Source of the DNA: Thermoleophilia bacterium
Lineage (GTDB): Bacteria; Actinomycetota; Thermoleophilia; Gaiellales; Gaiellaceae
Assembly (NCBI GenBank): GCA_025929895.1
Contig: JAICPI010000016.1
Coordinates: 1 to 45,707 of the forward strand
Length of the DNA: 45,707 nt
Direction of reading: 5' to 3'
This document shows, one piece after another, positions 1 through 45,707 of this stretch. Under the pieces are notes generated by a model. That model was given only the letters and a program-made list of their open reading frames with translations, was not told the DNA's origin and ran no database searches. The position numbers and the translations under genes were made by a program. The number at the start of each line of letters is the position of its first letter. Positions within the stretch are counted from its first letter, which is position 1.

Positions 1-584
1 CCGGCCGCACCGACACGGGCGTGCACGCGAGGGGGCAGGTCGCGTCGGTCGAGGTCGACGCGGGGCCGCCGCCCGAACGCGCCGCCGGCGCGCTCAACGC
101 GGAGCTGCCCGACGACGTCGCCGTGGTCGCGGCCGAGCAGGCGCCGCCCGGGTTCCACGCGCGCCACGACGCCACGGCACGCGGCTACCGCTACCGGATC
201 TGGAGGCGGCGAACACCCTCGCCGTTCGAGCTCGGCCGCAGCTGGTGGCTGCCCCGCCCGTTCGACGAGGAGCAGCTTGCGGACTCCGCGCACGTGATCC
301 TCGGCGAGCACGACTTCCGCGCCTTCACCCCCACGGAGACGCAGCACCGCGTCTTCGTGCGGACCGTGACCTCGGCGACGTGGCACCGCCGCGGCGAGGC
401 GCTCGAGCTCGAGCTGACCGCGGACAGCTTCCTCCGCCACATGGTGCGAATCCTCGTGGGGACGATGGTCGAGCGCACACCGGCCGAGCTCGCGGCGCTG
501 CTCGAGGGCCGCACGCGCGCGGAGGCCGGCACGACGGCGCCGCCGTGGGGCCTCTACCTCGAACGCGTCGCCTACGAGCTCTAG
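1..584 (+). CDS. truA: tRNA pseudouridine(38-40) synthase TruA, 5'-truncated
   Basis: The reading frame is open from base 3 and the gene begins before the window. TruA converts uridine to pseudouridine at positions 38-40 of the tRNA anticodon stem in the cytoplasm. The first visible residues are GRTDTGVHA, the family's catalytic signature; the aspartate in it is the nucleophile. Later blocks also match: the RGYRYRIW segment, [10 protein letters not shown], and [14 protein letters not shown] near the C-terminus, followed by the usual short tail. About 193 residues are present, so roughly the first 50 are missing for a protein of typical length near 245. It ends tail to tail with the lipoprotein gene, sharing the bases of the CTAG at 581-584. 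Identification is firm. Confidence 0.95.
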
Positions 585-1042
585 AGAACGTCCACCGGGA
601 AGTTGACCCGCTGCGTCCCGCCTTCGCCCTCGACCTCCGCCTGGAGGATCACTTCCTCGCCGCGAAGCGCGCGTGGCCAGCGGTGCGTCCCTTCGTACCG
701 CCCCTCGAAGGGGAACCATCCGAGCGTGTCGACGAGCTCGTCGCCGACGAACACGCGCATCTTCGCCGTCGCGCTCGCGGGCATCCCGTCCTTCATCGCG
801 GTGACCGTGTACCGCCAGGCGGCACCCGCCTGGGCCGACTCGCCCTGAGCGGTCAGCGCGGCCTCGAACGTCGGCTCGCCGCTCGGCACCTCGTCGGGGT
901 CCGCAGTCTCCGGGATCGTGACGGTCTGGACGCCCGTCGGCGTCGGCTGAGCGCCGTCGGTCGGGGTCGCGGAGCCGTCGCCGCCGTTTCCGCCGCCGCA
1001 CCCGGCGGCGAGGAGCGCCACGAGGAGCAGGCACCTTCGCAC
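581..1042 (-). CDS. putative lipoprotein of unknown function
   Basis: A 153-residue protein read from a GTG start. The N-terminus is a clear lipoprotein signal: two arginines, a hydrophobic stretch, and the lipobox LAAGC with the modified cysteine at residue 15, followed by a Gly/Asn-rich linker and a Thr/Pro-rich segment. The mature part (about residues 60-153) looks like one beta-sandwich-type domain, with the sequence YTVTAMKDG and several alternating hydrophobic strands, so it is probably anchored on the outer face of the membrane. I do not recognise a family. Divergent from the HAD phosphatase at 1084 with 41 bp between starts. The coding call is supported by the signal peptide and by GC-rich third positions; the function is unknown. 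Confidence 0.75.
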
Positions 1043-1070
1043 CCCGACATTCTGCCCGAGACCTCGCGGC

Positions 1071-1076
1071 TACGAT
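1071..1076 (+). promoter_or_regulatory. -10 element of a probable leaderless promoter for the HAD gene
   Basis: TACGAT ends 7 nt before the TTG start at 1084, and no Shine-Dalgarno lies between. This places the predicted transcription start on or next to the start codon. It is one of many such cases in the window. Confidence 0.45.
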
Positions 1077-1083
1077 CACCCCG

Positions 1084-4960
<3,877 letters not shown>

Positions 4961-4977
4961 AATCGTCAAGACCCTCC

Positions 4978-5292
4978 GTGCCCGACCACGCCGACATTCT
5001 CCGCCAGATCCAGGGGCTGCTCGACGCAGGGCAGACGCCTGCGCTCGACGAGCTCGAGGATACGCTCACGTCGGGCTACGCGGCGGCGCTCGCGCTCGAG
5101 GCCGAGCGCTGGCGGATCGAGCGCGGGATCGCCGAGGCCGCCGCCACGCTCGGCGACGGCGAGGGCGGGCGGACCCAGGAGCTCGCGCGCCTCGGACAGC
5201 GCTTGAGCGTGGCCGCGGACGACCTCGCGCGCCTTCGCTCCATGCTGGGCACGCTGCGCGACCGCGCCGACGCAGCCCGCGCGGCCGCCTGA
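4978..5292 (+). CDS. small helical protein of unknown function
   Basis: A 104-residue protein from a GTG start, rich in Ala, Leu, Arg and Glu, predicted almost wholly alpha-helical and probably coiled coil from about residue 35 to the end. No cysteines, no signal peptide, no recognisable domain. The start region overlaps the promoter area of the divergent dacB, and a CATAAT hexamer at 4958-4963 could be a -10 box. The composition of the N-terminal part (ADILRQIQGLLDAG) looks like a real amphipathic helix and not an antisense shadow. Tail to tail with the response regulator, 7 bp between stops. Function unknown. Confidence 0.6.
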   Translation: MPDHADILRQIQGLLDAGQTPALDELEDTLTSGYAAALALEAERWRIERGIAEAAATLGDGEGGRTQELARLGQRLSVAADDLARLRSMLGTLRDRADAARAAA

Positions 5293-5299
5293 GACTCCG

Positions 5300-5998
5300 C
5301 TAGACGATCCCGGACTTGACGGCGTAGACCGCCGCCTGGATGCGGTTGTCGATCTGGAGCTTCATCAGGATGTTCGAGATGTGGTTCTTGACCGTCTTCG
5401 GGCTGATGTGCAGCTCCGCCGCGATGTGTGCGTTGTCCTTGCCGTTCGCGATCAGCTTCAGGACCTGGATCTCGCGGTCCGAGAGCTCGGCGCGGATCGT
5501 CTCGGCGATCGCCGACACGCTGCTCGTCGAGCGAACGCGCTGAAGCACCTTCGCCGCGATGTTCGGCGAGATCAGCGACTCGCCGACCGAGGCCGCACGG
5601 ATGCCGGCCATCAGCTCCTGGATCGAGGAGTCCTTGAGCAGGTAGCCGCACGCGCCCGCGAGGATCGCGTCGAGCACGTCGCTGTCCTGGTCGGAGATCG
5701 TGAGCACGAGCACGCGGGTGAGCGGGGCGAACGCGACGACCTGGCGGGTCGCCTCCACGCCGGACATGCCCGGCATGTTCAGGTCCATCACGACCACGTC
5801 GGGCGTCAGGTCGCGCACGGCGCGCACCGCCTCCGCGCCCGCCGCGGCCTCGCCGATCACCTGGAGGCCCTGCTCCTCGAGCAGGTTCCGAAGCCCGGTC
5901 CGGAAGAGGTCGTGGTCGTCGACGATCAGGACGCGGAGCGCGTCCTGACGAGCGCCGCTCGCCTCGATCGTCTGCGTCGTTCCCCCCTGCTCCGCGAT
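5300..5998 (-). CDS. NarL/FixJ-family response regulator with an apparent ATC start
   Basis: A two-component response regulator: receiver domain followed by a LuxR-type helix-turn-helix. The acidic pair and first strand (RVLIVDDHDLF, D27-D28), the phospho-acceptor aspartate D72 in VVVMDLNMPG, and the conserved lysine in YLLKDSS are present. The C-terminal LuxR domain contains LSDREIQVLKLIANG and the recognition-helix segment ISPKTVKNHISNIL. The first canonical start in frame is GTG at 5860, which would delete the acidic pair and the first strand. The frame is open upstream to a TAG at 6010-6008 with no ATG, GTG or TTG. I place the start at ATC 5998 because TAGACT ends 6 nt upstream. It is an orphan regulator; no histidine kinase is adjacent. 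Confidence 0.8.
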   Translation of the reverse strand: MAEQGGTTQTIEASGARQDALRVLIVDDHDLFRTGLRNLLEEQGLQVIGEAAAGAEAVRAVRDLTPDVVVMDLNMPGMSGVEATRQVVAFAPLTRVLVLTISDQDSDVLDAILAGACGYLLKDSSIQELMAGIRAASVGESLISPNIAAKVLQRVRSTSSVSAIAETIRAELSDREIQVLKLIANGKDNAHIAAELHISPKTVKNHISNILMKLQIDNRIQAAVYAVKSGIV

Positions 5999-6004
5999 GG
6001 CCTG

Positions 6005-6010
6005 AGTCTA
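6005..6010 (-). promoter_or_regulatory. -10 element upstream of the response regulator
   Basis: TAGACT on the minus strand ends 6 nt before the ATC proposed as start. The identical hexamer at the same spacing precedes the GTG start of the acyl-CoA dehydrogenase at 23555. Confidence 0.45.
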
Positions 6011-6015
6011 GAACG

Positions 6016-7032
6016 TCAGCCGTGGATCGTGATCGTCACGGTTCGCCTGCCCCAGGCGAGCGCCTGGGCGACGGACGGGAACCAGAGGTCGATCTTGGCT
6101 CCCTGGACCGCGCTGCCGGTGTCGGCCGCGACGCCCTCCCCGTAGCCCGGGACCGTGATCCGAGTTCCCAGCGGGATCACCGACGGGTCGACCGCGACGA
6201 CGCCCCACGCGGTGGGAAGCCCGGTCGCCGTGCGGCCGCGGATCGCGTAGCCGGTGGCCTCGACGGTCAGCGTGCGCAGCCCGTCCGCGGTCACGTCCGG
6301 CACGACGGGAGCGGACGTCGTCTCGAGGGCCATCGGGGTGGCCGCGGGCCGGTCGGGAGCACGCGTCGCCGCAGCGCGGGCGGTGTGCTGCGCCCGGGCG
6401 ATCCGTCGGGTCGTCAGGCCCCGCTCGCCGGCGAGCTGCGCGAGATACGACCGGCGCTCGCCTACGGCCGACTCCAGCTCGGACGCGCTCGCCGCCGCCG
6501 CGGCCTCGGCCGCGCTCAACGCGGCCGCCCGGGCCGCCACCTCGCGCTTCGCGCGGGCGAGCCTGGCCCGCGCCCGCCGCACCTCCTCGGCGATCCGGGC
6601 GTCCCCGCTCGCGACGCTCCGGATCCCCTCGAGCCCTCCGATCGCCTCGTCGAGCGACTGTGCCCCCAGCAGGACGGCGATCGGGTCGACTCCGCCGGAC
6701 TCGTAGAGCTGGCGGATCCTGGCGCCGAGATTCCGCTCGGCGACGGAGGCCGTCTGCCAGGCCGCGTCGAGCTGGATCCGGAGGCTCTGGAGGCGGAGCT
6801 CGGCGGCCTCACGCTCGGCCCCGAGCTCGGCCACCTGGGCCCTGGTCCGGGCCAGCCGCGACTCGAGCGCGTAGAGCTCGAGCGTCGCCGCCCGCTCCCG
6901 CTGGGCCAGTGTCGAGGCGCGCTCCCGCAGCTCCGCGACCCCACCGGCAGGGCTGGACGCGCCCTCCGCGGCGGGAAGCGCAAAGGCGGACAGTGCTCCG
7001 ACGAGAACGGCCAGCCGGCGCGCCGCGAGCAT
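6016..7032 (-). CDS. secreted coiled-coil protein with C-terminal 3D domain (peptidoglycan-active)
   Basis: A 338-residue exported protein. Residues 1-24 form a signal peptide (LAARRLAVLVGALSAFALPAAEGA). Residues about 30-235 are a long Ala/Glu/Arg-rich coiled coil with a PcsB-like element, LYESGGVDPIAVLLGAQSLD. The last about 90 residues form a 3D domain, the double-psi barrel found in lytic transglycosylase-like and YabE/Rpf-type wall proteins, named for three aspartates: D282, D304 (AADTGS) and D315 (KIDLWF) are all present. Probable role: peptidoglycan cleavage or remodelling outside the membrane. An in-frame GTG at 7089 would add 19 residues ahead of the signal; the ATG at 7032 gives a cleaner signal peptide. 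It ends just upstream of the response regulator (gap 17 bp), so co-transcription is possible. Confidence 0.8.
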   Translation of the reverse strand: MLAARRLAVLVGALSAFALPAAEGASSPAGGVAELRERASTLAQRERAATLELYALESRLARTRAQVAELGAEREAAELRLQSLRIQLDAAWQTASVAERNLGARIRQLYESGGVDPIAVLLGAQSLDEAIGGLEGIRSVASGDARIAEEVRRARARLARAKREVAARAAALSAAEAAAAASASELESAVGERRSYLAQLAGERGLTTRRIARAQHTARAAATRAPDRPAATPMALETTSAPVVPDVTADGLRTLTVEATGYAIRGRTATGLPTAWGVVAVDPSVIPLGTRITVPGYGEGVAADTGSAVQGAKIDLWFPSVAQALAWGRRTVTITIHG

Positions 7033-7170
7033 GCTCGAGCATCCGCGCACAGAGGCGGGACCGTACCAGACCACGCGCGCTTGTAACACACCGTATTTGG
7101 GCGCCGAACGCCGTTTTCGGCCCTATTTGGCGATGCAAGCATCCGGGAAGGTTGCTAGCCTCCGACCCTT
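7033..7170. promoter_or_regulatory. divergent intergenic region between two wall-hydrolase genes
   Basis: This AT-richer stretch holds two TATTTGG copies (7094-7100 and 7124-7130) flanking a hairpin GCCGAA/TTCGGC (about 7102-7120). It also holds a possible -10, TAGCCT, at 7156-7161, ahead of the leader ORF. It may control both genes. I looked for a c-di-AMP riboswitch, which often precedes such genes, and did not find its conserved core. Confidence 0.35.
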
Positions 7171-7230
7171 GTGACGCGCCTGCCCCGGGTGCGTCGCATG
7201 TTGGAGGAGCTGGAGCAACCATTCGACTGA
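7171..7230 (+). CDS. 19-codon leader ORF upstream of the NlpC/P60 gene
   Basis: GTG at 7171 opens a 19-residue frame (with an in-frame ATG at 7198) that stops at TGA 7228-7230, overlapping the start region of the NlpC/P60 gene. TAGCCT ends 9 nt upstream of the GTG. A GGAGGAG and a second GGAG lie inside the frame. Its position suggests translational coupling to the downstream gene. No function is evident from the peptide itself. Confidence 0.35.
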   Translation: MTRLPRVRRMLEELEQPFD

Positions 7231-8282
7231 CCCGCCGAATCCTCCCTGCGTTCCTGCTCGGTCTCGCCGCGACGCTCGCGACGGCAGGTGGAGCAGTCGC
7301 CGAGCCGTCGCAGCTCGAGCAGCAGCAGAGCCGCGCGCAGGACGTGCTCGCCCAGATCCAGGAGATCGACGCGCGCCTGGGTCACGCCGTCGAGGCATAC
7401 AACCTCGCGAACGTGAAGCTGGACCGCATCGAGGGCGAGCTCGCGCGCAACAAGCGCCACATCGTCATCGCTCGCAAGAACCTCGGGACCGCGCAGCGCC
7501 GACTCGCCGACCGCGTCGTCTCGATGTACACGTCGGGCGAGCAGACCTCGACGGTCGCGGTGCTGCTGGGGGCGACGAGCCTCGACGAGCTCCTCGATCG
7601 CATCGACACCGCGAACCGGGTCTCGGAGCAGGACGCGGCGACGCTCCGCCAGGTGATCGACTACCGCGCGGAGGTGAAGCGCCGCGGCGTGCGACTGGCC
7701 AGGGCGCGGGCGGAGCAGTCGAGCGTCGTCGAGGAGAAGGCGGCGCAGCGCGCCTCGATCCAGAGCCAGCTCGACGAGCGCGAGTCGATGCTGGCCGGCA
7801 TCCGCGACGAGATCCGGCGGATCCAGGCTGAGGAGGCGCGGCGCTCGCGCGCGATCGCGAGCCAGCTCCGAGGGCAGACCTTCGAGGCGCCCGCGAGCTA
7901 CGGCTCGGTGCCCGACGGCGCGGCCCCGCCGGCCCGCTACGGCGGCGTCGTCGGGATCGCGATGCGCTACCTGGGCGTTCCCTACCGCTGGGGCGGCGCG
8001 TCTCCGTCGGGCTTCGACTGCTCGGGGTTCACGATGTACGTCTACGCGCAGATCGGCGTCTCCCTGCCGCACTACACGGGCGCGCAGTGGAACATGGGCT
8101 CGCCCGTCTCGCGCGGCGATCTCCAGCCCGGCGACCTCGTGTTCTTCAACGGACTCGGGCACATGGGCATCTACGTCGGCGGCGGCAACTTCATCCACGC
8201 GCCGCACACGGGCGACGTGGTGAAGATCTCGTCGATGACCGGCTGGTACTCGTCGACCTACGTCGGCGCCCGCCGCCTCTGA
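7221..8282 (+). CDS. secreted NlpC/P60 peptidoglycan endopeptidase with N-terminal coiled coil
   Basis: A wall hydrolase that cleaves stem peptides. Numbered from the ATT at 7221 (353 aa): signal peptide about 1-27 (LTRRILPAFLLGLAATLATAGGAVA), long coiled coil about 30-215 containing MYTSGEQTSTVAVLLGATSLDE, and C-terminal NlpC/P60 domain about 240-353. The catalytic cysteine is C267 in GFDCSGF, with H314 and H326 following and the typical GDLVFFNGLGHMGIYVG block. No ATG, GTG or TTG gives a sensible N-terminus. ATT 7221 has GGAG 5 nt upstream, and CTG 7227 overlaps the leader ORF's TGA; a TTG at 7152 would put 23 extra residues before the signal. Related in its coiled coil to the divergent 3D-domain protein. 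Confidence 0.88.
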   Translation: MRLTRRILPAFLLGLAATLATAGGAVAEPSQLEQQQSRAQDVLAQIQEIDARLGHAVEAYNLANVKLDRIEGELARNKRHIVIARKNLGTAQRRLADRVVSMYTSGEQTSTVAVLLGATSLDELLDRIDTANRVSEQDAATLRQVIDYRAEVKRRGVRLARARAEQSSVVEEKAAQRASIQSQLDERESMLAGIRDEIRRIQAEEARRSRAIASQLRGQTFEAPASYGSVPDGAAPPARYGGVVGIAMRYLGVPYRWGGASPSGFDCSGFTMYVYAQIGVSLPHYTGAQWNMGSPVSRGDLQPGDLVFFNGLGHMGIYVGGGNFIHAPHTGDVVKISSMTGWYSSTYVGARRL

Positions 8283-8749
8283 GCCACGCCCACCACGGCG
8301 GAGCCGCGACCGGCGCGACGCTCAACCGGCTCGCCGCCAGCGCCACGAATCACTGCCTCACGGGCTGCGTGATCGGCGAGGTCGTGGGCATGGTCGTCGC
8401 AACGGCGCTCGGTTGGGGCGACGTCGCGACGATCGCGCTCGCGGTCGCGCTTGCCTTCCTGTTCGGCTACGCCCTCACCTCGCTGCCGCTGTTTCGAGCG
8501 GGGCTCTCGCTGGCCGCGATCCTCCCGATCGCGCTCGCGGCCGACACGATCTCGATCGCGATCATGGAGCTGATCGACAACGGCTTCATCCTGCTCGTCC
8601 CCGGTGCGATGGAGGCCGGCCTCGGCGATCTCCGCTTCTGGCTACCGCTGCTTGGGGGGTTCGTGATCGCCTGGCCGTTCGCGTTCGCCGTCAACAAAGC
8701 GATGATCCGCCGCGGCAAGGGCCACGCCGTCGTGCACGACTACCACTAG
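8279..8749 (+). CDS. DUF4396 membrane protein, apparent CTG start
   Basis: A 156-residue integral membrane protein of the DUF4396 family, whose function is unknown. The His-rich N-terminus (SHAHHGG) and the NHCLTGCVIGEVVGM block are typical of the family. Three to four hydrophobic segments follow (about residues 28-50, 52-75, 80-95 and 118-140), and it ends in a basic, His-containing tail. The only start that keeps the family N-terminus is CTG at 8279, overlapping the NlpC/P60 stop as CTGA; the first canonical start, a GTG inside the conserved HCLTGC block, would destroy the motif. The overlap indicates translational coupling to the gene upstream, though no functional link is known. Confidence 0.78.
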   Translation: MSHAHHGGAATGATLNRLAASATNHCLTGCVIGEVVGMVVATALGWGDVATIALAVALAFLFGYALTSLPLFRAGLSLAAILPIALAADTISIAIMELIDNGFILLVPGAMEAGLGDLRFWLPLLGGFVIAWPFAFAVNKAMIRRGKGHAVVHDYH

Positions 8750-8755
8750 CCTGCG

Positions 8756-9025
8756 GTGCGTCGGCTCATGCGCCGGTCGCTCGTGGCCCTCGCGGCGGTC
8801 GCCGTGCTCGGCGCGGCGCTCGTCGCCGCGAACGCGACCTGGAGCGACCGGGCCGAGAACATCTGCGCTGAGCAGGCTCCGCGCGGAGCGGCCTTCTCCA
8901 TGAGCTGGGAGTGGAAGGAGGCCGCGTACGTCTGCACCTACCGCAACGTCGAGGCGAAGCCGCGCCGCGTCGGCGTCATCGAAGCGTTGCACGGCGATCG
9001 CGGTCCGCAACACACGGGTCGCTGA
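8756..9025 (+). CDS. small exported protein of unknown function
   Basis: An 89-residue protein from GTG 8756 (or ATG 8768). It begins with a basic end and a hydrophobic stretch, RRSLVALAAVAVLGAALVAA, acting as signal peptide or membrane anchor. The short mature region has two cysteines (in ENICAEQ and YVCTYRN) that could form a disulfide, and ends in a basic tail. It lies 6 bp after the DUF4396 gene in the same direction and converges on the acyl-CoA synthetase with a 2-bp gap. The cysteine pair and signal support a real secreted protein. No family recognised. Confidence 0.6.
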   Translation: MRRLMRRSLVALAAVAVLGAALVAANATWSDRAENICAEQAPRGAAFSMSWEWKEAAYVCTYRNVEAKPRRVGVIEALHGDRGPQHTGR

Positions 9026-9027
9026 GC

Positions 9028-10839
9028 CTATGCGCGGTAGAGCGCCTCGATCTCGTCCGCGAAGTGCTCCTGGCACACGCGCCGCTTCAGCTTCAGCGTC
9101 GGCGTGAGCTCGTCTGCCTCCATCGTGAAGTCGCGCGGCAGGATGTCGAACTTCTTGATCTGCTCGTAGCGCGAGTGGTCGGCGTTGACGCGGTCGACGA
9201 TGCCCTCGACCAGCTCGCGCACCCTCGCGTTGCGCGAGAGTGCGGACGCCGACAGCTCGCCGGCGATCCCGTGCGCGTGCGCCCACTTGACGAGCTCGGG
9301 CTCGTCGAGCGTGATCAACGCGACGCAGTAGGGGCGCCGGTCGCCGATCACCAGCGCCTGCGAGACGAACTTCGACATCTTCAGCTCGTTCTCGAGGTTC
9401 TGCGGCGCCACGTTCTTGCCGCCCGCCGTGACGATGATGTCCTTCTTGCGGTCGGTGATCGTGAGGAAACCGTCCTCGTCGAGCTCGCCGATGTCGCCCG
9501 AGCGGAGCCAGCCGTCCTCGCCGAGGATCTCGCGCGTCGCCGCCTCGTCCTTGTAATAGCCGGCGAACACGGTCGGCGAGGAGATCAGCACCTCGCCGTC
9601 GTCGTCGATGCGGAGCTCGGTTCCCGGGAGCGCGGGGCCGACGGTGCCGAAGCGGAAGCGCGAGGGCCGGTTGACGGTCGCGGCAGTCGTGCACTCGGTC
9701 AGCCCGTAGCCCTCCAGGATCAGCACGTCGAGGGCGTGGAAGAACTCGGCGATCTCCTTGGCGAGCGGGGCGCCCCCGGAGATCCCGATGCGGAAGCGGC
9801 CGCCGAGCTGCTCCTTCACCTTCGAGTAGACGAGCCGGTCCGCGAGCCGGTGCCGGGCCGCGAGCATCGGCCCGAGCGGCTTGCCCGCGGCCCGGCGCTC
9901 GGACGCCCTGCGGCCGACGGAGAGCGACCAGGCGACGATCTTCCGCTTCAGCCCCTGCTCGGCGTCGAACTTCGAGACGACGGCCGTGTGCACCTTCTCG
10001 AACACGCGGGGCACGCTCGGGAAGAGCGTGGGGCGGACCGCTTTGAGCGCCTCGGCCGCGCGCAGCGGATCGGCGAGAAAGGCGAGCGTGAAGCCGACGT
10101 ACGGGCCCTCGAGGTGCATCAGGCGGCCGAAGTTGTGCGCGAGCGGCAGGTAGAGCAGCATCGTGTCGTCGGCCATGGTGAAGTCGTCGATCTCGTCGAC
10201 GACCGCGGCCATCGCGTGGTAGTTGCGGTGGCGGATCATGCAGGCCTTCGGCGGGCCGGTCGTCCCCGAGGTGTAGATGTAGGTGAAGACGTCGTCCGGC
10301 CCGACCTCGGCGACGGCGGCGGCCAGCGCACCGGGGTTCGCCTCGGCGTGATCGCGTCCGCGCGCGCGCAGCTCGCCGAGGTCCGCGTACGTGAGCACGT
10401 GCTCGAGACGCGGGTTGCGGTGCCGGTACTCGGCGAGCTTCGCGAGCTGACCCTCGTCCTCGGCGAGCACGGCCACCGACTCGGAGTGGTCGAGGATGTA
10501 CTCGCAGTCCTTCGCGGCACTGTTCGCGTAGATCGCGGCGCCGATCGCGCCGACGTGCGCGAGCGCGAAGTCGAAGAGCGCCCACTCGAGGCTCGTCTGC
10601 CCGAGGATCGCGACGGCGTCGCCCTTGCGCACCCCGAGCGCCAGGAGGCCGTTCGCGAGCTCCTCGACGGCGACGGCCGCTTCCTCCCAGGAGACGGGTT
10701 CCCAACCGCCGTCGCGCTCGACCAGGTAGGCCGCATTCGTCCGCTCGGCGGCGATCGCGTCCTGCCACAGGCGCGGGATGGTGCGCTCCTGCGCCGTCCG
10801 TCGGTCGCTCCGCGCCTCTGGGGCCACCCGCGTTGCCAT
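9028..10839 (-). CDS. long-chain fatty acid-CoA ligase (FAA1/FadD15 type)
   Basis: A 603-residue acyl-activating enzyme that makes acyl-CoA from a fatty acid, ATP and CoA via an acyl-adenylate. The P-loop-like motif TSGTTGPPK is at residues 190-198, the second core motif is GYGLTECTTA, then the hinge motif with SGDIGELDEDGFLTITDRKKDIIVTAGGK and the C-terminal lid lysine region. The length and the large insert suit the AMP-forming long-chain group also called FAA1, not the shorter FadD. The start is the ATG at 10839; TAGAGT ends 8 nt upstream. A longer frame adds 12 residues without family support. Divergent from Ku. The gene may feed the acyl-CoA dehydrogenases and CoA transferase elsewhere in the window, but it lacks the TetR site seen there. 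Confidence 0.93.
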   Translation of the reverse strand: MATRVAPEARSDRRTAQERTIPRLWQDAIAAERTNAAYLVERDGGWEPVSWEEAAVAVEELANGLLALGVRKGDAVAILGQTSLEWALFDFALAHVGAIGAAIYANSAAKDCEYILDHSESVAVLAEDEGQLAKLAEYRHRNPRLEHVLTYADLGELRARGRDHAEANPGALAAAVAEVGPDDVFTYIYTSGTTGPPKACMIRHRNYHAMAAVVDEIDDFTMADDTMLLYLPLAHNFGRLMHLEGPYVGFTLAFLADPLRAAEALKAVRPTLFPSVPRVFEKVHTAVVSKFDAEQGLKRKIVAWSLSVGRRASERRAAGKPLGPMLAARHRLADRLVYSKVKEQLGGRFRIGISGGAPLAKEIAEFFHALDVLILEGYGLTECTTAATVNRPSRFRFGTVGPALPGTELRIDDDGEVLISSPTVFAGYYKDEAATREILGEDGWLRSGDIGELDEDGFLTITDRKKDIIVTAGGKNVAPQNLENELKMSKFVSQALVIGDRRPYCVALITLDEPELVKWAHAHGIAGELSASALSRNARVRELVEGIVDRVNADHSRYEQIKKFDILPRDFTMEADELTPTLKLKRRVCQEHFADEIEALYRA

Positions 10840-10847
10840 CGGATCCA

Positions 10848-10853
10848 ACTCTA
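10848..10853 (-). promoter_or_regulatory. -10 element of the acyl-CoA ligase gene
   Basis: TAGAGT on the minus strand ends 8 nt before the ATG at 10839, without a Shine-Dalgarno. This is consistent with a leaderless or nearly leaderless transcript. Confidence 0.4.
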
Positions 10854-10917
10854 GTCGGAAGGAATGCCCGCTCAAGGGCCGAAATCCCCCGGTCCGTCAC
10901 TAGACTTGAAAGGCCCC

Positions 10918-11781
10918 ATGCGCACGATCTGGAACGGCTCCATCTCGTTCGGCCTCGTCAGCATCCCCGTCGGGCTGGCCCTGGCGACGAAACCCGCTGC
11001 GCGTCAGAGCGACGTCAGCTTCCGCATGCTGCACCGCGAGTGCCGCACGCCGATCAGGCAGAAGCGCTGGTGCCCGACCCACGACCGCGAGGTCGGCCCG
11101 GACGAGCTCGTCAAGGGCTGGGAGGTCGCGAAGGGCGAGTTCGTGATCGTCGAGGACGCCGACCTCGAGGCGATCGAGCAGCAGGACGACTCGCGCGCGA
11201 TCGAGATCGACCGCTTCGTCCCGCTCGACGGCGTCGACCCGATCTTCTTCGACCGCACCTACTTCCTCGCCCCGTCGTCGACCGCGGCGCAGCGCCGGCC
11301 GTACGTACTCCTGCTCGAGGCGATGAAGGAGACGCAGATGGCGGCGGTCGGCCGCTTCGTCCTGCGCGGCCAGGAGCACTTCTGCCTGATCCGCGCGCGG
11401 GGCGACGCGCTCGCGCTCGAGACGCTCTTCCTCGCCGAGGACGTGCGCTCGCAGGCGGAGATCGAGGAGGCCGTCGAGGAGACGCAGGTCAAGGACGCCG
11501 AGCTCGCGCTCGCGCGCCAGGTGATCGAGAGCCTCGAGAGCGAGTTCGACGCCGAGGAGCTTCAGAGCGAGTACCGACGCGACCTGCGCGCGATGCTCGA
11601 GGCGAAGCTCGCGGGCGAGGAGATCGCGCGGCCGGAGCCCGTCGCCGAGGACGCGCCGGTCGTCGACCTGATGGAGGCGCTCCGCAAGAGCGTCGCGGAG
11701 GCCTCGAAGCAGAAGGCCCCCGCGAAGAAGAAGACGGCGGCCCGGCCGAAGGCCAAGGCCGCCGCCAGAAAGAGTGCGTAG
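10918..11781 (+). CDS. ku: Ku homodimeric DNA end-binding protein
   Basis: A 287-residue bacterial Ku, which rings broken double-stranded DNA ends for non-homologous end joining and recruits LigD. The N-terminus MRTIWNGSISFGLVSIPVGL is the classic start, followed by the Ku core with FRMLHRECRTPIRQKRWCP, the CPTHDREV region, and the LETLFLAEDVR segment. The C-terminus after about residue 255 is a Lys/Ala-rich tail (KKKTAARPKAKAAARK) like those of mycobacterial and related Ku proteins, thought to bind DNA. The start is ATG 10918, which has GAAAGG upstream and TAGACT at 10901. No ligD is visible in the window, so its partner must lie elsewhere. Divergent from the acyl-CoA ligase. Confidence 0.96.
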   Translation: MRTIWNGSISFGLVSIPVGLALATKPAARQSDVSFRMLHRECRTPIRQKRWCPTHDREVGPDELVKGWEVAKGEFVIVEDADLEAIEQQDDSRAIEIDRFVPLDGVDPIFFDRTYFLAPSSTAAQRRPYVLLLEAMKETQMAAVGRFVLRGQEHFCLIRARGDALALETLFLAEDVRSQAEIEEAVEETQVKDAELALARQVIESLESEFDAEELQSEYRRDLRAMLEAKLAGEEIARPEPVAEDAPVVDLMEALRKSVAEASKQKAPAKKKTAARPKAKAAARKSA

Positions 11782-11787
11782 GCGCTC

Positions 11788-11958
11788 CTAGTGGGGCTGG
11801 GGGAGCGCCCCCAGCGCCTGCAGCTGCGCCTGGAACAGCGTCTTGTCGATCTTCCCCTGGTAGATCGGCACGCCCTCCTGCAGGCAGACGCGGATCACCT
11901 CCTGCCGGTCGATCCCGAGCTCCTTGGACAGCTCTTCGGGCGTGAGGTGATTGGCCAT
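11788..11958 (-). CDS. 56-residue helix-turn-helix-like protein
   Basis: A small gene: ATG at 11958, with a strong GAAAGGAG Shine-Dalgarno, the best ribosome site in the window, ending at TAG 11790-11788. The peptide begins MANHLTPEELSKELGIDRQE and continues through VIRVCLQEGVPIY, a pattern like the N-terminal helices of a winged or MerR/sigma-like HTH (LTPEELSKELGI as the first helices). It could bind DNA or serve as a partner protein; this is inference. It lies 6 bp downstream of, and convergent with, Ku. Upstream are an intrinsic terminator and two tiny ORFs that could form an attenuator. Confidence 0.72.
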   Translation of the reverse strand: MANHLTPEELSKELGIDRQEVIRVCLQEGVPIYQGKIDKTLFQAQLQALGALPQPH

Positions 11959-11989
11959 ACGGCTCCTTTCGCCGGTGACTCCGGAAACG

Positions 11990-12023
11990 AAAAACCCCGC
12001 CTCGCGCGTACGCGCGGACGGGG
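11990..12023 (-). terminator. intrinsic terminator in the leader of the small HTH gene
   Basis: On the minus strand, CCCCG and CGGGG arms enclose a palindromic CGCGCGTACGCGCG core and are followed directly by TTTTT. It abuts the stop codon of the second mini-ORF and precedes the 56-residue gene by about 30 nt, so it would act as an attenuator for that gene or as the end of a short separate RNA. Confidence 0.65.
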
Positions 12024-12082
12024 CTAGAAGCTCCTCTCGGACGGGGCAGGCATCAGCGGGCCTGCTTCCGTGAACTGCTCAT
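12024..12082 (-). CDS. two overlapping 9-residue leader ORFs
   Basis: On the minus strand, ATG 12082 opens MSSSRKQAR-stop. Its TGA overlaps the ATG of a second frame, MPAPSERSF-stop, as TGATG at 12055-12051; the second stop touches the terminator hairpin. TATCCT ends 8 nt before the first ATG. Translation is not proven; the arrangement of promoter, mini-ORFs and terminator is what suggests a leader. The same stretch can also fold with CGGACG/CGTCCG outer and GCAGGC/GCCTGC inner stems. Confidence 0.35.
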
Positions 12083-12090
12083 CGTCCGGA

Positions 12091-12100
12091 AGGATAGACG
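12091..12100. promoter_or_regulatory. overlapping divergent -10 boxes
   Basis: AGGATAGACG carries TATCCT for the minus strand (12096-12091) and TAGACG for the plus strand (12095-12100). The plus ATG at 12107 is 6 nt beyond its box; the minus mini-ORF ATG at 12082 is 8 nt beyond its box. Confidence 0.45.
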
Positions 12101-12106
12101 GCCTCG

Positions 12107-12955
12107 ATGACGGTTGCCACCCTGCTGTCGGGCTTCGAAGAGCGGGTCGAGACGATCCGCGGAGCACCGCTCCGTGCCCTCGTCGGCGGCGCGGCGGAGG
12201 GCACGCCGCTCGTCCTCCTGCACGGCCTGGGCGGCTCTTCGGCCAACTGGGCCCTGCTGGCCCCCCGGCTGGCGGAGCGGCGCCGGGTCGTGCTCGTCGA
12301 CCTCCCGGGACACGGCCGCTCCGGTCCGCTCCCTGCCGCGCCGGGAATCGGCGCCTACGCCGACAGGATCGCCCTGCTGCTCGAGCGCCTGAGTCTCGGC
12401 GAAGTCGTCGCCGTCGGGCACTCGCTCGGCGGGCTCGTGGCACTCCGGCTTGCGGCCCGCCATCCCGACGCCGTGAGCGGGCTCGTGCTGGCCGCGCCCG
12501 CGGGGATCGGCTCGGGGACGAGAGCCGCCGAGCGTGCGCTCGCGTTCGTGGGCTGGGTGCAGCCCGGCCGCAGGATCTCGCGGCATTGGCAGTCGGTGGC
12601 GAGGAGCGGCTCGCTCAAGCGGATGGTCTTCGGCCCGTGGTTCGCCGCCGACCCCGAGGCGCTTCACCCGGACGCCGTCGAGGCCCTGCTCGGCGAGCTC
12701 GACCTCCACACGGACACGCGGAGCGCCTCCCGCGCGCTGACGGCGGACGACCCGCGCCTCGACCTCCACGACGTGCGCTGCCCCGCGCTCGTGCTCTGGG
12801 GCGCCGAGGACCGCCAGCTCCCGGTCGACGACGCGTTCGACTACGCCCGGCGGCTGCGCGCGCCGCTCCGCGTGATCGCGGATTGCGGCCACCTGCCGAT
12901 CGTCGAGCGGCCGGACGCGTGCCTGGACGCGATCGAGGAGTTCCTGGCGCCATAG
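12107..12955 (+). CDS. alpha/beta hydrolase
   Basis: A 282-residue cytoplasmic alpha/beta-fold hydrolase. The oxyanion motif HGLGGSS is at residues 39-45, the nucleophile elbow GHSLGG at 104-109 with S106, the acid is in the WGAEDRQLP segment, and the catalytic histidine in the CGHLP motif near the C-terminus. A cap with several aromatic residues (about 135-200) suggests a hydrophobic substrate. The family includes esterases, lactonases, C-C hydrolases such as MhpC-like enzymes and haloperoxidase-like proteins; the substrate cannot be fixed here. Starts at ATG 12107. Followed by a strong hairpin (12974-13000), so it probably ends its own transcript. Confidence 0.88.
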
Positions 12956-12973
12956 ACCGGCGAAGAAGGGGCC

Positions 12974-13000
12974 CACGGGGGAAACACGGTTTCCCCCGTG
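12974..13000. terminator. perfect 12-bp stem, 3-nt loop between hydrolase and tRNA-Pro
   Basis: CACGGGGGAAAC and GTTTCCCCCGTG pair perfectly around ACG. It lies 18 bp after the hydrolase stop and 7 bp beyond the 3' end of the convergent tRNA, where a shared terminator for both directions would be expected. There is no long T tract on either strand. Confidence 0.6.
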
Positions 13001-13007
13001 CACCTCA

Positions 13008-13081
13008 TCGGGGTGCCCAGATTCGAACTGGGGACCTCTCCGACCCGAACGGAGCGCGCTACCAGGCTGCGCCACACCCCG
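13008..13081 (-). tRNA. tRNA-Pro (anticodon CGG)
   Basis: A 74-nt cloverleaf on the minus strand. Acceptor arms are CGGGGTG and CACCCCG with discriminator A. The D arm is GCGC/GCGC around AGCCTGGTA, the anticodon stem is CTCCG/CGGAG with loop TTCGGGT (anticodon CGG, proline), and the T arm is CCCAG-TTCGAAT-CTGGG. The CCA end is not encoded. It lies 33 bp downstream of the CoA-binding gene on the same strand, so it may be cut from that transcript. Confidence 0.96.
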
Positions 13082-13114
13082 AGCGGGGTACAGGGTAGCT
13101 TCTCCGCGCCTCGA

Positions 13115-13507
13115 TCAGAGCGTCCGGTGGACGATCGCCGTGCACGCGTTCTCGACGTAGTCGAGCCCGGCGTCCTCGCAGATCCGGCGCGCCTCCGGCG
13201 AGTGCAGGTCGAGCTGGAGCCAGAACGCCTTCGCGCCGGCGGCGACGGCCTCGCGCGCGTGCCCCGGCGCCGCGTCGGCGCGGCGGAAGACGTCGACCAG
13301 GTCGATCGGCGGCTCGACCTCGGCGATCGAGCCCACGGCCGGAACGCCGAGCACCTCGTCGCAGCCGGGGTTGACCGGGACCACGTCGTAGCCCTGCGAG
13401 AGCAGGTAGCGCATGACGTCGTGGCTCGGGCGCTCCGGGTTCTTCGACGCGCCGACGAGCGCGATCCGCTGGGCCTCCCGGAGGATCTGCTCGGGGGTTC
13501 GGGACAC
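13115..13507 (-). CDS. CoA-binding protein (YccU type)
   Basis: A 130-residue single-domain Rossmann protein of the CoA-binding-2 family. The start [17 protein letters not shown] (residues 19-35) is the nucleotide/CoA-binding signature, followed by the [16 protein letters not shown] and [11 protein letters not shown] blocks typical of the family. It binds CoA in vitro in characterised members; the physiological role is not settled. GTG start at 13507 with TAGCCT ending 6 nt upstream. Paired head to head with a HAD hydrolase only 23 bp away, with overlapping -10 boxes; upstream of tRNA-Pro on the same strand. Confidence 0.9.
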
Positions 13508-13513
13508 CGCCCA

Positions 13514-13523
13514 AGGCTATCCT
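13514..13523. promoter_or_regulatory. overlapping divergent -10 boxes
   Basis: AGGCTATCCT holds TAGCCT for the minus strand (13519-13514; 6 nt to the GTG at 13507) and TATCCT for the plus strand (13518-13523; 7 nt to the GTG at 13531). There is no room for a leader in either direction. Confidence 0.5.
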
Positions 13524-13530
13524 CGCCGCC

Positions 13531-14214
13531 GTGGCCGAGCTCCGCGCCGTCCTCTTCGACGTCGACTTCACGCTCGTCAAGCCGGGCCCCGACCTCGGTC
13601 CCGAGGGGTACCGGCGCATGGCGGCCCGGTTCGGCTTCGACCTCGACCCGTCGCGCTACGACGAGGCGAGGCACGCAGCGCTCGAGACGCTCGAGCGCCA
13701 CCCGGAGCTCGAGCACGACGAGGAGGTCTGGGTCCTGTTCACGGAGCGGATCATCCGCGGCATGGGCGGCGACTCCGACCGTGCGTACGAAGCCGCGGCG
13801 GAGCTGACGCGCGCGTGGGAGGACGCCGGCAACTTCGAGCTGTACGACGACGTGCTGCCGACGCTCGTGCACCTGCGCGAGCGCGGCCTGAGGTTGGCGC
13901 TCGTCTCGAACACCGCGCGAGATCTCGATCTGTTCGTCGTGCACCACGCGCTCGACGTCGACGCCGCCGTGTCGTCGCGCGCGCACGGGAAGGTGAAGCC
14001 GCACGAGTCGATCTTCCGCGCCGCGCTCGAGCGGCTCGGGATCGGCGCCGAGGAGGCAGCGATGGTCGGCGACTCGCCCGAGGACGACATCGACGGAGCG
14101 CGCGCGCTCGGGATCCGCCCCTTCCTGATCGACCGCGACGGTCGCTTCCCCGACGCGGACGGCCGCCTGACCGACCTGCGCGAGCTGCCCGCGGCGCTCG
14201 GCCTCGCGTCCTAG
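13531..14214 (+). CDS. HAD-superfamily hydrolase
   Basis: A 227-residue phosphatase-type HAD protein. Motif I is FDVDFTLVKPG (residues 9-19), with phenylalanine where glycine is usual after the second aspartate, a known but minority variant. Motif II is LALVSNTARD, motif III the lysine in HGKVKPHESIF, and motif IV VGDSPEDDIDGARALG. A cap of about 90 residues lies between motifs I and II. This fits the REG-2-like / 2-haloalkanoic acid dehalogenase-like subgroup. Substrate unknown. GTG start, no leader. It ends 1 bp from the stop of the convergent TolB-LOX gene. Confidence 0.88.
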   Translation: MAELRAVLFDVDFTLVKPGPDLGPEGYRRMAARFGFDLDPSRYDEARHAALETLERHPELEHDEEVWVLFTERIIRGMGGDSDRAYEAAAELTRAWEDAGNFELYDDVLPTLVHLRERGLRLALVSNTARDLDLFVVHHALDVDAAVSSRAHGKVKPHESIFRAALERLGIGAEEAAMVGDSPEDDIDGARALGIRPFLIDRDGRFPDADGRLTDLRELPAALGLAS

Positions 14215-14215
14215 T

Positions 14216-15673
14216 TCAGCAGCGCTCCGTTCCCTCGCACGAGCGGAGCACCTGCACGTGCGGCACGCCCCCCGGCCGCGTCAACCGCAGCCGGATCGCA
14301 GCCGCGTTGTTGTCGTAGCGGCGCTCGCGCAGCAGCCCGTCCGGGTTCGCACGGTTCACGAGCACGTAGATCCCCGGGCGGGCTCTCGTCAGGTCGACGT
14401 TCTGGCCGTGGAAGTGGGCCGGGTACCGGTCGGTGAACCCGACGGACGATCCCTGCTCGACCGTGCGTGCGCCCGGCGCGCCGGCGGCGCAGTTCCCGAG
14501 GAACGTCGGGCGGCCCGGTCGCACGCCGCGCGCGGTGCCGTAGTGGTCGGCGAGGCAGAAGCCGGTCTTGCGGTCGGTTCCGAGGAGCGAGCTGTCGCTC
14601 GCGCGGCGCAGCTCGTAGCGCGCGAAGCGCAGCAGGTGCCAGTGCGAGTGCGACGACGACCAGGTGTAGCGCAGCGTCCCGGCGTCGCGGTGCGCCTCGA
14701 AGCCGCCGCCGGCGACGCGGACGAGCTGGCGCGCCTGCATGCCCGCCCCGGTGCGCAGGCCGCGGATCCAGAGCGGGCCGAGGCCGACGCTGTCGACGGC
14801 GGACTCGAACCCCAGCTTGTACCGGCCCGCGATCCTCGACACGACGAGCCCGCGCGGCGCGCGCTGGTCGAGGTCGGGCAGCAGCTCGGCGGCGAGGGGG
14901 ACGCGAGCGACGTCGACGCGGCGGCCCGGCCCGAGCGGTCGCGAGACCGTGCCGTCCGGCGCGTAGGCAACGATGTTCTCACTGTGGACAACGACCAATT
15001 CGGACCCGTCCGGGAGCCACACGGGGGCTCCCGCGCCGGAGTGGACCGTCAGCAGCCGCACGTCGGTCGCGTCCGGAGCCATCGTCGCGACTCCGCCGGC
15101 CTCGTGCGCGAACGCAATCCGCCCGCCGTCTGGTGACCAGTCCGGATCCGTTCCGCGGGCGAGCGTGGTCACCGCACCGCCGGACGCAGCGACAACCGAG
15201 ATCGCTCCGTCGCGCACGAACGCGATCCGCCTGCCGTCGGGGCTCCACGCGGGGCGGCCGTCCGAAGGCCCCGTCGTGACCGCCCGCGGCGAGCGCCCGT
15301 TGCGGCGGGCGACGACGATCCGGCCCGCCCGGACGACCGCGATGCTCCGCCCGTCGGGCGACCACGCGGGCTCGGCGCCGGCCAGCAGCACCCGGACACC
15401 CGTCCCGTCCCGGTTCGCGCCGAAGATCGTCCCGTCCCGCTCGAACGCGAGCTCGCGGCCGTTCGGAGCCCACGCCGCGGCGACGGCGCCCCGCGTGCCG
15501 GGGATACGCTGCGCGCGTCCGTCGTCCGCGCGCACCCGCCAGGCACCGTCGTCCCGGACGACGAGCAGCACGACGCGCGTCCGCGGTCCCTCCGCCCCGA
15601 GCGCGGCGACCGCGAGGGCCGCGAGCGCGACCGGGAGGAGCGCCGCGGTCAGAAACCGAGCTCGTCGCGCCAT
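14216..15673 (-). CDS. TolB-type propeller fused to a bacterial lysyl oxidase domain
   Basis: A 485-residue exported two-domain protein. Residues 1-28 are a signal peptide. Residues about 30-245 contain five propeller blades marked by WAPNG (68), WSPDG (104), WSPDG (143), WSPDG (179) and WLPDG (219). Residues about 262-470 form a lysyl oxidase domain: copper-binding histidines H342, H344 and H346 in SHSHWHLLRF, the KTGFCLADH segment with K369, four further cysteines or histidines, and YPAHFHGQNVDL. Lysyl oxidases deaminate peptidyl lysine; the role of bacterial ones is little known. Start ATG 15673 lies within the CoA transferase end (25-bp overlap), implying coupling. The fusion is the oddity, and its substrate is unknown. 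Confidence 0.82.
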   Translation of the reverse strand: MARRARFLTAALLPVALAALAVAALGAEGPRTRVVLLVVRDDGAWRVRADDGRAQRIPGTRGAVAAAWAPNGRELAFERDGTIFGANRDGTGVRVLLAGAEPAWSPDGRSIAVVRAGRIVVARRNGRSPRAVTTGPSDGRPAWSPDGRRIAFVRDGAISVVAASGGAVTTLARGTDPDWSPDGGRIAFAHEAGGVATMAPDATDVRLLTVHSGAGAPVWLPDGSELVVVHSENIVAYAPDGTVSRPLGPGRRVDVARVPLAAELLPDLDQRAPRGLVVSRIAGRYKLGFESAVDSVGLGPLWIRGLRTGAGMQARQLVRVAGGGFEAHRDAGTLRYTWSSSHSHWHLLRFARYELRRASDSSLLGTDRKTGFCLADHYGTARGVRPGRPTFLGNCAAGAPGARTVEQGSSVGFTDRYPAHFHGQNVDLTRARPGIYVLVNRANPDGLLRERRYDNNAAAIRLRLTRPGGVPHVQVLRSCEGTERC

Positions 15674-16608
15674 GCGGCCGTATGGTGTCCGAGACGGGCG
15701 GCTGCTTGCGGGGGCGGGCCGCCGAAGGTCGCGGCGGCTTCCTCGAGCGTCGCGACGGGCCCGACGGCGACGTCCTCCCCGTCGACGAGCGCGAGCCAGT
15801 CGGCGAGCGCCCTCCGCTCGAAGACGTCCGCGAGCTCGCGCGCGAGCGCGTCCTGGTCCGCGTCGAACTGCCGGCCGGCGAGCTCTGGACGGCCGATCAG
15901 CTCGCACAGCCGGCGGAAGAACTTCTCCTCCAGTGCTCCCACCGTCAGGTAACGGCCGTCCTGGGTCGCGTACGTGCGATAGCACGCGAGCCCGCCCGTG
16001 AGGAGCCGCGGGACGGGCTCGCCGCCGAGGCGATGAGCGACGAAGCGGTGCGCGCCGTGCGTCATCGAGACGACCAGCCGCGAGCCGCGGCCGGTCCGTC
16101 CGCGCTCGAGCAGGGCCGCGAGGATCTCGACCACCGCAGCCTGCGCGCCGGCCCCGAGATCCGCGACCTGGACCGGCGGCGGCGCCGGAGCCGTGTCCGC
16201 GAGCGCGCCGGCCCACCCGAGGTAGTTGAGGTCGTGGCCCACCCGGGAGGCGTGCGCGCCGTCGGCGCCGAAACCGGTGATCGAGCAGTAGACGACGCGG
16301 TCGGGCAGGTCGTCGGCCCCGACGCCGAGCCGTGCCGCGACGCCGGGCCGGAACCCTTCGAGCACCACGTCCGCGCGCGAGCAGAGCGCGCGGCCGAGCT
16401 CCGGCTCGGCCTTCAGGTCGCAGACGACCGATTCCTTGCCCGCGTTCAGCGCCGCGTCCCACTCGGGCGCGATCCCGCGCAGCGGATCGCCCTCGGGGGA
16501 CTCGAGCCGCACCACCCTCGCGCCGAGCCGCAGCAGCTCCCTGCTCGCGAACGGGCCCGGCAGGTGCCGCGTGAGGTCGACGACGAGGAGCCCCTCGAGC
16601 GGTTGCAC
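15649..16608 (-). CDS. CaiB/BaiF-family CoA transferase (alpha-methylacyl-CoA racemase-like)
   Basis: A family III CoA transferase of 319 residues from GTG 16608. These enzymes move CoA between acyl groups through a catalytic aspartate, or act as 2-methylacyl-CoA racemases. The N-terminus QPLEGLLVVDLTRHLPGPFAS is the family start, RLGARVVRLESPEGDP follows, ADLGAG contains the catalytic aspartate, and the C-terminal part has the small-domain repeats. The start is GTG 16608 and not TTG 16656: TAGGTT ends 8 nt upstream of it and the family start fits, while the earlier TTG lies in the regulator's operator. It overlaps the propeller-LOX gene by 25 bp. It shares a 32-bp divergent region with tetR and so is probably repressed by it. 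Confidence 0.9.
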   Translation of the reverse strand: MQPLEGLLVVDLTRHLPGPFASRELLRLGARVVRLESPEGDPLRGIAPEWDAALNAGKESVVCDLKAEPELGRALCSRADVVLEGFRPGVAARLGVGADDLPDRVVYCSITGFGADGAHASRVGHDLNYLGWAGALADTAPAPPPVQVADLGAGAQAAVVEILAALLERGRTGRGSRLVVSMTHGAHRFVAHRLGGEPVPRLLTGGLACYRTYATQDGRYLTVGALEEKFFRRLCELIGRPELAGRQFDADQDALARELADVFERRALADWLALVDGEDVAVGPVATLEEAAATFGGPPPQAAARLGHHTAAWRDELGF

Positions 16609-16631
16609 CGCGGGCGAACCTACACTACGCT
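16603..16631 (+). promoter_or_regulatory. tetR promoter, with opposed CoA-transferase -10
   Basis: TTGCAC (16603-16608) and TACGCT (16626-16631) are 17 nt apart, giving a plausible plus-strand promoter with start near 16638-16641. The minus -10 TAGGTT (16622-16617) overlaps the TACACT at 16621-16626. The operator begins at 16641. Confidence 0.45.
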
Positions 16632-16640
16632 CGGCGCGCG

Positions 16641-16658
16641 TTGACTGAACGGTCAATC
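16641..16658. promoter_or_regulatory. probable TetR operator, site 1
   Basis: TTGACTGAACGGTCAATC: inverted TTGACT/GGTCAA arms (one mismatch) with a 4-nt spacer. It differs at only 3 of 18 positions from the site at 26083-26100. It coincides with the first six codons of tetR. Confidence 0.65.
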
Positions 16659-17255
16659 ACCGCCGACCGGCGCCGCGCGCTGCTCGACGCGGCGGTGCGG
16701 GTCTTCGCCCGGCGGGGCTACCACGCCTCCCGCGTCGGCGACATCGCCGAGGAAGCAGGCGTCGCCCACGGGCTGCTGTACCACTACTTCGCCTCGAAGG
16801 AAGAGGTGCTGGAGACCGTCTTCCGCGAGACGTGGACCGAGCTCCTCGCCGCAGTCCGCGAGGTCGAGGAGTCGGGCGCGGCGGCGCAGGAGCAGCTGCG
16901 CCAGGTCGCGGCGATCCTCCTGCGCTCGTGGCGGCGCGACCCCGACCTCGTGCGCGTGCTCGTGCGCGAGGTCACGCGCGGCGCCGAGCTCGGGCGCCGC
17001 GTGCAGGAGATCACCGATGCGTTCGCCGCGATCGAGCGCATCGTGCGCCGGGGCCAGTCCGAGGGCGCGTTCCGCGACGACGTCGACGCGGCGCTCGCGA
17101 GCGTCATCTTCTACGGCGCGATCGAGGAGATCCTCACCGGGTGGGTGCTGGGGATCCTCCCGGACGGCGACGGGGGCGTCGCCCGCGCCGAGCAGACCGT
17201 CGTCGCGGTCGTCGGCGCGGGCCTCACCGACACACGCGTACCGACCGGAGCATGA
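16641..17255 (+). CDS. TetR/AcrR regulator, FadR-like (fatty-acid catabolism type)
   Basis: A 204-residue one-component repressor. The N-terminus TERSITADRRRALLDAAVRVF and the helix-turn-helix RVGDIAEEAGVAHGLLYHYFASKEEVL (about residues 31-57) are typical of FadR-like TetR proteins, which bind long-chain acyl-CoA as inducer. The C-terminal ligand domain is about 60-195, helical and rich in Ala, Val and Arg. The TTG start at 16641 gives the family N-terminus and lies directly at the operator; the next canonical start loses it. The neighbour on the other strand is a CoA transferase. A near-identical site between a patatin and an acyl-CoA dehydrogenase suggests that it controls lipid breakdown in trans. 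Confidence 0.88.
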   Translation: MTERSITADRRRALLDAAVRVFARRGYHASRVGDIAEEAGVAHGLLYHYFASKEEVLETVFRETWTELLAAVREVEESGAAAQEQLRQVAAILLRSWRRDPDLVRVLVREVTRGAELGRRVQEITDAFAAIERIVRRGQSEGAFRDDVDAALASVIFYGAIEEILTGWVLGILPDGDGGVARAEQTVVAVVGAGLTDTRVPTGA

Positions 17256-17685
17256 GCCCGAACGCCCAGAGCACGTCGTTCTTGAAGTAGAAGGCGCTGA
17301 CGACGTTCCCGCGCCGCTGCACGAGCGCGAAGTAGTGGCCGCACTCGACGCGTGCGAGCGTTCCGTACACGCCGTTCACGCTGACCGTCGAGTCGCCGAG
17401 GCGCACGCCGCGATCGGTCCGCCAGCCGGTCGGCACCCAGAGCGTGAAGAGCGCGACCGCGCGACGGCGCCGCAGCTCGACGCCGGCGCCGACCTGGTTG
17501 AACTTGCCGTAGGTGAAGTAGAGCGTGCGCCGCGGGCAGCCCCGGCAGACACCGACGTGCGGTCCCCATGCGGCCCTCGCCTGCGTTTCCGTGGCCCCGA
17601 GCCGCAGGCCGCCGAGCCGCTCCCCGGGCACGAACACGCCACCCTGTGGGAGCGCGAGCACGACGGCGGCGAACGCGGCGAGCAC
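17224..17685 (-). CDS. exported protein of unknown function
   Basis: A 153-residue protein from GTG 17685 with a short N-terminal hydrophobic signal (LAAFAAVVLALPQGG). Mature region: GERLGGLRLGATETQARAAWG, a motif seen at the start of many small secreted beta-rich domains, then a CRGCP pair and a third cysteine in VECGHYFA. It may be a wall-associated or secreted binding protein; the family is not recognised. TACCCT ends 7 nt upstream of the start. Its end overlaps tetR by 32 bp on the other strand. It faces the enolase-superfamily gene across 23 bp. Confidence 0.7.
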   Translation of the reverse strand: MLAAFAAVVLALPQGGVFVPGERLGGLRLGATETQARAAWGPHVGVCRGCPRRTLYFTYGKFNQVGAGVELRRRRAVALFTLWVPTGWRTDRGVRLGDSTVSVNGVYGTLARVECGHYFALVQRRGNVVSAFYFKNDVLWAFGLMLRSVRVCR

Positions 17686-17692
17686 GACCGGC

Positions 17693-17703
17693 AGGGTAGA
17701 ACA
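17693..17703. promoter_or_regulatory. overlapping divergent -10 boxes
   Basis: AGGGTAGAAC: TACCCT for the minus strand (17698-17693; 7 nt to the GTG at 17685) and TAGAAC for the plus strand (17698-17703; 5 nt to the GTG at 17709). The total intergenic distance is 23 bp, the same as at 13508-13530. Confidence 0.45.
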
Positions 17704-17708
17704 CTCCC

Positions 17709-18692
17709 GTGAGCGACTACGAACGGCTCGCCGGGCTCGAGCTCCGGATCGACGGCCTCGAGCTCGAGCGGCGCGAGCTCGCGCTCGGCTTCTTCACCCG
17801 GGTCACGACGGTCGTCCGCCTGCTCGGCGATGGCACAGTCGGCGAGGGCGAGGACGTCACGTACGACGCGGCCGCCCACGACGGCTACGCCCGCCCGGAC
17901 CTGAGCGGCGCGTGGACCTTCGACGAGCTCTCGCAGCGCTTCGGCGAGCTCGACCCGCCGGGCTACGGGCGCTGGGCGTTCGAAAGCGCCGCCCTGGACC
18001 TCGCGCTCCGGCAAGCGGGGCTCACGCTCGCCGACGCCGTCGGTCGTCCGTACCGGCCCGTCCGCTTCGTCGTCTCGACGCGCGAGGACATCAACCGCTA
18101 CCTCGCGGTGGCGCCCACGCTCGAGTTCAAGGTCGACCCGACGAGCGAGTGGACGCGCGAGCTGATCGAGTCGCTCGCGGCGACGGGCAGGATCCGCTGC
18201 GCCGACCTGAAGGGCTACTACCGGGACACGCCCGTCGACCAGCCCGCCGACCCCCGCCTCTACCGCGACGTGGTCGAGGTGCTCTCGGACGCCGTGATCG
18301 AGGATGCCGCCTTCACCGACGAGACGCGACCGATCCTGCTCGACGCGGCCGACCGCCTCAGCTTCGACGCGCCGATCCACTCCGTCGAGGACGTGGAGGC
18401 GCTCGAGCTCGAGCCGCGCTGGCTGAACATCAAGCCGTCGCGCTTCGGCTCGGTCCGCTCGCTGCTGGAGACGATCGCGTACGCGAACGAGCGCGGGATG
18501 CAGCTGTACGGCGGAGGCCAGTTCGAGCTCGGTCCCGGGCGCTCCCACATCCAGGCGCTCGCGAGCGTGTACTACGCCGACAACGCGAACGACGTCGCGC
18601 CGAGCGTCTACAACGAGCCGGAGCTCCCGTCCGACCCACCCGCGAGTCCGCTCCCGGTTCCCCAGGCGCCACAGGGCCTGGCGTTCGCGTGA
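17709..18692 (+). CDS. enolase-superfamily enzyme (mandelate racemase/muconate-lactonizing type)
   Basis: A 327-residue enzyme with the two-domain layout of this superfamily: an N-terminal capping domain (about 1-105) and a TIM-barrel (about 115-290). Catalytic features in order: lysine in LEFKVDP, metal ligand aspartate in ADLKGYY, glutamate in IEDAAF, aspartate in SFDAPIHS, and the second-base lysine in LNIKPSRFGS. All three carboxylate ligands are therefore in place. The superfamily covers dipeptide epimerases, O-succinylbenzoate synthases, muconate cycloisomerases and sugar-acid dehydratases; I cannot choose among them. The C-terminal tail is Pro-rich (after about 300). GTG start. Confidence 0.8.
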   Translation: MSDYERLAGLELRIDGLELERRELALGFFTRVTTVVRLLGDGTVGEGEDVTYDAAAHDGYARPDLSGAWTFDELSQRFGELDPPGYGRWAFESAALDLALRQAGLTLADAVGRPYRPVRFVVSTREDINRYLAVAPTLEFKVDPTSEWTRELIESLAATGRIRCADLKGYYRDTPVDQPADPRLYRDVVEVLSDAVIEDAAFTDETRPILLDAADRLSFDAPIHSVEDVEALELEPRWLNIKPSRFGSVRSLLETIAYANERGMQLYGGGQFELGPGRSHIQALASVYYADNANDVAPSVYNEPELPSDPPASPLPVPQAPQGLAFA

Positions 18693-18720
18693 GGCACTAG
18701 TCCCCGCAGCGTTCGCGCCG

Positions 18721-18726
18721 TATCCT
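18721..18726 (+). promoter_or_regulatory. -10 element of the cyclase/ATPase gene
   Basis: TATCCT ends 6 nt before the ATG at 18733, with no Shine-Dalgarno. This fits a leaderless start. Confidence 0.45.
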
Positions 18727-18732
18727 CGGGAC

Positions 18733-21700
18733 ATGGCTGCATGTCGGAGCTGCGGCGCCGACGTCCCGGAGGCCGCCAAGTTCTGCCCCGCTTGCGGGGC
18801 CGCTGTCGCCGGTCCGAGCGGCGAGGAGCGGAAGGTCGTCACGGTCGTGTTCGCGGATCTCGTCGCTTCGACCGCGCAGGCGGACGCCCGCGATCCCGAG
18901 GACGTTCGCGCGGCCGTCGCGCCGCAGCTCGCGCGCATGCGCGACGCCTTCGAGCGCTACGGCGGTACCTTCGAGAAGTACGTAGGCGACGCGGTGATGG
19001 CCGTGTTCGGCGCGCCGGTCTCGCACGAGGACGACCCCGCGCGCGCGGTTCGCGCCGCACTCGCGATTCGCGACTCGATCGGCGGCGTACGCGTCGCGGT
19101 GAACACGGGCGAGGCGGTGGTGACTCTGGCCGCGGGGTCCGGGACCGGCGAGGGGATCGCGACCGGCGACGTCGTCAACACGACCTTCCGGATCGAGGAA
19201 GCCGCCGCTCCGAACACCGTCCTCGTCGGTGAGCCCACGTACCGACTGACTCGGGACGTAGTCGAGTTCGGCGACTCTCGCGAGATCGCCGCGAAGGGAA
19301 AGGCCGCGCCCGTCACCGTCTACGAGGCGTTGCGTGCGCCGCCGGAAGCCGTGCACGCCGACGTGCGGCCGCTCGCGCCACTCGTCGGCCGCAAGGAGGA
19401 GCTTTCGCTGATCCTCGACACCCTCGCGCGCGCAAAACGCGACGGGACCGCCCATCTCGTCACGATCGTGGGCGACCCGGGGATCGGGAAGAGCCGCCTG
19501 GTCTGGGAGCTCGAGCGCGCGCTCGAGCAAGAGACCGGCCTTCTCACCTGGCGCCGCGGACGCTGCCTGCCGTACGGGGATCGCGTCACGTTCTGGGCGC
19601 TCGCCGAGATCGCGAAGGCCCAGACGGGAATCCTCGAGACCGACGACCCCGAGACGACGGAGACGAAGCTCCGGCGCGGCGTGCGCGACGTGATCGCCGA
19701 TCCCGGCGAGGCGACGTGGGCCGAGAAGCATCTCCGTCCGCTCGTCGGCCTCGCGGCCGAGCCGACGGCCGGCGAGCGCAGAGAGGCGGCCTTCGGCGCC
19801 TGGCGGCGATTCTTCGAGGCACTTGCGGAGTGGGGGCCGCTCGTGCTCGTGCTCGAGGACATCCACTGGGCGGACGAGGGACTGCTCGACTTCCTCGACA
19901 CGCTCCTCGACTGGGGCAACGGGCCGATGCTGCTCCTCTGCACGGCCCGGCCCGAGCTTCTCGAGAGCCGGGAGACCTGGGGAGCCCGACGGAATGCGGC
20001 AACGATCGCCCTGCCGCCGCTGTCTCTCGACGAGACGAAGACCCTCGTGCGCTTCCTGCTCCGCCAGCCTGAGCTGCCGAAGCGACTTCAGCAGGCGCTC
20101 CTGGACCGCGCCGAGGGGAACCCGTTGTACGCCGAGGAGTTCATCCGCATGCTCGTGGATCGCGGCTTCCTTCGCCGTGCGGACGGCGGTTGGCAGCTGA
20201 CCGGCGACGAGCTGCCCGTGCCCGATTCCGTGCACGGCATCGTCGCGTCACGTCTGGACGCGCTCACCTCGGAGAAGACGCTGCTGCACGACGCCGCCGT
20301 CCTCGGCCGCACGTTCTGGGCGGGAGCGCTCGCGGCGATGGCAGACACCGCGGCGGCGGACGTCGAAGCGCAATTGCGCTCGCTCGAGCAGAAGGAGCTG
20401 GTCCGCCGCCAGCGATCCTCGTCCGTGGAGGGCGAGCTCGAGTACGTCTTCCATCACTCCGTCGTCCGCGACGTCGCGTACGGGCAGATCCCCCGCGCGA
20501 AACGCAGCGAGAAGCACCGCGCCGTCGCCGCCTGGCTCGAGTCGATCTCCGCGGATCGACTCGACCGCGCCGAGTTGCTTGCACACCACCTCTGGAAGGC
20601 GTCGGTGCTCGCGAGCGCAGCCGGACGAACGGACGCCACCCTCGAAGGCCGCGCACGTGAGGCACTGCGCGAGGCCGGCGAGCGTGCTCTCGCGCTGAAC
20701 GCGTTCGAGGCGGCCGGGAACTACTTCGACGCCGCCATCGGGCTCGCCCGGGAGAACGGCGTCGAGCACGGCCGTCTTCTGGCCGGGCTCGGCAAAGCGC
20801 GCGCGGCGGCCGGCTCGGGGGTGGAGGAGCTCGAGCGGGCGAGCGCGGAGCTGCTCGAGCATGGCGACCGCCGCGCGGCGGCCGAGGCGGACGTCCTCAG
20901 CGCGCGCCTGCTCTTGATGCAGGGGAGGCACGCAGAGGCGTCCGAGCGGTTCGACCGCGCACTCGAGCTTCTGGGCGCTGACGCGCCGTCCGCCGAGAAG
21001 GCAACCGTGCTCGCGACGGTGGCGGGGTTCCGAATGGCCACCGATCGCGGAGCCGAGGCGATCGAGCTCGGACGCGAGGCGCTCGCGATGGCGGATGAGC
21101 TCGAGCTGCCCGAGCTCCAGATCGCCGCGCGGACGACGATCGGAACCGCGCGCGGGTCGACGGGCGATGCAGGCGGAGTCGACGACCTCGAGGAGAGCAT
21201 CCGGATCGCCACGGACGTCGGCTCACCTGAGATCGTGCGCGCATACCTCAACCTGGGGAGCGTCGTCGCGAATCTCGGCGACGTACGTCGCGCGGCCGAG
21301 CTCCACGCGCGCGGCCGCGTCGCGGCGGAGCGTTTCGGCGATCCCACGAGGCTGAGGTGGTTCGACGCCGAGCGGCTCTACTCCCTCTACTGGACGCGCC
21401 GCTGGGACGAGGCGCTCGAGCTCGTCGACGAGCTGCTCGACCAGATCGGCGAGGGAGCGCCCCACGTTGCAGCCTTCGACGCACATCTCGTTCGCGGGTG
21501 GATCCGCCTCGAGCGCGGCGACCTCGTCGGTGCGACCGGCGAGGCCGACGCGGCGCTCGAGCTCGGCCGCAGCTTCGAGGGGCCTCAGCTTCTGTACCCG
21601 GCGCTCGCCTTCGCCGCGCGCACGCGGTTCGAGGCGGGCGACTCAGGCGGCGCCGCCGGTCTCGCCGACGAGCTGCTCGAGGCATGGGCGACGACGAGGG

Positions 21701-21921
21701 CGACGACGCTGCCTTCGTTCTGGGTCGGCGAGCTCGCGTTCGTCCTCCGCTCGCTCGGCCGGGGGGACGAGCTCGCGGCCGTGAGCGACGGGGCGCCTCG
21801 GACGCGCTGGCTCGACGCCGCGCTCGCCGTCGCGTCAGGCGAGGACGTCGTCGCGCGTCGAGTCTTCAACGAGATCGGCTCGCGCGCGGACGAAGAGCGA
21901 CTTGCCGCCGGCGGCCGCTAG
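18733..21921 (+). CDS. class III nucleotide cyclase with zinc ribbon, AAA ATPase and TPR region
   Basis: A 1062-residue signalling protein. Residues 4-21 form a zinc ribbon (CRSC, 14 apart, CPAC). A class III adenylate/guanylate cyclase domain covers about 35-200: metal aspartates D42 (FADLV) and D86 (GDAVMA), K82 in the substrate position, and N149 and R153 in VVNTTFRI for transition-state stabilisation, so it looks catalytically competent. A STAND-like AAA ATPase follows, with Walker A GDPGIGKSR (247-255) and Walker B VLVLEDIHWAD (about 371-381). The remainder, about 600-1062, is TPR-like alpha repeats. Such proteins are common in actinobacteria, and the input signal is unknown. It is cytoplasmic, with no transmembrane segment. 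Confidence 0.9.
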   Translation: MAACRSCGADVPEAAKFCPACGAAVAGPSGEERKVVTVVFADLVASTAQADARDPEDVRAAVAPQLARMRDAFERYGGTFEKYVGDAVMAVFGAPVSHEDDPARAVRAALAIRDSIGGVRVAVNTGEAVVTLAAGSGTGEGIATGDVVNTTFRIEEAAAPNTVLVGEPTYRLTRDVVEFGDSREIAAKGKAAPVTVYEALRAPPEAVHADVRPLAPLVGRKEELSLILDTLARAKRDGTAHLVTIVGDPGIGKSRLVWELERALEQETGLLTWRRGRCLPYGDRVTFWALAEIAKAQTGILETDDPETTETKLRRGVRDVIADPGEATWAEKHLRPLVGLAAEPTAGERREAAFGAWRRFFEALAEWGPLVLVLEDIHWADEGLLDFLDTLLDWGNGPMLLLCTARPELLESRETWGARRNAATIALPPLSLDETKTLVRFLLRQPELPKRLQQALLDRAEGNPLYAEEFIRMLVDRGFLRRADGGWQLTGDELPVPDSVHGIVASRLDALTSEKTLLHDAAVLGRTFWAGALAAMADTAAADVEAQLRSLEQKELVRRQRSSSVEGELEYVFHHSVVRDVAYGQIPRAKRSEKHRAVAAWLESISADRLDRAELLAHHLWKASVLASAAGRTDATLEGRAREALREAGERALALNAFEAAGNYFDAAIGLARENGVEHGRLLAGLGKARAAAGSGVEELERASAELLEHGDRRAAAEADVLSARLLLMQGRHAEASERFDRALELLGADAPSAEKATVLATVAGFRMATDRGAEAIELGREALAMADELELPELQIAARTTIGTARGSTGDAGGVDDLEESIRIATDVGSPEIVRAYLNLGSVVANLGDVRRAAELHARGRVAAERFGDPTRLRWFDAERLYSLYWTRRWDEALELVDELLDQIGEGAPHVAAFDAHLVRGWIRLERGDLVGATGEADAALELGRSFEGPQLLYPALAFAARTRFEAGDSGGAAGLADELLEAWATTRATTLPSFWVGELAFVLRSLGRGDELAAVSDGAPRTRWLDAALAVASGEDVVARRVFNEIGSRADEERLAAGGR

Positions 21922-21935
21922 CGAGCTCGCGGGGT

Positions 21936-22274
21936 CTAGGACGCTTCGCTGGGCGGCTCGAATCGCCAGCCGCCCGACTCTTCGATCGTCTCGTCGGCGT
22001 CGTACTGGGGCACGGGGCAGCCCTTCATGCCCGTGTCCCAGCGCTCGTTGAACCAGTCGCACTCTTCGTCGGTCATGGGCTCCGGCGACTCGACCTCGGC
22101 CAGGCACTCGCTCAGACCCGGCGTGAAGCTGGCGTGGCGCAAGGACTTGCGTTTCGAGTGCGCGTCCTTGCGCAGCTCCTTCTTGACCTCGGGGGCGCCG
22201 CCGCGCTCCTTCGCGTCCTTCAGGTGCGGAGCGGTGTTGGAGAGCGGGACCTTGAACCAGTAGTGCGGCACCAC
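21936..22274 (-). CDS. hypothetical protein, 112 residues
   Basis: Read from GTG 22274. A charged, soluble protein with an N-terminal HYWFKVPL, a Lys/Arg-rich middle (KERGGAPEVKKELRKDAHSKRKSL) and an acidic C-terminal half with CDWFNERWD and CPVPQYDADETIEESGG. It has three cysteines, no signal and no transmembrane segment. The codon pattern and the alternation of charged and aromatic residues look like real protein. I do not recognise a family. It lies between the cyclase and the acyl-CoA dehydrogenase and is 42 bp upstream of nothing but that dehydrogenase's stop, so it has its own promoter. Confidence 0.55.
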   Translation of the reverse strand: MVPHYWFKVPLSNTAPHLKDAKERGGAPEVKKELRKDAHSKRKSLRHASFTPGLSECLAEVESPEPMTDEECDWFNERWDTGMKGCPVPQYDADETIEESGGWRFEPPSEAS

Positions 22275-22316
22275 GCCATCATCCCGCGCCGCGGCACGCG
22301 TTTCAAGGTGTGTCGC

Positions 22317-23555
22317 TCAGCCCGCGGCGACGGGCGGGCCCGGCTCGCGCGCGAGGAGCGCGGGGCCCCACGCCGCGATCGGCGAGATCGCGCCGTCGCG
22401 CCCGTTCAGCTTGCGCAGCCCGAGCGCGTGCTCGGCCTGCATCAGCTTGTGGATCTGGGTCGTGCCCTCGTAGATGATCGGCGCGCGCGCGTTCCGGAAG
22501 TAGCGCTCGATCCCGTACTCCGCCGAGTAGCCGTAGGCGCCGTGCACCTGGATCGCGAGGTGCGCGGCCTTGAACGCCGACTCGGTCGCGTGCCACTTCG
22601 CGAGCGACGTCTCGCGCGTGTTGCGGACGCCCTCGTCCTTCAGCCACGCCGCCTGCATCACGAGCAGCTTCGACGTCTCGTAGCCGAGCACCATCTCGGC
22701 GATCATGTCCTGCACGAACTGGTACTTGCCGATCGGCTGACCGAACGTCTCGCGCTCGCGCGCGTACTCGACCGAGCGCTCGAGGCACACGCGGATCACG
22801 CCGCACGCGCCGGCGGCGACGGTGAAGCGGCCCTGGTCGAGCGAGTACATGGCGATCTCGAAGCCCTGGCCCTCCTCGCCGATCAGGTTCTCGGCCGGCA
22901 CCTCGACGTTCTCGAAGAAGAGCTCGCCCGTCGAGCCCGCCCAGATCCCGAGCTTGTGCTCGGTGTCGCGCGAGGTGAACCCCTTCATGCCCTTCTCGAG
23001 CACGAACGCGGAGATGCCCTTGTGCTTCGCGCCCGGGTCCGTCTTCGCGAACACGAGCGCGTGGTCGGCGACGGTCGCGTAGGAGATCCAGTTCTTCTGG
23101 CCGTTCAGCACGTAGACGTCGCCCTCGCGGCGCGCGCTCGTCCGCATGCTCGCGACGTCGGAGCCGGCCGCAGGCTCGGTGAGGCCGAAGCACGCGAGCT
23201 TCTCGCCGCGCGCCTGCGGCGTCAGCCACCGCTGCTTCTGCTCCTCGCTCGCGTAGCGCAGCAGCGAGAGCGAGTTGAGCCCGACGTGCACGGAGATGAG
23301 CGTGCGGAAGGCGGCCTCGCCGCGCTCGATCTCCTCGCACGAGAGCGCCTCCGAGACGAAGTCGAGGCCCGCGCCGCCGTACTCCTCGGGGATCACGATC
23401 CCGAGCAGGCCGAGCTCGGCCATCCCCTCGATCAGGGAGAGGTCGAGCTTGTGGGCGATGTCGTTCTCGACCGCGACCGGCAGGACGCGCTCGTCCACGA
23501 ACGCCCGAACCGTGTCCTGGATCAGCCGCTGCTCGTCGGTGAGCGAGAAGTCCAC
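22317..23555 (-). CDS. acyl-CoA dehydrogenase
   Basis: A 412-residue FAD enzyme that introduces the alpha,beta double bond of acyl-CoA in beta-oxidation. N-terminal helical domain about 1-120, a middle beta domain with GLTEPAAGSDVASM (124-137) and WISYATVADHALV, and a C-terminal helical domain with the catalytic glutamate E363 in IIYEGTTQIHKLM. RETFGQPIGKYQ and VHGAYGYSAEYGIERYFRNA are family blocks. The extra tail of about 30 residues (AAWGPALLAREPGPPVAAG) is unusual. GTG start, with TAGACT ending 6 nt upstream. Chain-length preference cannot be read. It is one of two such enzymes here; this one lacks the TetR site. Confidence 0.93.
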   Translation of the reverse strand: MDFSLTDEQRLIQDTVRAFVDERVLPVAVENDIAHKLDLSLIEGMAELGLLGIVIPEEYGGAGLDFVSEALSCEEIERGEAAFRTLISVHVGLNSLSLLRYASEEQKQRWLTPQARGEKLACFGLTEPAAGSDVASMRTSARREGDVYVLNGQKNWISYATVADHALVFAKTDPGAKHKGISAFVLEKGMKGFTSRDTEHKLGIWAGSTGELFFENVEVPAENLIGEEGQGFEIAMYSLDQGRFTVAAGACGVIRVCLERSVEYARERETFGQPIGKYQFVQDMIAEMVLGYETSKLLVMQAAWLKDEGVRNTRETSLAKWHATESAFKAAHLAIQVHGAYGYSAEYGIERYFRNARAPIIYEGTTQIHKLMQAEHALGLRKLNGRDGAISPIAAWGPALLAREPGPPVAAG

Positions 23556-23561
23556 GGCAGC

Positions 23562-23567
23562 AGTCTA
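23562..23567 (-). promoter_or_regulatory. -10 element of the acyl-CoA dehydrogenase gene
   Basis: TAGACT on the minus strand ends 6 nt before the GTG start at 23555. The hexamer and spacing match those at the response regulator (6005-6010). Confidence 0.5.
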
Positions 23568-23645
23568 CGGACGGTTCCAACGGCACCTCTCGCTTCCTTG
23601 CACGGTTCCTTACGGTCCCCAGACCTTCGGCCGGGCTCCCGCGGG

Positions 23646-23651
23646 TAGACC
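23646..23651 (+). promoter_or_regulatory. -10 element of the SRPBCC gene
   Basis: TAGACC ends 7 nt before the GTG start at 23659. The GGGGA directly before the GTG is too close to act as a Shine-Dalgarno. Confidence 0.45.
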
Positions 23652-23658
23652 GTGGGGA

Positions 23659-24078
23659 GTGATCCACGTCGAGACCAGCATCCACATCGACCGGCCCGCC
23701 GACGAGGTCTTCGCGGTCGTCTCGGATCCGCAGACGTACCCGAGCTGGAACTCGGCCGTGCAGGCCGTGGAGCCGATGGAAGGCGAGCGCCGCTTCCGGA
23801 TGGAACGCAAGCTGCCGTCGGGGCGGGCGGAGAACCTCCTCGAGGTGCTTTACGCCGAGCGGCCGCGCGAGGTCGTCCTGCGCGCGGCCGACGGGCCGAC
23901 GCCGTTCCTCTACCGGTTCGTCCTGAACAGCTCGAACGGCGGCACCGACCTCTCGCTCAAGGGCGACGTCGAGCTGGGCGGGGCGTCCCGGCTCCTCGGT
24001 CCACTCGCGGGAGGGGCGGTCAAGCGCGGCGTCGACGAGAACTTCTCGGCCCTGAAGCAGCTGCTCGAGCGTCGGTAG
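23659..24078 (+). CDS. SRPBCC (START-like) domain protein
   Basis: A 139-residue single-domain protein. It begins with VETSIHIDRPADEVFAVVSDPQTYPSWNSAV, the polyketide-cyclase/START-like entrance of the SRPBCC fold, which encloses a hydrophobic ligand pocket, then five or six beta strands and a C-terminal helix (KRGVDENFSALKQLLERR). It could bind a lipid, polyketide or other hydrophobic molecule; function unknown. GTG start is 7 nt after a TANNNT element. It lies between the acyl-CoA dehydrogenase (divergent) and the GH3 gene (same strand, 27 bp downstream). A second SRPBCC protein is paired with an ArsR at 44387. Confidence 0.82.
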   Translation: MIHVETSIHIDRPADEVFAVVSDPQTYPSWNSAVQAVEPMEGERRFRMERKLPSGRAENLLEVLYAERPREVVLRAADGPTPFLYRFVLNSSNGGTDLSLKGDVELGGASRLLGPLAGGAVKRGVDENFSALKQLLERR

Positions 24079-24092
24079 CCGGACGCGGGGGT

Positions 24093-24098
24093 TACCCT
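24093..24098 (+). promoter_or_regulatory. -10 element of the GH3 gene
   Basis: TACCCT ends 7 nt before the GTG start at 24106. Confidence 0.45.
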
Positions 24099-24105
24099 CG
24101 GCGCC

Positions 24106-24954
24106 GTGTCGGTCGCGCTCTACGCCGCGTCTCTGCTGGCCGCCGCGTCGCTGACGCCGCCCGAGCAGGCGGCGCTCGTCGTCGTCTCGGGGTTGCCCGC
24201 GCCGCCCGGCGTCGGCGGCGTGCTCGTGCAGCGCTGGAACACCGGCGCACCGCGTCCGGTCGGAGCGCTCGTCTTCATGGACCAGGAGGGCGGGCAGGTG
24301 CGGGCGTACCGCGACGCGCCGCCGAGCGGGGCGGCGAGCTCGTACACGTCGGCGGCACAGGCGCTCGCCGCCGGCCGGGCGACCCGCCGCGCGCTGCGCG
24401 CGCGCGGCGTCGACGTCGACCTCGCGCCGGTGGTCGACCTGCGCGGCCCGCTCGGGTCGCGGCACTTCCGGCGCCCCGGGTACGCGGTCGCGTTCGCGCG
24501 CGGGCTGGGCGACGCCGCGTGCGTCAAGCACTTCCCCGGGCTCGGCACTGCGGCGGTCTCCACCGACGAGCGTCCACATGTGGACGCGAAGGTGCGCGCG
24601 CAGGACCTCGCGCCGTTCCGCTCGGCGATCCGCGCGGGCGTCCGCTGCGTGATGACGAGCAACGCGTTCTACGACGGGGCGCGCTACCGAGCGTCGATCT
24701 CGCCGGAGACGTACCGGCGGCTGCGCGGGCTCGGCTTCGACGGCGTCGCGATCACGGACTCGCTTTCGATCGTCCGAGCGGCGCCCGTCGAGCGGTGGGC
24801 TCGGCAGGCGATCCGCGCGGGCGCCGACCTGCTGCTCTTCACGAGCGGAGCGCACGCGCGGCGGGCGATCGCGGCGCTGCTGCCGCTCGCGCGCGCGGGC
24901 GAGCTGGACGCTAGCGTCGCGCGGGTGCTGCGGTACCGATCCCGGCTGCGGTGA
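24106..24954 (+). CDS. compact glycoside hydrolase family 3 (NagZ-like)
   Basis: A 282-residue GH3 catalytic barrel, short for the family. FMDQEGGQVRAYR (58-70), the KHFPG motif K141-H142-F-P-G and an Asp/His pair D154/H158 in the following loop place it with beta-N-acetylhexosaminidases of the NagZ type; the nucleophile is D218 in GVAITDSLS. NagZ removes N-acetylglucosamine from wall fragments in recycling. Residues 1-15 are hydrophobic (ALYAASLLAAASL), which may be a short signal or just the first helix. The usual GHG after KHFP reads LG here, a minor change. It overlaps the convergent patatin gene by 44 bp. GTG start. Confidence 0.8.
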   Translation: MSVALYAASLLAAASLTPPEQAALVVVSGLPAPPGVGGVLVQRWNTGAPRPVGALVFMDQEGGQVRAYRDAPPSGAASSYTSAAQALAAGRATRRALRARGVDVDLAPVVDLRGPLGSRHFRRPGYAVAFARGLGDAACVKHFPGLGTAAVSTDERPHVDAKVRAQDLAPFRSAIRAGVRCVMTSNAFYDGARYRASISPETYRRLRGLGFDGVAITDSLSIVRAAPVERWARQAIRAGADLLLFTSGAHARRAIAALLPLARAGELDASVARVLRYRSRLR

Positions 24955-26083
24955 GCTCGGCGTCCGTCAGCTCGTAGCCGCGCTCGATCAACGCGCGCTT
25001 TGCGTCGCGCGTCCACTCGACTCCGCGCCGGATGCGCGCCTCGAGCGCGACGCCCTCGGCCCCGGCGCGCACCATGATCCGCGGCAGGGCGCGCTCCCGC
25101 CGGAACGGGAAGTCCGCTGCCGCGAGCCGTGCCTCGATCTCGCCTGCGAGGTCGTCGGAGCCGCCGCGCGCCCGGACGACCTCCGGCAGCTCGCGCATCA
25201 GCCGCTCGTACTCGCGGATCGACGCGTCCGCCTCGTCGGCGAAGCGCTCCTCGAGCGCGGTGCCGCGCAGCACCGAGAGGCGCATCAGCCGCGTGATCAT
25301 GTCGATGTAGTGCGCCGGCTCGCCGCGGCGGTCGCGCGACTCCGCCTCCTCGAGCTCGGCGATCAGCGCGCGCACGGGCGGGACGCGCGAGAACGGGCGC
25401 AGCCGGCGCTTGAGCCGCGTGAGGCCGCCCGCATCGAAGCGCGGGTACTCGGGCAGGTAGCGGAACGCCACGATCGTCCCGACCTCGGGGCGGTTGTACG
25501 CGTAGCCGAGCGGGAAGTTCCGCGTCCAGGCGCCGTCGGTCGCGATCCTGTCGCCGACGCGGAGCGGCAGCACCAGCGTCGAGATCGCCGCGGAGGCGAG
25601 GATCGCCTGCGCCATCACGGCCGGCGGCGTCTCGCGCGAGGAGTAGGCGAGCTCGAAGTTGCTCTCCGAGGGCCGCTCGGTCTCGGTCACGTCGGAGGCG
25701 AACACGACGAGCTCGCGCTCGGCGTGCGAGAGCTCCTCGGCGAGCGCCTCCAGATTTCCGAACTTACGGTCGATCGTCGCCGGGAGCGCGTACTCGTGGA
25801 GGCCGATCAGCGGCAGCCGCCAGAGCCGGTTCGGCCTGAACACCTCGTCGGGGCGGAGGTCGAGCAGGAACTCCTCGAGCTCGTCGAGCCGGTCGAGCGC
25901 CGCCATCGTCCCCGCCAGCGCGCCCGCGGAGGTGCCGAAGATCCAGCCGACGCGCGGCCACAGGTCGCTCTCCGCGACCCGCCGCAGGAACCCCGCCTCG
26001 AGGAGGACTCCGTTGATCGCGCCGCCGGAGAGGACGAGCGCGACATCCCGCTCGTTGCCCACCTCCACAGGATGCCGTATCAT
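24911..26083 (-). CDS. patatin-like phospholipase
   Basis: A 390-residue esterase/lipase of the patatin family, acting through a Ser/Asp dyad. Oxyanion loop SGGAINGV (about 19-26), nucleophile elbow GTSAG (50-54, S52) and the aspartate D183 in ATDGAW are all in place. The C-terminal region (about 230-390) is helical and Arg/Glu-rich, with no transmembrane segment. The start is ATG 26083, and GTG 26062 would also fit; the longer frame from 26119 adds 12 residues of doubtful origin and crosses the operator. Divergent from the acyl-CoA dehydrogenase across the TetR-type site. It plausibly frees fatty acids that the dehydrogenase then degrades. Confidence 0.88.
   Translation of the reverse strand: MIRHPVEVGNERDVALVLSGGAINGVLLEAGFLRRVAESDLWPRVGWIFGTSAGALAGTMAALDRLDELEEFLLDLRPDEVFRPNRLWRLPLIGLHEYALPATIDRKFGNLEALAEELSHAERELVVFASDVTETERPSESNFELAYSSRETPPAVMAQAILASAAISTLVLPLRVGDRIATDGAWTRNFPLGYAYNRPEVGTIVAFRYLPEYPRFDAGGLTRLKRRLRPFSRVPPVRALIAELEEAESRDRRGEPAHYIDMITRLMRLSVLRGTALEERFADEADASIREYERLMRELPEVVRARGGSDDLAGEIEARLAAADFPFRRERALPRIMVRAGAEGVALEARIRRGVEWTRDAKRALIERGYELTDAELTAAGIGTAAPARR
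26055..26083 (+). promoter_or_regulatory. promoter of the acyl-CoA dehydrogenase gene
   Basis: TTGCCC (26055-26060), 17-nt spacer, TATCAT (26078-26083). The predicted start, near 26090, lies inside the operator at 26083-26100, so a bound repressor would block it. Confidence 0.5.
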
Positions 26084-26100
26084 TGACTGACTAGTCAATC
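26083..26100. promoter_or_regulatory. probable TetR operator, site 2
   Basis: TTGACTGACTAGTCAATC: a perfect inverted repeat (ATTGACT/AGTCAAT with 4-nt spacer, 26082-26099) matching site 1 at 15 of 18 positions. It lies between the starts of the patatin and acyl-CoA dehydrogenase genes. Confidence 0.7.
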
Positions 26101-26117
26101 GATGCAGCAGGAGCGGC

Positions 26118-27296
<1,179 letters not shown>

Positions 27297-27329
27297 TAGT
27301 CCCTCGCCCGCTTCGCTTTCCGCTCGGGG

Positions 27330-27346
27330 GCGCGCCTTCGGCGCGC
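27330..27346. terminator. hairpin after the acyl-CoA dehydrogenase
   Basis: GCGCGCC-TTC-GGCGCGC, perfect 7-bp stem, 34 bp after the stop codon. No T tract follows. Confidence 0.45.
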
Positions 27347-27390
27347 ATCGGCGGTGGGCGGACCACTCGCGTCTCCGAGCATGTGGTCGA

Positions 27391-27413
27391 GCGGTGCGGC
27401 CAAGCCGCACCGC
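27391..27413. terminator. second hairpin in the same gap, related to 43397-43418
   Basis: GCGGTGCGGC and GCCGCACCGC pair perfectly (10 bp) around CAA, 95 bp after the dehydrogenase stop and 27 bp ahead of the SDR promoter box. It shares the GGTGCGG/CCGCACC core with the hairpin at 43397-43418. It may terminate transcription or be a small repeat. Confidence 0.45.
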
Positions 27414-27439
27414 TGACGATCTGTGCGCAAGCCGACCGT

Positions 27440-27445
27440 TAGGCT
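27440..27445 (+). promoter_or_regulatory. -10 element of the SDR gene
   Basis: TAGGCT ends 7 nt before the ATG at 27453. Confidence 0.4.
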
Positions 27446-27452
27446 CGATCCG

Positions 27453-28283
27453 ATGTCGTTGGAGATCGACCTCTCCGGCCGCGTGGCGCTCGTCACCGGC
27501 GGGTCGCGCGGGCTCGGTCGCGCCGACGCGCTCACGCTCGCGCGCGCCGGCGCCGACGTCGCGATCGCCGACATCCAGGTCGAGTCGGACGAGTCGGACG
27601 TCGCGGAGTGGGGGCCGCTCGCACTGGTCGCGAAGGCGCAGGGGATCGTCTACACCGAGTCGACCGCGCGCGAGATCGAGGAGCTCGGCCGCCGCGCGCT
27701 CGCGATCAAGTGCGACGTGACCGATCGTGCGCAGGTCGACGCGACGGTGGCGCGCGTCGTCGACGAGCTCGGCTCGCTCGACATCCTCGTCAACAACGCG
27801 GGCACGCTCGACCACGCCGCCCAGTTCCCGAAGCAGTCGTCCGAGCTCTGGGACCGCGACCTCCGCGTGAACCTGACCGGCGCGTTCAACTGCGCGCAGG
27901 CGGCGTGGCCGCACATGCAGGAGCGCGGCTGGGGGCGGATCGTGAACATGGCGTCCGTCGCGGGCACGCTCGGCGGGTTCGGCCAGGCGAGCTACTCGAC
28001 GACGAAGGCCGGCCTGCTCGGCCTGACCAGGACCCTGGCGATGGAGGGCGCCCGGCACGGGATCACCTGCAACGCGATCGTGGCAGGGATCATCGGCACC
28101 GAGGCCTTCCACTTCGCGAACGCCGAGATGAACGAGCGGATCGCGAACCGGACCGTCTTCAAGCGGCCCGGCGACCCCCAGGACGTCGCCAACGCGATCG
28201 CCTTCCTCTGCTCCGACCTGGCCTCGTACGTCACCGGGGTCGGGCTGAACGTGAGCGGGGGGATCGAGCTGTTCGCGTTCTGA
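27453..28283 (+). CDS. short-chain dehydrogenase/reductase
   Basis: A 276-residue classical SDR, a Rossmann-fold NAD(P)-dependent oxidoreductase. Cofactor motif TGGSRGLG at 15-22, NNAG at 114-117, and catalytic S168, Y181 and K185 in the YSTTK motif. Acidic residues after the second strand (DIQ at 40-42) favour NAD over NADP. Its length and the C-terminal VSGGIELFAF segment fit 3-ketoacyl-ACP/CoA reductase-like or 3-hydroxyacyl-CoA dehydrogenase-like members. An insert of about 20 residues after strand 2 (ESDESDVAEWGPLAL) is longer than in minimal SDRs. It lies 156 bp downstream of the dehydrogenase, separated by two hairpins, so it is probably its own unit. Confidence 0.9.
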   Translation: MSLEIDLSGRVALVTGGSRGLGRADALTLARAGADVAIADIQVESDESDVAEWGPLALVAKAQGIVYTESTAREIEELGRRALAIKCDVTDRAQVDATVARVVDELGSLDILVNNAGTLDHAAQFPKQSSELWDRDLRVNLTGAFNCAQAAWPHMQERGWGRIVNMASVAGTLGGFGQASYSTTKAGLLGLTRTLAMEGARHGITCNAIVAGIIGTEAFHFANAEMNERIANRTVFKRPGDPQDVANAIAFLCSDLASYVTGVGLNVSGGIELFAF

Positions 28284-28332
28284 GGAGCCCCTGGGGGCGC
28301 CGCGTCGGCTCGCTACTCTGACCCCTTCTCTC

Positions 28333-30201
28333 GTGGCGGTCAGGGCTCATCGGGGTGCGCTCGGAGTGCGGCGCAGGCGCGCGCGGTCGCGGCTGCTCTG
28401 GCAGGCGCTCGCCGCCGGGATCGCGGTCGTCCTGGCGCTCGTCGCGCTGTTCGGGGCCGTCTTCGCGGGCTCGCCCGCCCGGATCGCGGCGGGGATAACG
28501 ATCGGCGGCGTCAACGTCGGCGGCATGACCCCCGCGGCCGCGCAGCAGCTGCTCGAGCGGCGCGCGGAAGCGCTGGACGACGTCCCCGTCGTGTTCTTCG
28601 CCGGCGGCGAGGAGTGGAAGATCACGCCGCACCGCCTCGGCGTCGAGGCCGACTGGGGCGCCGCGGTCGCCGCGGCGAAGCGCGAGGGCGAGGGCCTCGG
28701 CCCGTTCCGCGGAATCCAGCGCGTGCGCGTCCGCGTCTTCGGGGCCGACATCGCGCCGCCGGCGACCGTCTACGAGCCCGCCCTCGACTACCAGCTCGAC
28801 CAGCTCACGAACGCGATCGACCAGCGCGAGCGCGAGGCGGCGATCGTCCTGAAGCGCCGCGAGCCCGTGCTCGTGGACGGCCGAGCCGGGCGGACGCTCG
28901 CGCGCGAGCGGGCGGCGGCGACGCTCGTCGGCGCGCTCGTGTCGCTCACGCGCGCGAGGACGCCATTGCCCGTCACCGTCCGAGAGCCGACGGTCCGGGC
29001 GGACGACCTGCGGCCCGTGCTCGGGCAGGTGCGACGCGCGCTCTCGGCGCCGGTGCGGCTCGAGCTCGGAAAGAAGTGGTGGCGGATGCGGCCGGTGCGG
29101 ATCGCACGGGTGCTGCTGCTGCCGCACGATGGGCGCCGGACGCTCTCGATCGGCGGTCCGGGCGCCGAGCGCTGGCTGAGGCTCTTCGGCGCGAACGTCG
29201 GAGAGCCGGCGACCGACGCCCGCTTCGTGGCCGGCTCGAACGGCCGCGTCAGCATCGTTCCGCACACCGACGGCATCGCGCTCGACGAGCAGGCGATGCG
29301 CCGGTCGCTGCTCCGCGCCGTGCTCGCCCCGCCCGGGCGACGCGTCGCGACGGTCTCGGTCGGCACGAAGGCGCCGGAGCTGACGACGTCGAAGGCGCGC
29401 GCGATGGGGATCGAGACCGTGCTCGCGTCGTACTCCACGCTCTACTCGGGGTCCGCGGACCGGATCCGCAACCTCCAGCTCGCCGTCTCGCTCCTCGACG
29501 GAACGCTCGTCGCGCCGGGGGGCACGTTCTCGCTCAACGACGCCGTCGGCCCGCGCACGCTCGAGCGCGGCTTCCGGCCGGCGCCCGTGATCATCGGCAA
29601 CGAGTACGAGGAGGACGTCGGCGGCGGTGTCTCGCAGGTCGCGACGACGATCTTCAACGCCGCGTGGGAGGCCGGGCTGAAGATCGTCGAGCGCGCACCG
29701 CACTCGCTCTACATCAGCCGCTATCCGGATGGGCGCGACGCGACGGTCAACTACCCAGACCTCGACCTGAAGTTTCGAAACGACACGCCGCGCTGGCTGG
29801 TCGTCCTCGGCGCGTCCGGGAGCAGCGGGATCGCGATCACGATCGCCGGGCCCGACACGGGCAGGCGGGTCGTGAGCTCGGCCGGGCCGCTCCGGGTGAC
29901 CGGCAACCCGCCGGTCGAGCGGGTCAGGGACCCGAAGCTGCTGATCGGAACGCAGGTGGTCGAGGAGGCCGGGTCGTCGCCGAGCACGATCGCGGTCGAG
30001 CGGACGGTCTACAACCGTGACGGCAGCGTCCTCTACGACGAGACGTGGCGGACGAACTACCGCGGCGAGAAGCGCGTGATCCGCGTCGGCACGAAGAAGA
30101 AGCCCGAGGCGAAGCCGCCGCCGACGACCACGACGCCGACGACCACGGGCCCGGCCCAGACGACGCCCACGCCGCCGCCGCCCCCACCGCCTACTCCGTA
30201 G
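28333..30201 (+). CDS. VanW/peptidoglycan-binding-4 membrane-anchored wall protein
   Basis: A 622-residue protein from GTG 28333. Basic N-terminus, then one transmembrane anchor (about 22-46, LWQALAAGIAVVLALVALFGAVF). Two repeats of a peptidoglycan-binding-4-like domain follow (about 50-350; INVGGMTPAAAQQLL start), then a VanW domain (about 385-520; FSLNDAVGPRTLERGFRPAPVI and GGGVSQVATTIFNAAWEAGL), then a G5-like stretch (EEAGSSPSTIAVERTVYN). It ends in a Thr/Pro tail of about 35 residues. VanW proteins are wall-associated and of unclear function, named after vancomycin clusters. TACTCT at 28314 is 13 nt upstream. Convergent with the thioesterase (11-bp overlap). Confidence 0.9.
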   Translation: MAVRAHRGALGVRRRRARSRLLWQALAAGIAVVLALVALFGAVFAGSPARIAAGITIGGVNVGGMTPAAAQQLLERRAEALDDVPVVFFAGGEEWKITPHRLGVEADWGAAVAAAKREGEGLGPFRGIQRVRVRVFGADIAPPATVYEPALDYQLDQLTNAIDQREREAAIVLKRREPVLVDGRAGRTLARERAAATLVGALVSLTRARTPLPVTVREPTVRADDLRPVLGQVRRALSAPVRLELGKKWWRMRPVRIARVLLLPHDGRRTLSIGGPGAERWLRLFGANVGEPATDARFVAGSNGRVSIVPHTDGIALDEQAMRRSLLRAVLAPPGRRVATVSVGTKAPELTTSKARAMGIETVLASYSTLYSGSADRIRNLQLAVSLLDGTLVAPGGTFSLNDAVGPRTLERGFRPAPVIIGNEYEEDVGGGVSQVATTIFNAAWEAGLKIVERAPHSLYISRYPDGRDATVNYPDLDLKFRNDTPRWLVVLGASGSSGIAITIAGPDTGRRVVSSAGPLRVTGNPPVERVRDPKLLIGTQVVEEAGSSPSTIAVERTVYNRDGSVLYDETWRTNYRGEKRVIRVGTKKKPEAKPPPTTTTPTTTGPAQTTPTPPPPPPPTP

Positions 30202-30604
30202 CCTCCGCGCGCTCGATCGCCTCGACGAGCCACGCCGGCACGCGCGTCGGCCGGTGCGTGAGCGCGTCGACGCAGGCGTGGGCGGTCTCGCCCTCGGCGA
30301 TCCGCGTCCCGTCCCGGTCGATCTCGTAGACGAAGCGGAAGCGGGCGCCGCGGACGTCGCGGCAGCTCGTCCGGATCGTGAGCCGCTCGTCGAAGTGGGC
30401 GGGAGCGACGTAGCGGACGCGCGACTCCGTCACGAACGACTCGATCCCCTGCTCGCGGAGGGTCGGGTACCCGCCCGCGTGGCGCTCGAGGTACTCCACG
30501 CGGGCCAGCTCGAACCAGACGAGGTAGACGCTGTTGTGGACGATCCCCTGCGCGTCGGTCTCGGCGAACCGCACCCGGATCTGAGTCGTCGAGCCCACGG
30601 CCAT
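30191..30604 (-). CDS. hotdog-fold acyl-CoA thioesterase (YbgC/4-hydroxybenzoyl-CoA thioesterase type)
   Basis: A 137-residue thioesterase from ATG 30604 (ATG 30613 and 30637 are also in frame). The entry IRVRFAETDAQGIVHNSVYLVWFELARVEYLER is the signature of this family, with the aspartate and asparagine of the active site; RVRYVAPAHFDERLTIRT and GARFRFVYEI complete the fold. It hydrolyses acyl- or aryl-CoA thioesters; the exact substrate is unknown. The 148-residue version from 30637 would place the start inside the -35 element of the divergent gene. Overlaps the VanW gene's end by 11 bp. Confidence 0.88.
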   Translation of the reverse strand: MAVGSTTQIRVRFAETDAQGIVHNSVYLVWFELARVEYLERHAGGYPTLREQGIESFVTESRVRYVAPAHFDERLTIRTSCRDVRGARFRFVYEIDRDGTRIAEGETAHACVDALTHRPTRVPAWLVEAIERAEATE

Positions 30605-30636
30605 CCCGCCCATCTTCGCCGAGCCCGGCCAGGTCA

Positions 30637-30664
30637 TTGACTTTCATCGCAGAGCTGCTATATA
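30637..30664 (+). promoter_or_regulatory. consensus-like promoter of the DUF2339 gene, leaderless
   Basis: TTGACT (30637-30642), 16-nt spacer, TATATA (30659-30664). The ATG at 30671 lies 6 nt after the -10, at the expected transcription start. The -10 is the centre of a 12-bp palindrome, TGCTATATAGCA (30656-30667). This is the strongest promoter match in the window. Confidence 0.7.
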
Positions 30665-30670
30665 GCAAAT

Positions 30671-32677
30671 ATGCGATACGAGGAGGCGAGGATCGCGCAC
30701 CTCGAAGCGGTCGTCCAGGAGCTGCGCTCCCGGGTCGACTCCCTCGAAGGCCGCGCTCCCGCCCCTCCGAAGCCGGCACCGCCGCCGCGCGAGCCGGTGG
30801 CAGCCCGGGAGACGCCTGCCGCTGCGCCCGGGCCCCCGGCGCCGACGCTGCCAAAGCTCGACCTCGAGGACCTGCTCGGCCGGCGCGTCCTGGGGTGGGC
30901 GGGCTCGATCGCCGTGCTCCTCGGCGTCGTCTTCTTCCTCGCGACCGCCATCCGTCGCGGCTGGATCGACGAGACGACCCGCGTCGCGCTCGCCTATCTC
31001 GGGTCGACGCTGTTGCTCGGCGTCGGCGTCTACCTCTACGAGCGGCAGGGGAAGACACAGGCGGCGCTCGCCACGGTCGCGACCGCGATCGCCGCGCTCT
31101 ACGCCGCGACGACGGCGGGCACGCAGCTCTACGACCTGATCGATCCCGCCGTCGGCCTCGGCGTGGCCGGTCTCGTCGGCGCAGCCGGCACGGCGATCGC
31201 CGTCCGCTGGAGCTCGCCGATCGTCGCGGGTGTGGGGATCATCGGTGCGATCCTCTCGCCCGTGCTCGTCGACGCGGGCACGTCCGGGTACTCGCTCGCC
31301 TTCATGGCGGTCGCGCTGTGCGCCGCGGCCGGGGTGCTCGTCTGGCAGCGGTGGGACTGGCTGGCCGCAGGCGCCTTCGTCACCAGCGTCCCTCAGCTGC
31401 TCTTCTGGCTGTTCGAGGGCGCCGACGACGACATCGTCATCCGACTCGTCGTCCTCGCGCTCTTCTGGGCCGTCTACGTGGTCGCGGCGATCGGCTTCGA
31501 GCTGCGCGTGCCCACCCAGAAGCTGCGCCTGTCGTCCGCGTCCCTCCTGCTCACGAACGCCGTGCTCCTCGCGGGGGCCGGCTGGATCGCGCTCGACGAG
31601 CTCGGTCACGGCGACGTCGCCACGTCGTGGGTGATCGGGACAGCGGTCGCGCACGTCGCGCTCGGCGGGCTCACGGTCCGCGGCCGCAGCTCGCGGGAGA
31701 TCGCGCTCCTGCTCCTCGCGGTCGGCATCGGGCTCTCGGCGATCGGGCTCGCGCTCGCGTTCGACGGGCCGGCGCTCGTCGCCGCCTGGGCGGTCGAGTC
31801 GGTTCTCCTGACCTGGCTCGCCCGCAGGACCCGGGAGGACCGAGGCTACGTCTTCGGAGCCGGCTTCCTGGCGCTCGCCGCGGCGCACACGCTCGCGATC
31901 GACGCCGAGCCGGAGCGCCTGGTCGAGGAACCGGTCGCCTCCGCGGTCGTCGCCGCGTCGCTGGTCGCCGCAGCGGCGTTCGCCTGCGCCCGGCTCTACC
32001 GAGGCCCGTGGGCCGGCTGGAGCCGGGCCTTCGAGCTGCTCGGAGCCGCCGCGCTCGCCTACGTCGTCCCGCTCGCGTTCGAGGGGCTTCCCGTCGTCCT
32101 CGGCTGGAGCGTGCTCGGAGTCGCAGCAGCGGCGGCCGGTCGCCGCCGCGAGCTCGCCGCGCCGGCATACCTGGCGCTCGCGGCTGCGCACGCGCTCGCC
32201 GTCGAAGTCGGCCCGGAGGCGCTGCGGATCGGCGTTGAGGACCTGGTGGTCGCCGCGGTCGCACTCGCCGCCGTCGTCACCGCGCTGGGCGGCGTCCTGC
32301 GTCTCGGCAGCTTCCAGCCCGAGCTCCGTCGCGGGCTCGAGATCGTGGGGGCGGTCGGGGTCGTCTACCTGCCGTCGGTCGCGATCGTCGACCTGACCAC
32401 GACTGGCGAGCTCGACCCGGGCCAGACTCCGCAGGTCCTGCTCTCGGCCTTCTGGAGCGTCGCCGGTCTGGGCGCGCTCGTCTACGGCCTGCTCAGGGAG
32501 GCCCGGCGCTTCCGGCTCGGCGGGCTCACGCTGCTCGGCGTCGCCGTCGTCAAGGTGTTCCTCTACGACCTCGCGTCGCTCGACGAGATCTACCGCGTGC
32601 TGTCGTTCATCGCGCTCGGCCTGCTTCTGCTCGCCGCGGCGTTCGCGTACCAGCGCGTGCGGAAACCGACGCCGTGA
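30671..32677 (+). CDS. DUF2339 polytopic membrane protein
   Basis: A 668-residue membrane protein. Residues about 5-25 form a coiled coil (EARIAHLEAVVQELRSRVDSLEG), followed by a Pro/Ala-rich linker (about 27-62), the DUF2339 entry LGRRVLGWAGSIAVLLGVVFFL, and then some 18-20 hydrophobic segments to the end (rough count). The family is widespread; its role is unknown, though the composition suggests a transport or wall-assembly function. The leaderless ATG sits at the expected transcription start. The stop overlaps the DUF3999 start by 4 bp (GTGA), so the two are translationally coupled, an arrangement I recall for this pair in other bacteria. Confidence 0.9.
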   Translation: MRYEEARIAHLEAVVQELRSRVDSLEGRAPAPPKPAPPPREPVAARETPAAAPGPPAPTLPKLDLEDLLGRRVLGWAGSIAVLLGVVFFLATAIRRGWIDETTRVALAYLGSTLLLGVGVYLYERQGKTQAALATVATAIAALYAATTAGTQLYDLIDPAVGLGVAGLVGAAGTAIAVRWSSPIVAGVGIIGAILSPVLVDAGTSGYSLAFMAVALCAAAGVLVWQRWDWLAAGAFVTSVPQLLFWLFEGADDDIVIRLVVLALFWAVYVVAAIGFELRVPTQKLRLSSASLLLTNAVLLAGAGWIALDELGHGDVATSWVIGTAVAHVALGGLTVRGRSSREIALLLLAVGIGLSAIGLALAFDGPALVAAWAVESVLLTWLARRTREDRGYVFGAGFLALAAAHTLAIDAEPERLVEEPVASAVVAASLVAAAAFACARLYRGPWAGWSRAFELLGAAALAYVVPLAFEGLPVVLGWSVLGVAAAAAGRRRELAAPAYLALAAAHALAVEVGPEALRIGVEDLVVAAVALAAVVTALGGVLRLGSFQPELRRGLEIVGAVGVVYLPSVAIVDLTTTGELDPGQTPQVLLSAFWSVAGLGALVYGLLREARRFRLGGLTLLGVAVVKVFLYDLASLDEIYRVLSFIALGLLLLAAAFAYQRVRKPTP

Positions 32678-33843
32678 AGACGGTCGCGGTGCTCGCGCTC
32701 GGGCTCGCTCTCAGCGTTCCTGCCGACGAGCTCCGGTACGAGCGCGCGCTCCCCGACGAGGTCGCCGGCGGCCGCGTCGCGTTCGAGCCCGACGGCGCCA
32801 TGCTCGCCCACACGCGTGACGACTTCGCCGACCTCAGGGTCGTGGACGCCGACGGCGCGCAGGTGCCCTGGCGGCGCGTCCCCGCGACGCAGCTCGGGCG
32901 AGCGCCGGCGAGCGTGCTGAACAGTGGCAGACGCGGCGACGCTGCGGTCGCGCTTGTCGACGTCGGCTCGCCGCGCCGTTTCTACGAGCGTCTCGAGCTC
33001 GAGATCGCCGGCGCGAACTTCGTCGGCAGGGTGACCGTGCGGGGTGGGGACCGGCGTCTCGGCCCGTACACGCGGCTCTCCACGACGACGGTCTACGACG
33101 TGCGCGGCGCGCAGGCGGCACGCAGCACGACGGTCGTCTTTCCGGCGACGGACTTCAGATACCTCGAGCTCCGCGCGACGGGCGTCGGGCGGATCGTCGG
33201 CTCGACCGTCCTCGGCCAGTACGAGCGACCGGAGCTCGTGCGTCGGAGATTCGGCTCGGTCGCCGGCCCGGAGGAGGCGCGTGCCACCGTCGTCACCCTC
33301 GACTTCGGCGTCGCAGGCGTGCCCGTGACGGAGCTCGACGTGTCGGCGTCGGACGCGCGCTACGACCGGCTCGTTCGTGTCGAGGCTTCCGTCGACCGCG
33401 ACGTGTGGACGCCCGTCGCGGCGGGGCGCATCCGACGCGCGCCCGGCGAGCTCTCGCCTCGGGTGGGCGTCTCGTCGCGAAGCCGCTTCCTGCGCGTGCG
33501 CATCGAGAACGGCGACGACCCGCCCCTCGCCGGCGTTCGCGTTGACGCCTACGGCCCGTCGTTCGCACTGATGGTCGAGCCGGGCCATCCGCCGCCGCTC
33601 AGGCTGCTGTACGGCTCGCCCTCGGTCGACGCTCCCAGCTACGAGTTCGCCCGCCTGCCCGCCGAGCGGCCGACGGAGACCCTGCCGCCCGCGCGGCTGC
33701 CGCCGGAGCGTGCGAACGCCGCGTTCGAGCTCCCGGCCGAGTCGTTCGGCCAGCGCCACCGCTGGCTCGTCCAGGCAGCGCTCGCGCTCGCCGCCGCAGT
33801 CGTCGGGATCGCGGGACTGCTGGCGCTGCGGCGCCGGGCCTGA
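32674..33843 (+). CDS. DUF3999 exported protein, partner of DUF2339
   Basis: A 389-residue protein with an N-terminal signal (KTVAVLALGLALSVPA) and one C-terminal transmembrane segment (about 365-385, WLVQAALALAAAVVGIAGLLALRRR). Between them is a beta-rich extracellular region with repeats of discoidin/galactose-binding-like strands (LRVVDADGAQVPWRR, RVTVRGGDRRLG, LDFGVAGVPVTELDV). It is probably anchored at its C-terminus with the bulk outside. GTG start overlaps the DUF2339 stop (GTGA at 32674-32677). The pair may form a membrane complex; function unknown. Confidence 0.85.
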   Translation: MKTVAVLALGLALSVPADELRYERALPDEVAGGRVAFEPDGAMLAHTRDDFADLRVVDADGAQVPWRRVPATQLGRAPASVLNSGRRGDAAVALVDVGSPRRFYERLELEIAGANFVGRVTVRGGDRRLGPYTRLSTTTVYDVRGAQAARSTTVVFPATDFRYLELRATGVGRIVGSTVLGQYERPELVRRRFGSVAGPEEARATVVTLDFGVAGVPVTELDVSASDARYDRLVRVEASVDRDVWTPVAAGRIRRAPGELSPRVGVSSRSRFLRVRIENGDDPPLAGVRVDAYGPSFALMVEPGHPPPLRLLYGSPSVDAPSYEFARLPAERPTETLPPARLPPERANAAFELPAESFGQRHRWLVQAALALAAAVVGIAGLLALRRRA

Positions 33844-33863
33844 CGGGTCGGCTGCGGCGGCGG

Positions 33864-34019
33864 CTAGGCGGCCGCGCGTCGAAGCGGCTTCTCGTCGAGA
33901 ACGCGCTTGCAGGCAGTGCAGACCCTGCGCTCGATCTCGTACGGGACGCCGCTACGCTGCCGGATGGCGTGGAGCGTGACGCTCGTGTGCTTGTGGGGGC
34001 GGGAGTGCTGCACCTTCAT
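33864..34019 (-). CDS. 51-residue basic protein with a CxxC motif
   Basis: A small gene: ATG 34019 to TAG 33864. Starts MKVQHSRPHKHTSVTLHAI, with four histidines and several lysines and arginines, and ends with a single CTACKR (CxxC) and a basic LDEKPLRRAAA tail. It could bind zinc through two Cys plus His, or nucleic acid. TACTTT ends 6 nt upstream, so it looks leaderless. It faces the L,D-transpeptidase across 64 bp and converges on DUF3999 (20-bp gap). The coding frame extends further upstream, but only this piece has protein-like composition. No family recognised. Confidence 0.6.
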   Translation of the reverse strand: MKVQHSRPHKHTSVTLHAIRQRSGVPYEIERRVCTACKRVLDEKPLRRAAA

Positions 34020-34025
34020 CCTCGG

Positions 34026-34031
34026 AAAGTA
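34026..34031 (-). promoter_or_regulatory. -10 element of the 51-residue gene
   Basis: TACTTT on the minus strand ends 6 nt before the ATG at 34019; TCGAAC lies 16 nt further upstream as a weak -35. Confidence 0.4.
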
Positions 34032-34083
34032 GGACGCTCGTCGGATAGTTCGACGCCTGAAAGGGGGATCGGTTGGTGACGAC

Positions 34084-34869
34084 GTGCGGTTGAGGGCTTC
34101 TTCTTGCACAGTCCTTACAGTTGCCGCGCTCGCGGCTTGCGGCGGCGGCGACGGGTCGAGCGCGCCGCCCGCGCCTTCGACGGCTCCCGCGCCGGTGCCG
34201 GCGCCGCCCAGCGCCGCGCCCCGCTGCGATCCCGGCGAGCACGAGCGGCTCGGAACGGCGACCACGTCGTACGCGGCCGCGGCGCGCCGCCCGATCGCGG
34301 TCCACGCCGAGCCCGGAGGCGCCGTCGTCGAGCGGTTCGGCCGAATCAACCCGAACGGTGTCACCACGGTCTTCGGCGTCCTCGGCCGGCGGGTGGGCGA
34401 GGACTGCGGGCCGAGCTGGTACCGCGTGCGGCTGCCGCGTCGCCCGAACGGGCGCGTCGGCTGGGTCCGCGCCGGCGACGTCGCGATCGCGGAGGTGCGG
34501 ACGCGGATCCTCGTCGACCTCTCGGCACGCCGCGTCACCCTCTACCGCGACGGGCGCAAGCTCGTCTCGACGACGGCCGCGATCGGGTCCACGGCGACGC
34601 CGACGCCGACCGGCTCGTACTACGTCGACCAGCGGCTGCTCTCGGGAGACGCCGGTGGGCCTTTCGGGCCGGGCGCGGTGGGGATCGCCGCGTACTCCGA
34701 GGTGCTGACCGGGTGGACGCAGGGCGGCCCGATCGCCATCCACGGCACGAACCGCCCCGACCTGATCGGCCAGGCCGTCTCGAACGGCTGCATCCGCGTA
34801 CGCAACGACGTTCTGCGGCGGATCTTCGCCGCGACGCCCGAGGGGACGCCCGTCGAGATTCAGTCGTAG
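34084..34869 (+). CDS. L,D-transpeptidase (YkuD), lipoprotein
   Basis: A 261-residue lipoprotein. Signal with lipobox LAAC, lipidated cysteine C19, then a Pro/Ala linker (25-46). An SH3-like region is plausible at about 55-135 (TSYAAAARRPIAVHAEPGGAVV through WVRAGDVA). The YkuD domain (about 138-260) has the catalytic motif H220-G-T and S233-N-G-C236-I-R238. It forms or remodels 3-3 crosslinks in peptidoglycan or attaches proteins to it; a second cysteine pair at C48 and C108 may form a disulfide. GTG start at 34084. Tail to tail with the metallophosphoesterase, 10-bp overlap. Confidence 0.9.
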   Translation: MRLRASSCTVLTVAALAACGGGDGSSAPPAPSTAPAPVPAPPSAAPRCDPGEHERLGTATTSYAAAARRPIAVHAEPGGAVVERFGRINPNGVTTVFGVLGRRVGEDCGPSWYRVRLPRRPNGRVGWVRAGDVAIAEVRTRILVDLSARRVTLYRDGRKLVSTTAAIGSTATPTPTGSYYVDQRLLSGDAGGPFGPGAVGIAAYSEVLTGWTQGGPIAIHGTNRPDLIGQAVSNGCIRVRNDVLRRIFAATPEGTPVEIQS

Positions 34870-36626
34870 GGATTGGCAACGAGGAGCTCGACGTTGCGGC
34901 TCGTCGCGAGCCCGCGGCGCCCGGTCCCGCCCTCGTCGTCCGGGTCGTTGTAGGCGAGCTCCCGCGCCACCGACGCGAACCACTCGACCTCGCGCGGGCT
35001 CAAGAGCGTGCCGCGACGCGGGGGGCGAGGGCCAGGGCGCGCGGGAGCGCCGTGGTCGAGGATCGTGCCGAAGATCGAGAGCGTCCCGTCGGCGTTGTCG
35101 ACGAGATCGACCAGGCGGGCCTGCTGCGGCCAGTCGGTGTGGGCGGAGGTCACGAGCTCCCAGAAACCGCTGCCGTCCGGGAGCAGGAACGGGGCCACGC
35201 GGTTGCGATGCTCGTGGCCGACGACGAGCGCGAGGACGCCCCGATGCCGCTGCAGCAGGCAGCCGACGGGCTCGGGCGTCGAGTCGCAGGCGCCGGTGCC
35301 GAGGTGGGCTCCCGACGCGGCCTGCGTCATCGTCTCGAGCGAGTGGTGCGCGAAGACGACGACGAACTCGCGACGGCCCTCGGCGGCACCGAGCTCGGCG
35401 TCGAGCCAGAGGAACTGCGTCCGGTCGAGGTTGCCGCGGTCGCCGCTGTCGGCGACGGTGTCGAGCACGACGAACCGGAGACCCGGCTTCGGCGAGAAGG
35501 CGTAGTACCCGATTCCGCGCGGTGCGTCGGCGGCGGCGTACCCGTGCCCGACCGGCGAGCCGCGCGTGCGGAAGTGCTCCTGGAGGTACTCCGCCGGTGC
35601 GAGCAGCTTGCGGCGCGCGTCGCGGAGGACGGGCTTCCAGCGGCCGCGGGTGATCTGCGGCCCGAAGACCGTCTCGACGAGGTCGCGCGCGAGGATCTGC
35701 GCGATCCGCGACCGCTCCTCCGAGGTCAGGCCGCCGGCGACGAGCCCGCGAACCTCGTCGAGGCCGCGCTGCGAGAGCCGCGTCGGCTTGACGCAGCCCA
35801 CCGCGGCGAGGCCGAACAGCTCGTTGTTCGGGACGTTGCCCTGCACGAGCCCGTCGTGGTTGCCGAAGACGGAGTACCACGGCAGCCCGAGGCCGGTCGC
35901 GCGGAAAGGCCGGTTCATCAGCTCGTACAGGCCGGGGTAGTCGCGCACCACGTTCCTGCGGCCCGTGCGCCGGCTGTTGGCCCTGCCGTTCGGCGAGTAG
36001 CCCGGACCGTCGGTGCCGCGGCTGCTCCGGTCAGGGTCGTAGTAGGCGCCGTCGCCCTTGACGCCCTGGTACAGCCGGTTGCGCGCCGGCACGCGGCACG
36101 TGCCGGGGTCGGAGCCCGAGTTCGGGTTCACGACGACGCCGCCGTCGAGCAGGTCGATGTACCAGCGCGTCTCGTTCAGCTGCGTGTTGTCGACGTTGTC
36201 GCCCGTCACGACGACGAGCTCGGGCCTGCGTCCGTCGACCGGGCTGCGCACGCGGCGGACCTGCTGCACGGACTCCTCGACCACGAAGGCGAGCAGTCCT
36301 TCCTGCGGTCGGTAGGCGGCGTCGAGCGACCCGCCGTAGCGGTCGACGAGCTCGACGCGCGCGGGCGACTCCTCGTCGACGAGCTGGAAGTCGGTCAGCT
36401 GGACGAACGTCGCGAGCACGCGGCGGCGCGCGGCTCGTCCCACCTGCGCCTTGGCCACGGGCTCGAGCACCGAGCGACGCTCGCGCGGCCCCGCCTCCAG
36501 CCGTCCGTCGCCGTTCCGGTCGACGATCGTGCCGCCGAGTGTCGTCGCCGGGGGCGGCGTGGCTCCCGCGGCGAGCGCGCCGAACGCGGCGATCGCGACG
36601 GCGGCGATCAGTGTGCGTGAGCGCAC
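34860..36626 (-). CDS. secreted metallophosphoesterase (calcineurin-like)
   Basis: A 588-residue exported enzyme from GTG 36626. Signal peptide about 1-25 (TLIAAVAIAAFGALAAGA). A calcium-loop-like motif, DRNGDGRLEAG, is at 36-46. The metallophosphatase core has the first metal motif as TDFQ (78-81; usually DxH), GDNVDN (142-147), GNHDG (255-259), VFAHHSLE and VVGHEHRN. The first motif is thus altered: His replaced by Gln. An N-terminal extension of about 70 residues and a central insert (about 165-230) resemble the actinobacterial PPA1498 group; I recall this only from memory. It could act on phosphodiesters or phosphate monoesters outside the cell. TACCCT ends 7 nt upstream. Confidence 0.82.
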   Translation of the reverse strand: MRSRTLIAAVAIAAFGALAAGATPPPATTLGGTIVDRNGDGRLEAGPRERRSVLEPVAKAQVGRAARRRVLATFVQLTDFQLVDEESPARVELVDRYGGSLDAAYRPQEGLLAFVVEESVQQVRRVRSPVDGRRPELVVVTGDNVDNTQLNETRWYIDLLDGGVVVNPNSGSDPGTCRVPARNRLYQGVKGDGAYYDPDRSSRGTDGPGYSPNGRANSRRTGRRNVVRDYPGLYELMNRPFRATGLGLPWYSVFGNHDGLVQGNVPNNELFGLAAVGCVKPTRLSQRGLDEVRGLVAGGLTSEERSRIAQILARDLVETVFGPQITRGRWKPVLRDARRKLLAPAEYLQEHFRTRGSPVGHGYAAADAPRGIGYYAFSPKPGLRFVVLDTVADSGDRGNLDRTQFLWLDAELGAAEGRREFVVVFAHHSLETMTQAASGAHLGTGACDSTPEPVGCLLQRHRGVLALVVGHEHRNRVAPFLLPDGSGFWELVTSAHTDWPQQARLVDLVDNADGTLSIFGTILDHGAPARPGPRPPRRGTLLSPREVEWFASVARELAYNDPDDEGGTGRRGLATSRNVELLVANPYD

Positions 36627-36633
36627 GTCTGAG

Positions 36634-36639
36634 AGGGTA
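36634..36639 (-). promoter_or_regulatory. -10 element of the metallophosphoesterase gene
   Basis: TACCCT on the minus strand ends 7 nt before the GTG at 36626. Confidence 0.45.
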
Positions 36640-36671
36640 CGGGAGCCGAAACCGATCGCAAAGGAGCTTCG

Positions 36672-36965
36672 ATGGCGCAACGTGGACAGAAGGACTTGAT
36701 CGCGAGACTGGCGGACGCGGGCGAGGAAGCGCTCTCCCGGCTCGCCTCCTCGCCGGGGATGGACCGCGTCACGGGCGTGATGACGAACATGCGCGACCAG
36801 GTCGACGCGCTCGCGGGCCGGGTGCGCGGCCTCGAGGATCTGGAGAAGCGGCTCGCCGCGCTCGAGCGCAAGGTCGACCGGCTCTCGACGCCGAGCGCGG
36901 GTACTTCGCGCAAGACATCGGCGACGTCGCGGAAGAAGACGGCGACTACGCGGAAGAAGACCTAG
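36672..36965 (+). CDS. 97-residue coiled-coil protein with Lys/Thr tail
   Basis: ATG 36672 follows AAAGGAGCTTCG, a good ribosome site. Residues about 1-70 form an amphipathic helix region with heptads (VDALAGRVRGLEDLEKRLAALERKVDRL), and residues about 72-97 are a Ser/Thr/Lys tail with three KT repeats (SRKTSATSRKKTATTRKKT). This resembles small phasin-like or nucleoid-associated actinobacterial proteins; the resemblance is only in composition. No signal peptide. It converges on the lipid kinase with a 20-bp overlap. Function unknown. Confidence 0.7.
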   Translation: MAQRGQKDLIARLADAGEEALSRLASSPGMDRVTGVMTNMRDQVDALAGRVRGLEDLEKRLAALERKVDRLSTPSAGTSRKTSATSRKKTATTRKKT

Positions 36966-37863
36966 GGACCCGCACGCGCAACGCCAGCGGCACGACCTCG
37001 AAGCTCGCGGGTGTCGTGCCGGGCTGCTCGCCGTCGAGCTCGACGGGGAGCGGCTCGTCCGCGTCGATCTCGACCCGCGAGCCGCGCAGCTGCTCGATCT
37101 TCGGGTGCGAGAGGTGCGTTCCCCGGTAGATCTTCCCGACGTTCAGGACGAAGTCGCGCTTCGTCAGGTCGCCGAAGACGAGCACGTCGAAGAGCCCGTC
37201 GTCGGCGCTCGCCTCGGGCGCGAGCCACATCCCGCCGCCGTGGTACTGCCCGTTCGCGACGACCGTGTTGTTGATCTTCCCGCGACGCTCCTCCCCGTCC
37301 ACGCGCACGCGCATCTCCGCGTTCCGCCAGGAGAAGAACACCTCCACGAGCGCGGTGAAGAAGCTCGCCTTGCCGCCGAACGCCTTCGACTTCGCGTTCG
37401 CCCGCCGCGCGACGGCCGCGCTCATGCCCGCGCTCGCGATGTTCGCGAAGTGCTCGGTCGCCTCGGCGCCCGACCAGGAGCGGTACGTCACCTTGCCGAG
37501 GTCGAACGCGCGCGCCTCGCCCTCGACGGCGACTCGCGCCGCGTCGGCGACCTTGGTCGGGATCCCGTGCGTGCGCGGGAAGTCCATCCCCGTGCCTCGC
37601 ATCATCAGCGCGAGCTCGACGTCGCGTCCGACGACGCCGTTGACGACCTCGTGCAGGGCGCCGTCGCCGCCCACGACGACGAGCAGCCTCGCACCCTCGT
37701 CGACCGCCCGCGCCGCGAGCTCGGTCAGGTGGCGGGGCGCCTCGGAGAAGAGCGCGTCTCCTGTCAGCCCCTGAGCGGCGGCGGCGTGCGCGATCTGCGG
37801 CCAGCGTTTCCCCGTCGACCCGTTCGCCGACGCCGGGTTGACGAGGAAGACCGTGTCGGTCAG
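36946..37863 (-). CDS. diacylglycerol kinase family lipid kinase, apparent CTG start
   Basis: A 305-residue lipid kinase of the DAGK catalytic family. LVNPASANGSTG (7-18) is the family's entry, GGDGALHEVVNG (65-76) binds nucleotide, and GTGMDF (90-95) replaces the usual GTxNDF. The C-terminal beta domain contains GGGMWLAPEASADDGLFDVLVFG. It phosphorylates diacylglycerol or a related lipid. No ATG, GTG or TTG exists before LVNPAS; CTG at 37863 overlaps the phosphorylase stop as CTGA, the same arrangement as at 8279. It converges on the 97-residue gene with a 20-bp overlap. Confidence 0.86.
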   Translation of the reverse strand: MTDTVFLVNPASANGSTGKRWPQIAHAAAAQGLTGDALFSEAPRHLTELAARAVDEGARLLVVVGGDGALHEVVNGVVGRDVELALMMRGTGMDFPRTHGIPTKVADAARVAVEGEARAFDLGKVTYRSWSGAEATEHFANIASAGMSAAVARRANAKSKAFGGKASFFTALVEVFFSWRNAEMRVRVDGEERRGKINNTVVANGQYHGGGMWLAPEASADDGLFDVLVFGDLTKRDFVLNVGKIYRGTHLSHPKIEQLRGSRVEIDADEPLPVELDGEQPGTTPASFEVVPLALRVRVPRSSSA

Positions 37864-38570
37864 TGCGCGCCCGTGACCGTGCGCAGCGCGAGCTGGGTCA
37901 TCTGGTCGACGGCGGCGCGCATCTCCTCGTCCGAGATCCGGACGAACTCGCCCTCGACGACGACGTCGCTGACCGTGAGCAGGCAGCCCGTCTGCACCTT
38001 GCGGAGCGCGCCGAGGGTGAAGAGCACCGCGGCCTCCATCTCGACCGCCAGCACGCCGCGCTCCGACCAGCGCTGGTACTGCCCGCCGTCCGGGTTGTAG
38101 AAGAGGTCGCTCGAGACGATCGGGCCGACGCGCACGGGCTTGCCGAGCTCCTTCGCCGAGTGGACAGCGGAGTGCACGAGCTCCCAGTCCGCGGTCGGCA
38201 CGTGCGGCTCGCTCACGAGGTGCATCGCGGTCGCGTCCGCCGGCACCGCCGACACCGCGACGATCAGGTCGCCGAGCTTCAGGTCCGGCTGGAGCCCGCC
38301 GCACGTGCCGACGCGGAGCATCCGCTTGACGCCGAGCTGCACGAGCTCCTCGACGACGATCGCTGCGGAGGGACAGCCCATCCCCGTGGCCTGCACGGAC
38401 ACCGGCCGGCCCTCGAACTCCCCCGTGTAGCCGTACATGGCGCGCTCCTCGTTCCGGAGCACCGGGTTGTCGAGGTAGGTCTCGGCGATGTACCTGGCGC
38501 GAAGCGGGTCACCGGGGAGGAGGCAGGCCTCCGCGTAGTCGCCGGGCTCGGCGCGAACGTGGATCGGCAT
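37860..38570 (-). CDS. nucleoside phosphorylase (DeoD/Udp type)
   Basis: A 236-residue phosphorylase of the PNP/UDP family that splits nucleosides with phosphate. Blocks: LLPGDPLRARYIAETYL (17-33, phosphate-binding), ERAMYGYTGEFEGRPVSVQATGMG, RVGTCGGLQPDLKLGD, SSDLFYNPDGGQ and the base-binding EMEAAVLFTL. The length and YNPDGGQY suggest a hexameric DeoD-type purine phosphorylase, although uridine phosphorylase cannot be excluded. TAGGTT ends 8 nt before the ATG at 38570. It is upstream of the lipid kinase, which it overlaps by 4 bp, and faces the GNAT gene across 25 bp. Confidence 0.88.
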   Translation of the reverse strand: MPIHVRAEPGDYAEACLLPGDPLRARYIAETYLDNPVLRNEERAMYGYTGEFEGRPVSVQATGMGCPSAAIVVEELVQLGVKRMLRVGTCGGLQPDLKLGDLIVAVSAVPADATAMHLVSEPHVPTADWELVHSAVHSAKELGKPVRVGPIVSSDLFYNPDGGQYQRWSERGVLAVEMEAAVLFTLGALRKVQTGCLLTVSDVVVEGEFVRISDEEMRAAVDQMTQLALRTVTGAH

Positions 38571-38578
38571 CGGGCGAG

Positions 38579-38588
38579 AACCTATCGT
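38579..38588. promoter_or_regulatory. overlapping divergent -10 boxes
   Basis: AACCTATCGT: TAGGTT for the minus strand (38584-38579; 8 nt to the ATG at 38570) and TATCGT for the plus strand (38583-38588; 7 nt to the GTG at 38596). They overlap by 2 bp. Confidence 0.5.
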
Positions 38589-38595
38589 CTCGTCC

Positions 38596-39375
38596 GTGGG
38601 GGAGCTCTTCCAACCGCGGCTCGAGCAGATCCTCGAGTTCTGCGCACAGGATCCGATCGAGCGCGTCTTCCTCGAAGACGTCGCGCGGCGCGGGCTCGGG
38701 CGCTTCGTCGCCGCGGGCGACGACGGTGAATTGACGGCGCTCTGCCACCTCGGCGCGAACGTCGTCCCCGCGGGCAGCGGCTGCGATCGCTTCGCGAGGC
38801 GGGTCGAGCGGGCGCGCGCGCGGATGATCATCGGCGAGGAACACGCGGTCGGCGAGCTCTGGGCCGAGGCGAGCAGTCGCCTCGCGCGGCCGCGCGAGGA
38901 CCGGCCGGGCCAGCCGGTCTTCGCGATCGACGAGCCGCCCGAGCCGGGCGGGACGGGCTTGCGCGCGGCGCAGGCCGCCGACCTCGAGCGCCTGCTGCCC
39001 GCGTGCGCGCTCGCGCACCAGGAGGAACTCGGCGTCGACCCGCTCGCGCGCGACCCGGACAGCTTCCGCTGGCGCACGCGCACGCAGATCGAGGAGGGCC
39101 GCTCGTGGGTCTGGCTCGAGGACGACGTGATCCTCTTCAAGGCCGAAGCGTCGGCCTGGACCCCCGCGGCGGTGCAGCTCCAGCAGGTCTGGGTCGACCC
39201 CGAGGCCCGCGGCCGCGGGAACGCGACCCGGGCGCTGCGCGACCTCTGCCGGCTGCTGCTCGAGCGGACGCCGTCGGTGTGCCTGTTCGTGCGCCCGGAG
39301 AACGAGCCCGCGATCGCGCTCTACCGGACAATCGGGATGCGGCACGTGCTCGACTACCGCTCGCTCGTGTTCTGA
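38596..39375 (+). CDS. GNAT-family N-acetyltransferase with N-terminal DUF4081-like domain
   Basis: A 259-residue protein. The C-terminal GNAT fold spans about 120-258, with the acetyl-CoA loop VDPEARGRGNATRALRDLC (motif A Q/RxxGxG/A as RGRGNAT) and RPENEPAIALYRTIGMRHV. The N-terminal half (about 1-115; FQPRLEQILEFCAQDPIERVFLEDVARRG) matches the extra domain in actinobacterial members. The acceptor is unknown. GTG start at 38596 with TATCGT ending 7 nt upstream. Confidence 0.85.
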   Translation: MGELFQPRLEQILEFCAQDPIERVFLEDVARRGLGRFVAAGDDGELTALCHLGANVVPAGSGCDRFARRVERARARMIIGEEHAVGELWAEASSRLARPREDRPGQPVFAIDEPPEPGGTGLRAAQAADLERLLPACALAHQEELGVDPLARDPDSFRWRTRTQIEEGRSWVWLEDDVILFKAEASAWTPAAVQLQQVWVDPEARGRGNATRALRDLCRLLLERTPSVCLFVRPENEPAIALYRTIGMRHVLDYRSLVF

Positions 39376-39384
39376 GGCGGCAGC

Positions 39385-39390
39385 TATCCT
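39385..39390 (+). promoter_or_regulatory. -10 element of the PAP2 gene
   Basis: TATCCT ends 7 nt before the TTG at 39398; an ATG in frame lies at 39419. Confidence 0.4.
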
Positions 39391-39397
39391 GAGCGCC

Positions 39398-40000
39398 TTG
39401 CTCGGGCTCGTGGAGATCATGCGGGCGCTGGACCAGGCGGCGTCCGCGTTCGGGGAGAGCGTGCGCTGGAGCCCGGCGACCTTCGTGCTCCTGCTCGCCT
39501 CGGCGTGGTGGGTCAAGTGGCCCCTGTTCGCGGCGATCGCGGCCGCGGGCGACTGCCGGAGGCGCCGCATGCCGCGCGCGACGATCGCCGCGCTCGGCGC
39601 CGTGGCCGCCGCGGGGGCCCTCGTGACGATCTTCAAGGAGCTCTTCGACCGCGCGCGCCCACCGGTCGCCGGCATCGACGCGGTCGGTGTCATCCCCGAC
39701 TCGGCGTCGTTCCCGTCGGGGCACTCCGCGACCGCGTTCGCGGCGGCCGTCGCCGTCGGGCTCTTCTACCCGAAGCTCAGGCGGCCGTTGCTCGCGCTGG
39801 CTGCGCTCGTGGCGCTGTCGCGCGTGTACCTGGGAGTCCACTACGCCAGCGACGTGCTGGCCGGAAGCCTCCTCGGAGTGCTGCTCGGGCTCGTGTCCGT
39901 GTGGGCCGTTCGAGCGGTCGCACCACTGCCCACAGCACCTTCGCCGAGTCTCGTCCGGCTCGGAACGAGCTCCGCTCCGCCCCGTAGATCGCCGGGATAG
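39398..40000 (+). CDS. PAP2-family membrane phosphatase
   Basis: A 200-residue integral membrane phosphatase of the type-2 phosphatidic-acid phosphatase family, such as those acting on undecaprenyl pyrophosphate, phosphatidic acid or phosphatidylglycerol phosphate. All three motifs are intact: K80-x6-R87-P88 (KELFDRARP), PSGHS at 106-110, and SR at 141-142 with H148 and D152 (SRVYLGVHYASD). Hydrophobic segments at about 28-52, 62-80, 108-124, 130-146 and 152-174. It starts at TTG 39398 or ATG 39419. The last 28 residues (APLPTAPSPSLVRLG) are non-conserved and run antisense to the GT2 domain of the fusion gene; total overlap is 224 bp. Confidence 0.87.
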   Translation: MLGLVEIMRALDQAASAFGESVRWSPATFVLLLASAWWVKWPLFAAIAAAGDCRRRRMPRATIAALGAVAAAGALVTIFKELFDRARPPVAGIDAVGVIPDSASFPSGHSATAFAAAVAVGLFYPKLRRPLLALAALVALSRVYLGVHYASDVLAGSLLGVLLGLVSVWAVRAVAPLPTAPSPSLVRLGTSSAPPRRSPG

Positions 40001-42404
40001 GGACCCACGCCACCGGCAGGCCGTCGCGCAGGACGCGGCGGAGGTGGATCGTCTCCGACTCGTAGCCGCCGTCCGGGAACGTCGCCAGCACGCGGCCGCG
40101 CAGCAGGCGCATCCCGTTCTGCGTGTCGCGCACCTCGCGCCCCGTCGTCGCCTGGAAGAGCCTGCGCGTCGTGCGGTTCGCGATCCGGCGCTTCAGCGGC
40201 ATCCGCGCGAGGTCGTCGAAGCGGTCGCCGACCACGAGCTCGGCGTCGCGCGCCGCCGCGAGGAAGGAGGGGATCGCGTCGGCGGGGTGCTGGCCGTCGG
40301 CGTCGATCACGAGGACGGTGTCGGCGCCCATCGTGCGCGCGATCCCGAAGCGGACGGCCGAGCCCTTGCCCCGTCGCTCGGGCAGGCGGACGAGCTCGAC
40401 CCGCGGCCGGTCGGCGATCGCGTCGAGCGTGCGCGCGACCTCCTCGCTCGAGCCGTCGTCGACGAGCACGAGGCGGTCGACGTGCGCGAGCACGCTTTTC
40501 ACGAGCGCCTCGTCGGGCACGTCGTCGTGCGAAGGCATCACGGCGACGACGGTCGCGTCGTCGGCGAGGGGCTGCGCGTCGGAGACGACGGGCCGGCGCC
40601 GCTCGAACGCCAGCGCGACGAGGAGGGCGCTCGCGGTGCCGAGCGCGGTGCCCGCGACGACGTCGAAGGGGAAGTGCGCGCCGAAGAACACGCGCGTGAA
40701 CGCGACTGCGGCGACGTAGGCCCAGAGCGCGGAGCGGAGGCGGGGGAAGCGGAGCGCGACCGCGACGGCGAGCGCGGCGGTGATCGCCATGTGCCCGCTC
40801 GGGAACGAGTTCAGGTGCGCCCAGGAGTGCCCGTTCAGGCTCGGGTCGGCGACGACCTCCTCCGGGCGCGGCCGGTCGTAGACCGCGTAGACCGCCTCGA
40901 GCAGGCCCCACGCGAGGAGCGCCGAGCCGAGCACGCGGGCGAAGGTCGCCGGCACCGAGCGCAGGCTCGTGACCGCGGCGGCGACGAGTCCGACCACGAT
41001 CAGCACGACGTAGTTGCGCGTGTGCGGGTCGAGGATCGTCCAGAAGAGCTCCGGGCCCGGGCCCAGCCCGTTGATCGCGCCGTACAGCCACTCGTCGAAG
41101 CGGTGCGCCTCGGTCTGCGCGACGAGCAGCCCGAGCACCGGCACCACGGCGAGCAGGCCGAGCGCGAGCCGGAGCCGGCTCTTGAAGCGGGGGACGCCGA
41201 CGAGGGGGACGAGCGCGGTCAGGGTTGCGATGCCTCCGAGGAAGAAGAGCGAGCGGTAGCTGCCGGTAGCTTGAACGGTGAAGCCCGCCGCGGGAAGGGC
41301 GATCGTGGACGAGATCGCGCGGACCGAGAAGTAGAGGGCGGTGTAGGCGCCCGCCTCGCGCTCGGGGATCAACGTGGAGAAGAGCGGGAAGCCGAGCGTG
41401 GACACGAGCCCGAAGCCGGCCGCGCCGAGGACGAGCGCACCGCCGACGGGGACGAGGCTCGTCGAGGCGCCCACGCCGAGGAAGCCGCCGCCGAGCAGGA
41501 CGATCCCGGCGAGCAGGAGCGGGCGGTGGAGCGCCGGGTTCTTGACGCGGCCGGCGAGGACGATCCCCATCCCGGTCGCGAGCCCGAAGCCCGCGAGCCA
41601 GAGCGAGGCGACGCCGGCGGCGAGCCCGAGCTCCTCCTCCGCGTAGAGGAGGAAGAAGGCGGGGAGCGCGGCGTAGCCGAGCACCCAGAGGATCTGCGCG
41701 AGCAGGAAGCCGCGGACGCCGGGGCGGGTCGCGGCGCGGAGGTAGTAGCCCGTCGGATGTCCCGGCGCGGCGGTCGCGGCGGGCGCGACGGCGCCGGACT
41801 CCGTCACGCGCTTGATCGTCGGGAGCGCGAGCAGCGGGACGAGCACCGCGGTCAGCGCGAACGGCGCCCAGATCGCGATCCCCGTGAGCGCGCCGCCGAC
41901 CACGAGGCCGAGGAGGCCCCCGACGAGCATCGCGAGCTCCTGCGCGCTCGTCGCCTTGGGGCGTCCAGAGGCATCGAACGTCTCCGGGATCAGCGCGCGG
42001 TGCGCCGTCGTGACGGCGTTGAGGCCGGTGTAGACGACGGCGGCGAGGAGGGCGAGCACGAGGTACGAGCTCGACGCGCCGAGCGCCATCGCGGCGAGGC
42101 CGCCGGCCGTGACGGCGCTGCCGCCGACGATGAACGGCATCCGGCGGCCGCGGCCGCTGCGCGCGAGCCGGTCGCTCCAGATCCCGACGACGAGCGGCAC
42201 GGCCATTCCGGCGGCGGCGTTGACGAGCATGACCATCCCGATCAGGCCGGGTGCGTCGTCGATACGCTCGAGCAGGAGCGGCAGGTACGTCGTGGTGACG
42301 GCGCGGCCGAGCCCGGCGGCGAGCGCGGCGGCGGCGAAGGCGACGACGTAGGGGAGCCGGAGGAACGGGATCCCGGCGGGGCGGGGAAGCGCGATGCTGG
42401 TCAT
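39777..42404 (-). CDS. three-domain fusion: MFS transporter, PAP2 phosphatase, GT2 glycosyltransferase
   Basis: An 875-residue protein. Residues 1-405 form an MFS carrier of about 12 transmembrane segments, with the loop motif GIWSDRLARSGRGRRMPF (74-91), like the SLC45/GPH sugar-cation group. Residues about 430-600 are a PAP2-like membrane domain: PSGHM (535-539), and TR (570-571), H577, D581; the Lys of motif 1 is replaced by Tyr506 before RPRP. Residues about 617-830 are a GT2 domain of dolichyl-phosphate-sugar-synthase type: VDDGSS (648-653), IDADGQHP (700-707), VVGDRFDD (724-731) and DTQNGMRLL (760-768). The tail (831-875) is basic and antisense to PAP2. ATG 42404 overlaps the lipid kinase stop (ATGA). 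No frameshift is visible. Function is inferred only. Confidence 0.85.
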   Translation of the reverse strand: MTSIALPRPAGIPFLRLPYVVAFAAAALAAGLGRAVTTTYLPLLLERIDDAPGLIGMVMLVNAAAGMAVPLVVGIWSDRLARSGRGRRMPFIVGGSAVTAGGLAAMALGASSSYLVLALLAAVVYTGLNAVTTAHRALIPETFDASGRPKATSAQELAMLVGGLLGLVVGGALTGIAIWAPFALTAVLVPLLALPTIKRVTESGAVAPAATAAPGHPTGYYLRAATRPGVRGFLLAQILWVLGYAALPAFFLLYAEEELGLAAGVASLWLAGFGLATGMGIVLAGRVKNPALHRPLLLAGIVLLGGGFLGVGASTSLVPVGGALVLGAAGFGLVSTLGFPLFSTLIPEREAGAYTALYFSVRAISSTIALPAAGFTVQATGSYRSLFFLGGIATLTALVPLVGVPRFKSRLRLALGLLAVVPVLGLLVAQTEAHRFDEWLYGAINGLGPGPELFWTILDPHTRNYVVLIVVGLVAAAVTSLRSVPATFARVLGSALLAWGLLEAVYAVYDRPRPEEVVADPSLNGHSWAHLNSFPSGHMAITAALAVAVALRFPRLRSALWAYVAAVAFTRVFFGAHFPFDVVAGTALGTASALLVALAFERRRPVVSDAQPLADDATVVAVMPSHDDVPDEALVKSVLAHVDRLVLVDDGSSEEVARTLDAIADRPRVELVRLPERRGKGSAVRFGIARTMGADTVLVIDADGQHPADAIPSFLAAARDAELVVGDRFDDLARMPLKRRIANRTTRRLFQATTGREVRDTQNGMRLLRGRVLATFPDGGYESETIHLRRVLRDGLPVAWVPIPAIYGAERSSFRAGRDSAKVLWAVVRPLERPTRTRARAALRGGFRPARRWRSGLPGTRATAPRAQPARATAA

Positions 42405-43342
42405 GCCGCCGCTCCGACGACGTCGAGCGCGTGGGGGACGACGGTCAGCTCGACCGTGTCCCCGAAGGTGGTGGTGTCGGCGATGATCGGGGAGCGCCCG
42501 CGCGTCGCGATCCGGACGGTGCGGACGCGGGTGTGCGTGACGCCCGGGCGGCCGAGGTGCGTGCCGCGCCGCAGGCGCGGGATCATCGAGAGCAGCGCGC
42601 CGCGGCCGGCGTCGATCGTGACCACGTCGAGGAGCCCGTCGCCGGGGTCGGCCGGGGCGACGCGGAGGCCCGGCCCGAAGAGCGGCATGTTCGCGACGAA
42701 GAGCTGGCCGATCCGGCCGAGGCGGCAGGAGCCGTCGAGCGAGAGGGCGGCGGTGAAGGGCTCGAAGCGGGCGACGGCGGCGAGGCCCGCGCGGAGGGCG
42801 GCTCGGGTGTCCGTGGAGTTGACGCCGGTGTAGCGGGAGCGGGCGATCGCGTGGAAGCCGGCGCTGACGCCCTCGACGGCGAGGTAGCGGCTCGAGCCGT
42901 CGCTCACGGCGATCGCGTCGAGCGGGCGGGTCTCGCCCTCGACGGCGAGGCGGGCGGCGGCGGCGAAGTCGGTGGGGATCCCGAGGCTGCGCGCGACGTT
43001 GTTCGCGCCTCCGGCGGGAATCAGGGCGAGCTCGGCGCGGAACTCGGAGTTGGCGGCGGCGTGCAGCGACCCGTCGCCCCCGAGCAGCACGACGCGCCGC
43101 TCAGCCGTGGCGAGTGCGTCGTCGAGCTCTTCGAGGGACGTCGTCAGGCGGGTCTCGACGCGCGCTCCGATCGTGCGGAGCAGCTGCGCCGAGTCTGCGA
43201 AGAGGGAGGGCCGGCGCGTCAATCCACTCGCGTTCCCGTTCGCGACCAGGAGGAGGTGGGGCGACAGCGAGCGGAGACGCGCCGGGCGGGGAGCCGCAAC
43301 GGGGCGGGGGAGGGAGATGGGAAGCGCATGCGTTGCGGTCAT
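42401..43342 (-). CDS. diacylglycerol kinase family lipid kinase, second copy
   Basis: A 313-residue lipid kinase related to, but distinct from, the one at 36946. Basic Pro/Arg N-terminus (1-25), then LLLVANGNASG (30-40), the nucleotide motif GGDGSLHAAAN (88-98) and PAGGANNVARSLG (109-121), where GGANNVA stands for the usual GTANDFA. The C-terminal beta domain includes QLFVANMPLFGPGLRVAPADPGDGLLDVVTI. The stop overlaps the start of the MFS-PAP2-GT2 gene by 4 bp (ATGA), so the two are translationally coupled. Together they suggest a pathway that makes or turns over phosphorylated lipid carriers. A GGATCC lies just upstream of the ATG 43342 as a weak ribosome site. Confidence 0.88.
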   Translation of the reverse strand: MTATHALPISLPRPVAAPRPARLRSLSPHLLLVANGNASGLTRRPSLFADSAQLLRTIGARVETRLTTSLEELDDALATAERRVVLLGGDGSLHAAANSEFRAELALIPAGGANNVARSLGIPTDFAAAARLAVEGETRPLDAIAVSDGSSRYLAVEGVSAGFHAIARSRYTGVNSTDTRAALRAGLAAVARFEPFTAALSLDGSCRLGRIGQLFVANMPLFGPGLRVAPADPGDGLLDVVTIDAGRGALLSMIPRLRRGTHLGRPGVTHTRVRTVRIATRGRSPIIADTTTFGDTVELTVVPHALDVVGAAA

Positions 43343-43396
43343 GGGAGGATCCTGCTCCCACGACGGATGGGCGCCCAGGCGGCTTCCAGGTGTCTG

Positions 43397-43418
43397 GGGG
43401 TGCGGTTGACCGCACCCC
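43397..43418. repeat. hairpin with GGTGCGG/CCGCACC core
   Basis: GGGGTGCGG-TTGA-CCGCACCCC, perfect 9-bp stem with 4-nt loop, upstream of the histidine phosphatase. It shares the GGTGCGG/CCGCACC core with the hairpin at 27391-27413. Confidence 0.5.
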
Positions 43419-43424
43419 TACGCT
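43419..43424 (+). promoter_or_regulatory. -10 element of the histidine phosphatase gene
   Basis: TACGCT ends 6 nt before the GTG at 43431 and begins right after the hairpin. Confidence 0.4.
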
Positions 43425-43430
43425 GGGACC

Positions 43431-44030
43431 GTGCAGACCGCGATCCTGGCCCGCCACGGGGAGAGCGAGCTCTCCGTCCGGGGCGCGATGAACGGCGATC
43501 CGGGCATCGCGTGCCCGCTGACCGACGAGGGGGAGGCCCAGGCCCGTCGGCTCGCGGAGACCCTTCAGGAGACCCAGATCGACCTCTGCATCGTCACCGA
43601 GTTCGCCCGCACCCGCGAGACGGCCGACCTCGCTCTGGCCGGGCGGGACGTCCCCCGCCTCGTCGTCCCCGAGCTGAACGACATCCGGGTCGGCGACTTC
43701 GAGGGCGGGCCGCTCGAGGTCTACCGCGCCTGGGCCCGGGAGCGCTCCCCCGTCGAGGTGCCGCCTGGCGGGGGCGACAGCAGGGCGGGGGCGGCCGAAC
43801 GCTACGTACGCGGCTTCCGGGTCGTCCTGGGGCGCCCCGAGGAGACGGTGCTGGTCGTCGCCCACAGCCTCCCGATCCGCTACCTGCTCCTCGCCGCCGA
43901 GGGCGTGACCCCGAGACCGTTTGCCGAGGCGGTCGAGTACGCGACGCCGCTCCGGCTGGAGCGGGACGAGCTCGAGCGCGCCGTCGGGCGGCTCGAGCGC
44001 TGGGCGCGCAGGCCCGCCTGGGCGCCTTGA
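43431..44030 (+). CDS. histidine phosphatase superfamily protein
   Basis: A 199-residue phosphoglycerate-mutase-like phosphatase. The phosphorylated histidine is in RHGES (R8, H9, G10, E11), with TEFARTRETADLAL, the acidic ELNDIRVGDFEG block and the second histidine in VVAHSLPIRYLLL. It dephosphorylates small molecules or acts as a mutase; the subgroup is broad (cobalamin phosphatase CobC, GpmB-like). GTG start, leaderless-like. It lies just after the lipid kinase on the opposite strand (88-bp gap that carries the hairpin and -10) and before the ArsR gene (34-bp gap). Confidence 0.88.
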   Translation: MQTAILARHGESELSVRGAMNGDPGIACPLTDEGEAQARRLAETLQETQIDLCIVTEFARTRETADLALAGRDVPRLVVPELNDIRVGDFEGGPLEVYRAWARERSPVEVPPGGGDSRAGAAERYVRGFRVVLGRPEETVLVVAHSLPIRYLLLAAEGVTPRPFAEAVEYATPLRLERDELERAVGRLERWARRPAWAP

Positions 44031-44053
44031 CCGCGCGAGTATTTAATGCAATA

Positions 44054-44063
44054 GTTATATAAC
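44054..44063. promoter_or_regulatory. AT-rich palindrome in the ArsR promoter
   Basis: GTTATATAAC, a perfect 10-bp palindrome, lies directly before the ArsR ATG at 44065, in the most AT-rich stretch of the window. It could be the ArsR operator and contain the -10 (TATATA at 44056-44061, or TAGTTA at 44052-44057, 7 nt before the ATG). Confidence 0.5.
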
Positions 44064-44064
44064 A

Positions 44065-44394
44065 ATGTCGTTAACCGAGACGTTCGCCGCCCTGGGCGAC
44101 CCGACCCGCCTGGCGATCCTCGAGCGGCTCGCCGAGGGCGACGCGACGGTCAAGCAGCTTGCGGAGCCGTTCTCCGTGAGCCTGCCGGCGATCTCGCGCC
44201 ACCTGAAGGTGCTCGAGCAAGCCGGCCTGATCACGCGTGGACGGGCGGCGCAGTCGCGACCGAGCAGCCTGCGAGTCGAGGCTCTCGAGGAGGCAACGAT
44301 GTGGATGGACGCTCGACGTGAGCTGTGGGAGGGCCGGATCGACCGGCTCGACCGGCACCTGCGGCAGATCCAGAAGGGACAAGACCATGAGTGA
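44065..44394 (+). CDS. ArsR-family transcriptional regulator
   Basis: A 109-residue winged-helix repressor. The helix-turn-helix includes LGDPTRLAILERLAEGDATVKQLAEPFSVSLPAISRHLKVLEQAGLITRGR (about 10-60), the classic ArsR pattern. The metal-binding cysteines of arsenic sensors are absent (no cysteines at all), so it is a non-metal sensor, like others paired with SRPBCC genes. The C-terminal part (about 75-109) is helical, RRELWEGRIDRLDRHLRQIQKGQDHE. It overlaps the SRPBCC gene by 8 bp, an operon seen widely. Probably autoregulates through the AT-rich palindrome just upstream. Confidence 0.92.
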   Translation: MSLTETFAALGDPTRLAILERLAEGDATVKQLAEPFSVSLPAISRHLKVLEQAGLITRGRAAQSRPSSLRVEALEEATMWMDARRELWEGRIDRLDRHLRQIQKGQDHE

Positions 44395-44860
44395 CATGCC
44401 AACCGCGCAGGACCAGCAGGTCCTGATCACGCGCGTCTTCGACGCGCCGCTCGACCTGGTGTTCCAGGCCTGGACCGATCCCGACCAGGTGGCGCAGTGG
44501 TATGGCCCCGACGGGTTCGACACCCCGCGCGAGTCGGTCACGATCGAGCTCCGGGTCGGTGGCCGCTACGAGCTCGAGATGGTCAAGCGGGCGTCGGGCG
44601 CGAGGTTCCCCGTGCGCTACGAGGTGATCGAGCTCGACCCACCGCGCCTGCTCGTGCTGAGGAGCGAGCCGATGCCGCAGGTCGGGATGCACGAGCCGAC
44701 GGTCACCCGGATCGAGCTGCACGATCACGGGGAGAAGACGCGAATGAGCCTGAGCGACGGGCCGTATACGCAGTCCGCGCACGCCGAGGCGGGCTGGAAC
44801 GCGGCGTTCGTCAAGCTCGACGCGGTGCTGCGAGGAGACCTAGCCCGTTCGGGCGATTGA
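44387..44860 (+). CDS. SRPBCC/AHSA1-like protein
   Basis: A 157-residue SRPBCC-fold protein of the AHSA1 (Aha1 C-terminal-like) group. The entry VLITRVFDAPLDLVFQAWTDPDQVAQWYGPDGF is the family signature, then VGGRYELEMVKRASGARFPV and the C-terminal HAEAGWNAAFVKLDAVL helix. These proteins bind hydrophobic ligands and are very often partnered with ArsR regulators as here. ATG 44387 lies in the end of arsR (8-bp overlap). Ligand unknown. Confidence 0.9.
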   Translation: MSDMPTAQDQQVLITRVFDAPLDLVFQAWTDPDQVAQWYGPDGFDTPRESVTIELRVGGRYELEMVKRASGARFPVRYEVIELDPPRLLVLRSEPMPQVGMHEPTVTRIELHDHGEKTRMSLSDGPYTQSAHAEAGWNAAFVKLDAVLRGDLARSGD

Positions 44861-44886
44861 CGCCCGCTCGGGAGCGCCGATGATTC
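44857..44886 (+). promoter_or_regulatory. promoter of the secreted protein gene
   Basis: TTGACG (44857-44862), 18-nt spacer, TGATTC (44881-44886), 7 nt before the GTG at 44894. The -10 is weak. Confidence 0.35.
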
Positions 44887-44893
44887 GCCTGGC

Positions 44894-45355
44894 GTGCGTA
44901 CCGGCCTGATCGCGGCGGGGCTGGCGCTCTTCGCTGCGGCCGTCCTCCTCACGGGGAGCGGTCGCGCGCGGAGCGCCACGGTCGCGCATACCTGCTCGGC
45001 GACCGACCGGCAGTTCATCTCGAAGGTCGAGCTGAACATGACCGCGCTCGGGGCCTGGGGCGACGACTACCGGCGCGGCGACGTGACGGAGGACGAGGTG
45101 GTCGCGGAGGCGGTCCGGGCCGCGAAGCGGGTCGAGAAGCTCAACCCGAGCGACCCGTCCCTGAAGCAGGCCAAGGTGCTCGTCGCCGGGGTCTTCACCG
45201 AGTACGGCCGCGGGATGCGGGCGAAGGCGAAGAAGCTCGACGCCGCGCCGCACATGTACCGCGCGTACGGCCTGGCGAACTTCGCGTTCGACGTCCTGTC
45301 GGAGGCAGAGCCCGGGCTGCGCTCCCGCGGCTGCGACGTCTCCGGGCTGCTCTAG
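44894..45355 (+). CDS. secreted protein of unknown function
   Basis: A 153-residue protein from GTG 44894 with a signal peptide (TGLIAAGLALFAAAVLLTG). The mature part is helical, Lys/Ala-rich, with a CSATDRQFISKVELNMTALG block near the start and a C-terminal segment ending in RSRGCDVSGLL, so the two cysteines may bond. It has no recognisable domain. It is the last gene before the repeat cluster and the low-complexity contig end. Predicted extracellular or membrane-anchored. Function unknown. Confidence 0.65.
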   Translation: MRTGLIAAGLALFAAAVLLTGSGRARSATVAHTCSATDRQFISKVELNMTALGAWGDDYRRGDVTEDEVVAEAVRAAKRVEKLNPSDPSLKQAKVLVAGVFTEYGRGMRAKAKKLDAAPHMYRAYGLANFAFDVLSEAEPGLRSRGCDVSGLL

Positions 45356-45486
45356 ACACGGTCGCCTCACCGCCGTCCCCACCCGGTGTCTGACACCGGT
45401 GTCTGACACCGGCGCACGAACGAACCGGCGAGAGCAATGTTTCCGCCTTCGGTGTCTGACACCGGTGGGCTCAGGTGTCAGACACC
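45356..45486. repeat. cluster of four GGTGTCTGACACC palindromes
   Basis: Copies at 45385-45397, 45398-45410 (touching the first) and 45451-45463; a fourth with A in the centre (GGTGTCAGACACC) at 45474-45486. Each is a perfect 6-bp inverted repeat about one central base. It may be a REP-like element or a protein-binding array. No gene is visible here; only a non-coding frame spans it. A CRISPR array is unlikely, as spacers and repeats are the wrong size. Confidence 0.75.
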
Positions 45487-45707
45487 GAGGGCACGTGGCC
45501 GGACCGCGGCGCGGGCGGCGGCCCCCGGGAGGGGGGCCGCGCGGGGGTTGACCGGGGGGGCGGGGGGCGGGGGGGGCCCCGGGGGGGGGGGGCCGGCGGG
45601 GGGGGGGCGGGGGGGGGGGGCCGCCGCCAAGCCGCCCCCCCCCCGGGGCGGGGGTTGTGGCAGCCGGCGGTGACAGCGGGGGCCCCCCCCCCCCCCGGGA
45701 GACCCCC
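45487..45707. other. low-complexity G/C-homopolymer contig end
   Basis: After about 45,500 the sequence becomes long runs of G or C with little else, unlike the rest of the window. This is likely a sequencing or assembly artefact. No feature should be read from it. Confidence 0.8.

Follow-up and report, generated by a model that had tools for sequence, protein, structure and literature searches.

A conserved leader of two overlapping mini-ORFs and an intrinsic terminator, a putative translation-coupled attenuator, ahead of a small predicted winged-HTH gene in Thermoleophilia

What do two overlapping mini-ORFs and an intrinsic terminator do when they stand directly ahead of a gene of only 56 codons? 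The question is raised by a locus within a 45,707-nucleotide stretch of Thermoleophilia DNA (the window), a single contig from a genome of 2.6 Mb that is 94.5% complete (approximately 73% GC).

The leader and its parts

A Ku gene (10864-11781) and an alpha/beta hydrolase gene (12107-12955), both on the plus strand, flank the arrangement, which is read from the minus strand. A -10 box, TATCCT (12096-12091), is located 8 nt ahead of the first mini-ORF, uORF1; a -35-like region is present at 12109-12119 (TGGC here, TTGC in most relatives), and promoter comparison in relatives identified a motif CCGTC (12113-12109) in the spacer between -35 and -10. Because the -10 box is this close to the uORF1 ATG, little or no 5' untranslated sequence is expected ahead of uORF1 in the mRNA, and judged from that box a transcription start at 12,084 is plausible. 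uORF1 (12082-12053, 30 nt, ATG to TGA, predicted peptide MSSSRKQAR) was recognized from the sequence and its relatives. It contains an SD-like GGAAG (12065-12069) which, from family-level analysis of Shine-Dalgarno (SD) pairing, would serve uORF2 and which is a weaker SD than that of most relatives. Hairpin 1 (12046-12065, stem GCAGGC/GCCTGC), identified by folding and covariation, holds the uORF1 TGA in its loop. Overlapping this stop in the -1 frame is uORF2 (12024-12056, MPAPSERSF), which runs from ATG at 12053 or CTG at 12056 to TAG at 12024; the junction reads TGATG (12055-12051), and its ATG shares the frame of the overlapping NTG. SD duplex energies picked out a purine-rich SD-like middle element, GAGAGGAG (12031-12038), ahead of the intrinsic terminator (11990-12023), whose stem-loop (12023-11995) begins at the base directly after the uORF2 TAG and is followed by five T residues (11994-11990). 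The 56-codon gene (11958-11788) is preceded by the SD AAAGGAG (11969-11963; duplex energy -7.8 kcal/mol), and homologues and fold prediction suggest that it encodes a winged helix-turn-helix (HTH) protein of the MerR/excisionase/BldC/IF2_N type. A first-pass annotation of this DNA had claimed a -10 box on the minus strand, two tiny ORFs overlapping as TGATG, a stop touching an intrinsic terminator with TTTTT, and a 56-residue gene downstream with its own SD, all of which were recovered at the positions given here.

The leader has a predicted fold of -47.5 kcal/mol, compared with -36.1 (sd 3.6) for shuffled sequences. When the 250 bases upstream of the gene were subjected to 3000 dinucleotide shuffles, a comparable terminator arose 134 times and a comparable uORF1 four times, while terminator and uORF1 never arose jointly, nor did the whole arrangement. 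A simple consensus scan of the window reported neither the -10/-35 promoter nor the terminator of the leader, and the seven matches at E ≤ 5 in an Rfam search of positions 11700-12250 were all far below gathering scores. The start codon of the hydrolase (12107, plus strand) falls inside the minus-strand promoter spacer, so that both genes share promoter DNA. Elsewhere in the window, the minus strand encodes, at 14216-16462, a bacterial protein that has WD40-like (PD40) repeats and matches a lysyl-oxidase domain, and, at 13007-13082, the sole tRNA of the window, a tRNA-Pro with a CGG anticodon.

Conservation of the leader within the family

Upstream DNA was read in 99 loci and in 80 from named genomes, 47 of the latter being repeats. 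The 132 loci left after removal of repeats include 85 from one family (f1, which is probably Gaiellaceae), and these are the distinct leaders counted here; all leader counts are inflated by relatedness. Alignment A3 comprises 76 of the 85 and leaves out L049 (90-nt uORF1), L029, L053 and L180 (no terminator by folding), three leaders with the end of the detected terminator more than 75 nt beyond the uORF1 stop, and the near-duplicates L047 and L132. For L029, L053 and L180 the terminator edge was taken as the first GCCCG, and the edge assigned to L012 is probably incorrect. In L042 the gene is that of IF2 and not the small gene. Neighbouring genes were assigned by tblastn, as raw-ORF clustering was swamped by GC-rich shadow ORFs.

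uORF1 was found in all 85 leaders, starting with ATG in 76, GTG in 8 and CTG in one, and stopping with TGA in every case. Its length is 30 nt in 59 leaders, 33 nt in 18, 27 nt in 7 and 90 nt in L049, the last explained by a frame-keeping insertion of 60 nt; the finder favoured lengths of 27, 30 and 33 nt, and an earlier pass without this bonus gave 27-33 nt in 50 of 52 loci. TANNNT precedes the start codon by 6-10 nt in 85 of 85 leaders, within a search that covered distances of 4-12 nt. The encoded peptide has no invariant position after the start among family leaders, and cysteine accounts for 7 of 711 residues, with no cluster. Arginine codons number 151 in frame, compared with 121 (sd 9) in shuffled sequences and 86 in each other frame, and at least one is present in 81 of 85 loci, at positions that are not conserved one by one. 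This excess is at least partly explained by hairpin pairing and the SD, since pairing holds codon 7 as CNG and so yields arginine without selection for it. In the promoter, CGTC occupies one fixed position in 59 of 85 loci and CCGTC is about as conserved as the -35 region. A promoter pattern including CCGTC gave nine matches in 37 genomes, eight of them at the small-gene promoter, and the motif is a candidate private operator. It also codes for the start of the divergent hydrolase in many loci, and it is present too where the hydrolase is absent.

A stem of 5-8 pairs encloses the uORF1 TGA in most family leaders. Among the 59 ORFs of 30 nt, 53 have the first base of this stem at uORF1 position 17 or 18. 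The mean stem score of hairpin 1 is 15.3 compared with 9.0 (sd 0.37) with shuffled arms. Two-sided changes were observed at all six aligned pairs (48 cells, against 13.0, sd 3.0, when shuffled), and the covariation score of 0.342 (0.156 shuffled) was not reached in any of 500 shuffles. Pairing in only 79% of the cells of a single alignment reflects a shift of the stem by a few bases in some clades.

The uORF1 TGA always overlaps an NTG in the -1 frame, N being T in 40, G in 24, C in 14 and A in 7 of the 85 leaders; the frequent TTG, and the CTG of 14 leaders, count against uORF2. Within uORF1, the SD available to uORF2 has a mean energy of -7.9 kcal/mol, compared with -5.1 (sd 0.24) in shuffled uORF1, and its best position is 6-8 nt ahead of the NTG. 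The first stop in the uORF2 frame falls at the terminator edge (-8 to +2) in 37 of 85 leaders, compared with 3 and 5 in the other frames and 5.1 (sd 2.1) when the middle is shuffled; all three stop codons are used, and in 33 of the 37 the stop ends -1 to +1 nt from the stem. No uORF2 stop occurs at or before the edge in 41 leaders, and an earlier one occurs in 7, early stops being no rarer in this frame than in the others (7, 12 and 7 of 85). When the 76 aligned leaders were clustered by identity, in-frame edge stops numbered 26 versus 3 and 4.3 at 90%, 16.5 versus 2.3 and 3.5 at 80%, and 10.9 versus 1.6 and 3.5 at 75%, the excess falling to 3.8 versus 1.3 and 2.0 at 65%. uORF2 is thus supported in part and is the weaker half of the proposed device. 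Between uORF1 and the terminator, the purine-rich SD-like middle element has a family form of about ACAANCGAGG, is located 4-20 nt upstream of the terminator, and has a mean energy of -5.7 kcal/mol compared with -3.1 (sd 0.24) for shuffles. No pairing partner for it was found in the family leaders; it could pause ribosomes at the uORF2 stop.

The terminator, located by folding in 82 of 85 leaders and part of the minimum-energy fold in 81 of those 82, is the best conserved element of the leader. Of 82 loci, 76 have a gap of 20-53 nt from terminator to gene start and the other six one of 88-123 nt. A TANNNT box lies within the gap in only two loci, and a second promoter between terminator and gene was rejected because the box is absent from 80 of 82 gaps. 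With gaps this short and largely free of the box, the small gene should be expressed mostly by readthrough. L007 has a second terminator-like hairpin between attenuator and gene. T-runs of four or more, as possible pause sites before the terminator, were observed in only 2 of 85 leaders. Antiterminator candidates were rejected in turn: between the uORF1 stem arm and the 5' arm of the terminator, pairing is possible in 82.1% of cells (82.6% shuffled) with covariation of 0.118 (0.123 shuffled); between the 3' arms of hairpin 1 and of the terminator, covariation is 0.119 (0.131 shuffled); and the middle element pairs with a terminator arm less well than in shuffles.

As read in these sequences, the order uORF, intrinsic terminator, gene is conserved in the 85 leaders, and comparison among relatives shows that the frame of uORF1 is kept, as are hairpin 1, the SD inside uORF1, the terminator and the linkage to the gene. 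The first-pass annotation had named joint conservation of mini-ORFs, hairpin and small gene as a check on its reading; uORF1, hairpin 1 and the terminator bear it out strongly, and uORF2, with its 37 edge stops, does so only partly.

Linkage to the small gene and nature of its product

A covariance model of the leader matched 91 of 103 family genomes at E ≤ 0.001, a search that is not an independent sample because the leader set nearly exhausts these genomes. A single match was present in 90; the other genome has two, and a protein search placed a copy of the gene beside each. At a looser threshold a weak second match (E 0.0016) appeared in G024. When 58 family genomes were searched for leader and protein, 51 had both, four neither, two the gene only and one the leader only, in the last case approximately 70 nt from a contig end. 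Upstream neighbours vary, with the hydrolase in 50 of 85 loci and a NIF3-like protein (assigned by Pfam) in 31, these being overlapping sets, and the leader stays with the small gene although these neighbours change. The Ku gene is convergent downstream of the small gene in 68 of 85 loci.

Related forms were observed outside the family. Seven loci of two sister families of the order (five in f2, two in f3) have leaderless ORFs of 27 nt (stop TGA in six, TAG in the seventh) with terminators after them. In f5, ORFs of 33-39 nt are present in some loci and a T-run terminator is missing in most. Longer leaderless ORFs with terminators are found in f7, which appears to represent a simpler ribosome-opened terminator; by eye, the leaderless ORF of L069, L073 and L074 seems to cross the terminator in the direction of the gene. 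No such leader separates promoter and gene in 26 loci of f8, f10 and f11, of which L099 begins with an ORF of 9 nt. A search of largely open-access literature found no description of this leader element.

The 56-residue protein is encoded in 42 of 61 close relatives (34 of 37 within the family) and in 215 of 299 genomes of the class, and the gene is single-copy in nearly all. Nearly all of 80 named relatives of the protein come from metagenome-assembled genomes of Actinobacteria or Thermoleophilia, several of them Gaiellaceae, and two from other phyla. H4, T6, P7, E9, C25, P31, G35, D38 and L41 are invariant in 68 members, C25 being the sole invariant cysteine. The predicted fold (helix, helix, short strand, helix; pLDDT 79.8, pTM 0.58) has its best structural matches among small winged-HTH DNA-binding domains (best Z 6.5, BldC 5.6, IF2 4.4). 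The matched structures include phage terminase subunits, Xis, a plasmid partition protein, BldC, RacA and MerR, with the IF2 N-terminal domain lower. Foldseek with the predicted model gave no match at E ≤ 0.001, a sequence search of solved structures gave nothing below E 0.2, and an NCBIfam search gave only weak scattered matches. Among Pfam families at E ≤ 0.1, IF2_N was matched weakly by 39 of the 68 members and HTH_17 by 13, with the window protein below the cut-off and WhiB absent from the matches. Alignment of the protein's profile with the genome's own IF2_N stretch by hhalign gave 22% probability, and with Pfam matches this weak kinship to IF2 is a lead only. The product looks like a winged-HTH domain, in agreement, at modest confidence, with the 'HTH-like' label of the initial reading.

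A proposed ribosome-opened terminator

We consider it somewhat probable that the leader is a translation-coupled transcription attenuator in which ribosomes re-initiated on uORF2 hold the terminator open. RNA polymerase would start at or beside the uORF1 AUG, so that ribosome loading would have to take place at a leaderless end; the ribosome would translate 8-10 codons and stop at the UGA in the loop of hairpin 1, thereby opening this hairpin. Owing to the NUGA overlap and the SD inside uORF1, terminating ribosomes could re-initiate at once on uORF2. A ribosome on uORF2 would then reach the 5' arm of the terminator, stop there or run into the stem, and keep the hairpin unfolded, allowing the polymerase to read through and the small gene to be made. 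In the 41 leaders with no edge stop it would enter the stem, presumably also disturbing the terminator. If uORF1 or uORF2 were not translated, hairpin 1 would hide the uORF2 start, the terminator would fold, and only an RNA of approximately 95 nt would be produced. The switching step, opening of the terminator by a ribosome, is suggested by the failure of the antiterminator pairings tried to show covariation, which leaves the ribosome itself as the opener. From the arrangement we infer a leaderless start, re-initiation, the direction of control and what is sensed: the sensed quantity is most likely initiation or re-initiation capacity, and impaired translation or poor initiation is predicted to turn the small gene off.

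Each link of this chain is known in other bacteria, and by analogy the whole leader would work like a pyrBI-type ribosome-opened terminator fed by mycobacterial-style leaderless coupling. The pyrBI leader has one SD-led ORF and U-rich pause sites. Here, in contrast, uORF1 is leaderless and overlaps a second mini-ORF, and T-runs before the terminator are rare (2 of 85); as to the pyrBI feature of an ORF that carries the ribosome to the terminator, an edge stop was observed in 37 leaders, no stop up to the edge in 41 and an earlier one in 7. The likeness to E. coli pyrBI, as described in the accessible part of the source, is that a ribosome trailing the polymerase in a leader ORF blocks the terminator without antiterminator RNA (PMC4824070). 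The same part reports that termination fell from approximately 90% to under 10% when the stop codon was placed 5 bp ahead of a terminator, an effect lost when translation was uncoupled; translating ribosomes almost fully repressed a terminator located a few bp after a stop codon, and the terminator recovered once this distance exceeded about 30 bp (PMC4824070). Termination-reinitiation at an AUGA overlap is described for Mycobacterium tuberculosis in the available portion of PMC11260477, and RTGA-coupled leaderless small ORFs are more frequent than expected in mycobacteria according to that of PMC4633059. The present leader shares with these the leaderless small ORF, the RTGA-type overlap and the SD in the upstream ORF; there, as far as the accessible text goes, an annotated gene is coupled, whereas here the second partner is a mini-ORF ending at an intrinsic terminator (PMC4633059). 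In the S. meliloti DUF1127 attenuator, as available in part, a uORF likewise monitors ribosome availability and premature termination controls a small gene; in contrast to the intrinsic terminator here, termination there is Rho-dependent with its element at the uORF start, and translation lowers expression there while it should raise it here (PMC12218461).

By the features tested in these sequences, the leader is not a member of the whiB7 family. WhiB proteins are Fe-S proteins with four cysteines, whereas the product here is not an Fe-S WhiB protein and has one conserved cysteine; the antiterminator pairings tried here are unsupported, and the predicted sign is opposite, impaired translation turning the gene off. 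Poly-Cys leaderless attenuators were reportedly described by Canestrari in 2020, and uORF1 differs from these in lacking a cysteine cluster. In the accessible parts of the whiB7 sources the uORF begins approximately 10 nt after an SD, for which the 6-10 nt between -10 box and uORF1 leave no room. The likeness, within the same parts, is a uORF and an intrinsic terminator ahead of a small regulator gene, and wblC is also said there to be autoregulated at its promoter (PMC4128351, PMC7157823).

This resemblance to whiB7 is what speaks for a classical stalling attenuator of WhiB7/WblC or amino-acid-sensing type, in which a stall in uORF1 would favour an antiterminator and stress would raise expression (PMC4128351, as accessible in part). 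Arginine is the only candidate amino acid, with its excess of in-frame codons and presence in 81 of 85 loci. Such a mechanism is improbable given that two antiterminator pairings lack covariation and the middle-to-arm pairing falls below shuffles, that CNG at codon 7 follows from hairpin pairing, and that no peptide position after the start is invariant. The first-pass annotation had named an attenuator or a short regulatory RNA. The stable fold, strong terminator, single copy per genome and covarying hairpin 1 would also suit an RNA of approximately 95 nt that acts in trans, perhaps encoding a nine-residue peptide, with the gene made by leak. The attenuator half of that claim is favoured because one and the same gene follows the leader at 20-53 nt (76 of 82) with no promoter box between (80 of 82). 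Furthermore, among the 58 genomes the leader stood without the gene only once, near a contig end, and a free RNA, which we regard as unlikely, would not need a conserved reading frame and embedded SD.

Ribosomal proteins set termination within their own leaders. Similar autogenous control, with the winged-HTH protein binding hairpin 1 or the middle element and setting termination, would suit both the nucleic-acid-binding type of fold and a conserved middle element for which no pairing partner was found; it is doubtful, as the gene occurs without the leader in 26 loci of three sister families and such control does not need a conserved reading frame. These sister families, which manage without the leader, and the terminator as the best conserved element are instead what would be expected of plain dampening, in which leakage through the terminator, together with a leaderless small-ORF operon present by chance, would lower expression by a constant factor without sensing. 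To this we give little credence, since it leaves unexplained the constant length of uORF1, its TGA in 85 of 85 leaders, the covarying hairpin 1 and the embedded SD.

The proposed ribosome-opened attenuator can be taken further in a speculative and rather improbable extension, in which the leader would be a gauge of the translation-initiation state and the small protein would have initiation or a regulon as its target and use CCGTC to repress its own promoter. Leaderless loading and SD-assisted re-initiation would act in series and be converted into transcription of the small gene, whose protein has the IF2 N-terminal domain among its nearest recognizable relatives, and the feedback loop would be closed at the promoter. 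This reading is based on the available part of PMC2268962, according to which both leaderless initiation and re-initiation in E. coli are favoured by IF2 and suppressed by excess IF3.

If the proposed attenuator is right, the leader would be a minimal device of approximately 95 nt that converts leaderless initiation and re-initiation into transcription with no antiterminator RNA, and its response to translation inhibitors would be opposite to that of whiB7. The analysis also marks a class-wide small regulator, encoded in 215 of 299 genomes, as worth study. For a large group of uncultured soil actinobacteria, the leader would then provide a natural readout of the initiation state.

What the first reader, a model, noticed from the sequence alone, without database searches (positions are those of the whole stretch)
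39777..43342. MFS-PAP2-GT2 three-domain fusion coupled to a lipid kinase
One 875-residue protein joins an MFS carrier with an SLC45-like loop, a PAP2-type phosphatase domain and a GT2 domain of polyprenyl-phosphate-sugar-synthase type. It is translated through an ATGA overlap from a DAGK-family lipid kinase. A second PAP2 and another DAGK-family kinase sit within 5 kb. The combination suggests synthesis, flipping or recycling of a phospholipid- or polyprenyl-linked sugar in one polypeptide. I know of PAP2-lipid-kinase combinations, but not of this order.
Basis: partly seen in the sequence, partly recalled or inferred. Interest (0 to 1): 0.78.

Follow-up and report, generated by a model that had tools for sequence, protein, structure and literature searches.

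The report
Transporter-phosphatase-glycosyltransferase fusion with lipid kinase
One bacterial membrane protein joins a transporter, a lipid-phosphate-phosphatase-like domain and a sugar transferase next to a lipid kinase gene; relatives keep the same parts but join them in different orders, which points to a little-known device for putting sugars on a lipid carrier and moving it across the membrane.

Summary
Confirmed: window 39777-42404(-) is one open frame (875 aa) with MFS (13-402), PAP2 (410-601) and GT2 (618-830) domains. A DAGK/YegS-family kinase (42401-43342) is coupled to it through an ATGA overlap. The fusion is not a sequencing accident: a second species of the genus keeps the PAP2-GT2 join. 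Relatives change the reading. An MFS-PAP2 fusion beside the kinase is the older core, found patchily in class Thermoleophilia and not outside it in a phylum sample. GT2 is a separate neighbour in five loci. It was joined at the C-terminus in the window genus and, separately, inside the protein (MFS-GT2-PAP2) in four Solirubrobacter-type genomes. Module GT2s form one clade (97/98), so the separate homologues support a functional link. Predicted topology puts PAP2 motifs outside and GT2 in the cytoplasm in both orders. Cautions: the fused PAP2 lacks the motif-1 lysine in every relative, and the kinase lacks the usual GGDGxxxE glutamate. Best mechanism (inferred): GT2 loads a sugar on a lipid phosphate, MFS flips it, PAP2 acts on the outer face, the kinase restores lipid phosphate. 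Substrate unknown. The second DAGK was not seen beside the module in relatives; the second PAP2 recurs.

The parts
39777..42404 (-). 875-aa MFS-PAP2-GT2 fusion protein
   Evidence: single ORF; Pfam; AlphaFold2 model pLDDT 84.5, pTM 0.67 with three folded regions
41199..42368 (-). MFS domain, residues 13-402; loop GIWSDR..GRRMPF at 74-91; in relatives R34, H135, R136, E156 and R362 are invariant
   Evidence: one clade with 13 relatives, 100/100
40602..41177 (-). PAP2 domain, residues 410-601; motif 2 SFPSGH 533-538, motif 3 TRVFFGAHFPFD 570-581; motif-1 lysine replaced by Tyr (YAVYDRPRP)
39915..40553 (-). GT2 domain, residues 618-830; VDDGS, DADGQH (701-706), DTQNGMR (760-766)
39777..39878 (-). 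C-terminal tail, residues 843-875, probably passenger sequence antisense to the second PAP2 gene
   Evidence: pLDDT under 50; GC3 0.47 and position-2 changes
42401..43342 (-). DAGK/YegS-family lipid kinase gene, ATGA overlap with the fusion; GGDGSLHA in place of GGDGTxxE
   Evidence: adjacent in 15 of 16 module loci where the flank can be seen
39398..40000 (+). second PAP2 phosphatase gene with canonical motif 1 (KELFDRARP), convergent, 224-nt antisense overlap with the fusion
   Evidence: same overlap in the sister species, L027 1103-1326; PAP2 of this canonical type recurs beside the module in six other loci
36949..37860 (-). second DAGK-family gene (canonical GGDGALHEVVN and DGE); probably not part of the module
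   Evidence: not found beside the module in relatives

Best explanation
The locus is a lipid-linked-sugar module: DAGK-family kinase + MFS carrier + PAP2 + DPMS/ArnC-type GT2, with GT2 fused on in this genus. Shown by sequence: the parts, their joins, their conserved association, and a predicted topology with GT2 and kinase inside and the PAP2 motifs outside. Inferred: GT2 puts a sugar from a nucleotide donor on a lipid phosphate (most likely polyprenyl phosphate, otherwise a glycerolipid) in the inner leaflet; the MFS domain moves the product to the outer leaflet, as LtaA does for a glycolipid; the PAP2 domain acts on, or only binds, the phosphate-bearing lipid at the outer face; the kinase refills lipid phosphate from lipid alcohol. 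Fusion keeps the otherwise soluble GT2 at the membrane beside its carrier.
For: Same four parts together in Miltoncostaeaceae, Solirubrobacter-type and window-family genomes. GT2 joined at two different places in one gene family: C-terminal in window and L027; between MFS and PAP2 in L043, L044, L076 and L077. Module GT2s one clade 97/98; fused forms sit beside unfused sisters. Module MFS one clade 100/100. The kinase overlaps or lies within a few bases of the next gene in the loci read base by base. Positive-inside pattern and the AlphaFold model agree with GT2 inside and PAP2 motifs outside in this order; the MFS-GT2-PAP2 order also places GT2 inside. GT2 resembles ArnC, DPMS, GtrB and PpgS. 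Precedent for an MFS glycolipid flippase beside a cytoplasmic GT: LtaA/YpfP (PMC8866510).
Against: No activity, lipid or sugar is known. The fused PAP2 lacks the motif-1 lysine in all relatives and might bind without cutting. The kinase family lacks the GGDGxxxE glutamate. GT2 lacks a membrane anchor of its own, and its tail motif is S-x-F-R. No GT-C or polymer gene was recognised among the window neighbours scanned with Pfam. MFS fold hits are general and led by drug antiporters. Close relatives can carry the MFS alone (L031; L032 is cut by a contig end).
Confidence: 0.5

Rival explanations
1. Glycerolipid version: the kinase and the phosphatases interconvert phosphatidic acid and diacylglycerol, the GT2 makes a glycosyl-diacylglycerol or phosphoglycolipid, and the MFS domain flips this glycolipid like LtaA.
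For: The kinase is nearest to DAG-kinase families; the PAP2 domain matches PgpB and B. subtilis PgpB by profile and fold; LtaA precedent; PhoD-like phosphatases beside the Miltoncostaea-type modules would suit phosphate-dependent remodelling.
Against: The GT2 is nearest to polyprenyl-phosphate sugar synthases, not to known DAG glycosyltransferases; substrate not testable here.
Confidence: 0.25
2. The MFS domain is a soluble-substrate carrier (sugar or drug) that was joined to lipid enzymes for anchoring or regulation; the fused PAP2 and the kinase are catalytically weak or inactive sensors.
For: SLC45-like loop motif; Foldseek top hits are NorA, MdfA and VMAT; missing motif-1 lysine in PAP2 and missing glutamate in the kinase throughout the family.
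Against: Kinase, PAP2 and GT2 travel together with the MFS across families; the catalytic histidines of PAP2, the GGDG of the kinase and the DxD of GT2 are kept.
Confidence: 0.2
3. The order is an accident: stop-codon loss or an assembly error fused neighbouring genes without functional meaning.
For: GT2 is a separate gene in several relatives; the sister MAG has a frameshift inside the MFS part.
Against: The PAP2-GT2 join is open and evolves like coding DNA in two species; a second, different GT2 join exists in four other genomes.
Confidence: 0.05

Closest known systems
LtaA/YpfP (MFS glycolipid flippase and its glycosyltransferase, Staphylococcus aureus; PMC8866510)
   Same: A cytoplasmic glycosyltransferase makes a lipid-linked sugar and an MFS protein moves it outward
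   Different: Separate proteins, different GT, no PAP2 or kinase; the MFS domain here was not shown to be close to LtaA
Three-component glycosylation systems (GtrB/DPMS-type GT2, flippase, GT-C; PMC11127046)
   Same: GT2 of the same structural class as GtrB/ArnC; a putative carrier; lipid-linked donor logic
   Different: The flippase there is SMR- or MATE-type; no GT-C gene recognised here; PAP2 and kinase are extra
PpgS, polyprenyl-phospho-GalNAc synthase (NCBIfam NF058614)
   Same: Best NCBIfam match of the window GT2 (1.1e-12); a GT2 of similar size without a long membrane domain
   Different: 47.9 bits against a cut-off of 370; here fused to PAP2
Bifunctional PAP2/DAGK-family proteins and PAP2-DAGK pairs of actinobacteria (recalled, not tested here)
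   Same: PAP2 and DAGK-family kinase in one gene or operon
   Different: No MFS and no GT2; the kinase here is a separate gene beside the fusion
LplT-acyltransferase fusions (recalled, not tested here)
   Same: An MFS lipid carrier joined to lipid enzymes in one chain
   Different: Different enzymes and lipid (lysophospholipid recycling)

Membership tests
PAP2 lipid-phosphate phosphatase | Motif 1 K-x6-RP | tested here: not met
   RP present, Lys replaced by Tyr/Trp/Gln/Ala in all module PAP2 domains; Lys present in PAP2_B
PAP2 lipid-phosphate phosphatase | Motif 2 PSGH and motif 3 SR-x5-H-x3-D | tested here: met
   SFPSGH and TRVFFGAHFPFD (Ser to Thr) at 533-538 and 570-581
PAP2 lipid-phosphate phosphatase | Six-helix fold | tested here: met
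   5jki (B. subtilis PgpB) TMt 0.71, rmsd 3.6
PAP2 lipid-phosphate phosphatase | Phosphatase activity | not testable with these tools
   needs protein
Polyprenyl-phosphate sugar synthase (DPMS/ArnC/GtrB/PpgS) | GT-A GT2 fold with DxD and D-x-Q-x-G motifs | tested here: met
   ArnC, DPMS and GtrB are top fold hits; DADGQH, DTQNGMR
Polyprenyl-phosphate sugar synthase (DPMS/ArnC/GtrB/PpgS) | Reaches a curated family cut-off | tested here: not met
   47.9 bits vs 370 for PpgS, 45.6 vs 529 for ArnC
Polyprenyl-phosphate sugar synthase (DPMS/ArnC/GtrB/PpgS) | Own membrane anchor (absent in soluble types such as PpgS/DPM1, by recall) | tested here: not met
   No transmembrane segment after residue 601; anchoring would come from PAP2
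DAGK/YegS lipid kinase | DAGK_cat and YegS_C domains with GGDG | tested here: met
   GGDG invariant in 12 sequences
DAGK/YegS lipid kinase | GGDGxxxE glutamate and C-terminal DGE | tested here: not met
   E is A or S in all; DGE is D-[TSAG]-[TEDV]
MFS lipid flippase (LtaA type) | 12-helix MFS fold | tested here: met
   AlphaFold2 model; Foldseek MFS hits
MFS lipid flippase (LtaA type) | Lipid translocation | not testable with these tools
   needs a proteoliposome assay
SLC45 sugar transporters | SDR-x-GRRxPF loop and SLC45 as nearest family | tested here: inconclusive
   Loop motif present; Pfam gives only MFS_1; SLC45A4 is fold rank 27, TMt 0.60
Three-component glycosylation system | GT-C transferase gene beside GT2 and flippase | tested here: inconclusive
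   No GT-C family among the window genes scanned with Pfam; rest of genome not searched

The most novel reading that the evidence does not exclude
A single polypeptide carries out loading, flipping and outer-face processing of a lipid-linked sugar, fed with lipid phosphate by the coupled kinase; evolution joined the loading enzyme to the carrier at least twice in different orders, with a PAP2 subfamily re-shaped (no motif-1 lysine) for a phosphodiester-linked sugar lipid instead of a simple lipid phosphate.
Probability: 0.22. Interest if true: 0.85.

Novelty: new variant of a known kind. Interest (0 to 1): 0.62.

Why it matters
Flippases for polyprenyl-phosphate sugars are often assigned only by genetic context. 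A carrier physically fused to the enzyme that would make its cargo, in two independent arrangements, gives a directly testable pair. It also marks a PAP2 subfamily and a kinase subfamily with altered catalytic motifs, and a conserved module in Thermoleophilia, whose envelope biology is little studied.

Tried and rejected
Frameshift or assembly fusion: rejected by the sister species, the codon-position test and the second, differently ordered fusion. SLC45 membership: loop motif only; not supported as nearest family. Second DAGK (36949-37860) as part of the module: not found beside it in relatives. The window metallophosphoesterase 34863-36626 as a counterpart of the PhoD-like neighbours: different Pfam family. 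Literature on MFS-PAP2 fusions or on such fusions with GT2 or DAGK: nothing found. The genome search with large samples failed three times; smaller samples were used instead. The first attempt at aligning the sister MFS fragment used a wrong frame and was redone.

Full report
WHAT IS THERE. The minus strand 39777-42404 encodes one 875-residue protein. Pfam finds MFS_1, PAP2 and Glycos_transf_2 in that order, each above its cut-off. An AlphaFold2 model from a 27-row alignment has mean pLDDT 84.5 and pTM 0.67: MFS helices 13-402, six PAP2 helices 410-601, a GT-A domain 618-830, and a disordered tail 843-875. A model of the PAP2-GT2 half alone has pLDDT 89.9. The upstream gene 42401-43342 is a DAGK/YegS-family protein whose stop overlaps the ATG of the fusion as ATGA.

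IS THE FUSION REAL. GC at codon position 3 is 0.93-1.0 through residue 825. In the only other sampled species of the genus (G001, locus L027/L037) the PAP2-GT2 join is one open frame (637 aa). Differences between the two species at codon positions 1, 2, 3 are 4, 3, 48 in the MFS C-half, 17, 14, 43 in the PAP2 core, and 22, 16, 33 and 17, 8, 26 in two GT2 blocks. G001 has a frameshift, but inside the MFS part (about L027 3028-3058), not between domains; it may be an assembly error. The final 25-50 residues do not behave as selected protein: GC3 is 0.47 and changes concentrate on position 2. This stretch lies antisense to the second PAP2 gene; the 224-nt overlap is the same length in both species.

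RELATIVES. A protein search of 101 relatives, 149 class members, 198 phylum members and three families, plus a scan of 84,980 species genomes, gave the following loci. (a) DAGK, MFS-PAP2-GT2: window, G001. (b) GT2, DAGK, MFS-PAP2 as three genes in one direction: L028/L040 (G008). (c) DAGK, MFS-PAP2, with a convergent separate GT2: L039 (G132), L041 (G196), L033 (G092; frameshift in MFS). (d) MFS-GT2-PAP2 in one frame with DAGK beside it: L043 (912 aa), L044 (G125, 867 aa); L076 (G467, 889 aa, with the DAGK gene after it); L077/L078 (G448, split over two contigs). (e) DAGK, MFS, GT2 as three genes with ATGA overlaps, and a PAP2 of the same subfamily about 14 kb away: L061/L060 (G159). (f) DAGK, MFS-PAP2 without GT2 in the 8 kb seen: L038 (G147). 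(g) L042 (G388) and L062 (G137) are cut by contig ends. (h) MFS alone: L031 (G028) and L032 (G034, contig edge). Sources. Pfam confirms the MFS-GT2-PAP2 order in L043 and L044. The DAGK gene is adjacent in 15 of 16 loci where the flank can be seen.

HOW IT AROSE. The nine module GT2s tested form one clade against other GT2s of the class (97/98, starred). Window and G001 pair (94/95), with the unfused G008 gene as sister (94/98); L043 and L044 pair (92/88); these inner branches are below the star threshold. The 14 module MFS domains form one clade (100/100), with window+G001 and the Solirubrobacter-type group each starred. So the C-terminal and the internal GT2 joins are most simply separate events, and MFS-PAP2 is older than either. 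Distribution is patchy: 5 of 103 genomes in the window family, 6 of 42 and 4 of 81 in two other families, and no match at 1e-22 outside the class in 198 phylum genomes. A second copy in G008 (L029) groups with the Miltoncostaea-type sequences, which suggests transfer. There the PAP2 part (L030) is fused to a PhoD-like domain, and PhoD-like genes stand beside the module in L033, L038, L039 and L041.

TOPOLOGY. Basic stretches PRFKSR (405-410), RFPRLR (552-557) and ERRRP (from 601) put the PAP2 ends inside and motifs 1-3 outside. GT2 then lies in the cytoplasm, where nucleotide sugars are. In the MFS-GT2-PAP2 order the GT2 sits between the inside ends of MFS and PAP2, again in the cytoplasm. Both orders satisfy the same topology; this is inferred, not measured.

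WHAT EACH PART IS. GT2: nearest solved folds are ArnC, dolichyl-phosphate mannose synthase and GtrB, followed by glucosyl-3-phosphoglycerate synthase; sequence search gives ArnC 8e-9 and DPMS 1e-6; the best NCBIfam model is PpgS, far below its cut-off. PAP2: fold match to B. subtilis PgpB, profile match to LpxE and PgpB. The motif-1 lysine is Tyr, Trp, Gln or Ala in all module members, while the second PAP2 of the window has it. MFS: ordinary 12-helix fold with general hits. Kinase: GGDG kept, the glutamate of GGDGxxxE replaced by Ala or Ser in all 12, C-terminal DGE not kept. A canonical PAP2 like the second PAP2 of the window recurs beside the module in G001, G008, G467, G448, L043 and L044, so it may belong; the second DAGK was not seen beside it elsewhere.

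MECHANISM. Shown: parts, joins, association. From established knowledge: GT2 enzymes of the ArnC/DPMS/GtrB class transfer a sugar to polyprenyl phosphate on the cytoplasmic side; PgpB-type PAP2 enzymes have a periplasm-facing active site (PMC5852022); an MFS protein, LtaA, flips a glycolipid made by YpfP at the inner leaflet (PMC8866510). Inferred: loading by GT2, flipping by MFS, outer-face action or binding by PAP2, supply of lipid phosphate by the kinase. I give this class of mechanism 0.5. A diacylglycerol-based version is the main rival.

LITERATURE. No paper in the held library was found that describes MFS-PAP2 fusions or this set; the library lacks most subscription journals, so this is weak evidence of novelty.

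VERDICT.

Noticed in passing
window 39777-40000; L027 1103-1326: The 3' ends of the fusion gene and the convergent second PAP2 gene overlap antisense by 224 nt, with the same length in two species; the overlap reaches into the last part of the GT2 domain and the last helix of the PAP2.
   Followed up: partly
L030 1-2322 (G008 C115): A PAP2 domain of the same subfamily is fused in frame to a PhoD-like phosphatase, just before a 37-aa GT2 remnant (L030 2391-2501).
   Followed up: partly
L033, L038, L039, L041: A PhoD-like phosphatase, with an N-terminal membrane part where complete, stands next to GT2 or MFS-PAP2 in these Miltoncostaea-type modules.
   Followed up: partly
L033 about 8160 and L027 about 3028-3058: The MFS part is frameshifted in two genomes, one of them a single-contig assembly; sequencing error or decay not distinguished.
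   Followed up: no
L029 5500-7676: A second DAGK-MFS copy in G008 groups with Miltoncostaea-type sequences, which suggests horizontal transfer.
   Followed up: partly
L076 2798-6372: In G467 the kinase gene lies after the MFS-GT2-PAP2 gene instead of before it.
   Followed up: no
window 42401-43342 and relatives: The module kinase subfamily has lost the GGDGxxxE glutamate and most of the DGE motif, while the neighbouring kinase at 36949-37860 keeps both.
   Followed up: partly
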